Source of the DNA: an uncultured Parvularculaceae bacterium
Lineage (GTDB): Bacteria; Pseudomonadota; Alphaproteobacteria; Caulobacterales; Parvularculaceae
NCBI GenBank assembly: GCA_947259375.1
Contig: CAMYLZ010000009.1
Location: 1-64,000 of the forward strand
DNA: 64,000 nt
Reading direction: 5' to 3'
Under the pieces are notes generated by a model. It was given only the letters and a program-made list of their open reading frames with translations, was not told the origin of the DNA and did no database searches. The position numbers and the translations under genes are program-made. Shown here piece by piece: positions 1 through 64,000 of the stretch (position 1 is the stretch's first letter; the number at the start of each line of letters is the position of its first letter).

Positions 1-250
1 CCGCCGGGATCAGCGCGCCGCGCGCCATCGCCATGCGGGCGCTGTCCTGCAGCCGGGGAAGCCCCGCCGCCGCGCCGGTCCACAACACGATCACCGGCAT
101 GCCTTCAGGCCCGTCCTGCGGCGCCGTTTCGACGCCCGGCGCGTCCGGACAAAGCGGCACGGGCCGGCGCCCGGCGCGCGCCAGGGCCGAGGCGGTTTTG
201 TCGGCAAGCGCTTCGTCCTGCGGCGCATGAAGAATGCAAACAGCCGGCAT
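1..250 (-). CDS. N-terminal part of an unidentified protein, possibly TIR-like (runs off the window)
   Basis: An open frame of 83 codons reads leftward from an ATG at 250 and is cut by the window edge. The protein begins MPAVCILHAPQDEALADK and continues with an alternating hydrophobic/alanine-rich pattern, including a strand-like PVIVLWTG near residue 55. The first strand followed by a DE(A) segment and an arginine-rich helix resembles the start of TIR-type domains, but I cannot confirm the family from 83 residues. Only a weak GGA lies upstream of the ATG. It is divergent from the comM-like gene. Confidence 0.5.
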   Translation of the reverse strand, partial: MPAVCILHAPQDEALADKTASALARAGRRPVPLCPDAPGVETAPQDGPEGMPVIVLWTGAAAGLPRLQDSARMAMARGALIPA

Positions 251-424
251 GGGTCCAATCGTTTCCGTCACGTTACGAGCGTTACGCCCTCTCGGGGACG
301 GGTCATAAGCTGATCCGTTCTTCTAAGGCGAATCGGAAACCGGCCGCGAGGCGCGGAGGGCTTAAGATTTGGCAAGAAATCCTGTGGAAAACCGCCGCGC
401 CGCCGGTTTCTTTTCGTAATAATT

Positions 425-439
425 GTTCTTGTATTGTTC
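425..439 (+). promoter_or_regulatory. LexA (SOS) box, alphaproteobacterial type GTTC-N7-GTTC
   Basis: GTTC at 425-428 and GTTC at 436-439 are separated by exactly seven bases (ttgtatt). This direct repeat is the operator recognised by LexA of alphaproteobacteria. It sits 57 bp upstream of the comM-like start at 496, in the only AT-rich part of this gap, so it most likely controls that gene. Confidence 0.75.
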
Positions 440-495
440 TTTTACTTGCGGCATGCTTGCCGCGGAGAGAGAAAAATGCAGCGGGGGGACGCGCG

Positions 496-2085
496 ATGGT
501 TGCGCAAATCACCACATTCGCCTTTCACGGGGTCGACGCCCGGCCGGTGACGGTGCAGGTGCAGCTCGCCAATGGCTCGAACCCTTTCACGATTGTCGGG
601 CTCGGCGACAAGGCGGTGTCGGAAGCGCGCGAGCGGGTGCGCGCGGCGTTGTCCGCCGTCGGCCTCGGCCTGCCGGCCAAGCGCATTATCGTCAATCTCG
701 CCCCCGCCGACCTGCCCAAGGAGGGCAGCCATTTCGACCTTGCCATCGCGCTCGGCCTGATGATGGAAATGGGGGCCGCGCCCCGAGATGCGGCGGCGGG
801 CTTTGCCGTGATGGGCGAGCTTGGCCTCGACGGGTCGATCGCGCCTTGCGCCGGGGCGCTGCCCGCGGCGGTCGCGGCGAACGCCATGGGGCTGGGGCTG
901 ATCTGCCCGGCGGCCTGCGGCGCGGAAGCCGCCTGGGCGGGCGGCGATGCAACGATCCTGGCGCCGAAATCCCTGATCCAGCTGGTCAATCATTTCAAAG
1001 GGTCGCAAGTCTTGAGCGCCCCCGAACCGGGCGCCCTCGCGGCCCCGTCGGCGGTCCCCGATCTTGCCGATGTCAAAGGCCAGGAGACCGCCAAGCGTGC
1101 GCTCGAAGTCGCCGCCGCGGGCGGTCATAATCTGCTGATGGTCGGCCCGCCGGGCGCCGGCAAGTCGATGCTGGCCGCCCGCCTGCCCGGCCTGTTGCCG
1201 CCGCTGTCGCCAGCCGAAATGCTGGAAATATCGATGGTGCAGTCGCTGGCCGGCCAATTGGAAGGCGGCCGGCTGACGCGAGCCCGGCCGTTCCGGGCGC
1301 CGCATCATTCCGCCTCCATGGCGGCGATGATCGGCGGCGGCGTGCGCGCCCGCCCGGGCGAGGCGTCGCTCGCTCATCACGGCGTCCTGTTCCTTGATGA
1401 ATTGCCGGAATTTTCCGCGCCGGTGCTCGACAGCCTGCGCCAGCCGCTGGAGACCGGCGACGTCCTGATCGCCCGGGCGAATTTTCACGTGCGTTATCCG
1501 GCCCGGTTTCAACTGGTTGCGGCGATGAATCCGTGCCGCTGCGGTTACGGCAAGGCGAGCGGACGGGCCTGCGGGCGCGGGCCCAATTGCGAAGAAATCT
1601 ACCAGTCGCGAATTTCCGGCCCGCTGCTTGATCGCATGGATCTCGCCATTGAATTGCCAGCGGTGACGCCCGCCGATCTCGCTGCGCCGGCGGATGGCGA
1701 GACGACCGCGATCGTCGCCAAACGGATCGCCGCCGCGCGCGCCGCGCAACGCGCGCGAATGCAAAATTCCGGGCCGGGCGGCGCCCTGAGCAACGCCGCA
1801 CATACCAACGCCGCGTTGGGCGATGCAGCGCTATCGGTGATTGCAAAACCGGATGCGGAAGGCGCCGCGCTGTTGACCCGCGCCGCTGAAGCGCTCGGTC
1901 TTTCGGCCCGCGCCTATACCCGCATTCTAAGAGTGGCGCGCACGCTCGCCGATCTTGATGGGGCCGATGGCGTCAAAAGGCGGCATGTGGCCGAAGCGGT
2001 GAGTTTCCGCCGCCGGGACGGGCGCACAGGGCCTGCGGCCGGCCAAACGGCGCCCGCGCGTGAGGCGCCGACGGCGTCGTTTTGA
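496..2085 (+). CDS. comM: ComM/YifB-type Mg-chelatase-like AAA+ ATPase
   Basis: A 529-aa protein of the YifB/ComM family, close to the usual ~500 aa. It has an N-terminal Lon-protease-like S5 fold, then an AAA+ module with Walker A GPPGAGKS near residue 217 and Walker B FLDELPEF near 299. A cysteine-bearing insert (NPCRCGYGK...C...C) follows, then the C-terminal Mg-chelatase helical domain. ComM in naturally competent bacteria is a hexameric branch-migration helicase acting on integrating DNA. The ATG at 496 was chosen because GGGGGGA lies 8 bases upstream; a TTG at 457 is in frame but less likely. The LexA-type box upstream suggests damage induction. Confidence 0.93.
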   Translation: MVAQITTFAFHGVDARPVTVQVQLANGSNPFTIVGLGDKAVSEARERVRAALSAVGLGLPAKRIIVNLAPADLPKEGSHFDLAIALGLMMEMGAAPRDAAAGFAVMGELGLDGSIAPCAGALPAAVAANAMGLGLICPAACGAEAAWAGGDATILAPKSLIQLVNHFKGSQVLSAPEPGALAAPSAVPDLADVKGQETAKRALEVAAAGGHNLLMVGPPGAGKSMLAARLPGLLPPLSPAEMLEISMVQSLAGQLEGGRLTRARPFRAPHHSASMAAMIGGGVRARPGEASLAHHGVLFLDELPEFSAPVLDSLRQPLETGDVLIARANFHVRYPARFQLVAAMNPCRCGYGKASGRACGRGPNCEEIYQSRISGPLLDRMDLAIELPAVTPADLAAPADGETTAIVAKRIAAARAAQRARMQNSGPGGALSNAAHTNAALGDAALSVIAKPDAEGAALLTRAAEALGLSARAYTRILRVARTLADLDGADGVKRRHVAEAVSFRRRDGRTGPAAGQTAPAREAPTASF

Positions 2086-2136
2086 CCCCGTTCCCTTAAC
2101 GCAGCGGCAAGGCGCAAACCCCGCCAGCATGCGAAT

Positions 2137-2151
2137 TTAACCGCTTCCTAA
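2137..2151 (+). promoter_or_regulatory. CtrA-type box (TTAA-N7-CTAA)
   Basis: TTAA at 2137-2140 and CTAA at 2148-2151 are separated by seven bases, one mismatch from the CtrA consensus TTAA-N7-TTAA. The box lies about 80 bp upstream of the hybrid kinase start. One-mismatch matches occur by chance, so this is only suggestive. Confidence 0.4.
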
Positions 2152-2232
2152 CGACGTTTCTCAACCCTTTTTCAAACCCGCGCCGCGACAATGGGGCTCG
2201 GTTTTGTTCGGGTACCGGGGAACATCATATTT

Positions 2233-4092
2233 ATGCTGCATCATGAAGTCACAAACGCCAATGCACGCGAATTGATTGTCGTTTGCGACGATGGCGGTTT
2301 TATCCGCTTTGTCTCGCAGAGTTTTTCAGCATTTTTCGGCGCGCCGGCGCAAGATTGGAACGGGCGCGCCTTCGCCCCTGGCGGCGAGGAAGCCGCCCCC
2401 GGCGCCCCAGCGCGATATCGCACCGCCGCGCGCAACAGCGCCGGGGACGTGGTGCTGGAATGGACCGAAACCGTTTTGAGCGGCGGCGAGCGGCTTTACG
2501 TGGCGACGCCGGTCGATCTCGCGGCGCCGGCCAATGACAGCGATCCCGCCGAGCCCGCGCCGATGCGCGAGTTGAACGCAACCGCGCGCGATCCGAAATT
2601 GCAGCTATTGGCGACCATGAGCCATGAAATGCGCACGCCGCTGAATGGCATTCTCGGCATGACCGCGCTGCTTCTCGACACCGCGCTCGAACCCAATCAG
2701 CGCGCTTATGCGGAATCCGTGCGCGAGTCCGGCGTTTCCCTCCTTGCACTGATCAATGACCTGCTCGATTATTCAAAAATCGAAGCCGGCCGGCTCGAGA
2801 TCAAGCATGATTATTTCAGCGCCGTCGGCGTCGTGCAGGGCGTCGCGGAATTGCTCTCGCCGCGCTCGGTTGACAGAAATATCGAAATTACCGCCGTCAT
2901 CGACAACAACATTCCGCCAGAACTTCTCGGCGATGAAGCGCGGTTGCGCCAGGTGCTGATCAATCTTGCCGGCAATGGCGTCAAGTTCACCGATCAGGGC
3001 GGCGTCAGCATCGAGGCCAATCTCGTTTCCGCGACGGATGGCGTCGCGCGCGTGCGCTTTTGCGTGCGCGATACCGGCATCGGCGTGCCTGAAAACAAGC
3101 AGGCGCGCATTTTCGAAGAATTTGCGCAAGCCGGCTCCGACGCCGCGCGCGAACGCGAAGGCACCGGGCTCGGCCTCGCCATCGCCCGCAAGATCGTCCG
3201 CGCCATGGGCGGCGACATTACCCTTGTCAGCGCCCCCGGCGAGGGCAGCGCTTTTGGCTTCACCCTCGATTTCGCCTATGAAGAGGCCGCCGCCGCCCCG
3301 CCCGAGCCGATCGCCGCGCCGGTCGTCGTCGTTACCCGCTCGCCGGTGCTCGCCGAGGGCCTCGAAAAACAGCTTGTGGCGATCGGCGCCGACTGCGTCA
3401 TTCATGCACGCAGCGCCAACGCCGCGATTGAGGCGGTCAAAGGCCATGACAACGCCATTCTGCTCAGCGACACTGACTTCGCGGCGGAATGCGGCGCGGC
3501 AATGACGGAAAAATCGGCACGCGCCTATGTCTTGTTGTCGCCGCGCGACCGTCGCCGCCTGCCCGGATTGCGCGAGGCCGGTTTCGACGGTTATTTTATC
3601 AAGCCGACGCGCCAAAGCTCCTTATACAAACGATTTTTCGAAACTGAGCCGGAAAGCCCGCTGGAGCCGAGCAAACCGGTCAAGGCGCCGCGCGCGCGCG
3701 CCTATTCAGTGCTGCTGGCGGAAGACAACCAGATCAATGCGGTGCTGGCGACGACCATCATCAAGCGCGCCGGCCACCGCGTCGACGTCGCCCAGAACGG
3801 CGCCGAAGCGGTCGATGCGGTCGTCGCGCGGCCCTATGACCTGGTGCTGATGGACCTGCACATGCCCGATGTCGACGGCCTCGAAGCCGCGCGACGCATT
3901 CGCAATCTCGACAGCGACGCAAGGCGCATCCCGATCATCGCGCTGACCGCCAGCGCCATGGCCGCTGACCGGCAAAAATGCATCGCCGCCGGCATGGACG
4001 ACTTCCTGTCAAAACCGTTCGAGCCCGACGATCTCACCGGGCTGTTGTCCAAGTGGGGCGATGCGCAAAGCGCTTTCAGCGAAGCCTCGTGA
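2233..4092 (+). CDS. Cytoplasmic hybrid sensor histidine kinase (PAS-HisKA-HATPase-REC-REC)
   Basis: A 619-aa hybrid kinase with no membrane segment. An N-terminal PAS-like sensor (about 10-100) is followed by HisKA with phospho-acceptor His131 in SHEMRTPLNGI, and a HATPase domain with N and G boxes (DTGIGVP, GTGLGLAI). A degenerate receiver comes next, lacking the N-terminal acidic pair (VVVVTRSP) but keeping an IKP lysine. The C-terminal receiver is intact (LLAEDNQ, LMDLHMP, ALTA, LSKPF). GGGGAA lies about ten bases before the ATG at 2233; an in-frame ATG at 2191 has no ribosome site. The ligand and partner are unknown. A CtrA-type box lies upstream. Confidence 0.92.
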   Translation: MLHHEVTNANARELIVVCDDGGFIRFVSQSFSAFFGAPAQDWNGRAFAPGGEEAAPGAPARYRTAARNSAGDVVLEWTETVLSGGERLYVATPVDLAAPANDSDPAEPAPMRELNATARDPKLQLLATMSHEMRTPLNGILGMTALLLDTALEPNQRAYAESVRESGVSLLALINDLLDYSKIEAGRLEIKHDYFSAVGVVQGVAELLSPRSVDRNIEITAVIDNNIPPELLGDEARLRQVLINLAGNGVKFTDQGGVSIEANLVSATDGVARVRFCVRDTGIGVPENKQARIFEEFAQAGSDAAREREGTGLGLAIARKIVRAMGGDITLVSAPGEGSAFGFTLDFAYEEAAAAPPEPIAAPVVVVTRSPVLAEGLEKQLVAIGADCVIHARSANAAIEAVKGHDNAILLSDTDFAAECGAAMTEKSARAYVLLSPRDRRRLPGLREAGFDGYFIKPTRQSSLYKRFFETEPESPLEPSKPVKAPRARAYSVLLAEDNQINAVLATTIIKRAGHRVDVAQNGAEAVDAVVARPYDLVLMDLHMPDVDGLEAARRIRNLDSDARRIPIIALTASAMAADRQKCIAAGMDDFLSKPFEPDDLTGLLSKWGDAQSAFSEAS

Positions 4093-4137
4093 TCGCGCGC
4101 CTTTATTTCAACGAAAAACGCTCCTAGCGTCGCAGCC

Positions 4138-5502
4138 ATGAGTAACGACCTGCGCGCCGCATCCGGCGAGAAAACCCTGATCCAATCGCTGGCGACGTAT
4201 TTGCGCGCACGCAGCATCGTCATGTTGCTGCTCGGTTTTGCCGCCGGGCTGCCCTTCTACATGATCTATCAGAACCTGTCGCTGTGGCTCGCCGAGGCCG
4301 GCGTCGATAAGGGCGAGATCGGGCTGTTCGCCTGGACTGGCTTTGCGTTCGTCATCAAGCCGCTTTGGGCGCCGTTGCTTGATCGCGTGCCGATCCCGGT
4401 GCTGGACCGCATGGTCGGGCGCCGGCGCGCCTGGATGGCCGCCGCGCAAGTCGGGATCATCGCCACGCTGCTCGCCATGTCGGCGGCGGATCCGGGCGCC
4501 AATCTCTTATATGTGGCGGTCGTCGCCGTGGCGATGGCCTTCGCCGCCGCCACCCAGGACATCGCCATCGACGCCTGGCGGATTGAGGCCGCGACCGACG
4601 AAGAACAGGGCGTAATGGCGGCGATGTATCAATATGGCTATCGCGTCGCCATTATGGTGGCGGGCGCCGGCGCGCTGTTTGTCGCCGATGTCGCCAACTG
4701 GGCCGCAGCCTATCAGGCCATGGCGGTGCTGATGGGCGTCGGCCTGCTCACCGTGTTTTTCGCACCGAAGGTTGAGGTCCGCGAATATGTGCCGCCGACG
4801 CGCGCGCCATTGCCGCAAATGATCTCAAAATCCGTAATCGGACCGTTTCGCGATTTCTTTTCGCGTTACGGCGTCAATGCGCTGGTCATCTTGCTGTTCA
4901 TCGCCCTGTTCCGGGTGCCGGACTTCCTGATGGGATACATGACCGGCCCGCTCTATATCGACCTTGGTTATGACAAGACGACGATCGGCGCGATCCGCTC
5001 CGGCGTCGGGCTGTTCGCCATCCTGTTCGGCGTGTTTCTCGGCGGCGTGATCGTCGCGCGGTTTGACTTTCGCTGGAGCCTTTTGTTCGGCGTCGTCTCG
5101 CAAGCGGCGACGAACCTCGTCTATACTTGGCTGGCGCTTTCCGACGGCACGGTTGGCGGGCTCGCTGTCGCGGTGGTGTCGGACAATATCGCCTATGGCG
5201 CGGCCGGAACGATCCTTATCGCTTACATGTCGAGCCTTACCAATACGGCCTTCACCGCCACGCAATATGCGCTGTTCAGCTCGTTCTACGCCCTGCCCGG
5301 CAAATTTGTCGGCGGGTTTTCCGGCTTCATGGTCGAGGGCGTCGGCTTTGCCTGGTTCTTCGCCATCACCGCGATTATCGGCATACCGACCGCTTTTCTG
5401 GTGTTCTTCCTGAAAGGCATGGAGGAATTCAAAAAAGACGCGCCGCCCGAAAAAAGCGGCGATCCTGGTTCCATCGATCAACCGGAAAATGCGCCGGCAT
5501 AA
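4138..5502 (+). CDS. MFS transporter, AmpG (muropeptide permease) family
   Basis: A 454-aa polytopic membrane protein with about 12 predicted helices. The N-terminal signature LLLGFAAGLPFYMIYQNLS, followed by a lysine/tryptophan loop (FVIKPLWAPLLDR), is typical of AmpG permeases. These import GlcNAc-anhydroMurNAc peptides from the periplasm for cell-wall recycling. Length matches alphaproteobacterial homologues. The substrate is inferred from family; related proteins of this branch may carry other solutes. It lies 45 bp after the hybrid kinase on the same strand. Confidence 0.85.
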   Translation: MSNDLRAASGEKTLIQSLATYLRARSIVMLLLGFAAGLPFYMIYQNLSLWLAEAGVDKGEIGLFAWTGFAFVIKPLWAPLLDRVPIPVLDRMVGRRRAWMAAAQVGIIATLLAMSAADPGANLLYVAVVAVAMAFAAATQDIAIDAWRIEAATDEEQGVMAAMYQYGYRVAIMVAGAGALFVADVANWAAAYQAMAVLMGVGLLTVFFAPKVEVREYVPPTRAPLPQMISKSVIGPFRDFFSRYGVNALVILLFIALFRVPDFLMGYMTGPLYIDLGYDKTTIGAIRSGVGLFAILFGVFLGGVIVARFDFRWSLLFGVVSQAATNLVYTWLALSDGTVGGLAVAVVSDNIAYGAAGTILIAYMSSLTNTAFTATQYALFSSFYALPGKFVGGFSGFMVEGVGFAWFFAITAIIGIPTAFLVFFLKGMEEFKKDAPPEKSGDPGSIDQPENAPA

Positions 5503-5514
5503 ACCGCTGCGCCG

Positions 5515-5892
5515 CTAGCCCGCTGCGAGGCAAGCCTCAAGGTCGGGCTTTTCGGCGCCGGACTTTTGCGCCGCCGTATCCACATAGGCGACATGTGGGG
5601 CGCCCGCTTCATCCGGGTAAAGAATAATAATCAGCGTGCAGGATGTGAGCCCGTAACGACGATATTCGCCGGCGCCTTCGGAACGGGTCAGCGCCGGGGC
5701 GCCGAGAAGCGCATCGATAGTTTGCGGCCGGGCGCCGAGAATATCGCCCAGCACGAACACCGGCGCCGATGGCGCCGCCGCGGCGGGCGGCGCGGCGTCA
5801 ATCGACGGGCCGCTGGCGCAGGCCGTTAACAACAAACCGGCGGCGATCGACGCCGCCGCTGAAATTCTGAAACCGCTTATCGCCGCTGTCAT
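5515..5892 (-). CDS. Small predicted lipoprotein of unknown function
   Basis: A 125-aa protein with a signal peptide ending in lipobox LTAC (Cys25), so probably membrane-anchored in the periplasm. A proline/alanine-rich linker leads to a compact domain with VLGDILGA, then a segment ending LTSCTLIIILYPD and a final cysteine (LEACLAAG). The mid-domain looks like the small outer-membrane-lipoprotein fold (SmpA/BamE-like: a G-x-P substrate-binding helix then strands), but this is only an impression. It converges on the AmpG-like gene. Confidence 0.75.
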   Translation of the reverse strand: MTAAISGFRISAAASIAAGLLLTACASGPSIDAAPPAAAAPSAPVFVLGDILGARPQTIDALLGAPALTRSEGAGEYRRYGLTSCTLIIILYPDEAGAPHVAYVDTAAQKSGAEKPDLEACLAAG

Positions 5893-6052
5893 TGATCCCG
5901 CTCCGCCTTTTTAAAAAACGCGCGGGACGATAAGCGGCCCCGCGCCGCGCATCAACAGCGGCCAAGCTAACATCGCGGTAATGCGCCTTGCCATGCCCCG
6001 CCCGTCTGCCTATAAGCCCGCCGGAGTTAACGCCTCCATAAGGATTCCTTTC

Positions 6053-7051
6053 ATGCCGCAATCCGATCTCGACGTCATTGGCGTCGGCAACGCCGTTGTC
6101 GATGTCATCGCCAAAGCGGAAGACGCGTTTTTGAAAACGCACGATATTCCCAAAGGCGGCATGATCCTGATCGATGAAGACCGGGCGCGGGAAATCTACG
6201 CCGATATGGCGGCGGCGGTTGAAATCTCCGGCGGATCGGCGGCCAATTCGACCGCTTGCGTCGCCTCGCTGGGCGGGCGCGCGGGCTTTGTCGGCAAGGT
6301 CGCCGACGACACGCTGGGCGAAATTTTTCGCCATGACCTCAACGCCATCGGGGTAGAATATGATGTGACGCCGCTTGAGGGCGGGCCGGGCACCGGGCGC
6401 TGCCTGATCAATGTCACGCCCGACGCGCAGCGGTCGATGACGACGTTTCTCGGCGCGGCGGGCCATGCATCGATTGCGGATATCGATGCGGACCAGATCA
6501 GGCGCGGCGCCATCATCTTTTTCGAAGGCTATCTGTTCGAGCCGCAAACGCCGCGAAAAGCCTTTTACAAGGCGGCGGAAATCGCCCATGCGCATGACAA
6601 ACGCACGGCCATCACTCTGTCGGATTCAGGCTGCGTCGAGCGCGAATTTGACGCCTTTAATGCATTCATCGATCAGCATGTGGACATTTTGCTCGCCAAT
6701 GAGCATGAGGCCGCGGCGCTGTTCGGCTCCGACGATCTCGACATCATAATCGAAAAGGCGCGGGCGAAATGCGCGTTGACCGCGATCACCCGCTCGGAGA
6801 AAGGCTCTGTCCTGATCCCCCGCGAAGGGGATGTCGTGACGGTCGATGTCGTGCCGCCGGTAAAGCTCGAAGACACCACCGGCGCGGGCGATGCTTATGC
6901 CGCTGGTTTCCTGTTCGGCCTCGCGCGCGGATTTACGCTGGAGCGGGCCGGCGCGCTCGGTTCCCTGGCGGCGAGCGAGATCATCAGCCACTTCGGCGCG
7001 CGCCCGTCGCGCTCCCTCGCGGAAATGGCGCGAGAAACGGGTCTGCTTTAG
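6053..7051 (+). CDS. PfkB-family carbohydrate/adenosine kinase
   Basis: A 332-aa ribokinase-family enzyme. The N-terminus shows GVGNAVVDVIA, the first PfkB signature region includes GGSAANSTACVASLGG, and the C-terminal signature DTTGAGDAYAAGFLFG contains the catalytic aspartate. Alphaproteobacterial orthologues are annotated as adenosine kinase (adenosine to AMP, purine salvage); the substrate is by homology. AAGGA lies nine bases before the ATG at 6053, which is preferred over the upstream in-frame ATG at 5981. Its stop codon interlocks with the stop of coaE on the other strand. Confidence 0.9.
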   Translation: MPQSDLDVIGVGNAVVDVIAKAEDAFLKTHDIPKGGMILIDEDRAREIYADMAAAVEISGGSAANSTACVASLGGRAGFVGKVADDTLGEIFRHDLNAIGVEYDVTPLEGGPGTGRCLINVTPDAQRSMTTFLGAAGHASIADIDADQIRRGAIIFFEGYLFEPQTPRKAFYKAAEIAHAHDKRTAITLSDSGCVEREFDAFNAFIDQHVDILLANEHEAAALFGSDDLDIIIEKARAKCALTAITRSEKGSVLIPREGDVVTVDVVPPVKLEDTTGAGDAYAAGFLFGLARGFTLERAGALGSLAASEIISHFGARPSRSLAEMARETGLL

Positions 7052-7650
7052 CGGTCTGCAAACCGTTCGAGGATTTTACCATAGAGCTGGTTGGCCTCGG
7101 CGCGCGTCGCTTCTATCGGCCGTCCCGTCTCAATGACATAGTCAGCAAGCTGACGTTTTTCGGCGTCCGGCGTTTGGCGCGCCAGGATGGCGGCGAATTT
7201 CTCTTCGCTCATGCCCGGCCGCGCGAGAACGCGCTGGCGCTGGATCGCCGCCGGGGCGCTGACGACAATGGTCGCGTCAAAACCCGCTTGCATATTGTTC
7301 TCAAACAAAAGCGGAATATCGAGAACCGCGAGAGGCGCGCCGGCCTGCGCCGCATTGAAGACAAACGCATCGCGGTCCTCGCTCACCAGCGGGTGAATGA
7401 TGTGTTCGAGGCGTTGAAGCGCGGCCGGATCGCTGAGCACGGTTTTCGCCAGCGCTGCGCGATCCACCGCGCCGTTTGTTACGGCTTCGGGAAATGCATC
7501 GGCAATCGGCATAACGCCGGCGCCGCCCGCCGCGTAAAGCCGGTGAACGGCGGCGTCCGCGTCCCACACGGCGGCGCCCAGCTCGGCGAACATCGAAAGC
7601 ACGGTCGATTTTCCCATGCCGATGGAGCCGGTGAGGCCGATGGTGATCAT
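7048..7650 (-). CDS. coaE: Dephospho-CoA kinase
   Basis: A 200-aa enzyme for the last step of coenzyme A synthesis. P-loop GLTGSIGMGKST is at the N-terminus, followed by DADAAVH and the conserved HPLV segment. It is the last gene of the leftward ppdR-maf-aroE-coaE operon and overlaps aroE by four bases. Its stop codon overlaps that of the convergent kinase gene, leaving no room for an intrinsic terminator. In many alphaproteobacteria dnaQ and secB follow coaE; here they are about 38 kb away. Confidence 0.96.
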   Translation of the reverse strand: MITIGLTGSIGMGKSTVLSMFAELGAAVWDADAAVHRLYAAGGAGVMPIADAFPEAVTNGAVDRAALAKTVLSDPAALQRLEHIIHPLVSEDRDAFVFNAAQAGAPLAVLDIPLLFENNMQAGFDATIVVSAPAAIQRQRVLARPGMSEEKFAAILARQTPDAEKRQLADYVIETGRPIEATRAEANQLYGKILERFADR

Positions 7651-8522
7651 GACGCTGCCTTTCGCGCGAGTTCTTGTTCAAGATGGTCGCGCAAAGCCTG
7701 ATCGACAACCGCCGCGCCGCCGAACCAGCCGCGAAAACCCGGAACCGCCTGATGCATCAGCATGGCGAGACCGTCGACGGTCTGAGCCCCGCAAGCGGCG
7801 GCAGCCTGTAACAACGGCGTTTTAAGCGGCGAATAGACAATGTCGGCGACCAGCGCCAAAGGGTTGAGGGCGGAAATATCGAGCACAAGCGGCGGCTGGC
7901 CGCTCATGCCGAGGCTCGTCGTATTGACGAGAAGATCGGCGGCTGCAAGCGCGGTTTCGCGCCGCGTCCAGTCGATCGCTTGGGCGTTGAAACGCTTGGC
8001 AAGCGCATCGGCCTTGTCACGGGTGCGGTTGGCGATGGAAATTTCTTCAACGCCGAGATCGCGCAAGGCGAGGATGACGCCGCGCGCGGCGCCGCCGGCG
8101 CCGAGCACCAGGGCGCGGCGGCCCGGGTCCGGTTTTTTCTCGCGCACCGCCGCAGCAAAGCCGGAAATGTCTGAATTATCCGTATAAGGACCATCATCAG
8201 AGAAGGTGAGCATATTCGCCGCGCCGGCCTGTTGCGCATTGGCGCTGGCGGCGGCGGCGTATCGCAGCGCGTGTTCTTTATGCGGGATGGTGACATTGAC
8301 GCCCTGAAACCCGAGGGTGCGCAAAGCATCCATCGCGCGCGTAAACGCGTCATAATCCGGCGCTACCGGGATCGGGATGTAATGGCCGGCAATCCGCGCG
8401 CGCCGCGCCCACAAATTGTGGATGAGCGGCGATAAAGAATGGGCCGCCGGCCAGCCGACCACGCCCGCAAGTTTGACATCAAGGCTTTGCGATTGATCGC
8501 CATTAGTCATGATCGCCGCCAT
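7647..8522 (-). CDS. aroE: Shikimate dehydrogenase
   Basis: A 291-aa NADP-dependent enzyme converting 3-dehydroshikimate to shikimate in aromatic amino-acid synthesis. It shows the substrate motif HSLSPLIHN, the catalytic lysine segment VTIPHKEHA, the nucleotide loop LGAGGAARGV and the late motif DIVYSPLKTPLL. The start could be 8522 or the ATG at 8510. It lies directly after maf and overlaps coaE. Confidence 0.95.
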   Translation of the reverse strand: MAAIMTNGDQSQSLDVKLAGVVGWPAAHSLSPLIHNLWARRARIAGHYIPIPVAPDYDAFTRAMDALRTLGFQGVNVTIPHKEHALRYAAAASANAQQAGAANMLTFSDDGPYTDNSDISGFAAAVREKKPDPGRRALVLGAGGAARGVILALRDLGVEEISIANRTRDKADALAKRFNAQAIDWTRRETALAAADLLVNTTSLGMSGQPPLVLDISALNPLALVADIVYSPLKTPLLQAAAACGAQTVDGLAMLMHQAVPGFRGWFGGAAVVDQALRDHLEQELARKAAS

Positions 8523-9134
8523 TTAAAAATCGAGCGCGCCTTCTTGGCGCAATAAATCCAGCAGCGGAAAAAGCGACAGGCCGAGAATGGCGAAATGGTC
8601 GCCTTCGACTTTCGAGAACAGCCGCCCGCCGAGCTTTTCAATCTGATAAGCGCCGACGCTGGTGAGGATTTCAGGACCGGCGGCGGCAAGATAAGCGTCG
8701 ATCTCGGCCGCGCGCATCGCCCGCAGCTCTAGGCGCGGGCGATCGAGATTACGCCAGATGATGCGCCCGCCGCGCGCCATCGCCACCGCATTGATCAGGG
8801 TATGCGCCGCGCCTTGCATATCGAGCAAACGAGCGCGCGCCTCGGCCATCGTTTCCGGTTTGTCATAGGGCCGGCCGGCAAATTCCATGATTTGATCGGA
8901 GCCGATAATGAGCGCGCCCGGATCGCCGGCCAAGGGTTCGGCGACGGCCATGCATTTGGCGTCGGCGAGCCGCATCGCGGTGTCGTTGAGGGACAACCCT
9001 TCGCGCGCCGCAGCGCGTTTGATCGCGGCTTCATCCACATGAGGGCGGCGGATCTCGAAATCGACACCGGCGCCGCGCAAAATGGCGGCGCGGATTTCAC
9101 TCCCCGAGGCGAGGATAATTTTCTTTTTAATCAT
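8523..9134 (-). CDS. maf: Maf-like nucleotide pyrophosphatase
   Basis: A 203-aa Maf/HAM1-fold protein. It starts KIILASGSEIRAAILRGAG, has the HVDEAAIK segment, the catalytic region IIGSDQIME, and ends with SVGAYQIE and VEGDHFAILGL. Family members hydrolyse dTTP/UTP or modified nucleotides. The ATG at 9134 overlaps the stop of ppdR in an ATGA arrangement, which fixes the start. A longer in-frame extension upstream lies inside ppdR and is not real. Confidence 0.94.
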   Translation of the reverse strand: MIKKKIILASGSEIRAAILRGAGVDFEIRRPHVDEAAIKRAAAREGLSLNDTAMRLADAKCMAVAEPLAGDPGALIIGSDQIMEFAGRPYDKPETMAEARARLLDMQGAAHTLINAVAMARGGRIIWRNLDRPRLELRAMRAAEIDAYLAAAGPEILTSVGAYQIEKLGGRLFSKVEGDHFAILGLSLFPLLDLLRQEGALDF

Positions 9135-10009
9135 TGGTTCTTGCGGGCTGAAAGTTTGGTCAGGATGGAAGCGGCGGTCTCTTCCACTGATTTTCGCGTC
9201 ACGTCGATGGTCGGCCAGCGATGTTTTGCAAACAGGCGTTTCGCGGCGAGGATTTCCTGGCGGATTAGCGCGAGGTCGGAATATTCCTCCGCCGCCTTTT
9301 CCGCATTCATATCGCCAAGCCGGCTTTTGCGGATTTGCGAAAGACGTTCCGGGGCTGCAACGAGGCCGATCACCATTGGCTTTCGCAAGGACATTAATTC
9401 GGGCGGCGGCGGCGAGGTCGGCACAAGCGGGACATTGGCGGCTTTCACGCCGCGATTCGCCAGATACATACAGGTCGGGGTCTTGGAGGTGCGGCTGACA
9501 CCGACCAGGACCACATCCGCCGCTTCGAGATCCCACAACATCTGTCCGTCATCATGGGAAAGCGTGAAATCGAGCGCGGCGATGCGGCGAAAATAAGCGT
9601 CGTCGAGCTGGTGCTGCGCGCCGGGGCGCAAAGTTTGTTCAAGTCCGAGAAATTCGGCGAACGCATCGCGCAAGGGATCGAGCACGGATATGGCCGGGGT
9701 TTGCAATTCGCTGCAACGGATTTCCAACAGGCGGCGAAGCTCCGGATTGAGGATCGTGTAAAGTACAAGACCGGGCGAGGCTTCGATCTCGGCAAGCGTC
9801 TTTTCCATTTGCGGCCGCGAGCGCACCAGCGCGTAAATATGCTCAAGCGGCTTCGCCGCGGCGAATTGCGAGGCCGTGGCTTTAAGCATCGCGTTCAAGG
9901 TTTCACCGGTCGAGTCAGAAACGAGGTGAACATGAAAAAACGTCGCCAGCGGCCGGGTTTTTCGCGGCGCGGCGGGATCTTCCTCGGTTTGCGGCTCTGC
10001 TCTTGTCAT
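9131..10009 (-). CDS. ppdR: Pyruvate, phosphate/water dikinase regulatory protein (DUF299)
   Basis: A 292-aa bifunctional kinase/pyrophosphorylase of the PPDK/PEP-synthase regulator family. It shows HLVSDSTGETLN at the N-terminus and the P-loop-like VGVSRTSKTPTCMYLA. Members switch dikinases by ADP-dependent phosphorylation and Pi-dependent dephosphorylation of a threonine. It is the first gene of the leftward operon and is divergent from hemE across the proposed origin, the same arrangement as in Caulobacter. No dikinase gene is in this window. Confidence 0.94.
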   Translation of the reverse strand: MTRAEPQTEEDPAAPRKTRPLATFFHVHLVSDSTGETLNAMLKATASQFAAAKPLEHIYALVRSRPQMEKTLAEIEASPGLVLYTILNPELRRLLEIRCSELQTPAISVLDPLRDAFAEFLGLEQTLRPGAQHQLDDAYFRRIAALDFTLSHDDGQMLWDLEAADVVLVGVSRTSKTPTCMYLANRGVKAANVPLVPTSPPPPELMSLRKPMVIGLVAAPERLSQIRKSRLGDMNAEKAAEEYSDLALIRQEILAAKRLFAKHRWPTIDVTRKSVEETAASILTKLSARKNQ

Positions 10010-10079
10010 GCTTGTGGAATTATAGGGGAAAGATCGACGTTTTTGCGAGGGTGAAAAACCCCCCGTTCAAAACTCCTCG

Positions 10080-10126
10080 AGTCATACCAGCGCGGCGCCC
10101 AGCCCGATTTGAAAAGTCATACCAGC
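10080..10126 (+). repeat. 12-bp direct repeat in the origin region
   Basis: AGTCATACCAGC occurs at 10080-10091 and again at 10115-10126, 35 bp apart, and is followed by a partial copy (ccatacctgc). The first copy overlaps a GANTC site. Its role is unknown; a protein-binding iteron is possible. Confidence 0.6.
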
Positions 10127-10345
10127 CATACCTGCATGACCGGTCTTCCAAAGGCGTTGGGAAATTTTTCCTTTCCGCAGATTCTTCCCCAAACTGTTCA
10201 ATAGCGCTCTGCGGCGTTTCATCCGGTTTTCACCATGGGTTTGAAAATCTATTCCCTGCGGGGAAAGTTGTGGGATGACGGGGCGCCTTTTGGGGAGGCT
10301 TGCTCACTTTCGGGTTTTCCCCGATATCCCGCCTGACTCTTAATT

Positions 10346-10381
10346 TTAATACTTTCTTAAGAATCCTTTATAGAAAGTTAA
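10346..10381 (+). promoter_or_regulatory. Array of CtrA half-sites overlapping the hemE promoter region
   Basis: TTAA at 10346-10349 and TTAA at 10357-10360 form a perfect TTAA-N7-TTAA CtrA box. A third element (TTTA/TTAT, 10367-10371) and TTAA at 10378-10381 continue the series at 10-11 bp steps, one helical turn each. Another TTAA starts at 10340. GACTC (10335) and GAATC (10361) are GANTC methylation sites within the array. In Caulobacter CtrA binding at such sites blocks origin firing and affects hemE transcription. Confidence 0.8.
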
Positions 10382-10401
10382 GAAGGAAAGTTCTGGAAGC
10401 G

Positions 10402-11436
10402 ATGACAGCACAATCAAAGTTCCTTCGGGTGTTCGAAGGCGAGGTGTTCGATGCGCCTCCGGTCTGGTTCATGCGGCAGGCCGGCCGGTACCTTCCGGAA
10501 TATCGCGCGCTGCGGGCCAAGGCCGGCTCTTTTCTCGATTTGTGTTTCAACCCGGAGTTGGCGAGCGAAGTGACGCTGCAGCCGATCCGCCGTTTCGATC
10601 TCGATGCGGCGATCCTGTTTGCGGATATTTTGCTGATCCCCCATGCGCTCGGCGGTAATTTGCGGTTCGTTGAAGGCGAAGGCCCGCGGCTTGATCCGGT
10701 GAAAGACCTACAAACAGTTGAACAGTTTCGGGACCGGGACATTCTGTCTGCGCTGGCGCCGGTGTTTGAAACGGTCGCTAAAACCCGGGCCGGTCTCGCG
10801 GCGGACAAAGCGCTGATCGGTTTTGCCGGCGCGCCCTGGACGGTAGCGACCTATATGCTGGCGGGCGGTCCGATGAAGGATCCGGCGGCGTTGCGAAAAC
10901 TTTTTTATCAGGACCGCGCCCTGATCGATGCGTTGATCGATGTCCTCACCGACCACACGATCGGCTACCTCGAAGCGCAGATCGCCGCCGGCGCGGATGC
11001 GGTGCAACTATTCGACAGTTGGGCGGGCGGCCTGCCTTGGCCGGTGCTTGATGCGGTGTCGGTGCGCCCGCTTGATCGCATCGCCCGGGCGATCAAGAAA
11101 AATCACCCCGATTTGTCGGTGATCCTGTTTCCGAAAGGGGTCGGTGAAAAATCTGTGGAATATGCGCTGTTGCAGGGTTGCGACGGGCTCGGCATTGATT
11201 ACGCCATGGACCCGGCATGGGCGCGGGCGAATTTGAGCGATCGGGTTGTCGTCCAGGGCGGGCTCGATCCGTTGCTGACGGTCTCGGGAGGGGCGGAAAT
11301 GGAAAACAACGCGCGCGCTTTGTTGAAACTGTTCCATGATGTCCCATACGTCTTTAATCTCGGGCATGGTTTCACCCCCGAAACGCCGCCGGAGAACGTC
11401 GCGCGGCTGGTTGAAATCGTCCGGGGGCGCGGCTGA
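10402..11436 (+). CDS. hemE: Uroporphyrinogen decarboxylase
   Basis: A 344-aa enzyme that decarboxylates uroporphyrinogen III to coproporphyrinogen III in heme synthesis. Family signature WFMRQAGRYLPEYR is near residue 22, with FADILLIP and GHGFTPETPPENV later. Start 10402 follows AAGGAAAG and TGGAAG; an in-frame ATG at 10300 would run through the CtrA boxes and is rejected. hemJ begins at the last base of its stop codon, so the two genes are probably translationally coupled. Confidence 0.97.
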   Translation: MTAQSKFLRVFEGEVFDAPPVWFMRQAGRYLPEYRALRAKAGSFLDLCFNPELASEVTLQPIRRFDLDAAILFADILLIPHALGGNLRFVEGEGPRLDPVKDLQTVEQFRDRDILSALAPVFETVAKTRAGLAADKALIGFAGAPWTVATYMLAGGPMKDPAALRKLFYQDRALIDALIDVLTDHTIGYLEAQIAAGADAVQLFDSWAGGLPWPVLDAVSVRPLDRIARAIKKNHPDLSVILFPKGVGEKSVEYALLQGCDGLGIDYAMDPAWARANLSDRVVVQGGLDPLLTVSGGAEMENNARALLKLFHDVPYVFNLGHGFTPETPPENVARLVEIVRGRG

Positions 11437-11882
11437 TGTCGGCGTTCCTGGCGAGCATCTATCTTTGGATCAAGGCCGCGCATCTCATCATGGTGATCGG
11501 CTGGATGGCGGGGATGATGTATTTGCCGCGCCTGTTTGTTTACCAGCACCAGTCGGAAAAAGGCGGCGAGGCGGAGCGCATGTTCATCGCCATGCAACGC
11601 CGGCTTTTGAAAGGCATCATCAATCCGGCGATGATTGCGGTTTGGGTGCTTGGCGTTTTGATGCTGATCGCCAATCCGGCGATCCTTTCGGCGCCCTGGT
11701 TTCACATCAAGCTGGCTTTCGTGGTGGCGATTTCCGCAGTGCATGGATTTTACGCCTCCTCGCGGCGCAAATTCGAGGCGGGCGAGCGCCCGCGCAGCGA
11801 AAAATTCTGGCGCATCATGAACGAGGTTCCGTTCCTCGCGCTGATCGTCATCGTGGTGATGGTGATCGTCAAACCGTTCTAA
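11436..11882 (+). CDS. hemJ: HemJ-type protoporphyrinogen IX oxidase (membrane)
   Basis: A 148-aa four-helix membrane protein of the UPF0093/HemJ family. It carries the conserved histidine in WIKAAHLIMVIGW, RLLKGIINPAM, and a WFHIKL segment holding the conserved histidine-lysine region. HemJ oxidises protoporphyrinogen IX to protoporphyrin IX in bacteria lacking HemG/HemY, so it serves the same pathway as hemE. Its start overlaps the hemE stop (TGATG). Confidence 0.93.
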   Translation: MSAFLASIYLWIKAAHLIMVIGWMAGMMYLPRLFVYQHQSEKGGEAERMFIAMQRRLLKGIINPAMIAVWVLGVLMLIANPAILSAPWFHIKLAFVVAISAVHGFYASSRRKFEAGERPRSEKFWRIMNEVPFLALIVIVVMVIVKPF

Positions 11883-11922
11883 TGGGGTGATTGCAGCGCG
11901 AACCAGGCGCCCCCGCCCCATA

Positions 11923-11950
11923 TTGACGTTGAAAGCTTGCGCGCTATATC
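11923..11950 (+). promoter_or_regulatory. Predicted sigma-70-type promoter for rho
   Basis: TTGACG (11923-11928) and TATATC (11945-11950) are 16 bp apart, about 120 bp upstream of the rho start. The long leader would fit the autoregulation of rho known in other bacteria, but no attenuator is evident. Confidence 0.5.
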
Positions 11951-12072
11951 TAGGGCGACTTTCCTTTCGCGGCGCCGAAATTTACCGCGCGCTCCCGCAT
12001 TTTCACCGTTGACCAGTTTTCCCCGCCGCTTCGCCGAGCGGGGTTCCGCCGTATCACCATCGTGAGGATCCG

Positions 12073-13344
12073 ATGCTGCCCAAAACCATGGCTCTTGAAG
12101 AGCTGAAACAAAAAACCCCAGCCGAATTGCTTGCTTTCGCCGAAGAGCTTGAGGTCGAAAACGCCTCGACCATGCGCAAGCAGGACATGCTGTTCGCAAT
12201 TCTCAAAGAGCTTGCGGATCATGAGGTGGAAATCCATGGCGGCGGCGTTCTGGAAGTGCTGCCCGACGGTTTCGGGTTTTTGCGCTCGCCTGATGCGAAT
12301 TATCTCGCCGGGCCGGACGATATTTACGTGTCGCCGAACCAGATCCGGCGCTTTGCGCTGCGCACCGGCGATACGGTGCTCGGCGAGATCCGCAGCCCGA
12401 AAGACGGCGAGCGCTATTTTGCGCTGCTTAAAGTCCACACCATCAATTTCGAGGATCCGGACAAAGCCCGCCACAAAGTGCATTTCGACAATCTGACGCC
12501 TCTTTACCCCGATGAGCGGCTGAAGATGGAAATTGAAGACGAAAAAACCAAGGACATGACCGCGCGGGTGATCGATCTGGTCGCGCCGCTCGGCAAAGGC
12601 CAGCGCGCGCTGATTACCGCGCCGCCGCGCACCGGTAAAACGGTGATCCTCCAGAATATCGCGCATTCGGTCGCCGCCAATCACCCGGAAGCCTATCTGA
12701 TTGTCCTGCTGATCGACGAGCGGCCGGAAGAAGTGACCGACATGCAGCGTTCGGTGAAGGGCGAGGTCGTCTCATCGACCTTTGACGAACCGGCGACGCG
12801 CCATGTGGCGGTTGCAGAGATGGTGATCGAAAAGGCCAAGCGCCTGGTCGAACATGGCCGCGATGTGGTGATCCTGCTCGATTCCATCACTCGCCTTGGC
12901 CGCGCTTACAACACGGTGGTGCCGTCTTCGGGCAAGGTGCTGACCGGCGGCGTCGACGCCAACGCCCTGCAACGGCCGAAACGGTTTTTCGGCGCTGCGC
13001 GCAATATCGAGGAAGGCGGCTCGCTGACCATTATCGCCACCGCGCTTATCGAGACCGGATCGAAAATGGACGAAGTGATCTTTGAAGAATTCAAAGGCAC
13101 CGGCAATGCCGAGATCATTCTCGATCGCAAGGTCGCCGATAAGCGCGTTTATCCGGCGATCGACATCGCCAAATCCGGCACGCGCAAGGAAGACCTCATC
13201 ACCGACAAGGGCAATATGCAGAAAGTCTTTGTCCTGCGGCGCATTCTCTCGCCCATGGGCGTCAATGACGCGATCGAATTCCTCATCGACAAGCTGAAGC
13301 AGACCAAGACCAATCGCGACTTCTTCGAGTCGATGAATACTTAA
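12073..13344 (+). CDS. rho: Transcription termination factor Rho
   Basis: A 423-aa hexameric RNA helicase/ATPase. It has the N-terminal Rho helix bundle, then the cold-shock-like RNA-binding domain ([21 protein letters not shown]), Walker A APPRTGKT, Walker [12 protein letters not shown] and the R-loop region ([11 protein letters not shown]). Length is normal. GAGGAT precedes the ATG. Its position after hemE-hemJ and before mnmE is conserved near alphaproteobacterial origins, although here several accessory genes lie between rho and mnmE. Confidence 0.97.
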
Positions 13345-13668
13345 GGCCGGAGCCGCGAGCCTCTAAGGACGCCGGAAATCCGAAAGGATTTGCGCTGTTG
13401 TTTTGACGCGTTGGGCAGAGACGTCCGTAAACCTATGAAAATTTAGCGTGGGCGCGCGCCTATGCGTGGCGCTGCTCGCTTTTTCGTGACAAACCCTGCA
13501 AGGAAAACGCGTTCGGCGCGTTTGAAAGGCGGCTCGCCGATTGGCGGTTGTTGATCGCCGGTCAAGCCCGTAAATCACCCTCGCTTTCATCCGTATACGG
13601 GGGCCTGGCGTTTCTGCGCGCAGCAGAGGCGGATGAGTTTTGTTGGTCCAATTTCCAGGAGGAAAACC
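13345..13668. other. Intergenic region after rho; no gene seen
   Basis: I see no convincing coding region or clear stem-loop plus T-run terminator for rho in these 324 bp. A TTGACG at about 13403 could be a -35 element, but no matching -10 is well placed. A strong AGGAGG at the end serves the next gene. Confidence 0.5.
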
Positions 13669-14049
13669 ATGAAGTCCGCTTTAACAGCTCTTGCCGCCCT
13701 TGCTGCGACAACGCCCGCCGCCTGGGCGAACGTTGATGAAGTTGAGCAATCCTATGTTGAGAACGCGTTTTCCGGCGCCGATTCTGAATGGCGGCGAAAA
13801 ACTGCGAACCGTTACAGCGTATGCGGGGTCGCCGGCGATTCCGACATGCGCCGCATCGACCTGCTTGTCGACAGATATCAGGCTTTGGGCGAAGCCTTCG
13901 CCGCGGGCGATGACGCCGCCGCAGCGAATGCCGCGCAATTGCTCTATCGTTCCATTAAAATCAATTCGCGATTTGAAGAATGCTGGGACACGGTCTCCCG
14001 CCGCGAAGGCGTCGGCCGCGATTTCAAGCGTCAATTACAAGCACTCTAG
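13669..14049 (+). CDS. Small secreted protein of unknown function
   Basis: A 126-aa protein with a clear signal peptide (MKSALTALAALAATTPAAWA, cleavage probably after residue 20). The mature part is mostly helical and charged, with two cysteines (SVCGVAG and EECWDT) that could form a disulfide in the periplasm. A perfect AGGAGG is placed eight bases before the ATG, so translation is probably strong. I do not recognise the family. Confidence 0.8.
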   Translation: MKSALTALAALAATTPAAWANVDEVEQSYVENAFSGADSEWRRKTANRYSVCGVAGDSDMRRIDLLVDRYQALGEAFAAGDDAAAANAAQLLYRSIKINSRFEECWDTVSRREGVGRDFKRQLQAL

Positions 14050-14191
14050 CGATCCTTTAGCGGGATCGATGCGGGGGCGCTGTCGCGGCGCCTTCGCGCC
14101 ATTCGCTGCTGCCAGAGCTGATTGCTTTCATCCATACTCTGCCGCTTAATAGAGGCTTGGCGAATAGTCTTGCGGTAATGGAGGTTTGCGC

Positions 14192-14812
14192 GTGGCCCTG
14201 AAGCTTTATCATTTCCCGAATTCGAGATCCTTGCGGGTGTTATGGGCGCTTTATGAGCTCGGCGTTGAGGCAGAAGTGGAAACGCGGCCCTTCAACCCGT
14301 TCGGGCTGAAAGGCGAAGAATATCGCGCGCTTAATCCGCTCGGCAAAATCCCGGTGTTTTTTGACGGTGACAAACGGATCATCGAATCGAACGCGATCAT
14401 TGAATATATCGCCAATAAATATGCCGGCGGGAAACTAACCCGCGGGCCGCAAGATGCGGACTATGCGGATTATCTGCAATGGCGCGAATTCGGCGAGGCG
14501 GGAATGGGCGGCTATGTGGGCCAGCTACTCGGCCATACGGTGCTGCTGCCGGAAGAACATCGCATCGAAAACATGCGGCGCTGGGCGGTGAAAGAAACCA
14601 GCAATGCGCTGGACTTTCTCGAAGCCGGGCTTGGCGAGGACGGTTATATTCTCGGCGCGTTCTCGCTCGCCGATATTTCGCTCGGCTATATGCTGTTCCT
14701 GATCAAGATCTCCCGCAATGGCAAATTGCTGGGCGAAAAGACCAATGCCTATTTCGACCGTATCCGCAACCGCGAGGCATGGGTGCGCGCCTGCGCGGTG
14801 CAGCCGGAATAG
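14192..14812 (+). CDS. Glutathione S-transferase family protein
   Basis: A 206-aa two-domain GST. The thioredoxin-like N-terminal half begins LKLYHFPNSRSLRVLWALYE with the Ser/Arg active-site region. The GSH-binding motif NPLGKIPVFF and the IIESNAIIEYIA segment follow, then an all-helical C-terminal domain with FSLADISLGYML. GTG at 14192 is preferred because GGAGG ends seven bases upstream; the in-frame TTG at 14186 is too close to it. The substrate is unknown. Confidence 0.9.
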   Translation: MALKLYHFPNSRSLRVLWALYELGVEAEVETRPFNPFGLKGEEYRALNPLGKIPVFFDGDKRIIESNAIIEYIANKYAGGKLTRGPQDADYADYLQWREFGEAGMGGYVGQLLGHTVLLPEEHRIENMRRWAVKETSNALDFLEAGLGEDGYILGAFSLADISLGYMLFLIKISRNGKLLGEKTNAYFDRIRNREAWVRACAVQPE

Positions 14813-14825
14813 GCGCGCTCCGTTT

Positions 14826-15356
14826 TTATCCGCGTGCGGGAAAGAGCTTCGGGTTGCGCAAGAGCGCGGCGGAGGCGAGCGCGATGATCAGCCCGATAGG
14901 GAATATCTCGATGAAAGTGATCGGCAGGCGGAATAACGGATTGGCGTAGTTTTCCGTCATCGCTTGCATATCGGCGATAAAGGCGTCAAGCGACGGGCCG
15001 GTAACGCCGGCTGCGCGTTTGGCCTCGATCGCGGCCGCCGCATATTGATCCATGAACGCATAATCGGTGGCGGCGAGGTAAATTTCCCAGCCGGCGACGT
15101 AAAAGACCCCGGCGACGGCGGCGATAGCGAGGCCGAGCAGGAATGCCGGCCGGAATTTGATGACGCCGCCCAGTTCCCGATCGCGATAGCGTTTGACGGC
15201 GATAAAGATCATCGACAGCGCGATCAGCATGACGAGATAGCCGAAGGCGTGCGACGCGCCGGTCCCCTCGCCGCCGCTGAAAGCAATACCGGCGGTCATC
15301 ACGGCGATGGTGACGGCGCCGGAAACGGCGCCGTAAAAAAATGCGGTTTTCAACAT
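14826..15356 (-). CDS. DUF4199 family membrane protein
   Basis: A 176-aa integral membrane protein with four predicted helices and the family-like start MLKTAFFYGAVSGAVTIAVM. It has a GYLVMLIALSMIFIAVKRYRD segment and ends after LRNPKLFPARG. GGGAGAG lies ahead of the ATG at 15356. The function of this family is not established. It follows the VOC gene by 31 bp on the same strand, so the two are probably co-transcribed. Confidence 0.8.
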   Translation of the reverse strand: MLKTAFFYGAVSGAVTIAVMTAGIAFSGGEGTGASHAFGYLVMLIALSMIFIAVKRYRDRELGGVIKFRPAFLLGLAIAAVAGVFYVAGWEIYLAATDYAFMDQYAAAAIEAKRAAGVTGPSLDAFIADMQAMTENYANPLFRLPITFIEIFPIGLIIALASAALLRNPKLFPARG

Positions 15357-15387
15357 TGCGGGCTCTCCCTGATTGCTGGAATGCGGA

Positions 15388-15732
15388 TTAGGCTGGCGGT
15401 TGAAAAACCCCGAGCTGGTTGCCTTCCGGGTCGGTGAACCAGGCAAAGCGGCCTTTGCCGCCCGGAATGTCGATCGGCCCGATGGTGATTTTACCGCCTG
15501 CGGTTTCGATTGAGTTGCAGGCGGCGTCGATGTCGGCCACCTGCATATAGACCATGACGTAATGATGCGGCTCATGGCCGAGCGCGGTGAGCGCGCCGTT
15601 AATGCCGGCCTGGTCGATTTCGGCGGAGCCCGGCGTCTCGGCGATGCGCCAGCCGAAAGCCGACCGGTAAAACGTCCGCGTCGCTGCGATATCCTTGCAA
15701 CCGATTTCGAAACGCACAACCGGATCGCTCAT
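15388..15732 (-). CDS. VOC (glyoxalase/bleomycin-resistance fold) protein
   Basis: A 114-aa single-module VOC protein: VVRFEIGCKDIAATRTFYRSAFGWRI at the start, a HHYVMVYMQVADIDAA strand region, and the closing AWFTDPEGNQLGVFQ with the metal-ligand-like glutamate. Such proteins bind divalent metal and small substrates; no specific activity can be assigned. It sits upstream of the DUF4199 gene. Confidence 0.88.
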   Translation of the reverse strand: MSDPVVRFEIGCKDIAATRTFYRSAFGWRIAETPGSAEIDQAGINGALTALGHEPHHYVMVYMQVADIDAACNSIETAGGKITIGPIDIPGGKGRFAWFTDPEGNQLGVFQPPA

Positions 15733-15842
15733 GACGGGCCTCCTTGATGACTGGCAAGCATGAAGATCGGCGAATTCGGCCGGTTAGGCCATCGCCCGAA
15801 AGGGTGAACCGGGTGAATTCGCCCGTTCGGACCTCTGAGGTT

Positions 15843-16294
15843 TTACGGGATCAGGGCGAGCGCGCGCGCTTTCGACACCGCCTGGGTGCGGCGCGAGACC
15901 TCGAGCTTTTCATAAAGCCGGGCGAGATGCGATTTCACGTATTGGGCGAAATGCCGAGTGTCCGGGCGATTTCCTTGTTGGCGAGCCCGTCGGCGAGCAG
16001 CGCCAGAGTCTCAAGCTCGCGCGCGGTGATGGCGAGCGCGCGGACCGCCGCATGGTTCGTCTCGAAAACCGGCGGCGGGGCTTTGCGGGTCAGCTTGTGG
16101 CCGGCCCATGCGCCGAGCGCTGTGAACAAAACGGCGATCAGCGCGATATAGATTTCAGCGGCGAATAGCCGGGTGATGTAGCGATATTCCAGCCATTCCA
16201 ACGCCAAGGCGGCAGCGGCGAGCGTCACGCCATAGATGAGAATGGTGCGCGTCATGGCGCGGATTGTGACCGGATCGGAGGCGGGACTCAACAT
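15843..16294 (-). pseudogene. Membrane-anchored LuxR-type regulator broken by a -1 frameshift in its HTH
   Basis: Reading from ATG 16294, two membrane helices are followed by a LuxR/GerE domain start (LTARELETLALLADGLANKEIARTLGISPNT, split by me: AITARELETLALLA and NKEIARTLGISPNT) that stops at TGA 15937-15935. Shifting by -1 at 15938 restores VKSHLARLYEKLEVSRR and continues 31 codons to a TAA at 15843. One missing G (ACG-GTG-AAA expected) explains the break, and the recognition helix is lost in the truncated product. The start overlaps the YceI stop (TGATG), so the gene was coupled to it. Sequencing error is possible. Confidence 0.8.
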
Positions 16295-16983
16295 CACGGA
16301 GCGGGCGTTTCAGCCGGCGCCGGCGGGCCTGAAAATTCAGCATCGATCCGGAAAGTGATTTCATCGCCGACCCCCATGGACGAGCCTTCCGGCGGCAGCC
16401 CGAACGCCATGCCGAAAGCGGACCGGCTGAGCGATCCTTGTGCGGAAAAACCAATACGGGCTTGCGGGTCGTATGGCGGGTAGCCCGGATAGCCGCCATT
16501 GAATGTCACATCCATTGCTACCGGCAGGGTCTTGCCGAGCAACGCGAGCTCTCCTGCGACGCGCGCGCTGTCCGGACCAGTAAGCGTAACGCCGGTTGAG
16601 CGATAGCTGATCTGCGGGTGGGCGTCTGCGTCGAACCAGTCGGGACCCATCAAATCCGTATAGAAACCGGCGGGCGGCCGGGGTAGTTGCAGGGAGGAGA
16701 CGTTGATATCAGCGATGACGGACATCGCTTGCGGAGCCTGCGGATTGAACTGCAACGTCGCGTCAAAGGCGGTAAATGCGGCGGTGTAAAAAGAAAAGCC
16801 CAGATGATTGGCGCGGAAAACGAGACTCGCATGATGTTTGTCGAGACGGTAGGCCCCGGCGGGCGCGTTGGTTTCAACGAGGGTAATTGCCGCCTCGCCC
16901 GTTTTTACGGCGCTTGCTTGCCGTTCGCCGGCGGGCGCGCAGGCGCAAAGCGCGAGCGCAGTCAGCGTTAATGCATGGTTCAT
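16294..16983 (-). CDS. YceI-family lipocalin-like lipoprotein
   Basis: A 229-aa protein with a short signal sequence and a lipobox-like LCAC (Cys15). The YceI barrel follows: GAYRLDKHHASLVFRANHLGFSFY, FDATLQFNP, WFDADAHPQISYRST, LLGKTLPVAMDVTFNG and SLSRSAFGM. The family binds isoprenoid/amphiphilic ligands in the periplasm. AGAGG precedes the ATG at 16983. It is followed, with a one-base overlap, by the broken LuxR gene, and preceded by the GDPD lipoprotein on the same strand. Confidence 0.88.
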   Translation of the reverse strand: MNHALTLTALALCACAPAGERQASAVKTGEAAITLVETNAPAGAYRLDKHHASLVFRANHLGFSFYTAAFTAFDATLQFNPQAPQAMSVIADINVSSLQLPRPPAGFYTDLMGPDWFDADAHPQISYRSTGVTLTGPDSARVAGELALLGKTLPVAMDVTFNGGYPGYPPYDPQARIGFSAQGSLSRSAFGMAFGLPPEGSSMGVGDEITFRIDAEFSGPPAPAETPAP

Positions 16984-16996
16984 GAACGGGCCTCTT

Positions 16997-17980
16997 TCAC
17001 GAACGGGCGTCGCTAAAATCAACGCCGCACGCGCCCGCCGAGATCGCGCGGCCGGCATTCGCCAAAGCTTGATGCGCCTCGTGCGGACGATCGGTTGCGA
17101 GGATATCGGCGCCTTGCGCTGCGATATCCGCGTAAAGCTTTTCATAGCCGGAGCGGGCGATGTCGTTGTCGATTGATTGCTTCCCGCCAAGCGTGCCGAA
17201 AATCACCTCGACATCGCGGCTCGCGAGGGTTGAAAAAAGCCGGGGTCGCGGATCCTCCGTACCGGTAAAACCGAGAATACGGTCATCGGGAACGCCGGCG
17301 GCGACCGCGCGATTGAGTTCCGACTGGCTGTCGAGCGACAGGGAAATCATGGCCTGGGGCAGTAAGGAATGAAGTTTTCTCGCTGACGCCATCGAATAGG
17401 CGATGAGGATAATACGGTCCTCCGCATTCTGACGAATGATCTCACCGGCGACATCCTCATAGCGGGTGGAGCGTTTGAAATCGATTTGCAGGATGGTGCG
17501 CCCCTTCGCCCAGGCGAGCGCCTCGTCAAACCGCGTCGGCGCGAAATCTGTCGGGGCGCCGTCATTGTCCTCGAGCCGGAGCGCGGCGATCTCCTTCCAG
17601 GGCCGCGCGTCGGCGCGCCCGGCGCCGGTGGTGGTGCGCTCCAGCGTGTCGTCATGCATGAGATAAAGAACCCCGTCGGCGGAGGTCGCAACATCGACTT
17701 CCATCAGCGCCGGGGTGGCGGCGAGGATCGCCGCCATGGTCTCCAGCGCATTTTCCGGATAGCCGGGATATGGCCCGCCGCGATGGGCGGAAACGAGGCT
17801 CGCCCCTGTCGCCTCGAGGCAGTCGAAAAATCCGTTGAGATCGCCTTCGGGCGCGATGCGCCAGCCGCCGGCGGTGTCCGGGCGTCTTTCTGAAACTGTG
17901 TCGGCAACATGGTCGCCGCAACCGGAAAGGGCCAGCAATGCGGCGGTGATGAGCGGCGGAAGATATTGAAAATGCGGCAT
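16997..17980 (-). CDS. Glycerophosphodiester phosphodiesterase family lipoprotein
   Basis: A 327-aa protein with signal peptide and lipobox LSGC (Cys21). It carries the GDPD TIM-barrel motifs: SAHRGGPYPGYPENALE with the catalytic histidine, MEVDVATSADGVLYLMHDDTLERTT with metal ligands and second histidine, and the late ILATDRPHEA. It would hydrolyse glycerophosphodiesters in the periplasm. It begins two bases from the end of the quinone reductase gene and precedes YceI, suggesting one leftward operon. Confidence 0.9.
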   Translation of the reverse strand: MPHFQYLPPLITAALLALSGCGDHVADTVSERRPDTAGGWRIAPEGDLNGFFDCLEATGASLVSAHRGGPYPGYPENALETMAAILAATPALMEVDVATSADGVLYLMHDDTLERTTTGAGRADARPWKEIAALRLEDNDGAPTDFAPTRFDEALAWAKGRTILQIDFKRSTRYEDVAGEIIRQNAEDRIILIAYSMASARKLHSLLPQAMISLSLDSQSELNRAVAAGVPDDRILGFTGTEDPRPRLFSTLASRDVEVIFGTLGGKQSIDNDIARSGYEKLYADIAAQGADILATDRPHEAHQALANAGRAISAGACGVDFSDARS

Positions 17981-17981
17981 T

Positions 17982-18953
17982 TTAGGGCGTCACCACGATG
18001 GCGCCGGTGCTCTCGCCGCTTTCCAGCAGGCGATGCGCGTCGGCGATCTCGTCAAGTGTGAAGCGGTGGCTGATATTCGCGCGCAGGGCGCCGCTGGCGA
18101 TCATCTCGAACAGGGCGGCGGCCATGGCCGGCAGCCGGTCCGGGGTTGCATAATGGAACAATGTCGGCCGGGTGAGCGTCAGCGAGCCGCGCCGGGAAAG
18201 CTCGAGCGGCGAGATCGCCGGGACCGGCCCAGAGGCGTTGCCGAAGGTGACCATGTGTCCGCGCATCGCGAGCGAGTCGAGCGAGGCTTCGAATGTCGCT
18301 TTGCCGACGCTGTCATATACGACATTGACGCCGCGCCCGCCGGTGAGCGCGCGAACATCATTGGCGATGGATGTGCTCTTTGTGCGGACAATCACTTCAT
18401 CGGCGCCATTGTCGCGGGCGATGGCGACCTTGGCCTCGTTGCCGACCACGGCGATGACCCGCGCGCCGATATGTTTCGCCCATTGGGTCAGCAACACGCC
18501 AACCCCGCCGGCCGCGGCATGGATGAGGCAGGCGTCGTCTTTTTTCAGCCGGAAAACCTGGCGCAGGAGCATTTCTACGGTGAGGCCTTTAAGGAAGACC
18601 GCCGCTGCAACATCATCCGCGACCGCATCGGGGATTTTCGCGGCGAGCGCGGCGGGGACGATTGCCTCCGCCGCATAGGCGCCGCCGCCGCCAATATAGG
18701 CGACCCGGTCGCCGGGGGCGAAAGCCGCAACCCCCTCGCCGACCATCTCGACGACGCCAACCGCCTCTGCGCCCAAAATCGCCGGCATGGAAACCGGATA
18801 AAGCCCGGTGCGCTGGTAAATATCGATGAAATTCAGGCCGATAGCGGTATGACGAAGACGCAACTGACCGGGCCCAGGGGCCGGCACATCGCGCTCGCGC
18901 ATCTCGAAATCTTCCGGGCCGCCGGGGGCGTCGATAAAAACTGCTTTGCTCAT
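17982..18953 (-). CDS. NADPH:quinone oxidoreductase (zinc-free MDR family)
   Basis: A 323-aa medium-chain dehydrogenase/reductase of the QOR subfamily. It shows RHTAIGLNFIDIYQRTGLY and the nucleotide-binding AAAGGVGVLLTQWAKHIGA, and lacks zinc-ligand cysteines. It reduces quinones or similar carbonyl acceptors with NADPH. It heads a leftward group with the GDPD and YceI lipoproteins. Confidence 0.92.
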   Translation of the reverse strand: MSKAVFIDAPGGPEDFEMRERDVPAPGPGQLRLRHTAIGLNFIDIYQRTGLYPVSMPAILGAEAVGVVEMVGEGVAAFAPGDRVAYIGGGGAYAAEAIVPAALAAKIPDAVADDVAAAVFLKGLTVEMLLRQVFRLKKDDACLIHAAAGGVGVLLTQWAKHIGARVIAVVGNEAKVAIARDNGADEVIVRTKSTSIANDVRALTGGRGVNVVYDSVGKATFEASLDSLAMRGHMVTFGNASGPVPAISPLELSRRGSLTLTRPTLFHYATPDRLPAMAAALFEMIASGALRANISHRFTLDEIADAHRLLESGESTGAIVVTP

Positions 18954-19094
18954 ATGCGCCGTCGTCTCCCAAAAATCGCATGCGAAGGGGAAATGATGGG
19001 GCGCCGCCGCGGCGTCGGCAAGCGCTTAGCGCGCGCGATTTCAGCTTGCGGCGCTCAAGGGATGACCCGTAAGGATGGTGCGAGGAGGCAAGCC

Positions 19095-19355
19095 ATGAAA
19101 CTTACCATCAATATCGACTGCACGCCGGCTGAGGCGCGCGCCTTTTTCGGGATGCCCGACATCGAGCCGATGAACAAGATGATCGTTGACGAGATGATGG
19201 TCCGGGCGAAAGACAATCTCGATACGCTCGCGGACCCGGAGCGGTTCATGGCGCAATGGATGGCGATGTCCGGCAAGGGCTTTGAGCAGTTCCAGAACCT
19301 GATGGGCGCGGCTATGGGCGGCATGAGCGCGCCCGGCGGCGCCAAGAAGAAATAG
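19095..19355 (+). CDS. Small conserved protein (DUF6489-like)
   Basis: An 86-aa soluble protein beginning MKLTINIDCTPAEARAFFG, rich in methionine (DEMM, MAQWMAMSGKG, MGAAMGGMS) and ending with AKKK. The ATG is preceded by GAGGAGG. It lies 29 bp upstream of mnmE on the same strand. Alphaproteobacterial homologues of this kind are annotated DUF6489; the function is unknown. Confidence 0.8.
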   Translation: MKLTINIDCTPAEARAFFGMPDIEPMNKMIVDEMMVRAKDNLDTLADPERFMAQWMAMSGKGFEQFQNLMGAAMGGMSAPGGAKKK

Positions 19356-19384
19356 CGAAGAAAGGCGCGGCAAAGGCCCCGAGG

Positions 19385-20731
19385 ATGACCGACACCATCT
19401 ATGCGCGCGCGTCAGGCGCCGGCAAGGCCGGCGTTGCAGTCTATCGTCTGTCCGGGCCGCGCGCGTTGGAGATTGCTGAGCAGTTAATTGGTAAACGGAG
19501 CAAACCGCGCGAGGCCGCGTTGGCGGCGTTGCGCGATCCGGCGCCCGGTGATGGCGGGGACGGATTGATCGATCGCGGGCTGGCCATCGTTTTCGAAAAG
19601 CCGGCGAGCTTTACCGGCGAGGATGTAGCGGAGTTTCACCTGCATGGCTCGCGGGCGGTCGAAGCGTCCCTTTATGAGACGCTTTCGCGGCTTGGCGCGC
19701 GGCCGGCGGAGGCCGGCGAATTCACCTTGCGCGCCTTTCGCAACGGCAAGCTCGATCTCGCCCAGGTGGAGGCGCTCGCCGATCTTATCGAAGCCGAAAC
19801 GACCCTACAGAAAAAGCAGGCTTTGGGGCAGCTTGACGGGCGCTTGTCGGCGCTCGCCGAAGACTGGCGAAAGCAGATTCTGGCGGTCCTTGCGCCCCTC
19901 GAAGCGGATATTGATTTTCCCGATGAGGGCGATGTGCCGGCGGCGGTGGCCGCCCGCGCCGGTCCGGCGATCCAGGCGCTGATCGCGTCCTTGACGACGT
20001 TTCTCAAACAGGCAGGACGTGCACGGACGATTCGTGAAGGCGTCTCCATCGCGGTGATCGGTCCGCCCAATGCGGGCAAGTCATCCCTCGTCAATGCGCT
20101 GGCCGGATCGGATGTCGCCATCGTTTCCGATATTGCCGGGACGACCCGCGATATTGTCGAGACGCGTCTCGATCTTGGCGGGATCGTCGCGAGCGTCGCG
20201 GACACCGCCGGCATTCACGGCGCCAGCGACGACCGGATCGAGCTTGAAGGGATGCGCCGCGCCCGCGTCCGCGCCGAGGCGGCCGATCTCAGGGTCGGCG
20301 TGCTGGACCCGGCAAGCGTTTATGTCTCGCGGGAAACGCTGGAACTCCTGCAAGCGGGGGACTTTCTTGTCTGGTCGAAAGCGGATCTTGAACCGGCCAT
20401 ACCGGCGGCGGCGATCCCCGCCGGGGTGCATGTGGCGGAGATTTCCGTGAAATCGCGTCATGGGCTCGATGAATTTGTCGCCGCCTTGCGGGACGCGGTG
20501 GCCGGCGGGGCCGATGCCGGCGGGCCGGCGCTGACCCGCGAACGTCATGCGGCCGCCGTCGCCGAAGCGATAGAGGCCCTCGCCCGCGCGGAAGCGCTGA
20601 TTGCAACCGGGCCGGAGCTCGCGGCGGAAGACGCCCGCCTTGCCGCCCGGGCGCTGGGCGGTATTACCGGCGCTGTCGGCGTCGAAGAAGTGCTGGGCGA
20701 GATTTTCTCGAGTTTTTGTATCGGGAAATAG
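19385..20731 (+). CDS. mnmE: tRNA modification GTPase MnmE
   Basis: A 448-aa protein. An N-terminal tetrahydrofolate-binding domain (IYARASGAGKAGVAVYRLSG) and helical domain (GEFTLRAFRNGKLDLAQVEALADLI) surround a GTPase domain with G1 GPPNAGKS and G3 DTAG. The C-terminal CIGK carries the essential cysteine. With MnmG it installs cmnm5 on wobble uridine of tRNAs. G4 is unusual: WSKADL in place of the common NKxDL. Confidence 0.96.
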   Translation: MTDTIYARASGAGKAGVAVYRLSGPRALEIAEQLIGKRSKPREAALAALRDPAPGDGGDGLIDRGLAIVFEKPASFTGEDVAEFHLHGSRAVEASLYETLSRLGARPAEAGEFTLRAFRNGKLDLAQVEALADLIEAETTLQKKQALGQLDGRLSALAEDWRKQILAVLAPLEADIDFPDEGDVPAAVAARAGPAIQALIASLTTFLKQAGRARTIREGVSIAVIGPPNAGKSSLVNALAGSDVAIVSDIAGTTRDIVETRLDLGGIVASVADTAGIHGASDDRIELEGMRRARVRAEAADLRVGVLDPASVYVSRETLELLQAGDFLVWSKADLEPAIPAAAIPAGVHVAEISVKSRHGLDEFVAALRDAVAGGADAGGPALTRERHAAAVAEAIEALARAEALIATGPELAAEDARLAARALGGITGAVGVEEVLGEIFSSFCIGK

Positions 20732-20761
20732 ATTCCCTAAAGCGGAATGGCGGCGTTTTGC

Positions 20762-21052
20762 TCAGGCTATATCTTCCTGGTCGCGGCCATTATTGCGAAT
20801 GAGACGCAGCCGCGCCGCCGCGCGGCGTAAGACGTCGGCTGCATCGGTTTCGCCGCGAAGCTCCAGCCGCAAGGCGGCGCGCTCATAATTCCGGTGCTTT
20901 TCCGCCAGACGGTCAGTGAGTTGGACCGCCAGCGCCTGGCCGGACGGACGGGCGGGGGCGCCGTTCGCCAGGCCGGGAGAGCGGCGGTGACGCGTCGGTT
21001 CCGCGCCGAACAAAGGTTTGTTTCGGTGTTGAGATCTATCGTGCCGCGCCAT
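20762..21052 (-). CDS. Small basic protein of unknown function
   Basis: A 96-aa hydrophilic, arginine-rich protein. The C-terminal half (LTDRLAEKHRNYERAALRLELRGETDAADVLRRAAARL) looks like a pair of amphipathic helices. The ATG at 21052 follows AAGGGG with eight bases spacing, better than the in-frame ATG at 21067. It is antisense to its neighbours mnmE and mnmG. I do not recognise a family. Confidence 0.55.
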   Translation of the reverse strand: MARHDRSQHRNKPLFGAEPTRHRRSPGLANGAPARPSGQALAVQLTDRLAEKHRNYERAALRLELRGETDAADVLRRAAARLRLIRNNGRDQEDIA

Positions 21053-21367
21053 GTTCCGCCCCTTCATTCTGTTTCGCGTCCTATTGTTTCGAATCGCGGG
21101 TTCGCGGGAGTTTTAGGGGATGGCGTGCATCAAGCGTGCCTGTTAACCGCGTCTCAAGGAATAGTTTCCAAATTGTAAAGTCGAAGCGCCGGTTACTGTA
21201 ATAATTCGTGACATTAAAACTTATCCGCGCCGATTACGGCGGGGTTATCGTGAGCGGCCGGTCAGCGTCGCGTTTCACGTGAAACATATTGCGGCGCGAA
21301 AAAGCATGCTGAGAAACGGGGTGCATTATGGGCGACGCGGGCCTATATCCCCTCGCCAGAGGATCTG
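21053..21367. other. Intergenic region upstream of mnmG with a parS site
   Basis: This 315-bp gap holds the parS site at 21271-21286 and a weak promoter-like pair, TTGTAA (21173-21178) and TGTAAT (21197-21202) with 18 bp spacing. A TTATCCGCG at 21221-21229 matches 7 of 9 bases of the DnaA consensus. No gene is seen. Confidence 0.5.
21271..21286 (+). promoter_or_regulatory. parS: parS site 1 (15/16 match)
   Basis: cGTTTCACGTGAAACA matches the 16-bp ParB-binding consensus TGTTTCACGTGAAACA except for the first base. It lies upstream of mnmG. Confidence 0.85.
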
Positions 21368-23302
21368 ATGAGCGAATATGACGTCATAATTATAGGCGGC
21401 GGGCATGCGGGCTGCGAAGCGGCGGCGGCTGCTGCGCGCGCTGGCGCACGCACGCTGCTCGCGACGCATCGCAAGGACACGATCGGCGAAATGTCTTGCA
21501 ATCCGGCGATTGGCGGGCTCGGTAAAGGCCATCTGGTGCGCGAGGTTGATGCGTTGGACGGGCTGATGGGCCGGGTGATCGACAAGGCCGGCATTCAGTT
21601 TCGGATGCTGAACCTCTCGAAAGGCCCGGCGGTGCGTGGTCCCCGCGCTCAAGCGGACCGCAAGCTCTATCGCCGCGAGATGCAGGCCTTGCTGGCGGAT
21701 TATCCGGGGCTCGACATTATCGAGAGCGCGGTGGAAGACCTCATGGTGGACGCGGATGTTTCACGTGGAACATCGCACGCGCCCGCGGTGAAGGGGGTTA
21801 TCCTCGCGGACGGGACGCAAATCCCGGCGCGCGCCGTCGTCCTGACCACCGGCACCTTCCTGAAAGGCGTCATCCATATTGGCGAGCGGCGCATTCCCGC
21901 CGGCCGCGCGCGCGGCCGCGATGCTGATGCCGGCGCCAACGCGGCGGACTGGGACGATGTGGAAGCGCCCGCGGTCGGGCTTTCGGCCCGGCTCTATGGG
22001 CTGGGGCTCAAAATGGGCCGGCTCAAAACCGGCACCCCTGCCCGTCTCGACGGCCGGACGATCGATTGGGACCGGCTTGAAAGCCAGCCGGCCGATGACG
22101 CGCCGGTTCCGTTCTCCTTCATGAGCGAGCGGATCGAGGTTCCCCAGATTTCCTGCGGAATCACCTACACCAATAAGGACACCCACCGGATCATCGAGGA
22201 GAATATCGGCAAATCGGCGGTCTATGGCGGCGGTATTTCCGGCCGCGGCCCGCGCTATTGCCCGTCCATCGAGGACAAGGTGGTGCGGTTCGCCGAGCGC
22301 GAGGCCCATCAGGTGTTTCTTGAGCCGGAAGGGCTCGATGAACACACCGTTTATCCGAACGGGATTTCGACCTCCCTGCCGGAGGATGTTCAAGCGGCGT
22401 TTCTGAAGACCATTCCGGGGCTCGAGCGGGCGGCGGTCATCCGCTACGGCTACGCCATCGAATATGACTATGTGGACCCACGCTCGTTGACGGCGGCGCT
22501 GGAGACCAAGGCGCTCGCCGGCCTGTTCCTCGCCGGTCAGATCAACGGCACCACCGGCTATGAAGAAGCGGCGGCGCAAGGGCTGATGGCCGGGGTCAAT
22601 GCGGCGCGCGCAGCGTCTGGTGAGGCGGCGTTCATCCTTGACCGGGCGCAAGCCTATATCGGCGTGATGATCGATGATCTTGTAACGCACGGGGTTACAG
22701 AACCCTATCGGATGTTTACGAGCCGTGCGGAGTACCGCCTCACCTTGCGGGCGGATAATGCCGACCAGCGGCTGACGCCGGTTGGCATCGCGGCGGGCGT
22801 CGTCGGGCCGGCGCGGGCGGAAATGTTTCACGTGAAACAATCGGCGCTGGACGCGGCGCGGGCATGGGCGCGGGAGACCGCGCTGACGCCGAATGAAGCG
22901 GCGAAGCTCGGGCTGCAAATCAATCAGGACGGCCGCCGCCGCTCGGTGGTCGATTTGCTGGCGCTGCCCAGTGTCGCGCTCGCCGACCTTGCGCGCATCT
23001 GGCCGGAACTGGGTGCGCTCTCCCCTGCGGTCGCCGAGCAACTTGAGTTTGACGCGCTTTATGCCGGTTATCTGCACCGGCAGGAAGCGGATATCCTCGC
23101 TTTCAAGAAGGATGAGTCGCTCGCCCTGCCCGCCTCGCTGGATTTCGCCGCCATTAAGGGACTGTCCAACGAGGTGCGCCAGAAACTGGCCGACGCGCGC
23201 CCGGCGACGCTCGGTCAGGCCGGCCGCATCGAAGGCGTCACCCCGGCCGCGCTGGCCCTATTGCTCGCCTGGGTCAAGAAACACGGACGCGCGGCGTCGT
23301 GA
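21368..23302 (+). CDS. mnmG: tRNA uridine 5-carboxymethylaminomethyl modification enzyme MnmG
   Basis: A 644-aa FAD-dependent partner of MnmE. The dinucleotide fold [20 protein letters not shown] is at the N-terminus. Signature [39 protein letters not shown] and the later [17 protein letters not shown] are present. AGAGGA precedes the ATG. Two parS sites lie inside the gene, so part of the peptide sequence (DVSRGT and MFHVKQ) is dictated by them. Confidence 0.97.
21757..21772 (+). promoter_or_regulatory. parS: parS site 2, inside mnmG (15/16 match)
   Basis: TGTTTCACGTGgAACA differs from the consensus by one base in the second half. It is within the mnmG coding sequence, encoding DVSRGT. Confidence 0.75.
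22824..22839 (+). promoter_or_regulatory. parS: parS site 3, inside mnmG (perfect)
   Basis: A perfect 16-base TGTTTCACGTGAAACA palindrome within mnmG, translated as MFHVKQ. Confidence 0.93.
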
Positions 23303-23372
23303 CGAAATTTGTTGCTCATGCCTCCCCTGTTCGCGGGGGAAGGATTGTCCCACCCTCCCGAATATTGACCGG

Positions 23373-23999
23373 ATGTTGATGACCCCCGAAGAATTCGCCG
23401 CTGAGACGGGTGTTTCACGTGAAACATTTGAGCGCTTCAAAGCGATGGACCGTGTACTGACAGAATGGTCGGCGCGGCATAATCTGATCGCCCGCTCGAC
23501 CATGGAAAGCCGCTGGTCGCGCCATTATCTCGACTCCGCGCAACTCGTCCCGCTCATTCCGCCGGCGGCGAAATCCATCGTCGATCTGGGGTCGGGCGCG
23601 GGCTTTCCCGGCCTCGTCATCGCCGCCATGCGCCCGGATGCGAAAGTGACGCTGATCGAATCGACGGGGAAAAAAGCCGCTTTCCTTCAGGCCGTCGGGG
23701 CGGCTATGGAACTCGCTAATCTGAAAGTCATACCGGCGCGAATCGAATCGGTGAAACTGCCAGCCCCGCCTGACGTCATCACCGCCAGGGCGTTGGCGCG
23801 GCTCGATAAGCTGCTCGCCTATGGCGCTGGAATACAAGGCAAAAACACAAAGTATTACTTCCTCAAAGGACAAGATGTAGAGGCTGAATTGACCGAGGCT
23901 ACTAAATCTTGGCATATGGATGTTATCCGCCATCAGAGCCGCACGAGCCCTGACGCGACCATTTTAGAGATCGGAAACCTCGCCCGTGTCCGCAAATAG
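23373..23999 (+). CDS. rsmG: 16S rRNA (guanine527-N7) methyltransferase RsmG
   Basis: A 208-aa SAM-dependent methyltransferase. It shows MDRVLTEWSARHNLIARST, RHYLDSAQL and SAM motif VDLGSGAGFPGLVIA. The start is either 23373 or 23379 (ATG-TTG-ATG), neither with a strong ribosome site. Its last codons overlap the parA start by 14 bp. The last third uses less GC-biased codons (KNTKYYFLKG region) than the rest, a mild oddity. A perfect parS lies in the first 20 codons. Confidence 0.94.
   Translation: MLMTPEEFAAETGVSRETFERFKAMDRVLTEWSARHNLIARSTMESRWSRHYLDSAQLVPLIPPAAKSIVDLGSGAGFPGLVIAAMRPDAKVTLIESTGKKAAFLQAVGAAMELANLKVIPARIESVKLPAPPDVITARALARLDKLLAYGAGIQGKNTKYYFLKGQDVEAELTEATKSWHMDVIRHQSRTSPDATILEIGNLARVRK
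23411..23426 (+). promoter_or_regulatory. parS: parS site 4, at the 5' end of rsmG (perfect)
   Basis: A perfect 16-base TGTTTCACGTGAAACA palindrome within the first codons of rsmG (GVSRETF), about 560 bp upstream of parA. Confidence 0.93.
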
Positions 24000-24804
24000 T
24001 CGCCCCGCGCCCCGCATCATCGCCATCGCCAATCAGAAAGGCGGCGTCGGCAAGACGACAACCGCCATCAATCTGTCGACGGCGCTCGCCGCGGTGGGCG
24101 AGAAAGTGCTGCTCGTCGATCTCGACCCGCAAGGCAACGCCTCGACCGGGCTCGGCATTTCCGCCGCCGCGCGCGGGGTGACGACTTATGACGTGCTGTC
24201 CGGCGAATACCGCCTTGAGGCGGCGGTCGGCGACACCGACATTCCCGGCCTCGCGCTCGCCCCGGCGGGCGTCGATCTTGCCGGCGCGGAGATCGAACTG
24301 ATCGACGCCGAACGCCGCCATTTCCGCCTCGCCGACGCCATCGCCGATTACGCCGTGAGCGCCAGCGGCGCCGGCGTTACTTACATCATTATCGATTGTC
24401 CGCCTTCTTTGAGCCTGTTGACCATTAATGCGCTGGCCGCCGCCCAGGCGGTGATCATTCCGCTGCAATGCGAATTTTTCGCGCTTGAGGGGCTCAGCCA
24501 GATCCTGCGCACGATTGAGACTGTACGGACACGGATCAACCCCGCGTTGGAGTTGCAGGGCGTCGTGCTGACCATGCATGACCGGCGCAATAATCTGACC
24601 AACCAGGTCGAAGATGATGTGCGCGCGCATTTGCAAGACAAGGTCTACCGCACGGTGATTCCGCGCAATGTGCGCATCTCCGAAGCGCCGAGCCACGGCA
24701 AACCGGCGCTTTTATATGACCTCAAATGTCCGGGCAGCCAGGCCTATATCCAGCTCGCCTCAGAGGTTATCCAGCGCGAGCGCGCGCGCCCGAAAGCGGC
24801 TTGA
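23986..24804 (+). CDS. parA: Chromosome partitioning ATPase ParA
   Basis: A 272-aa deviant Walker-A ATPase: IIAIANQKGGVGKTTTAINL carries the signature lysines, LLVDLDPQGNAST is the A' motif, and IIIDCPPSLSLLT is Walker B. It has no N-terminal HTH, as in chromosomal ParA. It drives segregation of the ParB-parS complex after origin duplication. Start GTG 23986 lies within the end of rsmG; parB follows 16 bp after its stop. Confidence 0.96.
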   Translation: MSANSRPAPRIIAIANQKGGVGKTTTAINLSTALAAVGEKVLLVDLDPQGNASTGLGISAAARGVTTYDVLSGEYRLEAAVGDTDIPGLALAPAGVDLAGAEIELIDAERRHFRLADAIADYAVSASGAGVTYIIIDCPPSLSLLTINALAAAQAVIIPLQCEFFALEGLSQILRTIETVRTRINPALELQGVVLTMHDRRNNLTNQVEDDVRAHLQDKVYRTVIPRNVRISEAPSHGKPALLYDLKCPGSQAYIQLASEVIQRERARPKAA

Positions 24805-24820
24805 GTAGAGGAACGGGAAA

Positions 24821-25780
24821 ATGGCCCTCGCGGCGAAAAAGAAAAGCGGAAACAAAGGTTTGGGCCGCGGGCTCGACGCCCTGCTCGGGGATGCGCCGGT
24901 CGCGCGCCGGGACCATGCCGACGGCGCCGCACCGGCTCCGGCGAAGGGGCCGAAACGCGAATTGCCGATCGAGCATTTAACGCCGAGCGCCGACCAGCCG
25001 CGCCGGATTTTCGACGATGCGGCCATTGAAGAACTGGCCTCTTCGATCGCCGCCAAGGGACTGTTGCAGCCTATTCTCGTCCGCCCCCTGAAGACCGGAA
25101 GGGACGGCGAGCGATACGAAATCGTCGCTGGCGAGCGGCGCTGGCGGGCGGCGCAAAAAGCGAAACTGCACAATGTGCCGGTCATCATCCGTGAGCTGAC
25201 GGATGAGGAAACCGCCGAAATCGCGCTGATTGAAAATGTCCAGCGCGTCGACTTGAACCCGGTGGAAGAAGCCGCCGCCTATCGCCGGCTCGTGGATGTA
25301 TTCGGACGCACGCAAGAAGAAATCGCTAAAGCCGTCGGCAAGTCGCGCAGCCATGTGGCGAATATCATGCGGCTGTTGAACCTGCCGCAAAAAGCGATCG
25401 ACGCGCTTGAAGGCGCGACGATTTCCATGGGGCACGCGCGGGCGCTGCTCGGCTCTTCGGCGCCGAAACAGATGCTCGACATTGTCCTTTCCAATCATCT
25501 GTCGGTGCGCCAGACGGAAGACGCGGTGCGCCGCGCCGAAGCGCGGATCGCGGCCGGGGACGGCGCCGCCCCGGCGCTGAAAAACAAAGAAAAATCAACG
25601 ACTTCTGGCGGCGCAAAAGACGCCGATACGCGCGCGCTGGAGCGCGATTTGTCGGCTATTCTCGGCCTTGAGGTGGCGATCGATCATTCGAAAAAAGGCG
25701 CCGGATCGGTCACCGTCAGCTATCTGACGCTAGAACAGCTTGACGATGTTTGCCGCCGGCTGATGGGCGCGAGCGCCTGA
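24821..25780 (+). CDS. parB: Chromosome partitioning CTPase/DNA-binding protein ParB
   Basis: A 319-aa protein with the N-terminal ParA-contact motif GLGRGLDALLG, the CTP-binding/clamp motif GERRWRAAQKA, and ENVQRVDLNPVEEAAAYRRL. The central HTH (RTQEEIAKAVGKSRSHVANIMRLL) precedes a C-terminal dimerisation domain ending LDDVCRRLMGA. It nucleates on parS and spreads as a sliding clamp. The four parS sites are 1.4-3.5 kb upstream. Confidence 0.97.
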   Translation: MALAAKKKSGNKGLGRGLDALLGDAPVARRDHADGAAPAPAKGPKRELPIEHLTPSADQPRRIFDDAAIEELASSIAAKGLLQPILVRPLKTGRDGERYEIVAGERRWRAAQKAKLHNVPVIIRELTDEETAEIALIENVQRVDLNPVEEAAAYRRLVDVFGRTQEEIAKAVGKSRSHVANIMRLLNLPQKAIDALEGATISMGHARALLGSSAPKQMLDIVLSNHLSVRQTEDAVRRAEARIAAGDGAAPALKNKEKSTTSGGAKDADTRALERDLSAILGLEVAIDHSKKGAGSVTVSYLTLEQLDDVCRRLMGASA

Positions 25781-25828
25781 GCCAGCAACAGGCGCTTTGC
25801 CCGCGTTCTGAAATAATCAGGGTGCAAA

Positions 25829-26341
25829 TTAATTGAGCGGTTCCGGCGCCGCCTCGTCCTCGACATTGCCGATCAGCCAGCGGCGCGCTTTTGAAATATT
25901 GCTAAAGCCTTTGACCCTCGGATGGCCGATCGCGTCAATCGCGCGGGCGATGCGCGCGCGCACCATCGTCTCGGCCGGGTCGCTGCGTTCGGGCGCAACG
26001 GCGGCGATCCGCTTCACGCCCTGCGCCAACGCTTCGGGCAACACTTCCTTGACGAGAAACTGGTCCTTATCGGACGGCTCGCTGCGCAGGAAGCGCAAAT
26101 CCGCCAGCCAATAGTGATAGGCGCCGCCGCGAATTTCCTTCAACACATGACACAACACGTCGCGAAACTGGTCATGCGTATCGAAACGATCGAACCAGAC
26201 ATGTGAGATGATTCTCAGCTCAGGATTGGCGCCGACTATCGCGTAAACTTGTGAGTTTTCCCGTTGGAACAGACGCTGCGGCTTTACGGAAAAAGCACGC
26301 GAGACGTCATCCTCAATTCGGAATTGGGGGACTTCGCTCAT
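25829..26341 (-). CDS. Conserved hypothetical, STAS/SpoIIAA-like
   Basis: A 170-aa soluble protein. Central pattern ISHVWFDRFDTHDQFRDVLCHVL, YWLADLRFLR and EVLPEALAQGVKRIAAVAPE alternates strands and helices as in STAS/SEC14-type proteins of stress or motility control; this is a resemblance, not a firm call. The C-terminal FSNISKARRWL is typical of this group. ATG 26341 is preferred (GAGG ten bases upstream) to TTG 26350. It is convergent with parB and opens the accessory insert before holA. Confidence 0.75.
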   Translation of the reverse strand: MSEVPQFRIEDDVSRAFSVKPQRLFQRENSQVYAIVGANPELRIISHVWFDRFDTHDQFRDVLCHVLKEIRGGAYHYWLADLRFLRSEPSDKDQFLVKEVLPEALAQGVKRIAAVAPERSDPAETMVRARIARAIDAIGHPRVKGFSNISKARRWLIGNVEDEAAPEPLN

Positions 26342-26851
26342 CGATTTCAAACCTCAAAAAGAGCAGTCCCCCTTGGCGCCCCTCTTAGCAGAATTTGCCT
26401 TTAATTTGAAACCCTTCCGCTGCGTGTCGTTCAACTCGCCGTGATTTCGCAACAAAACCCTGCCTGGTTAAGCAAACACAGCCGGCGTGGTGCGGGTAAC
26501 GCTTATGCGTATAACGGTTCCGTCTTTTGTTCCGGTGCACAGTCCGGCGAACAAAAAATCGCGAGCCGTCTGCATGATGAACGCTCCGGCGTCTCATTGG
26601 TAACCAGACTGGGCGCCGGGGATGCGCATCGTCGTCGGCTTCGCCGCGGGCATGTCAATCCCGCATCGACCGCGCTGCATTCGTTCCCGGTCCTCTCGCC
26701 GCGTATGCCTCGCCCGGCGCCCCCCTTTAACGCGCAAGGTATATATGGCGTGTACTGATGGCGGAAATGTTGCTTTAATACGTTTCGCGCCAAGCCGCCC
26801 GAATATAAATTCGATTTAACCTCCAAATGGCCGCGCATTCTGGCATTTTCC

Positions 26852-26880
26852 TTGCACATGACGGCGGCAAATTGTATAAT
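26852..26880 (+). promoter_or_regulatory. Predicted sigma-70-type promoter for the small LuxR-type gene
   Basis: A perfect TATAAT (26875-26880) sits 17 bp after TTGCAC (26852-26857). Transcription would start near 26887, giving a leader of about 100 nt that contains the inverted repeat. Confidence 0.6.
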
Positions 26881-26911
26881 TCTCAACTCAACGACATTCC
26901 ATCTTACGCAG

Positions 26912-26940
26912 CATAATAGCGCCGGGCGCGGGCTATTATG
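26912..26940 (+). repeat. Perfect 9-bp inverted repeat in the leader of the LuxR-type gene
   Basis: CATAATAGC (26912-26920) and GCTATTATG (26932-26940) are exact reverse complements around an 11-base GC-rich spacer. In RNA it would be a stem-loop in the 5' leader; in DNA it could be an operator, possibly for autoregulation. There is no T-run after it, so it is not a terminator. Confidence 0.65.
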
Positions 26941-26989
26941 AGTGGTCTGCAAATGTCTGTTTCCATAGGTATTTTCAGGGGGAAAAGCT

Positions 26990-27235
26990 ATGAGAACTAC
27001 GCCGACGCCGACCTGTCGCCACCCTATCCTCACGGACCGCGAAACCGATATCCTGGCGCTTTTGCTTGACGGCGAGACAACCAAGGAAACGGCGCAGAAG
27101 TTGGGCATCAGTCCGAAAACCGTTGAAACCTATCGCGGGCGGATTCGCGCGAAGCTGAACGCGAAAAACACGGTCGAGCTTGTCAGGCATGCGATCGAGA
27201 ACGGTTTCATTAAGCCGACAAAAACAAGCAGCTAG
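26990..27235 (+). CDS. Small LuxR/GerE-type HTH regulator
   Basis: An 81-aa protein that is almost only a GerE domain: LTDRETDILALLLDGETTKETAQKLGISPKTVETYRGRIRAKLNAKN (residues about 14-62, here quoted in parts: TDRETDILALLL, KLGISPKTVETYRGRI). The HTH is complete, with no receiver or ligand domain, so its activity may be set by amount or by partner proteins. GGGGGAAAAGCT precedes the ATG. It is convergent with the barrel gene, overlapping its stop by four bases. Confidence 0.88.
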   Translation: MRTTPTPTCRHPILTDRETDILALLLDGETTKETAQKLGISPKTVETYRGRIRAKLNAKNTVELVRHAIENGFIKPTKTSS

Positions 27236-28923
27236 CGTTTCTTTTTCAGCATCAATAGCAACCGGGCTTCATTTTCGTTCAGCCGGCCAAAGACATCGTC
27301 TTCGGAAAGGCTCCAGCCGCTATAGACGCCGAGGAATAGTGACAGTGGCGATGCTTCGTCTCGAAGCGCGCTCGTCCTGCGCCCCGCAAACACGAGCCCT
27401 GAAATATTGGTCTCCGCCCGAATGCTGACATCATGGGTTCGGAAGGCGTATTCATCGAATAACGAGCGCGCCTCCGCCTGGAACAGGTCCAGGCTCAAGT
27501 CTATCGGCGGCAGCTCTTTGAAACTCTTGGCAAAGGCAATCCCGCCGCTCAATGTTCGGTCGCGACCATCAATTGCGAACTGGCGCCGTTGCGTCAGATC
27601 GCTCATCAGCGCATAGACCGAAAGGCTCCAATCGTCGAAAAAAACCGAATGCACGACATCGGCGCCAAACTCGGTGGTCGCGAAGGGTCCGGGGGCGGAC
27701 GTAAATTCATCCCGCTCCTTCCAATAGACATAGATGTCCGTCGAATAATGTTCTCCCGCCTTTTCCATGCCCACGCCAAAGGCAGACCGGACAGCGCCGG
27801 CGCTGGAAAACAATCCCGCCTCAATCGCGCGGCGCCGGCTGACCCCAACGTTAATGCTGTCAGGCAGGAAGGTTTCACCCTCTTTGAAGATCTTCCCAAG
27901 GTCGAGCGCCAGCCTCGCGCCGACTGTCTCGTCATGGGCGATTGTCAAACGCCCGTCGCTGGTTTTTGCCCGGCTCTGATTGAGCTTCAAGCTCACGGCC
28001 CCTCTTTCAAGGCGCGCGAAATTCTTGTCGAAGGCATAATAGGCGTCAGCATGCGTGCGCCGCGCAAACCGAAAGGACGTTGCGCCAATTTCTACATCGC
28101 TGGAAAAGTTGAAGGTCTCGCCCTCATATAAGAAATCCGTATCGGTATTGGTCTGAAATGAGCGAAAATCCAGGCCCGTGTTCATATAGGAAAGCGCAAA
28201 TGACAGCTTGAGATCGTCGCGCACAACAGGCTTGCCCGTCAGCGAAAGCCAGGCGGCCTCGTCGCGCTTCGTATAATTCAGGTTCAACTGATTAGGTTCG
28301 TATACCCACATCCAGGGCGCGTCATGCCGGGAAAACCGAAAGCCGGTTTCCGCCGCCGCCACGCCCGCGCCAAAAACCAGACGGTCTTTATAGGCGCTAT
28401 ATATCACCGCCGCATCGGCCACTGCGTTGGTCCGCCACCGATCAAAGTCGCGAACGCCAAACCCGCCGCGGGTCACCACGATCGGGCTTTGGGTGTCGAA
28501 AAAGCCGACCTTGAGAGTGAGGCGGGAGTCTGGTGTATCCAGCAGATGAAGCGCGGCATCGACCTCGCTGCGCCAGCTTTCCGTTGCCGTCAGCGTGCCC
28601 GCATGAATGTGGGTTTGCGCACTTATAACATCGGCGCCGACACGATGCCGCTGAGTGAGCGACAAGCGCGGCTGCTGATAATCTACGCTGACCGTATTTG
28701 CGCCGCGCCAGCTAATTTCTGCGGTTGGCGGGCAGCGGAAATGTAGTTCTTTATCACCGGCACGGTCTTGATCGTTTTTCGGGAAAACTTTCTCGGTACA
28801 GTCGAAACTTTCCTGGCTCGCGAAATCAAACGCTTTCGCGTTGTTTTCGCGTGCACTGGCGTGTGTGACGGCGGCAAAGAAAAGGCCGGCCGCCAGCAGC
28901 AAAAATTTAAACACGCTGCTCAT
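27232..28923 (-). CDS. Predicted outer-membrane beta-barrel protein of unknown function
   Basis: A 563-aa exported protein with signal peptide (FKFLLLAAGLFFAAVTHASA). The first mature segment has a cysteine pair (FDCTEK and FRCPPT). The rest alternates short amphipathic strands with polar turns (SRLTLKVGFFD, RLVFGAGVAAAETGFRFS, DLKLSFALSYMNTGLDF), as in long barrels with about 20 or more strands. It ends LLLMLKKKR, not the usual terminal aromatic residue. The start is ATG 28923; an upstream frame extension is not supported. No family is recognised. Confidence 0.78.
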   Translation of the reverse strand: MSSVFKFLLLAAGLFFAAVTHASARENNAKAFDFASQESFDCTEKVFPKNDQDRAGDKELHFRCPPTAEISWRGANTVSVDYQQPRLSLTQRHRVGADVISAQTHIHAGTLTATESWRSEVDAALHLLDTPDSRLTLKVGFFDTQSPIVVTRGGFGVRDFDRWRTNAVADAAVIYSAYKDRLVFGAGVAAAETGFRFSRHDAPWMWVYEPNQLNLNYTKRDEAAWLSLTGKPVVRDDLKLSFALSYMNTGLDFRSFQTNTDTDFLYEGETFNFSSDVEIGATSFRFARRTHADAYYAFDKNFARLERGAVSLKLNQSRAKTSDGRLTIAHDETVGARLALDLGKIFKEGETFLPDSINVGVSRRRAIEAGLFSSAGAVRSAFGVGMEKAGEHYSTDIYVYWKERDEFTSAPGPFATTEFGADVVHSVFFDDWSLSVYALMSDLTQRRQFAIDGRDRTLSGGIAFAKSFKELPPIDLSLDLFQAEARSLFDEYAFRTHDVSIRAETNISGLVFAGRRTSALRDEASPLSLFLGVYSGWSLSEDDVFGRLNENEARLLLMLKKKR

Positions 28924-29017
28924 AAAATCGCCGCCAAGCCGGGATGATTTACCCCTAAAGACGTCACCCGTCCGCGGCGTCAAGCAGGGGACGGGCAACT
29001 ATGGCGTATTATCCGCG

Positions 29018-29314
29018 TTATGAAAAATCACCATCGTTTAAAAGGTGGCGAATTGCGGCAACGCAATTTCCTTTATTTTTTGCACCGACAATTGCCTGAA
29101 TAAACGGATCTTCACAGATTTTAGGATATTGCTTGTTGATCGAGCCCATGCAGGCGCCGACTGATTCAAAAAGACTGGCGTCGACAAGCTGCTTGCATAG
29201 TTCGACGACTGTCTTGATTCCAGTGTTCGGATCAGCATTTGCGGATGTCATTGCGCCGGTATTAAAGGCGAGCGCCAAACATGCGGCTGCAATTGTGTGT
29301 GTAATCCTTTTCAT
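29018..29314 (-). CDS. Small secreted four-cysteine protein
   Basis: A 98-aa protein with a signal peptide (MKRITHTIAAACLALAFNTG..., cleavage probably near NADP). The ~70-residue mature chain has Cys40, Cys55, Cys67 and Cys84, enough for two disulfides. AAGGGGAAA is ideally placed before the ATG. It lies 94 bp upstream of the barrel gene on the same strand, so they may be co-expressed. Family unknown. Confidence 0.78.
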   Translation of the reverse strand: MKRITHTIAAACLALAFNTGAMTSANADPNTGIKTVVELCKQLVDASLFESVGACMGSINKQYPKICEDPFIQAIVGAKNKGNCVAAIRHLLNDGDFS

Positions 29315-29578
29315 AAATTTCCCCTTTCCAAGGTAGTAATGAGTGTCTGCACGACGGGAGGATTTCCCTCGCCCTCATGGGTATTTGACACTGGCAGCCC
29401 GGGATCTGTCGATCAGGAAAGCCTGTAAGCATACGCCGTCGGGAAAGCAGAACGGACGACCTGCAACAGACCGTGGCCAAAGCCTTTACCCGCCCGGCGT
29501 CGTGCGATCGGCAAGCGCGCAAAAGGAAATCTTCGTAAGTCAGCACTAGCGCACCCACCGCCAGTCGGCGGCTGCGCT

Positions 29579-30634
29579 TCAACGGCGTACCATCGCCGCC
29601 AGCCGCAAGGCGGCGCGCTCGACAATTTCGCGCTGCGGCGCGCCGCTCGATTTCGCATCCAGCTCCGCATCGATCAGCATTCGGAGGGCTCTGTCGAGTT
29701 TCGCCCCACGCCATTTATAAAGACGGTTCTCAAAGGCGCGCTGTTCGGCGAAAAACACCGGCGGGCGCAGTTTTTTCATGGCGGCGGCGGCGCTGTCGCC
29801 GCCCTCCATGTAATCGGCGGCTGTTTTGAGCCGCGCGAACTGGCGCTGCAGGGACCGCAGCAAACCGATCGGGCTGGCCCCGGCCGTCGCCGCCCGGTGC
29901 AGCGCCTCCGCCAGTTTCGCCGGCGCGCCATCCGCGCAGGCCGCCGCCGTATCGTCCATGGCGTCGCCGAGCCCGTCCACCAGCGAGGCGCGGACATCCT
30001 CAAGCGAAATGGCCGCCGGACCGGAGCGCGAGCCGCCGGGGCCCTTGTACAAGATCAGCTTGTCGATTTCCGATCGCGACAAGGCGTGATCATCGCCGAG
30101 CACTGACGCCACCAGGTCAAGCGCATCATCTTCAAAGCGCAAATCTTCGGCCCGCGCGGCGTCTTGGGCCATCGCCCGCACATCCGCCGGGCCGTCCGCA
30201 TAACAGGGCAGCGCCGCTGCGCGCCTGGCTTTTTCAAAGGCTTTTCTAAGGCCCGAGCGCGGGGTCAGCTCGCCCGCCTCGATGATGACGAGACCGTTGG
30301 GCTTGATCTGATCCTTGTCGAGCGCTTCGATCAGCACGCCAGCGGCTTTGGCCGCCCCCTCGCCGCTGGTGCGTATGCGGATCACGCGCTCGCCGCCCGC
30401 GAATGACAAGGCGGTGATTTCATCGGCGAGCCGTCCGGGCTCGTCTTTCAAATCCGCATCGGCAAGCTCAAGATAATTGAACGGATCCTTGAAGTCCGAA
30501 ACCACGGCGGATGCGAGCTTGACCGCGCGCTCGCGCGCCAGCCCGCTATCCGGTCCATAGATCAGGACCGCCGCGCATTCAGGGTCGCGCCTGGCGACAA
30601 AGGCCTTGATGGCGCGGCCTTTAAGGGCAGTCAT
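29579..30634 (-). CDS. holA: DNA polymerase III subunit delta
   Basis: A 351-aa clamp-loader subunit. It starts MTALKGRAIKAFVARRD and has AVLIYGPDSGLARERA in place of a functional P-loop, LSFAGGERVIRIR, then helices ending in FFAEQRAFENRLYKWRGAKLDRALRMLIDAELDAKSSG (quoted in parts: AFENRLYKW, RMLIDAELDAKSSG). It overlaps lptE by four bases, following the conserved order leuS-lptE-holA. Confidence 0.94.
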   Translation of the reverse strand: MTALKGRAIKAFVARRDPECAAVLIYGPDSGLARERAVKLASAVVSDFKDPFNYLELADADLKDEPGRLADEITALSFAGGERVIRIRTSGEGAAKAAGVLIEALDKDQIKPNGLVIIEAGELTPRSGLRKAFEKARRAAALPCYADGPADVRAMAQDAARAEDLRFEDDALDLVASVLGDDHALSRSEIDKLILYKGPGGSRSGPAAISLEDVRASLVDGLGDAMDDTAAACADGAPAKLAEALHRAATAGASPIGLLRSLQRQFARLKTAADYMEGGDSAAAAMKKLRPPVFFAEQRAFENRLYKWRGAKLDRALRMLIDAELDAKSSGAPQREIVERAALRLAAMVRR

Positions 30635-31254
30635 TCTTCCTCGAATGCCGGCCGCACCTCTTCGCCGCGCCGGGGATCAACGAGGATGACCGAATCATCA
30701 AGGTGTTTTTCGAACGTGTCCTGATCAATGTCGTCGCGCTCTTCGGGCGGTTCGGAAAACCGCAGCAAAAGATCGCGCTCTATCGCCTCGGCCAGTTGCG
30801 CGGTGGCTTTCTCAACCGCGGCGCGCTCGGCGAACAGCGTCGAATATTGCGAATTGACGATGTTGTAGGACGTGACCGCATTGGCGACGCCGCGAAAGCT
30901 TTCGCCGGTCTGCTGATCGACCACCGTATAGCGCCCGGACAGGCGGTAATTATAGCGGGTCACGGTCGCGTCGATCTGAACCGCGAGCCGTTCGGCGCGC
31001 TCGCGCGCCTCGACCATCAGCGTATAGCGCGGGGCCAGGCCCTCGCCCGGCGCCATGCGCGCATTCAACGCATCGCTCAATGCCGGGGCCACGTCTTCCG
31101 GCGCGGCGATATTGACGATAGCGACCTGTCGGATCGCCGGCGCCGCGCCTTCGGGCGTCGCATAGATCGGTTGGAAGCCGCATCCTGTCGCCAGCAACGC
31201 CAGCGCGGCCGCCATAGCCGGAATGATGGTGCGTTTCATAGGCCTTTTGGTCAT
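30631..31254 (-). CDS. lptE: LPS-assembly lipoprotein LptE
   Basis: A 207-aa lipoprotein with lipobox ATGC and typical CGFQPIYA after it. VTRYNYRLSGRYTVVD and the following strand-helix segments fit the LptE fold that plugs the LptD barrel for LPS export. A long acidic tail (PPEERDDIDQDTFEKHLDD, EEVRPAFEEE) follows. The start is uncertain among ATGs at 31272, 31254 and 31239; 31254 is chosen. It lies between leuS and holA in a leftward operon. Confidence 0.9.
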   Translation of the reverse strand: MTKRPMKRTIIPAMAAALALLATGCGFQPIYATPEGAAPAIRQVAIVNIAAPEDVAPALSDALNARMAPGEGLAPRYTLMVEARERAERLAVQIDATVTRYNYRLSGRYTVVDQQTGESFRGVANAVTSYNIVNSQYSTLFAERAAVEKATAQLAEAIERDLLLRFSEPPEERDDIDQDTFEKHLDDSVILVDPRRGEEVRPAFEEE

Positions 31255-31292
31255 ATGCCTGTTGGTCTCCATTCGGCCCGTTGCACCGGCTG

Positions 31293-33872
31293 TCAGTTCG
31301 CCACGATATTGACGATCCGGCCCGGCACCACGACGACTTTGCGAACCGTCTTGCCGTCAATATGGCGCTGAACCGCTTCGTCGGACAAGGCCGCTTGTTC
31401 CACAACATCATTTGGCGCGTCGGCGGCGACCGCAATCTCGCCCCGGCGCTTGCCGTTGACCTGCACGCCTAGCACCACTTCATCCTTGGCGAGCAAGGTT
31501 TCGTCGGCTTTCGGCCAAGGCGCGTCGCAAACGAGGCCCGCACCGCCAAGCATTTCCCAGCATTCCTCCGCCAGATGCGGCGTGAACGGTGCAATCAGCC
31601 GGGTGAGCGCCGCCAGCGCTTCGGCGCGCGCCCATGAACCGGCTTGCCCGTATTTTTTCAGCGCATTCAAAAACTCGTAAATCCGCGCAATCGCCTTGTT
31701 GAAGCGGAAATGCTCAATGTCTTCGGTGACCCCGGCAATCGCCGCATGGCTCGCCTGCCGCAGCGGCTTATCCGCGTCGCTGGCTTGCGGCGTCGCCAAA
31801 TCGTTTTCCTTGAGCGCGCCGGGCGCTGCGGCGACCGCATCCCAGATGCGGTTGATCAGCCGCCAGGCGCCTTCAACGCCGCTATCGGTCCATTCCACAT
31901 CGCGCTCGGGCGGCGAGTCCGACAGCATGAACCAGCGCGCCGCATCCGCCCCGTAAGTCTCGGCGATGGCCTCGGGCGAGACCACGTTCTTTTTCGACTT
32001 CGACATCTTTTCGATGGGGCCGATGAGAACGGGCTTGTTATTGTCGGCGCGCCGCGCCTCGCCCTTCTCAATCAGCACGTCTTCAGGCAGCAGCCATTCG
32101 CCGCTATCGCGATCCTTGAAGGTCGCGTGCACCACCATGCCTTGCGTAAACAAATTTGCAAAGGGTTCGTCCACGGAGGAATAGCCGGCGTCCTTCATCA
32201 GCCGCGCGATATAACGCGCGTAAAGCAGGTGCAGGATCGCGTGCTCGACGCCGCCAATATATTGATCGACCGGCAGCCAGCGGTTCACGGTCTCAGGGTC
32301 GACCGGCTTGTCATCCGGCTGCGAGGCGAAGCGGGCGAAATACCAGGAGGAATCGACAAACGTATCAAAGGTGTCGGTCTCGCGCCGGGCCTTGGCGCCG
32401 CATGTGGGGCAGTGCGTATGTTTCCAGGTCGGGTGCCGGTCGAGCGGATTGCCGGGCACGGAAAAATCCGCTTCGTCCGGCAGCCTGACCGGCAAGTCCT
32501 TTTCCGGGACCGGGACGATGCCGCAGGCCGCGCAATGGATCGCCGGGATCGGGCAGCCCCAATAGCGCTGGCGCGACACGCCCCAATCGCGCAGGCGGTA
32601 TTGCGTTTTCGCTTCGCCCAGCCCCATTTCCTCGATCTTCGAAACCGCCGCGCTGATGGCGTCAGCGCTCGTCATGCCGTTCATGAAGCCGGAATTGATC
32701 ATCACCCCCGGCCCCGTATAGGCCTCCTCGCCGATCTGGAAAGTCGCCGCATCCGCGCCTTCGGGCAGCACCACGGGCGGGACCGGCAGATCATATTTGC
32801 GGGCGAAATCGAGATCGCGCTGGTCACCGGACGGGCAGCCGAAGATTGCGCCGGTCCCGTATCCCATCAGCACGAAATTCGCGACATAGACCGGCAGGCG
32901 GCGGTCATCAAAGGGATGGCTGGTCTCAAGCGCGGTTTTATGTCCGCGTTTTTCGGCCTTTTCGATTGCCTCTTCGGATGTTCCGGTCTTCTGGCATTCG
33001 GCGATGAAACCGGCGAGCGCTTTATCATTTTCCGCAAGCTTCGCCGCCAGCGGATGATCCGGCGAGATGGCGATGAAGCTGGCGCCATAAAGCGTGTCCG
33101 GCCGGGTCGTGAAAATCTCGATGCCGTTTTCGAAGCCGTCCGGCGGATTTGTTCCGTCTGCAAAAGGAAACCGCATGGCCAAGCCCTTCGACTTGCCGAT
33201 CCAGTTTTTCTGCATCAGGCGCACATTATCCGGCCAGCCGGCAAGGCGCCCGTCATCAAGCGCCGCGAGCAGGTCTTCGGCCGCATCGGTGATCTTGAAA
33301 AACCATTGCGACAGCGTGCGCCGTTCCACCGGCGCGCCGGAACGCCAACCCTTGCCGTCGATCACCTGCTCATTGGCGAGCACGGTCTGATCCACGGGAT
33401 CCCAATTGACCAGGCTTTCTTTCCGGTAGGCGTGCCCGCGCTTCCAGAACTCCAAGAACATCCGCTGCTGGTGGGCGTAATATTCCGGATCGCAGGTGGC
33501 GAATTCGCGGCTCCAGTCGATGGCGAGGCCCATGGTTTTGAGCTGCCCGCGCATGATCTCGATATTGCCGTAAGTCCATTTCGCCGGATGTGATCCGGTC
33601 TGCATGGCCGCATTTTCCGCCGGCATGCCGAAGGCGTCCCATCCCATTGGGTGCAGGACGTTAAAACCGGCGGCGCGTTTATAGCGGGCGATGACGTCGC
33701 CCATGGCGTAATTGCGCACATGGCCGATATGGATACGCCCTGACGGATAGGGGAACATTTCGAGGACGTAATATTTTTCCCGCGCATCATCGTCGCGCGT
33801 CTCGAAGGATTTGTTCTCCGCCCAGCGGGCCTGCCATTTCGGCTCGGATTCTTTCGGATTGTAACGGGGCAT
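31293..33872 (-). CDS. leuS: Leucyl-tRNA synthetase
   Basis: An 859-aa class I synthetase. The HIGH motif appears as [14 protein letters not shown], the editing domain follows, a zinc-like cysteine cluster (IHCAACG, HCPTCG) is present, and the KMSKS loop reads [13 protein letters not shown]. Length is normal. ATG 33872 is used; the TTG six bases upstream is less likely. An intrinsic terminator sits only about 20 bp upstream of the start. Confidence 0.97.
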
Positions 33873-33892
33873 GCACAATGTCTTTCGGCAAT

Positions 33893-33922
33893 AAAAAACG
33901 GCGCCTGTGAGCGCCGTTTTTT
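33893..33922 (-). terminator. Intrinsic terminator between the DUF3576 gene and leuS
   Basis: AAAAAACGGCGC (33893-33904) pairs perfectly with GCGCCGTTTTTT (33911-33922) around a six-base loop. It lies 20 bp past the DUF3576 stop on the minus strand. The A and T flanks make it functional in either direction. Confidence 0.88.
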
Positions 33923-33942
33923 AACGAATCTGACGCTGAACG

Positions 33943-34410
33943 CTAGTCGTCTATTACGTTAAGTCGCAGCTGGCGCGCGCGGGTAAGAATGGCATTTTCA
34001 ATTTCGCGCGCGGTCGCCGGATTGACGCTGGCGTCGATCCATTCGCCGGTTTCGGTCTGTTCCTGACGGAACACCGAGACGCGCAACGCGTCCGCTCGAA
34101 GCGCGCTGTCAAGGATGTAGACATTGGTCTTGAAGCGCTCACCCGGCGATTCGGGGTTTACATACCAATCGGTGATGATCAGCCCGGCGATGGGATCGGC
34201 GGAGAAGACCGGCAGAAAGTCTAGCGTTTCAAGCGACGCCGCCCACAAATAGCGGTTCACGGTCGTCGCCTGGGCGCCGCGGCCGGACTTGTAATCAGCG
34301 AGCGTTGCATTGCGATCGCGGATCGCGCTGTTGCCGCCGCAGGCCGCTAACGCCGCCGCCGCCCCGGCAAGCGCCAACACCTTGAGCATACTTACATTTT
34401 CCGGCTTCAT
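33943..34410 (-). CDS. DUF3576-family lipoprotein
   Basis: A 155-aa predicted lipoprotein: signal helix then lipobox LAAC (Cys24). The mature domain contains VNRYLWAASLETLDFLPVFSADPIAGLIITDWY, quoted in parts as NRYLWAASLETLDF and GLIITDWYVNPESPGERFK, which is characteristic of DUF3576. These are alphaproteobacterial envelope proteins of unknown role, normally placed next to leuS. AGGA lies ten bases before ATG 34410. Confidence 0.88.
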   Translation of the reverse strand: MKPENVSMLKVLALAGAAAALAACGGNSAIRDRNATLADYKSGRGAQATTVNRYLWAASLETLDFLPVFSADPIAGLIITDWYVNPESPGERFKTNVYILDSALRADALRVSVFRQEQTETGEWIDASVNPATAREIENAILTRARQLRLNVIDD

Positions 34411-34851
34411 AGAGAGAAATCCTGTGGTTCGCTTCGCATTTTGGTATGGCGGCGGCGCGAAATCGCGCGAAAGCCGTTGCTTTCCTACCACAAGCCGCCA
34501 ATTACGCAATGTCCAGCCCCCGGCCTCGCTTGAACCGCGCTGATGCGTGCGCCATTATATCGTCAGGTCATAAAGCTGTTAACTTTATGCCGTTGATCTA
34601 GGCGGAGGTCGCCGGGTTATAGGGGTATGGCCCGGGACTTGAACGGCGGAACGCCGATATGCCGAGAGCGGCGGTCTGGCTTTGGGTCCGCAGGGGTGTG
34701 TTGTGTTGGGAAGGCGCGTCGGCTTTCGGGGGAAAGACGGCGCCGACTGGAACTGCTTATGGGACGGCTGTTTCCAGCGGCAGGACGAAAACAACGACCA
34801 GGCGGCCTTAGAGTAGCGCGCCAGTCTGATAAAGGTGACGGACGGACATTT
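34411..34851. other. Intergenic region upstream of the porin, with an inverted repeat
   Basis: A 441-bp gap between divergent DUF3576 and porin genes. A weak -35/-10 pair (TTGAAC from 34530, ATTATA about 18 bp on) may serve the porin, giving a leader near 290 nt. The frame from 34627 is open up to the porin start but lacks a ribosome site. No tRNA gene is present. Confidence 0.45.
34569..34589 (+). repeat. Inverted repeat CATAAAG-N7-CTTTATG upstream of the porin
   Basis: Perfect 7-bp arms around ctgttaa, placed just downstream of the predicted porin -10. It could be an operator or an RNA hairpin at the start of the leader. Confidence 0.45.
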
Positions 34852-36069
34852 ATGACCGGTTTGGGTAAGGCATTCATAAGCGTATGTGCTGCGGCGTTGA
34901 CCGCCGGCGCCGCTTATGCAGCCGACCCGGTCCAGCTTGAGATCGAAGGCGAGGCGAGCGCCGCTGCCGGCATCGTGGACGGAAACGCCAAGGCCGACGC
35001 CAATGCCGAGGTCAAGGTCAAAGCCTCCAGCATTCTCGACAACGGCATTGAGATCGGCGCCGGGGTGATGGCGCGCCTCGACGGCGACCAGCCGCGCCAG
35101 TTTTTCGGCGGCGGTCGTTATTCGAGCGTACTGATCGGCGGCCCGCGCGGCATCGCGCCCGATGAAAGCGACGTCTATCTCGAAGGCGCTTATGCTTACG
35201 CAAAAGGGTCGTTCGGACAGTTGATCGTTGGCCGCGACCAGGGCATCGCAAGGCTGCTGGCGGTAAAGTCGCCGACCATTTTTTCCGCCGTCAATATCAA
35301 TGATTGGCAGACGGATCTTTCCGGCCTTAACGACATTCATACGATCAACGACTTCACCGGCTATTCGACCAAAGTCACTTACATGCCGCCGGCGAATTTC
35401 CTTGGCGGCGTTTTAGGCGGCTTGCAGCTCGGCGTTTCCTATTCGCCGGTTCTGCGCGAATGCGGCGATCTCTTATGCGCGCCTGAATCCGGTTTCGTCC
35501 TGTCGCCCGAGGGCGTCATGCTGACGGAAACCAGCAAATGGGACGATGCGATCGAAGCCGCGCTTTACTATGAAAAAGGCATCGGCGTCGGCGCAGACCG
35601 TCTCTATCTCGGCGTTGGCGCGAGCTTCGTCACCGCCAGCGAGGATTCTCGCACCCTCTCCGACGCCTTCGCCGATTACGAAGCTTATTCGGTCGGCCTT
35701 AATCTCGCTTATCGGGGCATTACGCTTGGCGGCTCCGTAAAGACGACAAATGCGGGCCTCGCCTCATTCGAAGACGATGGCTACCTTGCATTCGATGCCG
35801 GCGTGACGTTCCGCACCGGCGAGGAATCCGGCGACGTCGCTTTCATGCTGGGCGTCGGTCAGTCCGAGGCGAACACTATTGGTTCAAGCCCGATCGACCC
35901 AACGCTTTTCCGCGATACGCGTTCGGCGCAAGCCGGCGTGACCTATGTTCTTGGACGCGGCATCACGATTGGCGCAGCAGCGCAATATGTCGAATCCAAG
36001 AAACCCGTAGCCGCAGGGGGCCCAGAAGAAGCCACCACGGTTGTGATCGAAAGCTCGATCAAATTCTGA
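34852..36069 (+). CDS. Outer-membrane porin
   Basis: A 405-aa protein with a signal peptide (FISVCAAALTAGAAYA). The mature chain looks like a 16-strand general porin: LEIEGEASAAAGIVDG at the start, GQLIVGRDQGIARLLAV, DFTGYSTKVTYMPP, repeated strands, and a C-terminal aromatic SSIKF that is the usual Bam signal. A cysteine pair in one loop (RECGDLLCAPE) may form a disulfide. ATG 34852 is chosen because the signal peptide starts there. A strong terminator follows. Confidence 0.9.
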   Translation: MTGLGKAFISVCAAALTAGAAYAADPVQLEIEGEASAAAGIVDGNAKADANAEVKVKASSILDNGIEIGAGVMARLDGDQPRQFFGGGRYSSVLIGGPRGIAPDESDVYLEGAYAYAKGSFGQLIVGRDQGIARLLAVKSPTIFSAVNINDWQTDLSGLNDIHTINDFTGYSTKVTYMPPANFLGGVLGGLQLGVSYSPVLRECGDLLCAPESGFVLSPEGVMLTETSKWDDAIEAALYYEKGIGVGADRLYLGVGASFVTASEDSRTLSDAFADYEAYSVGLNLAYRGITLGGSVKTTNAGLASFEDDGYLAFDAGVTFRTGEESGDVAFMLGVGQSEANTIGSSPIDPTLFRDTRSAQAGVTYVLGRGITIGAAAQYVESKKPVAAGGPEEATTVVIESSIKF

Positions 36070-36110
36070 CGATTTCTAAGCGCCTACGATGCTTAGAGGG
36101 GATATGAAGC

Positions 36111-36140
36111 GGGGCGGCTCAGGCCGCCCCGTTTTCTTTC
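36111..36140 (+). terminator. Intrinsic terminator after the porin gene
   Basis: GGGGCGGC (36111-36118) and GCCGCCCC (36123-36130) form a perfect 8-bp stem with a tetraloop tcag, followed by gttttctttc. Confidence 0.88.
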
Positions 36141-36181
36141 TCTCAATTACCGCTGCGCAGGTCTATGTGGAGAATGAATAC

Positions 36182-36622
36182 ATGCGATGGGCGTTCCTTA
36201 TTGTTATGGTGATGGCGGCCTCGTCCTGTGACGACCCATTCAAAAGCCCGACAGCCCCCGAGACATCAATGACGCATACAAACAATCAAATCGATTACGT
36301 TGAATTCGCCGCCGAAGATCTCAACCTGGTCAAGGCGTTTTACGCCGCTGCTTTCGGTTGGGAATTTCAGGATTGGGGCGACGCTTATGCGAGCTTTTCC
36401 TCCGCCGGCCTTGAAGGCGGATTTCGCGGCGGCGAAAAGCCCGTTCCGGGCGGGCCGCTGGTCATTCTTTATGCAGAGGACCTTGAGGCGAGCGAAAAAC
36501 ACGTTGTCGCGGCGGGCGGCGAGATTACCGAACGTCACGAATTTCCCGGCGGCAAGCGATTTCATTTTCGCGATCCCGCCGGCAATATGCTGGCCGTTTG
36601 GACCCCTTCCGAAACCCAATAA
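36182..36622 (+). CDS. VOC-family protein with an apparent lipoprotein signal
   Basis: From ATG 36182 the 146-aa product begins MRWAFLIVMVMAASSC, a short hydrophobic signal with lipobox ASSC, followed by a VOC domain: IDYVEFAAEDLNLVKAFY, AFGWEFQDWGDAYASF, LVILYAEDLEAS and RDPAGNMLAVW. GGAG lies about ten bases upstream. An alternative start at the in-frame ATG 36269 (MTHTNNQIDYVEF) would give an ordinary cytoplasmic VOC protein. The substrate is unknown. Confidence 0.8.
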   Translation: MRWAFLIVMVMAASSCDDPFKSPTAPETSMTHTNNQIDYVEFAAEDLNLVKAFYAAAFGWEFQDWGDAYASFSSAGLEGGFRGGEKPVPGGPLVILYAEDLEASEKHVVAAGGEITERHEFPGGKRFHFRDPAGNMLAVWTPSETQ

Positions 36623-36625
36623 GTC

Positions 36626-37249
36626 TCAGCGATAAAAGGCGCTGATGGCGCCGATCCCGGCGACATTGCGCCCGGCGAGCTGCATCGCGTTTGTCTCGTC
36701 GACGCCGCCCAGCGCAAACACCGGTAATGCGGCGGCGGCGGCTAACGCCTTGAATTTTTCCGCGCCCAGCCCGTCCGATTGCGGGTGGCTGGCGCTCCCG
36801 AATACCGGCGACAGGAGCGCGATATCGGCGCCGAAGCGTTTGGCGCGCGCCAGCTCGCCGGCATCATGGCAGGCGGCGCTGACGATCATGCCCGCCGGCG
36901 GGCGCGCCGCGAGCATATGCCATCGCGGCAGATGAACGCCATCGGCGCCGATCCGCTCCGCCAAGCCGATTTCCGCGCCGATCAGCAATTTGACGCCGCG
37001 CGGCGCGCAAATCGCTTTTAGCCGCGCCGCCAGATGCGCGCGGTCTGGCGCGCCGTAATCGCGCAGAATAATGGCCGCCCCAGCGGGCAGGGCCCGTGCA
37101 ATCAGTTCCGGGTGCGCCACGCGCGCGCTGTCCGTCAAAAAGACCAGCGAAAAAGCCGGCGCCCTGCCCGATCGCTGTTTGAGCGCGCGGGCGGCTGCTG
37201 CTAGTTTTGCAGCACGTATAAGGAGTCCCTCATGTCCGTTGCCGGCCAA
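36626..37249 (-). CDS. ThiE/TenI-like thiamine phosphate synthase family protein
   Basis: A TIM-barrel protein of about 207 aa: LVFLTDSARVAHPELI, AAIILRDYGAPDRAHL, IGLAERIGADGVHLP, LLSPVFGSASHPQS and FALGGVDETNAMQLAG match ThiE/TenI. Several ThiE phosphate/Mg residues look changed, so it may be TenI-like rather than a synthase. No ATG is in a suitable place; TTG 37249, with AGGA eight bases upstream, would overlap the divergent yggS start by 18 bp. The N-terminus is uncertain. Confidence 0.75.
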   Translation of the reverse strand: MAGNGHEGLLIRAAKLAAAARALKQRSGRAPAFSLVFLTDSARVAHPELIARALPAGAAIILRDYGAPDRAHLAARLKAICAPRGVKLLIGAEIGLAERIGADGVHLPRWHMLAARPPAGMIVSAACHDAGELARAKRFGADIALLSPVFGSASHPQSDGLGAEKFKALAAAAALPVFALGGVDETNAMQLAGRNVAGIGAISAFYR

Positions 37250-37948
37250 TGCGCAGATCCTGATTGCGACGACATTGTTGACGTGGCCGCAAATCTCACC
37301 GCGATCAAGGCCGAAATCGCCGCGGCTCTCGCCGAGGCGGGGCGTCCGGCGGCGCCGATCGCCATTACCGCCGTGTCGAAACAGCATGGCGCAGCACGCA
37401 TTCTCCAGGCGCTCAAGGCCGGGCACCGCGCCTTTGGCGAGAACCGCGTCCAGGAAGCGATGCAAAAATGGCCTGCCCTGCGTGAGACTTATCAGGATGT
37501 CGAATTGCATCTCATCGGCCCGTTGCAGACCAACAAGGTCAAGGACGCCGTTGCTTTTTTCGACGCCATCGAAACCCTGGACCGGCCGAAGCTGGCCGCG
37601 GCGCTCGCCCGCGAAATCGACAAACAGGGCCGCGCCCCGCGCCTGTTCACCCAGGTCAATACCGGAGAAGAGGCCCAAAAGGCCGGCGTTTCACCGGATC
37701 GCGCAGACAGTTTCATTGCCGATTGCATAGAACTCGGATTGCAGATCGACGGGCTGATGTGCATCCCGCCGGCAGAAGACGATCCGGCGCCGCATTTCGC
37801 GTTATTGGCGAAAATCGCCGCCCGCAACGGGCTGGAACATCTTAGCATGGGCATGAGCGGCGACTATGCTCTTGCCGCACAGCTTGGCGCCACCCATCTA
37901 CGGATTGGTTCGGGCCTGTTCGGGCCGCGCCCGTCTCCCACGCCTTGA
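37232..37948 (+). CDS. yggS: YggS-type PLP-binding homeostasis protein
   Basis: A 238-aa PLP-binding protein of the alanine-racemase-like TIM-barrel fold. It shows AITAVSKQHGAARILQAL with the PLP lysine, FGENRVQEAM, LHLIGPLQTNKVKDAV, QVNTGEEAQKAG, LSMGMSGDYALA and LRIGSGLFG. It buffers vitamin B6 and affects amino-acid metabolism. AAGGAG precedes ATG 37232. It is divergent from the ThiE/TenI-like gene. Confidence 0.94.
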   Translation: MSVAGQCADPDCDDIVDVAANLTAIKAEIAAALAEAGRPAAPIAITAVSKQHGAARILQALKAGHRAFGENRVQEAMQKWPALRETYQDVELHLIGPLQTNKVKDAVAFFDAIETLDRPKLAAALAREIDKQGRAPRLFTQVNTGEEAQKAGVSPDRADSFIADCIELGLQIDGLMCIPPAEDDPAPHFALLAKIAARNGLEHLSMGMSGDYALAAQLGATHLRIGSGLFGPRPSPTP

Positions 37949-38062
37949 TCGGGGAGTGAGCCTGGCCGTAACGAAAAGTTGTCCGAGTTGTGAGTTTCAA
38001 TTTTGCGTCATTCGGCGCTAAGACGCACCTATCCTCACGAGGTCGAAAAGGGCGGGAATGTC

Positions 38063-38752
38063 ATGAATCGGGTCAAAAAAATCCTTCTTGTCGATGACGA
38101 TGAGCTGCTGCGCGACACGCTTATCGACCAGTTCAGCGTTCATGACGAATTCTCTGTCGAGCCGGTGGCGAACGCCGCGGCGGCGATCGACCGCGTCCGC
38201 GAGGAAGCGCATATTGACCTGATGTTGCTCGATGTCGGCCTGCCGGACATGGATGGCCGCGAAGCCTGCCGCATCATGCGCAAAAACGGCTTCAAATCGC
38301 CGATCATCATGCTGACCGGGGCCGACAGCGAAGCGGACACCATTCTTGGCCTCGACGCCGGCGCGAATGACTATGTCGCCAAGCCGTTCAAATTTTCCGT
38401 CTTGTTGGCGCGGTTGCGGGCGCATTTGCGCAGCCACGAACAAAGCGAAGATGCGGTTTTCAAAGTCGGTCCATATGAATTCCGCCCGGCGGTCAAAATG
38501 CTGGTGACGCCGGAAGACAAAAAAATCCGCCTGACCGAAAAAGAAACCTCAATCCTGAAGTTTCTCTATCGCGCCGGCGGCAAGCCGGTGACGCGCGACG
38601 TCTTGCTGGACGAGGTCTGGGGATACAATTCGGGCGTAACGACCCACACGCTCGAAACCCACGTTTATCGACTGCGTCAAAAGATTGAGCCGGACCCGTC
38701 CAACGCATCCATACTGCTGACCGAAAGCGGCGGATACAGACTTTCCCTTTAG
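38063..38752 (+). CDS. OmpR/PhoB-type response regulator
   Basis: A 229-aa regulator. The receiver has the acidic DDD at 11-13, phospho-acceptor Asp57 (LLDVGLPDMDG), LTGA threonine and AKPF lysine. The C-terminal winged helix includes LTEKETSILKFLYRAGGKPV and THTLETHVYRLRQKIEPDP. No kinase gene is adjacent, so the partner is unknown; the hybrid kinase at 2.2 kb and CckA at 43 kb are the only kinases in the window. arsC follows eight bases later. Confidence 0.92.
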   Translation: MNRVKKILLVDDDELLRDTLIDQFSVHDEFSVEPVANAAAAIDRVREEAHIDLMLLDVGLPDMDGREACRIMRKNGFKSPIIMLTGADSEADTILGLDAGANDYVAKPFKFSVLLARLRAHLRSHEQSEDAVFKVGPYEFRPAVKMLVTPEDKKIRLTEKETSILKFLYRAGGKPVTRDVLLDEVWGYNSGVTTHTLETHVYRLRQKIEPDPSNASILLTESGGYRLSL

Positions 38753-38759
38753 GCGCATT

Positions 38760-39107
38760 ATGACGGTTACGATCTATCACAATCCGCGCTGCTCGAAGTC
38801 TCGTCAGACGTTGGCGCTGCTTGAGGACAAGGGCGTGGCGCTCGATGTTGTCAATTACCTTGAAACGCCGCCGTCGAGTGAGGCGTTGAAGACGATCGTC
38901 AAAAAACTCGGGCTCGCAAGCGCGCGCGAGATGATGCGTGTCAAGGAAACTGCGTATAAAGAGCAAAATCTTGCCGCGGTCGAGGATGAGGCCGCGCTCA
39001 TCGACGCTATGGCGGCGAGCCCGATCCTGATTGAACGGCCAATTGTCGTGAATGACGACAAAGCAGCGATTGGCCGCCCGCCGGAAAGCGTTCTGGAGAT
39101 ACTCTAG
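38760..39107 (+). CDS. arsC: ArsC/Spx-fold arsenate reductase family protein
   Basis: A 115-aa thioredoxin-fold protein: MTVTIYHNPRCSKSRQTLALL with the active cysteine (Cys11) and the later conserved PILIERPIVVND and AAIGRPPESV. This matches glutaredoxin-dependent arsenate reductases (arsenate to arsenite). No arsenite efflux gene is nearby, so a different thiol-redox role is possible. It is likely co-transcribed with the response regulator. Confidence 0.9.
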   Translation: MTVTIYHNPRCSKSRQTLALLEDKGVALDVVNYLETPPSSEALKTIVKKLGLASAREMMRVKETAYKEQNLAAVEDEAALIDAMAASPILIERPIVVNDDKAAIGRPPESVLEIL

Positions 39108-39110
39108 CCG

Positions 39111-40670
39111 CTAGATCCGCGCGCCGGAGTCGAGCTTTTTCAAAAGTGTCCTCGCCCGCGCGCGATAGGCGCGCTTTGCCTTGGCGTCCATTCTTTCCCA
39201 AGTTTTGTACATCTGTCCAAGCCGTGGATTGCTATCAAGTTTCCCCCGGTTACGCGCCAGAAAGTCCCAGTAAAGAGCATTAAACGGGCAAGCATCCGCT
39301 TCCGTTTTTCGCGTCACCGCATAGGCGCAATGCTTGCAGTAATCCGACATGCGATTGATGTAGGCGCCGGACGCCGCATATGGTTTCGAGGCGAGCTTGC
39401 CGCCATCCGCATATTGCGACATGCCGATCACATTCGGCGCTTCCACCCACTCGTAAGCATCCGCATAAACGGCAAGATACCATTCGTGCACGGCGTAAGG
39501 GTCGATGCCGGCGAGCAGGGCGAAAGTTCCCGTCACCATTAATCGCTGGATATGATGCGCATAGGCTTCCTCGCGAGTTTGCGTCACGACCGCGCCGATA
39601 CAGGCCATGTCGGTCTCGCCAGTCCAGTAAAATTCGGGCAGCGCGCGGGTGTTGCCAAAAAAATTCCGGCGCGCATATTCATCATCGGCGAGCCAGTAAA
39701 CGCCGCGCACATATTCGCGCCATCCGATGATCTGGCGGATAAAGCCCTCGACCGCATTGAGCGGCGCATGACCTTGCTCATAGGCTCTCTCGGCGCGCCG
39801 GCAAATTTCCAGCGGCCCGATCAGCCCGACATTGAGATAAGGCGACAGGACCGCATGGAACAGGAACTTTTCCTCGCGCAACATGGCGTCCTGGTAATCG
39901 CCAAAACAAGGCAGCGCGTGAGTAATGAATTGGTCGAGCGCGTTGAGCGCGCCCTTGCGGCTTACCGCGAAGCGAAACGGCTCAATGTCGCCAAAATGCC
40001 CGCCAAACGCCCGCTCAACCGCTGCCATGATGTCCTGCGTTATCTCATCCGGCGGCGCGCTATAGGGCGCTGGCGCGCAAAGGCCGGGACTTGCCGGTTT
40101 GCGGTTCTGCCGGTCGTAATTCCATTGCCCGCCCGCCGGTTCGTCGCCATGCATCAACAACCCCGTCTTGCGGCGCATTTCCCGATAGAAATACTCCATG
40201 CGCAGGGATTTGCGCCCGCGCGCCCAGCCCCTGAATTCGTCTATCGACGCAATGAAACGGTCGTCATCGCGCATATCAAGCGTGAAACCGGCGATCTCGC
40301 GCCAGCTTTCGACCTCGTTCAGCAGGCGCCGCTCGCCGGGGCGCGTGACAATAATGGCCGTCGCACCGTGCCGGCGCGCCGCATCGCGGATAAGCTCCGT
40401 GAACGTAGCGGTAGGATCTTCGGCGTCGAGCATGCGGTAGTCGACGTTAAATCCCGCCTCCCGCAATTCGGCCGCGAAATGACGCATGGCCGACAGGATG
40501 AAGACGATTTTTTTCTTATGATGATTGACGCCGGAACGTTCACAAGTAAACTCGCCGGCAAGCTCGCCCATGACGATCACATCTTGCGTCTTGCGTGCGT
40601 CACGAAGGCTCGACATGTCGCGTGACAGCTGGTCGCCCATCAGCAAGATCAATCGCGGCGCGCTCACCAC
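39111..40670 (-). CDS. FeS-containing bacterial cryptochrome/photolyase (PhrB type)
   Basis: A 519-aa flavoprotein of the FeS-BCP group. It begins with the Rossmann-like LILLMGDQLS, and has the FAD-binding helical half (GWREYVRGVYWL, VTGTFALLAGIDPYAVHEWY). Four cysteines at about 357, 445, 448 and 461 are offset by exactly seven from the cluster ligands Cys350/438/441/454 of Agrobacterium PhrB, so a 4Fe-4S centre is likely. Such enzymes repair (6-4) photoproducts. Start is GTG 40670 or 40667; the latter overlaps the SDR stop (GTGA). Confidence 0.93.
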   Translation of the reverse strand: MVSAPRLILLMGDQLSRDMSSLRDARKTQDVIVMGELAGEFTCERSGVNHHKKKIVFILSAMRHFAAELREAGFNVDYRMLDAEDPTATFTELIRDAARRHGATAIIVTRPGERRLLNEVESWREIAGFTLDMRDDDRFIASIDEFRGWARGRKSLRMEYFYREMRRKTGLLMHGDEPAGGQWNYDRQNRKPASPGLCAPAPYSAPPDEITQDIMAAVERAFGGHFGDIEPFRFAVSRKGALNALDQFITHALPCFGDYQDAMLREEKFLFHAVLSPYLNVGLIGPLEICRRAERAYEQGHAPLNAVEGFIRQIIGWREYVRGVYWLADDEYARRNFFGNTRALPEFYWTGETDMACIGAVVTQTREEAYAHHIQRLMVTGTFALLAGIDPYAVHEWYLAVYADAYEWVEAPNVIGMSQYADGGKLASKPYAASGAYINRMSDYCKHCAYAVTRKTEADACPFNALYWDFLARNRGKLDSNPRLGQMYKTWERMDAKAKRAYRARARTLLKKLDSGARI

Positions 40671-41377
40671 TCGATCTCTCGACCGGCATAATCAAAAAAG
40701 CCCCCGGATTGGGCCGGAGAAAGGCGTGCGAGGACGGCGAGGATATTTTGTGCCGCTTCCTCGGGCGTTGCAGTATAGCGCCCACGCGCATATTGCACCG
40801 TCAACGGCGTTTTAATCGTGCCCGGGTGAATGGCGACAATGACTGATTGCTTGTTGCGTCGAGCGTCTTCGATCGCCGCACAGCGCACGACCTGGTTTAG
40901 CGCGGCTTTTGAAGCGCGATAGCTCATCCAGCCGCCAAGCCAGTTATCGCCAATGGAGCCGACGCGCGCGGAAAGCGTCGCATAAACTGTCGGGGAATTG
41001 CGCTTCAACAGGGGGACGAAATGCTTGAGCGCCAATGCGGCGCCGACGGCGTTGACCGCAAAGGCCCGCAGCATGGCCGCGCCCGAAAGTTCCTTGAAGG
41101 ATTTTTCCGGCCCTGCGCCATCGACTTCCAATATGCCGACAGCGTTGATGATGAGATCGAATTGCGCGCCTGCGGTCTTGAGCTGGGCGGCCGCGCGCGC
41201 CACAGAGCTTTCATCCAAAAGATCCAGCCCGTTGGCGCTGCGGCTCAAGGTTGCGATGCGATCGACGTTAGGCGCGGTACGCAATGTCGCCGCCAGCGCA
41301 GAGCCGATTCCGCCGGACGCACCGATTATCAGCGCGTGTCGCGCCGCAGGCGGGCGTGGCGGATCAGCGCGCGCCAA
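40664..41377 (-). CDS. Short-chain dehydrogenase/reductase (C-factor-like)
   Basis: A 237-aa SDR: ALIIGASGGIGSALA is the cofactor loop, then INAVGIL, an active-site region SARVGSIGDNWLGGWMSYRASKAAL (parts: SARVGSIGD, YRASKAA with catalytic Tyr/Lys) and HPGTIKTPLT. It resembles CsgA/C-factor-type SDRs, which often neighbour photolyase genes. The start is a TTG at 41377 preceded by GGAG at nine bases. Genes on both sides are on the same strand and overlap or nearly abut. Confidence 0.9.
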   Translation of the reverse strand: MARADPPRPPAARHALIIGASGGIGSALAATLRTAPNVDRIATLSRSANGLDLLDESSVARAAAQLKTAGAQFDLIINAVGILEVDGAGPEKSFKELSGAAMLRAFAVNAVGAALALKHFVPLLKRNSPTVYATLSARVGSIGDNWLGGWMSYRASKAALNQVVRCAAIEDARRNKQSVIVAIHPGTIKTPLTVQYARGRYTATPEEAAQNILAVLARLSPAQSGGFFDYAGREIEW

Positions 41378-41383
41378 TCGCGG

Positions 41384-41890
41384 TTACTCCGTACCCGCCT
41401 CAGCAGCGATTGCGCCGAGCGCGCCGGACATTTTTTCGAGCGGGCCAGCGGCGGCTTCATCGATGCCATATTCCCTGAACATATGCGCGAGGTCGCGATA
41501 GACGATGCTGACGGCGCCATCGGCGTTTTCCGTCACCAACATTTTCAACGGCAGTTCAAGCCCCATCGTTTGCTCAGCCTGCATTACCGGCGTGCCGCCC
41601 TTTGGGTTGCCGAAGATCACCAGCGTTGTCGGGCGCAATTGCTGGTCAACAGACGCCGCTCCGGCGGCGTGATCGATCACAGCAAAAGTCTTGAAACCGC
41701 GCGCATCCACGGCGGCCTGTAATCGTTGGAGCGTTTCACTGAAACTATTGTCACTTTCAACGCGAATAATATGCGGGCCGTGATGAGCCATTTCGTCACC
41801 TATGTTTTGCTTGTCGCTTGCGGTCGGTGTTTCAGCGCCGCATGCGGCAACCGTCAACGCCAGCAACGCTGCGTAATTGGCAATTTTCAT
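41384..41890 (-). CDS. DUF302-family lipoprotein
   Basis: A 168-aa predicted lipoprotein with lipobox VAAC (Cys17). The DUF302 domain follows: SFSETLQRLQAAVDARGFKTFAVIDHAAGA (parts: LQAAVDARGFKTF, VIDHAAGA), LVIFGNPKGGTPVM and LPLKMLVTENADG. DUF302 has no settled function; some fusions suggest redox or sulfur links. It lies between the patatin and SDR genes on the same strand. Confidence 0.9.
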   Translation of the reverse strand: MKIANYAALLALTVAACGAETPTASDKQNIGDEMAHHGPHIIRVESDNSFSETLQRLQAAVDARGFKTFAVIDHAAGAASVDQQLRPTTLVIFGNPKGGTPVMQAEQTMGLELPLKMLVTENADGAVSIVYRDLAHMFREYGIDEAAAGPLEKMSGALGAIAAEAGTE

Positions 41891-41906
41891 TCAACTCTCC
41901 TCGATT

Positions 41907-42833
41907 TCAGGCGCTCAAGAGCTTTTCTATCGCATCGCGCCGGGCCATCAACGCTTGATATCCTTCGGCGATGAATTCGTCGGCCCGATCGAAGGCGGTC
42001 GGCATGGCGTCACGCATATCAGGCTTTACGCAGATATCCGGCGGATGGATTTGCGCCCGCGCCCGGGCCAGCTGCATTTGGAATATATCAGCGGCGGCGT
42101 AGGCGGTCTCGAAAAGATGCGGCTCAGCCCCGGCGCGCGCCTTTGCGAACTCGAATTGCCGTTCGATGGCGGTCCGCGTGTCGTCGATCAGCTTGGCGAC
42201 GGCGCCCGTGACGCCCTCCGGCGCCGGCTCGTTTCTTGGCAGCACCGCCGGCACGCCAGCCGGCGGCGCGTCGAACCGGTCGAGCACTCTCGGTACCGCG
42301 TTGAGATCGACGGAGATCACCACATCGGCGCCGAGCGCGCGCGCATGCGAGACGGGCGCGGGATTGGCGAGTGCGCCATCGACCAGCCATCGATCGTCCT
42401 TGCGCGCGGCGTGGAAGACGACGGGAATCGCGCTCGATGCGCGGGCCGCATCGATCACCGAGCCTTTCGAAACCGCAATTTCCTCGCCGGTGGCGAGATC
42501 CGCGGCGATGGCGACGAATTTCACTGACAAGTCTTCAATATTCCGGTCGTAATCGCGAAATGCTTCGAAGGCGGGTCCGGCATCGATAAAGCCCCCGCGA
42601 TGCAGCTTCAGATTGAAGCGCCGCAGCGTCGAGACCGGTTTGAGCATGCGCGCCCAGCTCTCAAACTCTTGAAGCGCGCCGATGAGATGCGCGCCGCCCA
42701 CCAGCGCGCCGACCGAACACCCGGCGATGATGTCCGGCTTGGCGCCGATTTCTTCAAGCGCCTTCAATACGCCGATATGCGCCCAGCCTCTGGCTGCGCC
42801 AGACCCCAGCACCAATCCCAGTTTCATCGCCAT
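41907..42833 (-). CDS. Patatin-like phospholipase (RssA/YchK type)
   Basis: A 308-aa serine hydrolase with the oxyanion motif LGLVLGSGAARGWAHIGVL, nucleophile elbow GCSVGAL and catalytic aspartate motif DGAL. It is cytoplasmic, with no signal. GGAGAGGGAAAAG precedes ATG 42833; a longer in-frame start at 42923 has no such site. It heads a leftward set with DUF302, SDR and photolyase genes and is divergent from cckA. Confidence 0.92.
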   Translation of the reverse strand: MAMKLGLVLGSGAARGWAHIGVLKALEEIGAKPDIIAGCSVGALVGGAHLIGALQEFESWARMLKPVSTLRRFNLKLHRGGFIDAGPAFEAFRDYDRNIEDLSVKFVAIAADLATGEEIAVSKGSVIDAARASSAIPVVFHAARKDDRWLVDGALANPAPVSHARALGADVVISVDLNAVPRVLDRFDAPPAGVPAVLPRNEPAPEGVTGAVAKLIDDTRTAIERQFEFAKARAGAEPHLFETAYAAADIFQMQLARARAQIHPPDICVKPDMRDAMPTAFDRADEFIAEGYQALMARRDAIEKLLSA

Positions 42834-43004
42834 CTTTTCCCTCTCCGTATAAGGAGTGTTGAAGTGGGCCTGCGGGCGCGCTGCGTCAACCGGCCGGCGG
42901 CCTTCACTTGCCGGCGCGGGCATTTGCCCGGCGCGCCCGGTAGCCTCTCCCCGCGAACACAGCCATAGTGAGCGATTCGAATCACCCGCTTCGGAGTTCC
43001 CATC

Positions 43005-45677
43005 GTGTCAGGCGCAAAGCCCCAGGAAAAACAACCAGTTGACCAGCCGGTCGAGGTGGCCGCGCCGCCGCGTCCGCATACCCGTGACGAGATTATCGCG
43101 CTCATGGATGCGGCTGCGCAAAAAGCGAAGTCGGGCGACAAGCGCGGCGAGGCCGGCATGCTCACTGCGGCGTCCTTCTGGCTGTTCTGGGGGGGCGTTT
43201 TCGTGGCGATTGCGGCCCTAATCTATGTGGTCCTGAGCGCCCGTGATGCGAGCGGCGCTGGCCTTATTCTGGCCGCAGGGCTGGCGGTGATGATCGCGGT
43301 GTTTCTTGCCGGCGCCGCCTTGAAGATGTTCTCGCCGGTGCTGTTGACCGGCATGTTCTTGCGCCGCGCGGCGGGCAAGCCCGCAAGCGAAGCGGCCGAA
43401 CTTGCCGGCGCCGATATCCTCGGCGCGTTGGGGCTCGCCGAGCGGGTTCTCGATTGCGACCCGGAGCCGCGTCTGGTGGCGCGCCGCGACGGTGTCGTCA
43501 CTTATGCGAACCGCGCCTATTTCGACCTCGCCCGGCAGGCCGGCGTGATGGGCCCGGCCGGGTTGCCGCCGCGCATCGACCGGCTCTTCGCCCAGCAAGG
43601 AGCGGAGGCGACCAAGCTGTTCCGGCTATGCAAGGCCGCCAAAAGCGGCGAGGCCGCTGAAGAGACCATATATCAGACCATGGGGCTGGCCGGCGGCGGC
43701 GAGCGGCGCCGGTTTGAAGTCAGCATACGGCCCATTCGGCCGACCGATGAACATGTGGTCTGGCGATTGCGCGAACTGCCAGTCGAAGAGCGCGAACATG
43801 ACGCGCTTGCGGCGGCCTACGCCGATCTGCCGCGCCCGGTATTCGCTTTGGAAAAGTCCGGCCAGATCGCCTGGTCGAATGCGGCGCTGCGTGAAAAACT
43901 TGGCGCGCAGCGCGGCGATGTTCGCTCTATCGATGACATCGTGCTGGGCGAGACCCGCGAGCTTGTCAGCGCGCTCTGGCGCATCGACCGGGCGGAATTA
44001 AAAGCCCAAGTGCGCCGCTTCGACGCCGATCCGGCGGAAGCGGTTTTCACGTCATTCCGGCGCGGCGGTGTTGGCGAAGGCTTTGCCTGCATTGAGCTGG
44101 TCATTGATGAAACCGTCGATCAGGTCGAGGACGTCACCCTCTCCGGCGATATTTCGGAATCGCCTTTCGGCGTCGCGATCGTCGAAGGCGAAATCAACCG
44201 TGACGGCCGTGTTGTCGAAGCCAACAAAGCGTTTTCCGATGCCTTTGGCGCACAACGAAAAAACACGCCGCTGGCGAAATGCGTGAATGCAGCCGCGCTC
44301 GAAGAGCTTGCCGATGAGATCCGCCGCAAGACGCGAGCCGGCGGAGCGCCCAAGCCGGTTGAGGCGACCATCGGGGAAGGCGTCAATGCGCGCACCCTTG
44401 CGCTTTACGCTCGTCCCGTACGCCGTAAGCGCGGCTCTTACGGTATACGCCGCACCTTGCTTTACTCCGTAGACGTCACGGATCGCAAGCGTATGGAAGA
44501 AGAATACGCCCAAGATCAGAAACTGCGCGGCATTGGCGAACTCGCCAGCAAGGTCGCCCATGATTTCAACAATTATCTGCAAGTGGTGATTGGCCATTGC
44601 GAGCGATTGATGTTGCGCCATCCGGCCGGCGACCCGGCCTATTCCGACCTCATCCAGATCCGTGAAAACGCCCAGCGTGCGGCGAATACGACCAAGCAGT
44701 TGCTTGCCTTTTCTCGCAAGCAGACCTTGAAGCGCGAAGTCTTGTCGATCACCGAATTGCTGCGCGATTTCTCGCCGTTCCTGACCCGCTCGATCGGCGA
44801 GAAGGTCAAGCTGGAGCTGATTAACGGCCGTGCATTGCCGACCATCCGCGTCGATCGCCATCAGCTCGAAACGGCGGTGATGAACCTTGCAGTCAACGCC
44901 CGCGACGCCATGGCGCCGGCCGGCGGCGTTCTGACGGTGCGCACGCAATGCATCACGGCGAGCGAGGTCAAGGCTTGCAATACGCCGGGTCTGCTCGATC
45001 AGGATTACGTTCTGATCGACGTGTCCGATACCGGTCCCGGCGTGCCGGACGCGCTTGTCGACAAGATTTTCGATCCGTTCTTTACGACCAAGGAAAGCGG
45101 TAAAGGCACTGGACTTGGTCTTTCAACCGTATACGGAATCATCCGCCAGCTTGATGGCGTCATCGCACTGAAAAACAAACCCGGTGAAGGCGCGCGTTTT
45201 GAAATTTACCTGCCCGCCTATGAGGCGGAAGAAAGCGAGAATGAACCGGCGCAGGCGGGCGCGCCCGCGGCGCGCAGCAAGCCGCAGGATTTGACCGGCG
45301 CCGGCCGCATTCTCGTGGTCGAGGACGAAGATCCCGTGCGCGCTTTCGTGGTCGCGACGTTGACCGACTGCGGTTATGAGGTTGCCGAGGCCGAAGACGG
45401 CGAGGACGCCCTTGACGTTCTTGAAGAGGATGGCGAATTCGACCTTGTGATCTCCGACGTGATGATGCCGGATCTTGACGGACCGAGCATGATCGCGCGG
45501 GCGCGCGATGAGATCGGCCTCAAGGCGAAGGTGATTTTCATGTCGGCTTATGCGGAAGCGGCGGTGCGCGATCAACTCGATATCATTGACGGCGCGGGCT
45601 ATATACAAAAGCCTTTCACGCTTCAGGGGATTGCCGAAACGGTGAAAACGACGCTGTTTCCGGGCGATGAGGGCTGA
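43005..45677 (+). CDS. cckA: Cell-cycle hybrid histidine kinase CckA
   Basis: An 890-aa membrane hybrid kinase. Two helices near residues 55-105 are followed by PAS-like sensor regions, HisKA with His519 in VAHDFNNYLQVVIGHCERL, HATPase motifs (DTGPGVP, FTTKESGKGTGLGLSTVYG) and a C-terminal receiver with Asp818 (LVISDVMMPDLDG). HDFNN plus FFTTK and the two-helix anchor are the hallmarks of CckA, which via ChpT controls phosphorylation and stability of CtrA. The start is GTG 43005 after CGGAG. ChpT, CtrA and DivL genes are not in this window. Confidence 0.92.
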   Translation: MSGAKPQEKQPVDQPVEVAAPPRPHTRDEIIALMDAAAQKAKSGDKRGEAGMLTAASFWLFWGGVFVAIAALIYVVLSARDASGAGLILAAGLAVMIAVFLAGAALKMFSPVLLTGMFLRRAAGKPASEAAELAGADILGALGLAERVLDCDPEPRLVARRDGVVTYANRAYFDLARQAGVMGPAGLPPRIDRLFAQQGAEATKLFRLCKAAKSGEAAEETIYQTMGLAGGGERRRFEVSIRPIRPTDEHVVWRLRELPVEEREHDALAAAYADLPRPVFALEKSGQIAWSNAALREKLGAQRGDVRSIDDIVLGETRELVSALWRIDRAELKAQVRRFDADPAEAVFTSFRRGGVGEGFACIELVIDETVDQVEDVTLSGDISESPFGVAIVEGEINRDGRVVEANKAFSDAFGAQRKNTPLAKCVNAAALEELADEIRRKTRAGGAPKPVEATIGEGVNARTLALYARPVRRKRGSYGIRRTLLYSVDVTDRKRMEEEYAQDQKLRGIGELASKVAHDFNNYLQVVIGHCERLMLRHPAGDPAYSDLIQIRENAQRAANTTKQLLAFSRKQTLKREVLSITELLRDFSPFLTRSIGEKVKLELINGRALPTIRVDRHQLETAVMNLAVNARDAMAPAGGVLTVRTQCITASEVKACNTPGLLDQDYVLIDVSDTGPGVPDALVDKIFDPFFTTKESGKGTGLGLSTVYGIIRQLDGVIALKNKPGEGARFEIYLPAYEAEESENEPAQAGAPAARSKPQDLTGAGRILVVEDEDPVRAFVVATLTDCGYEVAEAEDGEDALDVLEEDGEFDLVISDVMMPDLDGPSMIARARDEIGLKAKVIFMSAYAEAAVRDQLDIIDGAGYIQKPFTLQGIAETVKTTLFPGDEG

Positions 45678-45715
45678 GGCGGCGCGGGCGGCGCAAACAG
45701 GAAAAAACGGGCTTC

Positions 45716-46432
45716 ATGCGGCAAATCGTATTCGATCTTGAAACGACGGGTTTCAAATTTTCCGAAGGCCACCGGATCGTCGAGATCGGGGCGGTGGAGC
45801 TCATTAATGGGGCGGTGACCGGCCGCAATTTTCACAGCTATATCAACCCCGAACGCGACATGCCGATTGGCGCTTACCAGGTGCATGGCCTGTCAGCGGA
45901 ATTCTTGCGCGACAAGCCGCTTTTCGCCGACCCCGATGTCGCGCCGACGTTTCTTGAATTTGTCGGTGATGCGGAACTGATCGCCCATAATGGCATCGGC
46001 TTCGATTTGCCGTTCCTTAATGACGAGCTTGGCGCGGCGCGGTTGAAGCGGCTCGATAATGTGATCATCGATACGCTGCATCTGGCGCGGCGAAAGTTTC
46101 CCGGCGCCCCGGCCAGCCTTGATGCGCTGTGTTCGCGCTTTGGCATCGACACATCAACCCGCGAACGCGACGGCCATGGCGCCTTGCTCGACTCGCGCCT
46201 ACTGGCGGCGGTTTATATTGAATTGACTGGCGGCGCCCAGGCGGGACTGGATTTCAAGCGGGAGGATAGCGAGGACACGCCAAGCGCCGACGGCCGCAAG
46301 GCGCGAGCGCCGGCGCGGCAGCGCCCGCGCCCTTTGGGCTCGCTGGCAACGGCGGAAGAAAAGGCCGCCCATGACGCGTTTGTCGAAGAGCTTGGCGACG
46401 AAAGCGTGTGGCGGAAAACCGCCGTGAGCTGA
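45716..46432 (+). CDS. dnaQ: DNA polymerase III epsilon subunit (3'-5' exonuclease)
   Basis: A 238-aa DEDD exonuclease: Exo I FDLETTGF, Exo II HNGIGFDLPFLNDEL, and Exo III HGALLDSRLLAAVY with the DEDDh histidine. The C-terminal tail (RPRPLGSLATAEEKAAHDAFV) fits polymerase-alpha-bound epsilon subunits. It provides replication proofreading. In related genomes dnaQ follows coaE; here it follows cckA by 38 bp. Confidence 0.95.
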   Translation: MRQIVFDLETTGFKFSEGHRIVEIGAVELINGAVTGRNFHSYINPERDMPIGAYQVHGLSAEFLRDKPLFADPDVAPTFLEFVGDAELIAHNGIGFDLPFLNDELGAARLKRLDNVIIDTLHLARRKFPGAPASLDALCSRFGIDTSTRERDGHGALLDSRLLAAVYIELTGGAQAGLDFKREDSEDTPSADGRKARAPARQRPRPLGSLATAEEKAAHDAFVEELGDESVWRKTAVS

Positions 46433-46513
46433 CGGTCTGGCGCGCCGACTCAACTGGCTGGCGGCGGCGCGCCGTCAAAAATCAGGATATAGATGAGTGC
46501 GAGGCGCGCCGTC

Positions 46514-47035
46514 TCAGGAAGCCGGCGCCGGTTCCGGTGCTTGCGGTGCGGCCGCTGCATTGCGCTGTGCATTGGCGACGTAAATGCTCATGAAATCGAT
46601 CGGCTCTAGCATCAGCGGCGGGAAATTGCCGTTGCGCGTCGCGTCCGCGAGGATCTGGCGCATGAATGGGAACAAAAGCCGAGGACACTCGACCATCATC
46701 ACCATTTCCATTTGTTGCTGCGGAACGTTCTGGATCTCGAAGACGCCGGCATAAGTCGCTTCGGCGACAAACATTGCGTCATTCTCATTCCGGTTGGCGC
46801 GGGCCGCAACGGACAGCTCAATTTCGAACTGGTTGGTTCCGACCTGCCGGCCCTGCACGTCCACATTGACGTCGATTTTCGGCGTCTCGTTGGATTGATA
46901 CACTTCCGGCGCGCGTGGATTTTCGAAGGAGAGATCCTTCAAATATTGCGCAAGAACGACGAGCGACGGCGCGGCGTTCGGATCGGTCCCTTGCGGGGCG
47001 GCGGCGTTATTCGGGTCAGCGGGCGTTTCAGACAT
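46514..47035 (-). CDS. secB: Protein-export chaperone SecB
   Basis: A 173-aa SecB: LVVLAQYLKDLSFENPRAP, an FEIELSVAARANRNENDAMFVAEATYAGVF stretch (parts: FEIELSVAARA, EATYAGVF) and PRLLFPFMRQILADATRNGNFPPLMLEPIDF (parts: LLFPFMRQILAD, GNFPPLMLEPIDF). N- and C-terminal alanine/proline tails are longer than in E. coli, as usual in alphaproteobacteria. It keeps preproteins unfolded for SecA. It is convergent with dnaQ. Confidence 0.96.
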   Translation of the reverse strand: MSETPADPNNAAAPQGTDPNAAPSLVVLAQYLKDLSFENPRAPEVYQSNETPKIDVNVDVQGRQVGTNQFEIELSVAARANRNENDAMFVAEATYAGVFEIQNVPQQQMEMVMMVECPRLLFPFMRQILADATRNGNFPPLMLEPIDFMSIYVANAQRNAAAAPQAPEPAPAS

Positions 47036-47144
47036 GATCTTGCGTCGTTCCGTCTTGTTCGGTGCGAGAAAGGCCGATTGCTTACACGCCTGTCTGCGCC
47101 CCCGCAACCCGGCTGCCAAACGCCCGGAAGCCAGCCCGGCCGTC

Positions 47145-47534
47145 TCAGCCGCGCCGGGCGGTCTCCTGGCGCACGATGTGGGCGCGAATACGGCTCAAGG
47201 CCATCCGCGCCAACGCCATGCGCACTGGCGGGACAAGCAAGGTGAAGCCAACAGCGTCAGTGAGAAAGCCGGGCGTCATCAATAACGGCGCGGCGACCAC
47301 CAGGAGCGCGCCGTCGACCGCCGAATCGACCGGCAGGCGGCCGCTTTCAAGGTCGCCGCGCGCATGATTGAGGGCCGACAGTCCTTGCAAGCGGATCAGG
47401 AAGCCGCCGAGAAACGCCGTGGCGAGGCAGGCGGCGATTACCGGCAACACGCCGAATGCGCTCCCCGCGGCGAGCAGCACGTAGATTTCCGCAATCGGAC
47501 CGATGATAAACAGCAAGATCAGGGCGAACAGCAT
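47145..47534 (-). CDS. fxsA: FxsA family membrane protein
   Basis: A 129-aa inner-membrane protein with FIIGPIAEIYVLLAAGSAFG at the start and LLMTPGFLTDAVGFTLLVPPVR, the FxsA signature. FxsA sequesters PifA and eases phage T7 exclusion in E. coli; its normal role is unclear. Its place between secB and the Tim44-like gene is conserved in alphaproteobacteria. Confidence 0.93.
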   Translation of the reverse strand: MLFALILLFIIGPIAEIYVLLAAGSAFGVLPVIAACLATAFLGGFLIRLQGLSALNHARGDLESGRLPVDSAVDGALLVVAAPLLMTPGFLTDAVGFTLLVPPVRMALARMALSRIRAHIVRQETARRG

Positions 47535-47618
47535 AAGGGACTAGTGGATTCCAGCGCTTTTCCTCCTATATAGGGGACGCTTGAGCAAAATTAAGCTTTT
47601 AGACCCAAATTGAGTGTC

Positions 47619-48263
47619 ATGGACCCAGTTCTCCTATTTTTCGCCGGCGTCACGGCGTTTATCATTTTCCGACTAATTTCGGTCATGGGCACCCGGACCG
47701 GGCATGAGCAGCGCTCCGATCTCGAGGCCGGTCAGCGCGCAGCGCGCTCGCGCGGGTCAGATGATGGGCGCGATGACGCGCAAGATGCCGAGCGCGCGCC
47801 AACGCCGAAACCGGTTTCGACCAATGCGCGTATCTTGCGCGACGCGGACCCGGCATTTGATGAAAAAGCGTTTCTCGCCGGCGCGCGCAGCGCCTATGAA
47901 ATGGTCGTCGAGGCGTTCGCATCCGGCGATCTCAAATCCATTCGCCCCTTCCTGAATGAATCCGTATACGCTGCATTTAAGCAGGCGGTTACAGATCGCG
48001 AGAGCGCCGGCTATGTCAGCGATCTCAAATTTGTCGGCATTGAGCATGCGGCGATTGTTAATAGCGCGGTCGAGGGCGGCGACCTTGTCGCCGTGATCGA
48101 GTTTGCGTCAAATCAGGTTCGCGTGACGCGCGACAAGGACGGCGCCGTGGTCGATGGCGATCCGAACCGTATCGATCTCGTCAAGGATCGCTGGAAATTC
48201 TCGAAAAAGCGCACCAGCCAGGATCCGAACTGGACGCTTGTGGCGACTGGCGGCGCCGAATAA
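47619..48263 (+). CDS. Tim44-like (TimA) membrane-anchored protein
   Basis: A 214-aa protein with one N-terminal helix (VLLFFAGVTAFIIFRLISVMG), a charged linker and a Tim44/MBA1-like domain: FDEKAFLAGARSAYEMVVEAFASGDL, LNESVYAAF, DRWKFSKKRTSQDPNW. Bacterial homologues were named TimA for similarity to mitochondrial import Tim44; their role is unproven. ATG 47619 is used; the TTG at 47610 is also in frame. It is divergent from fxsA. Confidence 0.92.
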   Translation: MDPVLLFFAGVTAFIIFRLISVMGTRTGHEQRSDLEAGQRAARSRGSDDGRDDAQDAERAPTPKPVSTNARILRDADPAFDEKAFLAGARSAYEMVVEAFASGDLKSIRPFLNESVYAAFKQAVTDRESAGYVSDLKFVGIEHAAIVNSAVEGGDLVAVIEFASNQVRVTRDKDGAVVDGDPNRIDLVKDRWKFSKKRTSQDPNWTLVATGGAE

Positions 48264-48302
48264 AACCGACTGGCGCTAGCAACAAGGACGCCGCGGCCTC
48301 AC

Positions 48303-49682
48303 GTGCATGCCAACTCCGGAATAATTCTGCGTATTTTCCTCGCCGCTGCGGCTTTCTTGGCCGCGCTTGCTGCGGTCCTGGTTTTTAGCGGCATTGTGCC
48401 TCCTTATTACGAGCGCACATTTTCTGATGAAGATTATGGCGCGCCGGTTCTCGACTTTCAGCGCATCGCCTTCGACGACCTTGATGGTTGGCTGCAGGAC
48501 GATCCCAGCCCGGCGCTTGATGCGTTTGTGCGGTCCTGTGTCATTTTTGAAGCCAATGCGCCCGACGCCCCCGCCAATCCGCACGAAAATCTGGGCCCGC
48601 TCTACGCCGGCGTCAGCCTTGGCGGGCGTGTCGCCGACTGGCTGCGGCCCTGTGCGGAGGCGCGCGCGCTGTTTGTCAGCGCTTATGGCGATAACGCGGC
48701 GCGCCGCGCCGCGCTTCGGGCGTTTTTCGAATTTCATTTCCAGCCGGTGGCGGTTTTCACCCGCCGCGACCCTTTGCCGGACGGCCCCGCGCGCCGCGCG
48801 CCGCCGCGTATTGATCCTTTGGGTGTGTTTACCGGTTATTTTGAGCCGGTTTATGACGCCTCACCTGTCTCAACCGACCGGTTTTCCGCGCCCCTTTATC
48901 CGCGTCCGGATGATCTTATCGAGGTCGATCTGGGGCTATTCCGCGAGGATTTGAAAGGCGAGCGCATCGCCGGACGCGTCGAGGCGGGCCGGCTGGCGCC
49001 TTATGATAACCACGCTGACATCAATGCCGGCGCGCTCGACGATAGCCTTGAGCCGATTGCCTGGCTTGATCCGAACGATCTGTTTTTTCTGCAAATACAA
49101 GGCTCGGGGCGGCTTGTATTCGAGAATGGCGCGGTTTTGCGCGTCGGCTATGCGGGCCAGAACGGCCATGACTACACGGCCATCGGCCGCATTCTCGTGG
49201 ACCAAGAAGCGATCCCCCTCAACCAGATTTCCATGCAGTCAATCCGCCGATGGCTAGAGGAGGCCGCACAAGAGGAAGCCGCGGCCCTGCGCGAGGCCAA
49301 TGCGTCCTATGTCTTTTTCAGGCGGCTTGATGATGCGCCAACCGGGCTCGGGCCTTTAGGCGCGCAAGGCGCGCCCCTGACGCCGGGCCGCTCGCTGGCG
49401 GTCGACCGGCGGTTTCATGCATTGGGCGCGCCGGTCTGGGTCGATATTGCACCTGTCGACGCGGCGGGCGCGGCGCCAATCCGCCGGCTGATGGTGGCGC
49501 AGGATACGGGCGGCGCGATCCGCGGCCCCGTGCGCGGCGATGTTTTCTGGGGCGCCGGCGACGAGGCGGCGGTGCTGGCTGGCACGATGAATGCGCGCGG
49601 GCGCATGGTGGTCTTGCTGCCGCGCCGCCTGGCGGAGCGCCTCGCAGCGGCGCCGCGCCCGGCCGCTGCAATCGTTCAATGA
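48303..49682 (+). CDS. mltA: Membrane-bound lytic murein transglycosylase A
   Basis: A 459-aa MltA: an N-terminal membrane anchor, then GVFTGYFEPVYDAS, YPRPDDLIEVDL, the barrel region LFFLQIQGSGRLVFENGAVLRVGYAGQNGHDYTAIGR (parts: FFLQIQGSGRL, GYAGQNGHDYTAIGR), and a 3D domain with MVAQDTGGAIRGPVRGDVFWGAG (parts: AQDTGGAIRG, DVFWGAG) holding catalytic aspartates. It cleaves peptidoglycan to anhydromuropeptides, the substrates of AmpG-type permeases. GTG 48303 start; smr overlaps its stop. Confidence 0.94.
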   Translation: MHANSGIILRIFLAAAAFLAALAAVLVFSGIVPPYYERTFSDEDYGAPVLDFQRIAFDDLDGWLQDDPSPALDAFVRSCVIFEANAPDAPANPHENLGPLYAGVSLGGRVADWLRPCAEARALFVSAYGDNAARRAALRAFFEFHFQPVAVFTRRDPLPDGPARRAPPRIDPLGVFTGYFEPVYDASPVSTDRFSAPLYPRPDDLIEVDLGLFREDLKGERIAGRVEAGRLAPYDNHADINAGALDDSLEPIAWLDPNDLFFLQIQGSGRLVFENGAVLRVGYAGQNGHDYTAIGRILVDQEAIPLNQISMQSIRRWLEEAAQEEAAALREANASYVFFRRLDDAPTGLGPLGAQGAPLTPGRSLAVDRRFHALGAPVWVDIAPVDAAGAAPIRRLMVAQDTGGAIRGPVRGDVFWGAGDEAAVLAGTMNARGRMVVLLPRRLAERLAAAPRPAAAIVQ

Positions 49683-50233
49683 CCCGCCGCCGCCAGATAT
49701 CTCCGGAAGAAGAGGCGCTATGGCGCAAAGCCACCCGCGACGTGGCGCGCTACCGGCCCTTAAAACCAATTGTGGAACCGACCGTTTCGCCAGCGCAAGG
49801 ACAAAAACCGCTGCGCCAACGGCTCTTTGAAAGCGCTGCGCCGGCCGGGCCGCGTGGCCATTCCGGCCCTTCCCGCGCCGATCTGTTTGCTTCGGGCGAC
49901 CCGAAAATGGACCGTCTGGCGAGCCGCGGGCGGCTGGACATCGACGCTGTCCTTGACCTGCATGGGCATACGCAGATGACAGCGCGCATGGTCCTCCACC
50001 GGTTCATTCACGAAGGCTATGCGCGCCGGGCGCGCTGCCTTTTGGTGATCACCGGCAAAGGCGGCGGCGCGGCCGGCGCCGTGACTGGCGGGCCGGGGCG
50101 CGGCGTTTTGCGGGCGAATTTTCGCGCTTGGCTCAATGACGACGCCGTGTGCGGGCTGATCGCGCGGGCTGCGCCGGCGCATCAGCGCCATGGCGGCGAT
50201 GGGGCGTTTTACATTTTCTTGAAGCGCGCTTAG
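49679..50233 (+). CDS. Smr-domain endonuclease-like protein
   Basis: A 184-aa protein with an N-terminal basic segment (RRRQISPEEEALWRKATRDV) and a C-terminal Smr domain: LDLHGHTQMTARMVLHRFI, LLVITGKGGG and GVLRANFRAWL. Smr domains are nucleic-acid nucleases; stand-alone forms act in ribosome rescue or RNA/DNA nicking. It overlaps mltA by four bases (ATGA), so the two are coupled. Confidence 0.92.
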   Translation: MTRRRQISPEEEALWRKATRDVARYRPLKPIVEPTVSPAQGQKPLRQRLFESAAPAGPRGHSGPSRADLFASGDPKMDRLASRGRLDIDAVLDLHGHTQMTARMVLHRFIHEGYARRARCLLVITGKGGGAAGAVTGGPGRGVLRANFRAWLNDDAVCGLIARAAPAHQRHGGDGAFYIFLKRA

Positions 50234-50243
50234 CGGACGCGGC

Positions 50244-52112
50244 TTAGCCGTTCAGGAATTTCCAAACCAGCAATGCCACCAGCACCGCCGGCAAAACATA
50301 AAACATGCCGACTCGGGTGATGCGGATGAACCATGTCTCGGCAAATTCCGACGCCCAGGCGCCGACCGCCTCGTTCCACCAGCGGCGCGGCTTGTGGGCC
50401 GGCAGTTGCGGGCTGCCTTTTTCAAACGGCATTGCCGCCAGCACTGTGACGCCGCGGTTCTTCCAGCGCTGGAAGCATTTTTTGAGCGCGCCATTAATGA
50501 CCGAACCGCGCAGCCGCCGTGACAACATGGCGAACGGTCCATAGGCGAAATCTTCCGGCAGGAATTCTATATCGAGAACCACCGAGGCCGGCCCTGCCCG
50601 CTCGCTATCTTCATCAAGACGCACGACGGAATGGCGCACGCCGTAATTGCGCAAATAATCCTCAACATCGCCGAGGGAAGCCGCGCCGCCGTCGCGCCGG
50701 AAGCGAAGTAGCATTCTGACGCCGTGCTCGCCGGTGGAATGGACGGAAAGCATCACCCACGCCGCTGCGGCAATGAGACCGCCTATAAGTATGGCCGCGC
50801 CCGCGGTCAGCCCCGAGAACCAGGCAAGCGAGGCAGGCGCCGTAATATTGAGCGGCGTTGATGTCGCGAGCCCGAAAAGGCCCAGCCCGATTAGCGCAAT
50901 AGCGACGGTTGTGGCGGCGAAACCGAACATCCGCATGAACCCCTCGCCGAATGTCGGCACGGGATTCGAGATCGCATGCATGCGGCGCACCCAGAAAGCG
51001 GTCTTGGCGTCCGTGGTGCGGTATTTGTCTTCGAAAAGCGTCGGGTCCGGATTGTTTTCGACCACCATGAAGCGGGTTTTGGTCGGCGGCGCGTCGTCAT
51101 AATTGTGATCGACGATCACATAATCCGATGAGCGCATGGCGACTTCGTAAGGCAGGAGCATGCCGAACAGCTTGCCGGTCTGTGATTCCGCTCCGAGGGT
51201 CGAATAAAACCGCGTCTCGCCGCTGACGGGGTCAAACATGGTGTTGGTTTGCCGCCCGGTATTCAGGGTCGCACGCGCCAGTTTGGCGAGCTCGCGATGC
51301 GGCTCGATCATCTGCGCGGTCTCGCGCACTTCGACGCCAATGGCGCGAAGCCCGTCGAGCTTCGACTTGCAGCGTCGCGCTGCTTCCGGCCCCGCAAACA
51401 CCACATCGATCCGGTCGCGGATGAGTTTTTGATCCGACATGTCGATCGGCAGTCCGGCCCGAGGCGTTTCATTGGCGTAGTCGCTGCCCGGGGAATTGCC
51501 GCTTTCGGAATCGATCAGGCCCCAGTCTTTTCTGAGCCTGCGCTGCAAGGCGGAAAAACCGGTGCCGGGATGGGCTGACTGGATGAGATCATAAAGCTGC
51601 GATTCATGCACCGCGAGGCACATCTGGTCCGTCGCTTCGACCTGATCGACGCCAAGCAGCGTGAACTGGCTCGCCATGGCGCGCAACGCTTCGAAATCAT
51701 ACCCCGTATACGGATGGTAGAACGGAATGACGGCGAAGTCGGCGGTCGCCTGGCGCACCGCCATCAAGGATTGCTCCTTGGTTCGCAGCGGCATGGTATC
51801 GGCGAAGCGATAGTCGAATTTCGTATTGGCGGTGGCGGCCCGGAATTCGCGCTCGGTGCGCGCGTTCACGGCGGTTAGCCCGGCGTCCGGCACGCTGCCT
51901 TCCTCGCGCGCGCGGCGCAGGAACGCATCGGTGGCCTGATAGCCGAAGCCCCACTCCTCGCCAGTGAAGGCGACGCGCGGGCGCTTCTTGCCGCTGTCGA
52001 TTTCGGTTGCGGCTTTGTCCTGGCCGGCCTTGTCGGAAAAGCGCGGGTCCGCGTCCTCGGCAAAGGACATCATGGATCGCCGCTTCCACATTCGCGCCGC
52101 GCCGTCGGCCAT
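50244..52112 (-). CDS. Membrane protein with a prephenate-dehydratase-like domain
   Basis: A 622-aa protein. Residues ~45-190 read like the first lobe of prephenate dehydratase (RVAFTGEEWGFGYQATDAFL, DTMPLRTKEQSLMAVRQATADFAVIPFYHPYTG in parts, LLGVDQVEATDQMCLAV). Residues ~330-350 resemble the second lobe (VDHNYDDAPPTKTRFMVVEN). Two helices (about 395-415 and 430-455), a cytoplasmic segment that may be ACT-like (YGVRHSVVRLDED), and a C-terminal helix follow. Key PDT threonine/arginine motif TRF is present, but catalysis is unproven. GGGGA precedes ATG 52112. I know no named family for this architecture. Confidence 0.75.
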   Translation of the reverse strand: MADGAARMWKRRSMMSFAEDADPRFSDKAGQDKAATEIDSGKKRPRVAFTGEEWGFGYQATDAFLRRAREEGSVPDAGLTAVNARTEREFRAATANTKFDYRFADTMPLRTKEQSLMAVRQATADFAVIPFYHPYTGYDFEALRAMASQFTLLGVDQVEATDQMCLAVHESQLYDLIQSAHPGTGFSALQRRLRKDWGLIDSESGNSPGSDYANETPRAGLPIDMSDQKLIRDRIDVVFAGPEAARRCKSKLDGLRAIGVEVRETAQMIEPHRELAKLARATLNTGRQTNTMFDPVSGETRFYSTLGAESQTGKLFGMLLPYEVAMRSSDYVIVDHNYDDAPPTKTRFMVVENNPDPTLFEDKYRTTDAKTAFWVRRMHAISNPVPTFGEGFMRMFGFAATTVAIALIGLGLFGLATSTPLNITAPASLAWFSGLTAGAAILIGGLIAAAAWVMLSVHSTGEHGVRMLLRFRRDGGAASLGDVEDYLRNYGVRHSVVRLDEDSERAGPASVVLDIEFLPEDFAYGPFAMLSRRLRGSVINGALKKCFQRWKNRGVTVLAAMPFEKGSPQLPAHKPRRWWNEAVGAWASEFAETWFIRITRVGMFYVLPAVLVALLVWKFLNG

Positions 52113-52313
52113 GACAAAATCCCCGCTCCAAACTCCCTCAGACAGTCTAGATTAACCCGTCCTTAACGATCGTGAAAGCCCGCAAATCGCCGGAATGATG
52201 CGCGATTGGGCGGATTGGCGGCGGGAAGCGCCGTCCGCGGCCGCAATTCCCGCAAAATCTTGCCGTCTTGCGCCGTTGGAAGGTCGTTTCGGGCGCCAAA
52301 CCAGCTTTGGCGG

Positions 52314-53621
52314 CTAAAGGATATATTTCGACAAATCCGCGTTACGCGCGATGTCGCCAAGGCGCTCTTTGACGAATTCAGCGTCGATAGCCACCGTTTC
52401 ACCTTCCTTGTCGGTGGCGGTGAAAGACACCTCGTCGAGCACCGTTTCCATGATGGTGGCGAGCCGCCTTGCACCGATATTTTCAATGCCCGCATTCACC
52501 TCGGCCGCCGCATCCGCCAACGCATCAATAGCATCTTCGGAAAACTCGAGCGTCAGCCCCTCGGTTTGCATCAGCGCTGCATATTGCTTGATCAGGCTCG
52601 CTTCCGGCTCGGTGAGAATACGCCGCAGGTCGTCGCGCGACAGCGCATCGAGTTCGACCCGGATCGGCAAGCGGCCTTGCAGCTCCGGCAACAGGTCTGA
52701 CGGCTTCGACAAATGAAACGCGCCGGATGCAATGAACAATATGTGATCGGTTTTCACAGGCCCGTATTTGGTTGCGATAGTCGCGCCTTCGATAAGCGGC
52801 AACAAATCGCGTTGTACCCCTTCACGCGAAATATCCGCGCTCGCCCGTTCGGATGACCGGGCGATTTTGTCGATTTCATCGAGGAAAACGATGCCGTCAT
52901 TCTGGGCGAGCTCCACCGCTTCACGGCTGATCGCGTCGTCATCCATCATTTGGTCGGCCTCTTCGGCGACGAGCGGCTCGTAGGCGTCTTTGACCTTGAC
53001 CCGGCGCTTGACCTTGGGAGGCTGGAAGGCCTTGCCCAGCATGTCCGACAGATTGATCATGCCCATCTGCGCGCCCGGCATGCCGGGAATGTCGAATGTT
53101 TGCTGTTGTCCGTGGCTCTCGCTGATTTCAAGATCGATTTCGCGATCATCAAGCTCGCCGTCGCGCAGTTTCTTACGGAAGGCGTCGCGCGTACCCTCGC
53201 TGCCATGCTCGCCGACCAGCGCGTCAAGCACGCGTTCTTCCGCGGCGGCGTGTGCGGCAGCTTTCACCTCTTCGCGTTTGCGCTCGCGCACGAGACCGAC
53301 GGCGATCTCGACGAGGTCGCGGATGATGGAATCGACGTCCCGGCCCACATAGCCGACTTCGGTGAACTTGGTCGCCTCGACCTTGAGGAAAGGCGCGCCG
53401 GCGAGTTTCGCCAAGCGGCGCGAAATCTCCGTTTTGCCGACGCCTGTCGGCCCGATCATCAAGATGTTTTTGGGCGTGATTTCATCGCGCAACGGCCCTT
53501 CAACGCGGCGTCGGCGCCAGCGATTTCTGAGCGCGATGGCGACGGCGCGTTTGGCGGCTTTCTGGCCGACTATGAAACGGTCAAGTTCGGAAACGATTTC
53601 GCGAGGAGAAAATTCAGTCAT
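52314..53621 (-). CDS. hslU: HslU ATPase of the HslUV protease
   Basis: A 435-aa AAA+ unfoldase: [20 protein letters not shown], Walker [10 protein letters not shown], pore motif GYVGRD, Walker [12 protein letters not shown] and the C-terminal SKYIL that docks into HslV. It also has the family I-domain ([19 protein letters not shown]). It lies 93 bp downstream of hslV on the same strand. Confidence 0.97.
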
Positions 53622-53714
53622 GAAGATTTTGGCTTTGTCGAAAACGGGAAAACTGATGGTTCACTTAGTTACAGCGCGCGCAGACGCAAGGCAGGAGATT
53701 TGCGGCGATCCGCC

Positions 53715-54260
53715 CTACCCGACAATGGTTTCGATGGTCAGCGATTCATTGGTGTAGACGCAAATCGATGCGGCGATCCCCATCGCCTTGCGGACAATGT
53801 CTTCTGCGCCAAGCTCGGTCTCGTTCATCAAAGCGACCGCGGCGGATCGGGCGAAATCACCGCCAGAACCAATGCCCGTCACATCGAATTGCGGCTCCAG
53901 CACGTCTCCCGCGCCCGAAAGGGTCAGCGTCACATCCTTGTCGGCGACGATCATCATCGCTTCGAGGCGGCGCAAATACCGATCTGTGCGCCAATCCTTC
54001 GCAAGCTCGACCGAGGCGCGCACAAGCTGGTTGGGATATTGCTCAAGCTTGGCTTCGAGGCGTTCGAGCAGCGTGAAGGCGTCGGCGGTTGCGCCAGCGA
54101 AACCGGCGATCACCTTGCCGCCGGCGAGACGGCGCACTTTTTTGGCGTCGCCTTTGACGACCGTCTGGCCGAGGCTCACCTGCCCGTCGCCGCCCACGCA
54201 AACGACGCCGTTTCGCCGCGCCGCAAGAATGGTGGTGCCGTGCATGGACTGGTGACTCAT
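53715..54260 (-). CDS. hslV: HslV peptidase of the HslUV protease
   Basis: A 181-aa proteasome-like peptidase. A short propeptide MSHQSMHG precedes the catalytic threonine ([10 protein letters not shown]), with [18 protein letters not shown] and [13 protein letters not shown]. It forms the HslUV heat-shock protease. AGGTAAGAAATC precedes ATG 54260. It is divergent from hisB across a perfect inverted repeat. Confidence 0.97.
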
Positions 54261-54295
54261 GATTTCTTACCTGTTCGCGATTAGCTGAAAAGCCG

Positions 54296-54316
54296 GTCTA
54301 TTGCGCCGCAATAGAC
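54296..54316. repeat. Perfect 21-bp palindrome between hslV and hisB
   Basis: GTCTATTGCG (54296-54305) and CGCAATAGAC (54307-54316) are exact reverse complements around a single central C. It lies 36 bp before the hslV start and 85 bp before hisB. This shape is typical of a dimeric repressor operator; it does not match the CIRCE element. Confidence 0.7.
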
Positions 54317-54400
54317 GCCGCGCCGGTTTTTCAATAGTAATTGTGTTGCGCGGGGTCATGCCATTTTCGGCGATTGGCGTCAAAGGAGCGCCTTCGAGAT

Positions 54401-54994
54401 ATGAGAGCAGCAACAATAGAGCGGAAGACCCGCGAGACGGATATTTTCGTCGCACTCGAACTCGATGGGTCGGGCGACTATGATATCGAAACCGGTATCG
54501 GCTTTTTCGACCACATGCTCGAAGCCTTCGCCAAGCACTCGATGATCGACCTCAAGGTCCGCGCCGAGGGCGACTTGCATATCGACATGCATCACACGGT
54601 CGAGGATGTCGGCATCGTCATGGGTCAGGCCGCCGCGAAAGCGCTTGGCGATTGCGCCGGCATTCGCCGCTTTGGCGCTTCCTACATCCCGATGGATGAA
54701 ACCCTGTCGCGCGCGGCGGTCGATATCTCAAAGCGTCCTTATCTCATGTGGCGGGTGAATTTTGCGCGCCCGAAAATCGGTGAGATGGACACGGAGCTTT
54801 TCAAGGAGTGGTTCCACGCTTTCGCCATGAATGCCGGGCTCTGCCTGCATGTGGAAAACCTCTATGGCGAGAACACCCATCACATCATTGAGAGCTGTTA
54901 CAAGGCGACGGCGCGGGCTTTTCGCCAGGCGCTCGAAATCGATCCGCGCAGCGAAGGCGAAACGCCCTCTACCAAAGGCGTCCTCGGCGGCTGA
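54401..54994 (+). CDS. hisB: Imidazoleglycerol-phosphate dehydratase
   Basis: A 197-aa monofunctional [37 protein letters not shown] and [18 protein letters not shown] carry the metal-binding histidine motifs. It catalyses the sixth step of histidine synthesis. AAAGGAG precedes ATG 54401. It is separated from hisH by two small genes and a terminator. Confidence 0.97.
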
Positions 54995-55154
54995 TGCTGT
55001 ACCCTCGAAACCACCTGCCATGACCGATTGACGGATCGCCTCGTTTAAGGTGACATCCCGCCCGGGTGGGAAACGAAATTGCGCCTCAACCCTTTTGTTG
55101 CGTTTTTAATGTTGCGGACCCGCGCAGGCGCGAAGTCACAAAGGGTATGACATC

Positions 55155-55430
55155 ATGAAATTGAATAATTTGCTTGCCGCCGTCGCGGCATGCGGGCTCT
55201 GTGCGCCGGTAATGACGACGGCGCTTGCCGGCGACCTTGCCGATGCTTGTGTTGCGGCGCTTGAAGCGGACGGACGCGACCCATCCGGTTGCACTTGTCT
55301 CGAAGAAGAAGTGATCGCCAACGACCTTGTCGACGAGATGACGGCGCTCGGCGAAATCGCCGACCCGGATGAACGCTATGACGCCGCCTCCGACGCAGCC
55401 AAGGCCGCCATGGACAAGTGCACCCGCTAA
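55155..55430 (+). CDS. Small secreted cysteine protein, paralogue A (DPSGC motif)
   Basis: A 91-aa protein with signal peptide (LLAAVAACGLCAPVMTTALAG). The mature chain is acidic with DACVAALEADGRDPSGCTCLEEEV and a final cysteine (DKCTR). The DPSGCxCL motif and cysteine spacing are shared with the next gene, so the two arose by duplication. Probably a periplasmic or secreted disulfide-stabilised helical protein. It sits in the his operon between hisB and hisH. Function unknown. Confidence 0.82.
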   Translation: MKLNNLLAAVAACGLCAPVMTTALAGDLADACVAALEADGRDPSGCTCLEEEVIANDLVDEMTALGEIADPDERYDAASDAAKAAMDKCTR

Positions 55431-55452
55431 CGAAAAAAGAGCTTGAGAGAGA

Positions 55453-55710
55453 ATGATGATGAAAACACTGATCACCGCCGCCTCCGTCGCCGGGCTGATG
55501 TTGTCGCCCGCCTTCGCCAGCGACCTCGAGGCGCATTGTGAAGCCTATACGACCGAGTCCGGCGGCGACCCATCGGGCTGCGCGTGCCTGGCTGACGCTG
55601 CTGATGCGGACATGACGGCGGAACTGATGGCGGTCGCCAGCGATGCGGACATCGAGGCGTTGAGCGATGCGTCAAAGGGAGCCATCGCGGCGTGCTGGCC
55701 AGACGCATAA
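55453..55710 (+). CDS. Small secreted cysteine protein, paralogue B (DPSGC motif)
   Basis: An 85-aa protein with signal peptide (MKTLITAASVAGLMLSPAFA). The mature region has HCEAYTTESGGDPSGCACLADAAD, a helical acidic stretch and AACWPDA. It is a clear paralogue of the preceding gene (same length, same four-cysteine pattern, same DPSGCxCL). GAGAGA precedes the ATG. It is followed by a terminator. Confidence 0.82.
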   Translation: MMMKTLITAASVAGLMLSPAFASDLEAHCEAYTTESGGDPSGCACLADAADADMTAELMAVASDADIEALSDASKGAIAACWPDA

Positions 55711-55737
55711 GGCCGGGGCCTTGATAGCGAGATATTG

Positions 55738-55768
55738 AAGGCGCGGCGCATTTGGGCCGCGCCTTTTT
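55738..55768 (+). terminator. Intrinsic terminator before hisH
   Basis: AAGGCGCGGC (55738-55747) pairs with GCCGCGCCTT (55756-55765) around eight bases, followed by TTT. It would end transcripts from hisB and the small secreted genes, so hisH likely needs its own promoter or read-through. Confidence 0.85.
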
Positions 55769-55815
55769 GCTTGCTCCGCCCTTGCCTTCCGGCGGGTCGC
55801 GGCTACAAGCGCGCC

Positions 55816-56457
55816 ATGGCTGAAACGCTCGTCATCATCGATTACGGCTCGGGCAATTTGCGTTCGGTTGAAAAAGCGGCCGAGCGCGCCGCCCGCGAGG
55901 CCGGGCTCGCGCGTCATGTCGATGTGAGCGACGATCCGGCTGTGATCAGAAACGCCGACCGCCTGCTCCTGCCCGGCGTCGGGGCTTTTGCGGCCTGCAT
56001 GGCGGGGCTCGCCGCCCGCAGCGGCATGCTTGAAGCTATCGAACATGTCGCCCTTGTTGAACAGCGCCCGTTTTTGGGAATTTGCGTCGGCATGCAGCTT
56101 TTGGCGGCGCAGGGTCTGGAATATGGATCAAACTCTGGTCTTGGCTGGATTCAAGGTACGGTTACGCCGCTCAACGCAACGCCAACACATCGCAGCCCGC
56201 ATATGGGTTGGAACGACGTTCACGCGGTAGCGCCGCATACGGTATTTGACGGGCTGGATGGCGAAGCCTTCTATTTCGCCCATTCCTATCATTTTGACCT
56301 GGAAAATGATGCTCACCGCCTCGCGGTCGTGCAGCATGGGCGTTCAATTAATGCGCTGGTCGGCCGCGACAACATCATCGGCGCGCAATTCCATCCGGAA
56401 AAAAGCCAGCGCGCGGGCTTGCGCTTTTTGACCAATTTCCTTCGCTGGACGCCTTGA
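55816..56457 (+). CDS. hisH: Imidazole glycerol phosphate synthase, glutamine amidotransferase subunit
   Basis: A 213-aa class I amidotransferase: IIDYGSGNLRSVEKA, LLPGVGAFAACM, nucleophile GICVGMQLLAAQGLE, and the His/Glu pair QFHPEKSQ. It supplies ammonia to HisF. Only a poor ribosome site is visible before ATG 55816. Its stop overlaps the hisA start (TGATG). Confidence 0.96.
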   Translation: MAETLVIIDYGSGNLRSVEKAAERAAREAGLARHVDVSDDPAVIRNADRLLLPGVGAFAACMAGLAARSGMLEAIEHVALVEQRPFLGICVGMQLLAAQGLEYGSNSGLGWIQGTVTPLNATPTHRSPHMGWNDVHAVAPHTVFDGLDGEAFYFAHSYHFDLENDAHRLAVVQHGRSINALVGRDNIIGAQFHPEKSQRAGLRFLTNFLRWTP

Positions 56458-57200
56458 TGACGCAGAACCGAACACGCCCCTTTTCATTATATCCGGCCAT
56501 CGATTTGAAGGACGGGAAATGCGTGCGCCTGTTGCAAGGGCGGATGGAGGATTCCACCGTTTACAATGACGACCCGGCGGCGCAATCCATCATGTTCCAG
56601 AATGCCGGCTTTTCATGGGTGCATATTGTGGACCTTGACGGCGCATTCGCGGGTGCGACGCGAAATACGGGCGCCGTCAATGCGATTTTGTCAAAACTGG
56701 CCGTCAAGGCGCAGCTTGGCGGCGGCGTGCGGGATATGGTCGCCGTGGAACGCTGGCTCGAGGCCGGTATGACCCGGGTTATTCTCGGTACGGCGGCGGT
56801 TCATGATCCGGATTTTGTCAAAGCGGCCGCCGCGCGCTATCCGGGCCGCATCGTGCTTGGCGTCGATGCCAGGGACGGCCGGGTAAAGACCGATGGGTGG
56901 GACGGCGATACCGACGCGGACCCCGTTGAGTTGGTTAAAAGCTTTGAAAGTCAGGCGATTGCAGCGGTTGTCTACACCGATATCAGCCGCGACGGGGCGC
57001 TAAAAGGCGTCAATGTCGACGCTACGGCGACGCTTGCGGCGGCGACGTCTATCCCGGTCATAGCCTCAGGCGGCGTCGCGTCGGCAGACGATATACGCGC
57101 CCTTAAGGCGGCGCATCCCAATATTGAGGGCGTAATCATCGGTCGCGCGCTTTATGACGGGCGCATCACGCCGGCTGACGCCCTTGCCGCCGCCGCTTGA
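56457..57200 (+). CDS. hisA: ProFAR isomerase
   Basis: A 247-aa TIM-barrel isomerase: YPAIDLKDGKCVRLLQGRM with catalytic aspartate, LGGGVRDM, ILGTAAVHDP, VLGVDARDG and VIASGGVASADDI. It opens the sugar ring of ProFAR to PRFAR. ATG 56457 overlaps the hisH stop. Confidence 0.97.
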   Translation: MTQNRTRPFSLYPAIDLKDGKCVRLLQGRMEDSTVYNDDPAAQSIMFQNAGFSWVHIVDLDGAFAGATRNTGAVNAILSKLAVKAQLGGGVRDMVAVERWLEAGMTRVILGTAAVHDPDFVKAAAARYPGRIVLGVDARDGRVKTDGWDGDTDADPVELVKSFESQAIAAVVYTDISRDGALKGVNVDATATLAAATSIPVIASGGVASADDIRALKAAHPNIEGVIIGRALYDGRITPADALAAAA

Positions 57201-57275
57201 CGCTGGCTTGGCGACAATAACCTCGCGCGCCTATGATTACGCTTTGTAACGTGTTTGGTGGGGGTGGAGCCCGTC

Positions 57276-58820
57276 ATGACGGCTGGCTGCAAAGAATTTG
57301 AACTCAAGTTCACCGGCGCTGCGGCGGACATAGCGGCGCTTGTCACATCCGATTTCTTGTCGGTCACCGCGCCTGACGGCGGCGCCTGGCAGCGGCTATC
57401 TTCATCCTACTTCGATACCCCGGAGGGCGCATTGGCCCGTAAGGGCCTTAGCCTGCGTCTGCGCGAGGAGGGCGCCGCGCTCATTCAAGCGGTGAAAACG
57501 CGCGGCGACAGAGCGGCGGCGCGAATGGAATACGAAAAAAGCCTTGCGCATTCCGCTGAATTTCCGGCGCCGACGGGAGAGGGGACAATCGATGCGGCGA
57601 TTGCCGCGCTTGAGCCTTTCCTTGACCCCATCGCCGCCATCCGCGTCGACCGATGGGCGGCGACGGTGCGGTTCCGCGACGCTGACATCGAGATCGCCAT
57701 TGACCTTGGCATGGCTGAATGCACTGACGATTCAGGCGAAACCCGGGCGGCGGGGCTTGCCGAAGTCGAGCTGGAGCTGGTGCGCGGCGATCCCGCCCAT
57801 ATCTTCGCGCTCGCCCGGTTGTTGAACAATAACGCCCGGCTGCGCTATGCGGCGCGCTCGAAACTGGATTTTGCGCTGAGCCTCAAAGCGCCAAGCAAAG
57901 TCATTCCGCCCGCGCCCCGAACCATGCTGTCGCCGGAGATGACCGCCGCCGAAGCGCTGCAGGACTGTTTAGGCGACATTGGCGCGCGCATCGCGGAACT
58001 CCAGCCCTTCATTCTCGATTTGCGTCTGCCCGAAGGCGTTCATCAAATGCGGATCGCGCTTCGCAAATTGCGGTCTGTTGAGCGCATCTTTCGGCCGTAT
58101 CTCAAGCAGAACAACAAAATTTCCTCTTTGGCGAAACGCGCCGGCAGGTTCGCACGCGCGCTTGGACCAGCGCGCGACTGGGATGTATTTCTCGGCGAGA
58201 CCCTCCCGGTTGTTGGTGCAACCGATCAACCCTTGCCGGGCCTACGTATTCTCAAGGCGCGGGCCGAGGCCGCGCGCGCTGCGGCCTGGGCGGACGCCGT
58301 TCAGACGATCTCCGGCGAGCGGTTCTCGCGTTTCGTGATCGATCTGGTGGAAGCCGCAGCGCTCGGCGGATGGCGTGAACAGGCAAAACCGGCGCTAAGC
58401 GCTCCATTAAGCGACTTTGCGCCCACAGCGCTTGATCGGGCGCTGAGCAGGACTTTCAAAGCGGCGTCGCGGCTGCCGATGGAAGCAGGCCTCGTCGCAC
58501 GTCATCCATTGCGGATCGCCCTGAAAAAGCTGCGTTATCCCGTGCAATTGTTTCGCGTCGTCTATCCCAAGTCGGCGCGAAAAGAGTATATGGGCGCGAT
58601 GTCCGCACTCCAGGATGCGTTTGGCGCCATCAATGATGCCGTGGCGGCGCAGTCGCTCGCCGATCATGCGGCAAGGGGCGAAGGCGAGGAGGCGGTGCGC
58701 GCCGCTGGTTTCGTCGCCGGTTTTATGGCGGCCGAAGCATCCGCAGCGGTTGAGACTATAGACGCCTCATGGACCGCGTTCGAAAAGATGACGCCCTTCT
58801 GGCAAGACCAAGGTAGTTGA
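57276..58820 (+). CDS. CYTH-CHAD domain triphosphatase
   Basis: A 514-aa two-domain protein. The N-terminal CYTH domain has the ExExK motif (KEFELKF, residues 6-12), LRLREEGAALIQAVKTRG, and strand pairs up to about residue 200. The CHAD domain (about 230-490) has histidine/basic helices such as VHQMRIALRKLRSVERIFRP and HPLRIALKKLRYPVQLF. CYTH hydrolyses triphosphate or similar; CHAD binds polyphosphate. It lies between hisA and hisF and ends one base before the hisF ATG, so it is tightly coupled to the his operon. ATG 57276 follows GGTGGAG. Confidence 0.93.
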   Translation: MTAGCKEFELKFTGAAADIAALVTSDFLSVTAPDGGAWQRLSSSYFDTPEGALARKGLSLRLREEGAALIQAVKTRGDRAAARMEYEKSLAHSAEFPAPTGEGTIDAAIAALEPFLDPIAAIRVDRWAATVRFRDADIEIAIDLGMAECTDDSGETRAAGLAEVELELVRGDPAHIFALARLLNNNARLRYAARSKLDFALSLKAPSKVIPPAPRTMLSPEMTAAEALQDCLGDIGARIAELQPFILDLRLPEGVHQMRIALRKLRSVERIFRPYLKQNNKISSLAKRAGRFARALGPARDWDVFLGETLPVVGATDQPLPGLRILKARAEAARAAAWADAVQTISGERFSRFVIDLVEAAALGGWREQAKPALSAPLSDFAPTALDRALSRTFKAASRLPMEAGLVARHPLRIALKKLRYPVQLFRVVYPKSARKEYMGAMSALQDAFGAINDAVAAQSLADHAARGEGEEAVRAAGFVAGFMAAEASAAVETIDASWTAFEKMTPFWQDQGS

Positions 58821-59597
58821 ATGCTCAATATACGAATTATCCCCTGTCTCGATGTCAAGGATGGGCGCGTCGTAAAGGGCGTCAATTTCGTCAATCTGCG
58901 CGACGCCGGCGACCCTGCTGCCGCGGCGCAAGCTTACGATGCGGCCGGCGCGGACGAGCTCTGCTTTCTCGATATCTCTGCGAGCCATGAGGGCAGGGGC
59001 ATTCTCCTCGACAAAGTCTCGACGGTCGCGGAACGTTGTTTCATGCCGTTGACCGTCGGCGGCGGCGTTTCGTCGGTAAATGATTTTCGCGCGCTTTTGC
59101 TGGCCGGAGCTGACAAAGTCGCTATCAATACGGCGGCGGTGAAAACGCCCGAGCTGATCAACGCAGCGGCGGAACGGTTCGGCGCCCAATGTGTGGTCGT
59201 CGCCATCGACGCCAAGCGGGTCGGTGCGGCGCGTCGCGGTGGCTGGGAGGTTTTCACCCATGGCGGCCGCAATCCAACCGGCATTGATGCGGTCGACTTC
59301 GCCAAGGAGGCGGTGCGGCGCGGCGCCGGCGAAATTCTGCTGACCTCCATGGATCGGGATGGCGTTAAAACCGGCTATGATATTGAGCTGACCCGGGCGG
59401 TGTCGGAAGCAGTGGATGCGCCAGTGATCGCCTCCGGCGGTGCGGGCAAGGTCGAGCACCTCGTCGAAGCGGCGCGCGACGGTAAAGCATCCGCCGTTCT
59501 CGCGGCGTCGATATTTCACTTCGGCGAAGTCTCGATTGCTGATGCGAAAGCGGCGCTCGCTGCGGCCGGGTTGCCGGCGAGAACGGCGACGACATAG
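58821..59597 (+). CDS. hisF: Imidazole glycerol phosphate synthase, cyclase subunit
   Basis: A 258-aa TIM barrel: [19 protein letters not shown] with catalytic Asp11, [38 protein letters not shown] and [17 protein letters not shown]. With HisH it makes ImGP and AICAR. It starts directly after the CYTH-CHAD stop. Confidence 0.97.
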
Positions 59598-59625
59598 GTT
59601 AGCAATTGAAAGGCGCGCAAGGCAG

Positions 59626-59961
59626 ATGACTCAGCATACGGACAAGCTTGGCGGCGTTCTTGGCCGGCTCGAACAAACGATTGTCGCGCGAAAAGGCGCG
59701 CCGTCACACCAGTCTTATACAGCGTCCTTGCTTGCGGGCGGCGCGCAGAAATGTGCCAAGAAATTCGGTGAAGAAGCCGTCGAAGCAGCGTTGGCGGCGG
59801 CGTCTGGCGATAAAGACCATCTGACCGCCGAGGCGGCGGATGTTCTTTATCATCTTATCGTCATGCTCGCAGAGCAAGGCGTCACATTGAGCGAGGTCGC
59901 CGCTGTGCTTGCCGCACGCGAGGGAACCTCAGGACACGACGAAAAAGCCTCACGCACCTAA
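59626..59961 (+). CDS. hisE: Phosphoribosyl-ATP pyrophosphatase
   Basis: A 111-aa all-alpha NTP pyrophosphatase: SYTASLLAGGAQKCAKKFGEEAVEAALAA (parts: SYTASLLAGGAQ, KKFGEEAVEAALAA) with metal-binding glutamates, and LTAEAADVLYHLIVMLAEQGV. It performs the second step of histidine synthesis and is the last gene of the operon; hisI is not here. A strong terminator follows. Confidence 0.95.
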   Translation: MTQHTDKLGGVLGRLEQTIVARKGAPSHQSYTASLLAGGAQKCAKKFGEEAVEAALAAASGDKDHLTAEAADVLYHLIVMLAEQGVTLSEVAAVLAAREGTSGHDEKASRT

Positions 59962-59982
59962 TTTCGCAGCGTTAATACAGTA

Positions 59983-60009
59983 AAAAGCCCCGCTTAAGGC
60001 GGGGCTTTT
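59983..60009. terminator. Bidirectional intrinsic terminator between hisE and the M2 peptidase
   Basis: AAAAGCCCCGC (59983-59993) and GCGGGGCTTTT (59999-60009) form a perfect 11-bp stem with loop ttaag. A and T flanks serve both converging genes. Confidence 0.92.
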
Positions 60010-60037
60010 CGAGCATCGGCGGTCGCTTCACGCAGCC

Positions 60038-61888
60038 TTACCAGCCGCAGCTACGGTTCTGGTTCTGTGCTTCAAGCCATTCCATCAAGGGCGCGAAATA
60101 ATCGACCATCGCGGAGCCGTCCATTTCCCGCGACCCAGTGAAGGCTTCCAGCGCCTCAGGCCACGGCTTTGACTGGCCCATTTCGAGCATGGCGTTGAAG
60201 CGCGCGCCGACCTCTTCAGATCCATAAAGAGAGCAGCGATGCAGCGGGCCTTCCCACCCGGCCTGTTCACAAGCGGCTTTAAGGAACTGGAACTGCAGAA
60301 TATGCGCAATGAAATAGCGCGTATAGGAAACATTGTTGGGAATGTGATACTTGCCGCCCGGATCGAAATAATCCGCAGAGCGTTCGACCGGCGGGCGGAT
60401 GCCCTGATATTGCGTCCGCAAGGCCCACCAGCCGTCATTATAGGTTTCCTCCGTCAATTCACCGGAAAAGACCTGCCAGCGCCATTTATCCATCAACAGG
60501 CCAAAGGGCTGGAAAGCGACCTTTTCAAGCGCCGCCGCCATCAGCAGGCCGACGTCTTTCGATGCGTCGGGAACCTGTTCGATCAGGCCGAGCTGTTTGA
60601 GATACTCAGGCGTGATCGACAGCGCCACCATATCGCCGATCGCTTCGTGGAAGCCGCCATTGGCGCCGCCCTGGAAGATCGGCGACTGGTGTTTATATGC
60701 ACGCTGATAATAATTGTGGCCAAGCTCGTGATGGACTGTCTGGAAATCATCCGCATTGACCTTGGTGCACATCTTGATGCGGATGTCCTCTTGGCCGTCG
60801 AGGTTCCAGGCCGAAGCATGGCAAGCGGCTTCCCGGCCTTCTGGTTTGGTGATTTGCGAGCGCTCCCAGAATGTATCGGGGAGCGGCTCAAAACCCAGCG
60901 AAGAGAAAAACGCCTCGCCGGTCTCGACCATTTTCACCGCATCATAATTGTTTTCCTTGAGCAGCTCGGTCAGGTCGTAGCCGGGGTCGGCCTCGCCCGG
61001 CGCCACAAGATCATAGATGTTGCCCCAGCTTTGCGCCCACATATTGCCCAACAAATCAGCGCGGATGGGCTGATCGAGGGGGGCAACGCTGTCGCCATAT
61101 TGTTCGTTCAGTTCCGCACGCACATGGCAGTGAAGCTGGTCATATAGCGGTTTCACCTGACCCCAGAGCCGGTCGGTCTCGGCGGCAAACTCCGCAGGCG
61201 GAAGATCGTAACGCGCGCGCCACATGGCGCCGACATCATCAAAACCGAGCTCGCGCGCACCCTCATTGGCGATCTTCGCCATGGCCGCATAGTCTTCTTT
61301 CATGGTCGTGCCGGCGTCATTGGCGGCGATAGGCACCTCGCGCCATTTGACCCAGATTTCTTGCAGTTTTTGCGGGTCGCGAATCGTACCCATCACCTCT
61401 TCAAGATCGACCCGGGCGACCAATTCGCCGTCGAGTTCGATCTTGCCGGTGGCGTATGTGGACGCCATGCGGGTATTGATTTCCGACAATTCTTTTGCTG
61501 CGCCAGGCCGTTCCGGCGCCGGCAGGTTGAGCCCCAGCTTGATCAGCTCGATCTTGCGGCGCATTTCTTCGGGTAATTCAAGATCATTGAAGCGCTTGGC
61601 TTCATTGGCGAATCTGACGCCGGTCTCCGTGCCTTCTGCGGCGACGCGGGTATTCAGCCAATCAGTGTCGTAATTGATATAGGTGGCGTTCACCCAGGAA
61701 ATGCGGGCCGAATACTCGCCGAAATCACGGTAGAATGCTTCAACTTCCTCGATAAAGGCTGCGGCGTCTTCGACGGTCGGCGCAGCGGATGCAGCCGGCG
61801 TGCTGTTGTCGGCGCAAGCTGCGATAAGAGCGAAGGCGGAAACGGCCGCCAAGGCGCCGAAGGGCCGGCGCAAGGATCGATTGATCAT
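60038..61888 (-). CDS. M2-family dipeptidyl carboxypeptidase (bacterial ACE homologue), lipoprotein
   Basis: A 616-aa zinc peptidase. Lipobox IAAC (Cys25) anchors it in the periplasm. The zinc motif is HELGH with His387, Glu388 and His391, and the third ligand Glu415 in GANGGFHEAIGD is 24 residues on, as in angiotensin-converting enzyme. NNVSYTRYFIAHILQFQFLKAAC matches the ACE C-terminal helix. Length is normal for bacterial ACE. It probably removes C-terminal dipeptides from periplasmic peptides. Confidence 0.94.
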   Translation of the reverse strand: MINRSLRRPFGALAAVSAFALIAACADNSTPAASAAPTVEDAAAFIEEVEAFYRDFGEYSARISWVNATYINYDTDWLNTRVAAEGTETGVRFANEAKRFNDLELPEEMRRKIELIKLGLNLPAPERPGAAKELSEINTRMASTYATGKIELDGELVARVDLEEVMGTIRDPQKLQEIWVKWREVPIAANDAGTTMKEDYAAMAKIANEGARELGFDDVGAMWRARYDLPPAEFAAETDRLWGQVKPLYDQLHCHVRAELNEQYGDSVAPLDQPIRADLLGNMWAQSWGNIYDLVAPGEADPGYDLTELLKENNYDAVKMVETGEAFFSSLGFEPLPDTFWERSQITKPEGREAACHASAWNLDGQEDIRIKMCTKVNADDFQTVHHELGHNYYQRAYKHQSPIFQGGANGGFHEAIGDMVALSITPEYLKQLGLIEQVPDASKDVGLLMAAALEKVAFQPFGLLMDKWRWQVFSGELTEETYNDGWWALRTQYQGIRPPVERSADYFDPGGKYHIPNNVSYTRYFIAHILQFQFLKAACEQAGWEGPLHRCSLYGSEEVGARFNAMLEMGQSKPWPEALEAFTGSREMDGSAMVDYFAPLMEWLEAQNQNRSCGW

Positions 61889-61972
61889 GGAGACTCCCTC
61901 AAAATTATTGTTTGGCCGACATTCTAACGTCGGCGGCAGGCGGGTGCAAAGCGCTTGCGCGGGGCATGCGCC

Positions 61973-62557
61973 CTAGACCTTTTCGGCAATCCTTATAGCG
62001 GTCCGGCAACCGAGCCTGATCGCCGAGGAAAGCAGCCGGTAGCCGGGGGCCGCGCGGGCGCCTTCATTTTCTGCGGTGTGCTTGTGTTCAAGCTCGTCAT
62101 CGCGGAACTGGCGCACAGTATCGCAAAGTTGAGGCTCAACCCCGTCGAGCTCTTCGATCTGTTCGGCATAGTGCTTTTCGATGACGTCCTCGACGGCTTC
62201 CGTGCAGGCCATCGCCGCTTTCTCACCCAGCAGCGCAGTTGCCGCGCCAAGGCCAAACCCGGCAGCGTTCCAGAGAGGCGCCAGCAGCGTCGGGCGAATG
62301 CGACGCTCAGCCAGGAGCCGGTCGAAAGTTTCCAGATGATGCTGCTCGCCGTCTTCCATATGCTGGATAAGTTTTGCCGTGCGTTCCTTGTGCGGAAGAT
62401 TTTCAAACACCGCCCGCTGGCCGCGATAGATCGCAACAGCGCCATATTCGCCTGCATGATCGACCCGCAGCATGTCGGCAATTCGCGCGCCGCGCGGGCC
62501 GGGTCTTGCCGGCGATGGTTCGGGTGAAACGGGACTTGGCGAAACGGACTTGGCCAT
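61973..62557 (-). CDS. coq7: Demethoxyubiquinone hydroxylase
   Basis: A 194-aa di-iron protein of the Coq7/Clk1 type: MLRVDHAGEYGAVAIYRGQ, HMEDGEQHHLETF, CTEAVEDVIEKHYAEQ and LEHKHTAENEGA hold the carboxylate/histidine ligands. It performs the last hydroxylation of ubiquinone synthesis. ATG 62557 overlaps the dsbB stop (TGATG), which sets the start. Confidence 0.94.
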   Translation of the reverse strand: MAKSVSPSPVSPEPSPARPGPRGARIADMLRVDHAGEYGAVAIYRGQRAVFENLPHKERTAKLIQHMEDGEQHHLETFDRLLAERRIRPTLLAPLWNAAGFGLGAATALLGEKAAMACTEAVEDVIEKHYAEQIEELDGVEPQLCDTVRQFRDDELEHKHTAENEGARAAPGYRLLSSAIRLGCRTAIRIAEKV

Positions 62558-63099
62558 CACGTCGCGCCTGTCTTGAAATGCCGCGCCGCACGGGTCTCGC
62601 GAAGCGCGGCGAAAAGCGTCAGGGCGAACAGGCCGGCTGACACCAGGAGGTTGTAGCCGGCCATGGAAACGCCGAACAACCGCCATTGAACCTCTTCGCA
62701 TGAGGGGCCGCTCGCCGCCTCGTTGAGCGACGCCGCCAGATCGGCAACCGAGATATCGACGCCGCCGCCTGCGCAAATCGCCGGGCCCGGCCAATAGCCG
62801 TATTCCACGCCAATATGGAAAAAAGCGAGGCCGGCGCTCACCGCATAGACCAAGGCGGCCGCGCCGACGGCGCTTGCGGCGCCAAGCCGCGATTTAAAGG
62901 CCCGCGCCAGCATCAGCCCCGCTGCGGCCAGCGCCAGCGCCGTCCAGTGGGCTTCACGCTGGTCGAGGCACAAAACGCACGGGATGAGGCCGCCGACCCG
63001 TTCAAACAAATGGGCGCCGGCAAGCAAGCCGGCGCTTGCCGCAAGGGCCAGCCCAAGCGTGCGTTCAGTAAAGGAAAAGCGCTGCAGCGACAAAAGCAT
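62557..63099 (-). CDS. dsbB: DsbB-type disulfide bond formation protein
   Basis: A 180-aa four-helix membrane protein. The first periplasmic loop has the CxxC pair Cys41/Cys44 (IPCVLCLDQREAHW), and the second loop has AICAGGG and GPSCEEVQW for the second cysteine pair. It passes electrons from DsbA-type proteins to quinone. The start is taken at ATG 63099; an in-frame ATG 57 bp upstream would add a basic leader. coq7 follows with a one-base overlap. Confidence 0.88.
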   Translation of the reverse strand: MLLSLQRFSFTERTLGLALAASAGLLAGAHLFERVGGLIPCVLCLDQREAHWTALALAAAGLMLARAFKSRLGAASAVGAAALVYAVSAGLAFFHIGVEYGYWPGPAICAGGGVDISVADLAASLNEAASGPSCEEVQWRLFGVSMAGYNLLVSAGLFALTLFAALRETRAARHFKTGAT

Positions 63100-63170
63100 G
63101 CCGTCTATATAGCGCCGAAAGGCGCGGCGGCGCCTTAGACGGATCGTCACATCCATGCATGGCGGGTTGC

Positions 63171-63857
63171 CTAGAGGCCAAGCCAGCCCCGGATCAGGTG
63201 AACAGCTTCGGCGCCAAGAAAGATCAGCAGCATCACCCAGACAAAACCGACCAACAATCCGGCGATCACCAGAAGGCCATCCCGTTCGATCAGCCCGAGC
63301 GCGGTGATGGCGACGCCGATCCCCGGCACCGTGTTGGTCGAGGGCAGGGGCGTCAGAATCGACGCGATGGGTATGAGCATCAATGCGCCGACCAGGCGGT
63401 GCCCGAGATGGCCGGTGACCGGTCTCCATCGCGGCGAGGCGATGCGTTCCAGCCAGCCGACATATTTTTCCGCCCGTTTCAACACGCTCTGAAACGCGCC
63501 TACGGCAAAGGGGCGATCATGCAGCTTTCGGGGCAGCCACGGATGGCGCCCGCCCATCGCCATTTGGCCGGCCAGCGCGAGCATTGGCAGGGCAACAATT
63601 TGCGGCAGCAGGTAAACAAACGGCAAGCAGCATGGCAGCGCCAGCAACAACAGCAAAAAGCCGAAAGCGCGTTCGTCAAGCCGATCGACGATATCGCCAA
63701 GCCGGGCGGTGGAAGCGGGCTCGCTGTCGTGCGGGTCTGCGGCGTGCGGTTCTGCGGCGTTTACGCGCAAATCATCAAGGATTTCGTTCAAAACCTGCGT
63801 GGCGCCGCGCATGCGCGGCTGGGCGGCTCCGTCAGAGGCCATGGGTTTATCCAGCAT
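63171..63857 (-). CDS. ExoD-family membrane protein
   Basis: A 228-aa protein with a soluble N-terminal part and a membrane half: LGDIVDRLDERAFGFLLLLLALPCCLPFVYLLPQIVALPML (parts: RLGDIVDRLDERAFG, LPFVYLLPQIVALPML), WLERIASPRWRPVTG and an LTPLPSTNTVPGIGVAITALGLIERDG region typical of ExoD. ExoD affects exopolysaccharide and symbiosis in rhizobia; the mechanism is unclear. It lies upstream of dsbB on the same strand. Confidence 0.9.
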   Translation of the reverse strand: MLDKPMASDGAAQPRMRGATQVLNEILDDLRVNAAEPHAADPHDSEPASTARLGDIVDRLDERAFGFLLLLLALPCCLPFVYLLPQIVALPMLALAGQMAMGGRHPWLPRKLHDRPFAVGAFQSVLKRAEKYVGWLERIASPRWRPVTGHLGHRLVGALMLIPIASILTPLPSTNTVPGIGVAITALGLIERDGLLVIAGLLVGFVWVMLLIFLGAEAVHLIRGWLGL

Positions 63858-63908
63858 CTTGTTTCACTCGCGATGTAAGCCGCTTTGCCCGATCCCAACA
63901 GGGCCGGC

Positions 63909-64000
63909 TTAATAAAACATCATCACCCGTCTTGACCCGGACTTCGCGCTACCTAATATGCCGCCCTCGTCGTCGACCGCGATCGGATGCCCCTCTGGCG
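63909..64000 (-). CDS. Possible 3' end of a gene entering from the right
   Basis: On the minus strand a frame is open from the window edge to a TAA at 63911-63909. It would end PEGHPIAVDDEGGILGSAKS..MMFY. Codons are GC-rich at third positions, but 29 residues are too few to be sure or to name a family. Confidence 0.3.
   Translation of the reverse strand, partial: PEGHPIAVDDEGGILGSAKSGSRRVMMFY

Follow-up and report, generated by a model that had tools for sequence, protein, structure and literature searches.

The origin Cori of Caulobacter crescentus, at which GANTC sites are present, and the Caulobacter hemE promoter Ps are the closest described counterparts of the locus treated here. In the sections of the literature available to us, Cori is described as an AT-rich region of about 400 bp between hemE and COG1806 that contains CtrA boxes and weak W-box-type DnaA sites (PMC1914354, PMC4468827, PMC4285127). 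Weakening all five CtrA sites of Cori only mildly perturbed replication in the study concerned, as far as the sections available describe it (PMC4468827), and this mild effect leaves the role of CtrA at the origin an open question. At Ps, according to the part of the report available, CtrA acts on a TTAA-N7-TTAA box at the -35 and a TTAA-N7-CTAA box over the -10, its binding is cooperative, and repression is strongest when both boxes are intact (PMC11264516). CtrA sites have also been predicted in several Rickettsiales origins, again going by a partial text (PMC1914354).

Here, we describe a 64-kb stretch of DNA (64,000 nucleotides, hereafter the window) from an uncultured bacterium of the Parvularculaceae. 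Literature searches combining Parvularcula with CtrA gave nothing on the origin in this window by title, and the same holds for Parvularcula with origin terms among the matches listed; in the available part of a paper on Caulobacterales (PMC12700997) nothing was found on origins. The gap between ppsR and hemE resembles Cori, as far as the latter is described in the available texts, in its placement between hemE and COG1806, its length of roughly 400 bp, its AT-rich patch, its CtrA boxes and its putative W-box-type sites. The features of the neighborhood are as follows.

9131 to 10009, minus strand: ppsR/ppdR (COG1806, DUF299), left border (NCBIfam NF003742, 324.5 bits, cut-off 225)
10010 to 10401: putative chromosome origin, 392 bp from ppsR to hemE, 48.5% GC against 61% in the window
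10402 to 11436, plus strand: hemE, uroporphyrinogen decarboxylase, right border (NCBIfam TIGR01464, 376 bits, cut-off 303)
11436 to 11882, plus strand: hemJ (TIGR00701, above cut-off)
12073 to 13344, plus strand: rho (TIGR00767, above cut-off)
19385 to 20731, plus strand: mnmE (trmE) (Pfam TrmE_N and MnmE_helical)
21271 to 21286: parS-like site, 1 mismatch
21368 to 23302, plus strand: mnmG (gidA) (Pfam GIDA)
21757 to 21772: parS-like site, 1 mismatch
22824 to 22839: parS site, exact TGTTTCACGTGAAACA
23411 to 23426: parS site, exact TGTTTCACGTGAAACA

The gene order is thus maf-like, ppsR, gap, hemE, hemJ, rho, mnmE, gidA, the Maf-like protein scoring below the curated cut-offs. The 392 bp between the divergent ppsR and hemE fall within the 200-1000 bp that we use to recognize an origin of the hemE-COG1806 type. 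The strongly AT-rich patch, said in the original prediction to be the only one nearby, is indeed unique: positions 10322-10405 form the sole cluster of 60-bp windows with at most 31% GC in the 64 kb scanned, and the lowest windows of all, with 15 G+C in 60, fall in it. No known RNA family matched at its gathering score in 9000-12000. A small ORF at 10003-10278, of which G003 (see below) has a counterpart, was rejected because single-base gaps separate the alignment blocks. About 6 kb to the left of the origin, at 2191-4092, the window encodes a hybrid histidine kinase with a receiver domain.

Relatives assembled as single contigs allow the gap to be placed. From G003, a single-contig genome of the same genus, we sampled 20 stretches of 20 kb: ten of them, from 2 kb to 1.23 Mb, have a negative GC skew, the stretch with hemE (at 1.257 Mb) has a skew of about zero, the following seven (1.27-2.63 Mb) are positive and the last two are negative. 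In G086, a single contig from another genus of the family, the skew passes from -0.088 to +0.050 between adjoining 12-kb stretches at hemE (3.156 Mb). The two-arc pattern of this genome is broken in 3 of 20 stretches, each by a small value (-0.006 at 0.9 Mb, +0.003 at 2.4 Mb and -0.011 at 3.3 Mb), and one stretch at 1.8 Mb has the fitting sign and an odd composition (30% GC). Hence, the GC-skew check set by the original prediction is borne out in these two relatives, while the contig itself, which begins at window base 1 and has a skew of +0.004 in the left 10.2 kb and +0.015 in the right 54 kb, is uninformative for origin placement when taken alone. The four parS sites (at most one mismatch) at 21.3-23.4 kb lie 11-13 kb from the gap, and parS likewise lies no more than about 20 kb from hemE in G003 and G086, where few stretches were searched. 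Because of the skew sign change at hemE in relatives, the nearby parS sites and the gene order, the chromosome origin very probably lies in the ppsR-hemE gap; with the conservation described below, this central claim of the original prediction is well supported.

At its hemE edge, the gap carries a compact array of predicted CtrA boxes and GANTC (CcrM) sites.

10335 to 10339: GANTC (CcrM) site, kept in some relatives but not in all
10346 to 10360, plus strand: CtrA box 1, perfect TTAA-N7-TTAA, TTAATACTTTCTTAA
10361 to 10365: GANTC (CcrM) site, linker of the two CtrA boxes
10367 to 10381, plus strand: CtrA box 2, imperfect TTTA-N7-TTAA, TTTATAGAAAGTTAA, overlapping the predicted -10 of the hemE promoter

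The perfect box and the half-sites said to continue at 10-11 bp steps to 10381 are present (starts 10346, 10357, 10367 and 10378, steps of 11, 10 and 11 bp with TTTA counted), and so are the four predicted GANTC sites (10079, 10180, 10335 and 10361). With 78 GANTC per 64 kb, 0.48 would be expected in 392 bp (Poisson P for four or more, 0.0015). The two boxes start 21 bp, that is two helical turns, apart and leave six bases between them. TTAA-N7-TTAA occurs twice in the window, at 10346-10360 and at 52152. In a 16-letter score for paired TTAA-N7-TTAA boxes at a 21-bp offset, the gap reaches 15/16, and none of 1000 dinucleotide shuffles exceeded 13. The pattern TTWA-N7-TTAA-N6-TTWA-N7-TTAA was found once in the 3.2-Mb genome, at the gap, and its reversed form nowhere. 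A promoter scan of the gap found no sigma-70 match at 9/12; the spacing of the boxes would fit a -35 and a -10 of hemE.

The array is strongly conserved within the genus. We aligned 26 genus origins (L082-L098, L151-L154 and L156-L160), leaving out L155, whose stretch has no hemE, and L099, in which no ppsR matched beside hemE; L002 and L003 duplicate L084 and L086. The commonest base accounts on average for 87% of the rows in the array (10346-10381), for 59% in 10034-10310 and for 44% in 10386-10401. Nineteen of the 26 have the strict pair, six have at least one changed half-site letter, and unknown bases interrupt the array of L151. In L088, L090 and L153 box 1 reads TTCA and box 2 is a perfect TTAA-N7-TTAA; since these three form one clade, the exchange is to be counted as a single event. 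In L152 the TTCA is not accompanied by an improved box 2, and L160 shows decay of both boxes. The linker is GANTC in 24 of 26 origins (GTTTC in L086 and L087), and its free base is A, T or G, which requires several changes on the ppsR tree (in which L151 is mislabelled 'no'). Variation falls mostly on this free base, which suggests that a CcrM site is selected for between the CtrA boxes. Where the array is complete (25 origins), 17-21 bp lie between its end and the aligned hemE start.

At the level of whole genomes, a strict match occurs somewhere in 23 of 28 genus genomes, compared with 0 of 28 for the backward control. Twenty of these 23 are hemE-type arrays by place or sequence (G034 by sequence only), that of G014 adjoins a hemE copy, and G002 and G036 have theirs elsewhere, with variant arrays at their own origins. 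The genomes without a strict match (G001, G015, G031, G037 and G039) correspond to variant or cut rows. A second hemE match is found in two genus genomes (G013:C2 and G014:C162), and in G014 a paired CtrA site, TTAA-N7-TTAA-N6-TTAA-N7-TTAA, lies just upstream of one hemE copy.

Outside the genus, the picture is more varied. We take family f1 as Parvularculaceae: its member L209 is Parvularcula maris, L086 from the genus of the window is 'Marinicaulis sp. OFTM310' (600-bp core match), and Marinicaulis, now Hyphococcus, is placed like Parvularcula maris in the Parvularculaceae (NCBI taxonomy). Of 21 genomes from the family's other genera, 20 yielded a hemE. The genera g12 and g14 have a similar pair at hemE in four of five origins (L193 with 13/16; L194, L195 and L197 with 15/16). 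Fifteen origins of g10, g11, g13 and g15 are without a hemE-proximal pair, L203 having a single perfect box near hemE, so that the pair is dispensable for origin function. Across the order, 40 of 398 genomes match the paired pattern with a strict TTAA as first half-site (backward control 5), namely 13 of the genus, none of the 21 family members from other genera and 27 from other families; three of these 27 loci lie in a ppsR-hemE gap (L180, L181 and L187). Altogether, pairs with a 21-bp offset were seen inside this gap in L067, L103, L104, L180, L181 and L187 of other families, at -259 (L067), -394 (L103), -233 (L180), -131 (L181) and -266 (L187) from the gap end, of which L180, L181 and L187 had been picked by the paired pattern itself. 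Among 12 origins picked by hemE alone, three from two lineages have an offset-21 pair at no less than 15/16 (L067, an Oceanicaulis, being counted with the order), and seven other offsets are found in one or two origins each. Thus, paired CtrA boxes at 21-bp spacing recur at origins at differing positions. These origins of other Caulobacterales families likewise have a 21-bp-offset CtrA pair in the gap, but position and spacer sequence differ from those of the window array. The differing positions fit the view, taken from a paper available in part, that the use of CtrA at origins arose more than once (PMC4468827). In L108 (G024, f4:g6), the gap has another multi-box arrangement, three perfect TTAA-N7-TTAA boxes that overlap or lie close together (-197, -186 and -168 from the gap end). 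In L165-L179 (order group f3:g16), a tandem CtrA site, TTAACAAGTGGTTAA..TTTAC..CGTTAACCATAAATA, recurs away from hemE, with no hemE or ppsR within the 3-kb loci.

The genome of the window encodes the matching regulators: CtrA (equivalog, 425 bits, cut-off 350), GcrA and a CcrM-type methylase (a RAMA-domain ORF of 382 aa). CtrA boxes in the origin are hence accompanied by CtrA, GcrA and CcrM-type genes, as looked for in a CtrA-controlled origin, and together with the genus-wide conservation these genes lend good support to the CtrA array. We consider it likely that the gap is the origin and that the composite TTAA-N7-TTAA-GANTCC-TTTA-N7-TTAA at its hemE edge serves as a CtrA switch on both the hemE promoter and melting. 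By its position, the AT-rich patch at this edge should contain the hemE promoter as well. The array may be bound by two CtrA~P dimers, cooperatively and on one face of the helix; bound CtrA~P would keep the hemE promoter closed and impede melting by DnaA in cells barred from replicating, and once CtrA is lost, transcription could go ahead and DnaA could load. After a fork has passed, the linker GANTC would be hemimethylated, and the methylation state of this CcrM site could tune CtrA control. From this we infer silencing of replication by CtrA at the gap. The main target of the array could nevertheless be hemE transcription. With a transcription start some 20 bp ahead of the hemE start, box 1 would fall at -35 and box 2 at -10, the array stays next to hemE as the remainder of the gap drifts, and in G014 a similar pair accompanies a hemE copy, all of which would be expected of a CtrA-regulated hemE promoter that merely sits at the origin edge and controls haem synthesis, not replication. 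We regard this narrower role as rather unlikely to be the whole story, since the 21-bp pairs of other families lie farther from hemE inside the gap, where a plain promoter would not need them. Promoter and replication roles are mutually compatible and coincide in Caulobacter Ps.

A second conserved component lies toward ppsR and consists of copies of the word GTCATACC.

10081 to 10101, plus strand: GTCATACC-N5-GGCGCCCA element
10116 to 10123, plus strand: second exact GTCATACC copy, part of a 12-bp repeat
10125 to 10132, plus strand: third copy with one mismatch, GCCATACC

The 12-bp direct repeat noted originally, AGTCATACCAGC at 10080 and 10115, is present and contains GTCATACC; some exact 12-bp direct repeat arises in 15 of 1000 shuffles of 392 bp. 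GNCATACC occurs 24 times in the 26 genus origins (0.6 in shuffles; 18 origins) and 16 times in 20 origins of other family genera (0.6; 12 origins), compared with twice in 15 other origins of the order (0.5; one origin) and five times in 29 other alphaproteobacterial origins (0.7; three origins). Judged by these counts, the GTCATACC word is enriched 27-40 fold in Parvularculaceae origins and is rare, if not strictly absent, elsewhere (4 of 44). CATACC is at chance level outside the family (order, 2 against 2.0; alphaproteobacterial, 5 against 4.3). When one mismatch is allowed, GTCATACC is absent from only one of 46 family origins (L209), with about 0.3 copies per origin expected by chance. The GTCATACC-N5-GGCGCCCA element (at most one mismatch) is found in 26 of 28 genus genomes and at the origin in 24 of 28 (backward control 1); G007 and G012 have none, and G014 and G034 have it elsewhere only. 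Four of its 12 non-origin matches were read (L146-L149) and have similar flanks, those of L146-L148 lying within an ORF that encodes GVWAPHWYDAV. A role as a genome-wide motif was rejected: outside the gap, four exact GTCATACC copies occur in the window and ten in 400 kb sampled from G003. All four of the former and eight of the ten latter lie within a mechanical ORF of 120 aa or more, which is weak evidence of coding. A literature search for GTCATACC and its variants gave no origin paper by title among the matches listed. The main copy of the genus stands about 70 bp upstream of the ppsR start, so the words might instead belong to a ppsR promoter or operator and have no origin function. This appears doubtful, because the sister-genus copies are found on both strands and scattered from -398 to -9 from the gap end, and because GNCATACC is rare in the very same gap of other families (1 of 15 and 3 of 29 origins).

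Sites for DnaA are less evident, and two conserved stretches come into question.

10013 to 10031, minus strand: conserved block TGTGGAATTATAGGGGAAA, putative degenerate DnaA-like sites
10315 to 10322, plus strand: conserved TTTTCCCC, putative degenerate DnaA-box-like site (TTATCCCC in L089 and L091-L093)

Both are read as degenerate sites of the W-box type. In 17 genus rows judged by eye, 10013-10019 holds TGTGGA (TCCACA) in six, TGGGGA (TCCCCA) in eight and neither in three. The two TCCCCA cores of the original prediction do exist, at 10186 (plus) and 10291 (minus), with three others in the window on both strands; their places are not conserved in relatives, and they were dropped as key sites for this reason. 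Over the genus origins as a whole, TCCCCA is enriched 2.4-fold (21 against 8.8 in shuffles). Compared with Cori, the gap lacks any 9-mer within two mismatches of TGATCCACA (G-box) or TTATCCACA. Against TTATNCACA, it has two matches at two mismatches and none better, hence no recognizable 9-mer DnaA box. Matches to TTATNCACA with at most one mismatch number 21 in the genus (7.2 in shuffles; 11 of 26 origins), 78 in 29 other alphaproteobacterial origins (7.0; 25 of 29) and 33 in 15 origins of other families of the order (4.9; 12 of 15), these 15 including L180, L181 and L187, picked by their CtrA pair, and the 29 including L005, which is the L209 of the family. Within the family, g10 has 12 (1.4; 8 of 8 origins) and g12 with g14 six (1.1; 3 of 5). 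A family-wide scarcity of standard boxes is ruled out by g10, and scarcity is accordingly claimed for the genus only. For TTTCCCC, enrichment over shuffles is seen in the genus (32 against 6.5) and in the rest of the family (29 against 2.8), and mildly elsewhere (5 against 1.8 and 12 against 3.4). At 10226-10275, an inverted motif, TTTTCAACA/TTGAAA, with TGTGG-like bases behind it is weakly conserved among the genus origins and could be an IHF or a DnaA site.

The DnaA protein itself is divergent. The sole full DnaA found in the genome (L144:1426-2907, G000:C17) adjoins a DnaN-like ORF recognized by eye and scores 279.9 bits, below the equivalog cut-off of 343.9. Compared with E. coli domain IV (1j1v), it keeps DHTT and has glutamine in place of the loop arginine, presumably R399. 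Like L161 in G003, it reads VMSSFRRAQ after DHTT. L233, a DnaA from another family of the order, has the usual SKRRARV...FGGRDHTTV; this single comparison does not place the branch of the change. A one-residue deletion before RDHTT was discarded as a peculiarity of this DnaA, as chain 3pvp_A, which we take to be M. tuberculosis DnaA, is equally long there. A 140-aa protein consisting mainly of a DnaA-type domain IV is encoded at L145:1330-1752 (G000:C10), its best NCBIfam match (PRK06030, hypothetical) being below cut-off, and G003 also has a second match. That the gap between the divergent hemE and ppsR is an ordinary bidirectional promoter region and the origin lies elsewhere, for example at dnaA, as dnaA-dnaN is the origin site in many bacteria, retains hardly any probability: the parS cluster is near hemE, the skew of G086 flips at hemE, and an origin at dnaA is ruled out by that of G003, which flips at hemE and not at dnaA, 489 kb away.

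As a DnaA box, GTCATACC is not favoured, because DnaA keeps DHTT. We tentatively propose, as a possibility at modest odds, that GTCATACC is a lineage-specific origin word for some origin-binding protein or a changed DnaA, and that the genus fuses it to GGCGCCCA and favours degenerate TTWTCCCC-type sites over standard DnaA boxes, alongside a divergent DnaA, with CtrA/CcrM control in one 36-bp element. The family-wide occurrence of the word would point to an origin-binding activity without known protein, and a divergent DnaA along with scarce standard boxes in the genus would represent a possible co-change of initiator and origin. The genus (28 genomes) and two sister genera enlarge the small group of origins in which CtrA sites are evident, and they offer a natural series of origins with the array present, decayed or absent for testing the role of CtrA. 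Through its GANTC linker, this short element would couple methylation with the binding of CtrA.

Set against the described systems, the locus thus combines familiar parts in its own arrangement. Where five CtrA sites span Cori in the available accounts, the gap has one pair at the hemE edge only, and in contrast to Cori it has GTCATACC words and the GGCGCCCA element. The closest parallel is Ps, which in the text available likewise has a perfect TTAA-N7-TTAA and a second, imperfect box. Differences from Ps are that box 2 reads TTTA-N7-TTAA, that the linker holds a CcrM site in 24 of 26 origins and that about 20 bp separate the end of the pair from the hemE start. The array is indeed denser than a single box, as had been proposed, but its density is not new, as Caulobacter hemE Ps is described with the same two-box plan in the part of the report available (PMC11264516). 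Hence, by analogy, the array is best seen as a variant of the paired plan of Caulobacter Ps and not as a new kind.
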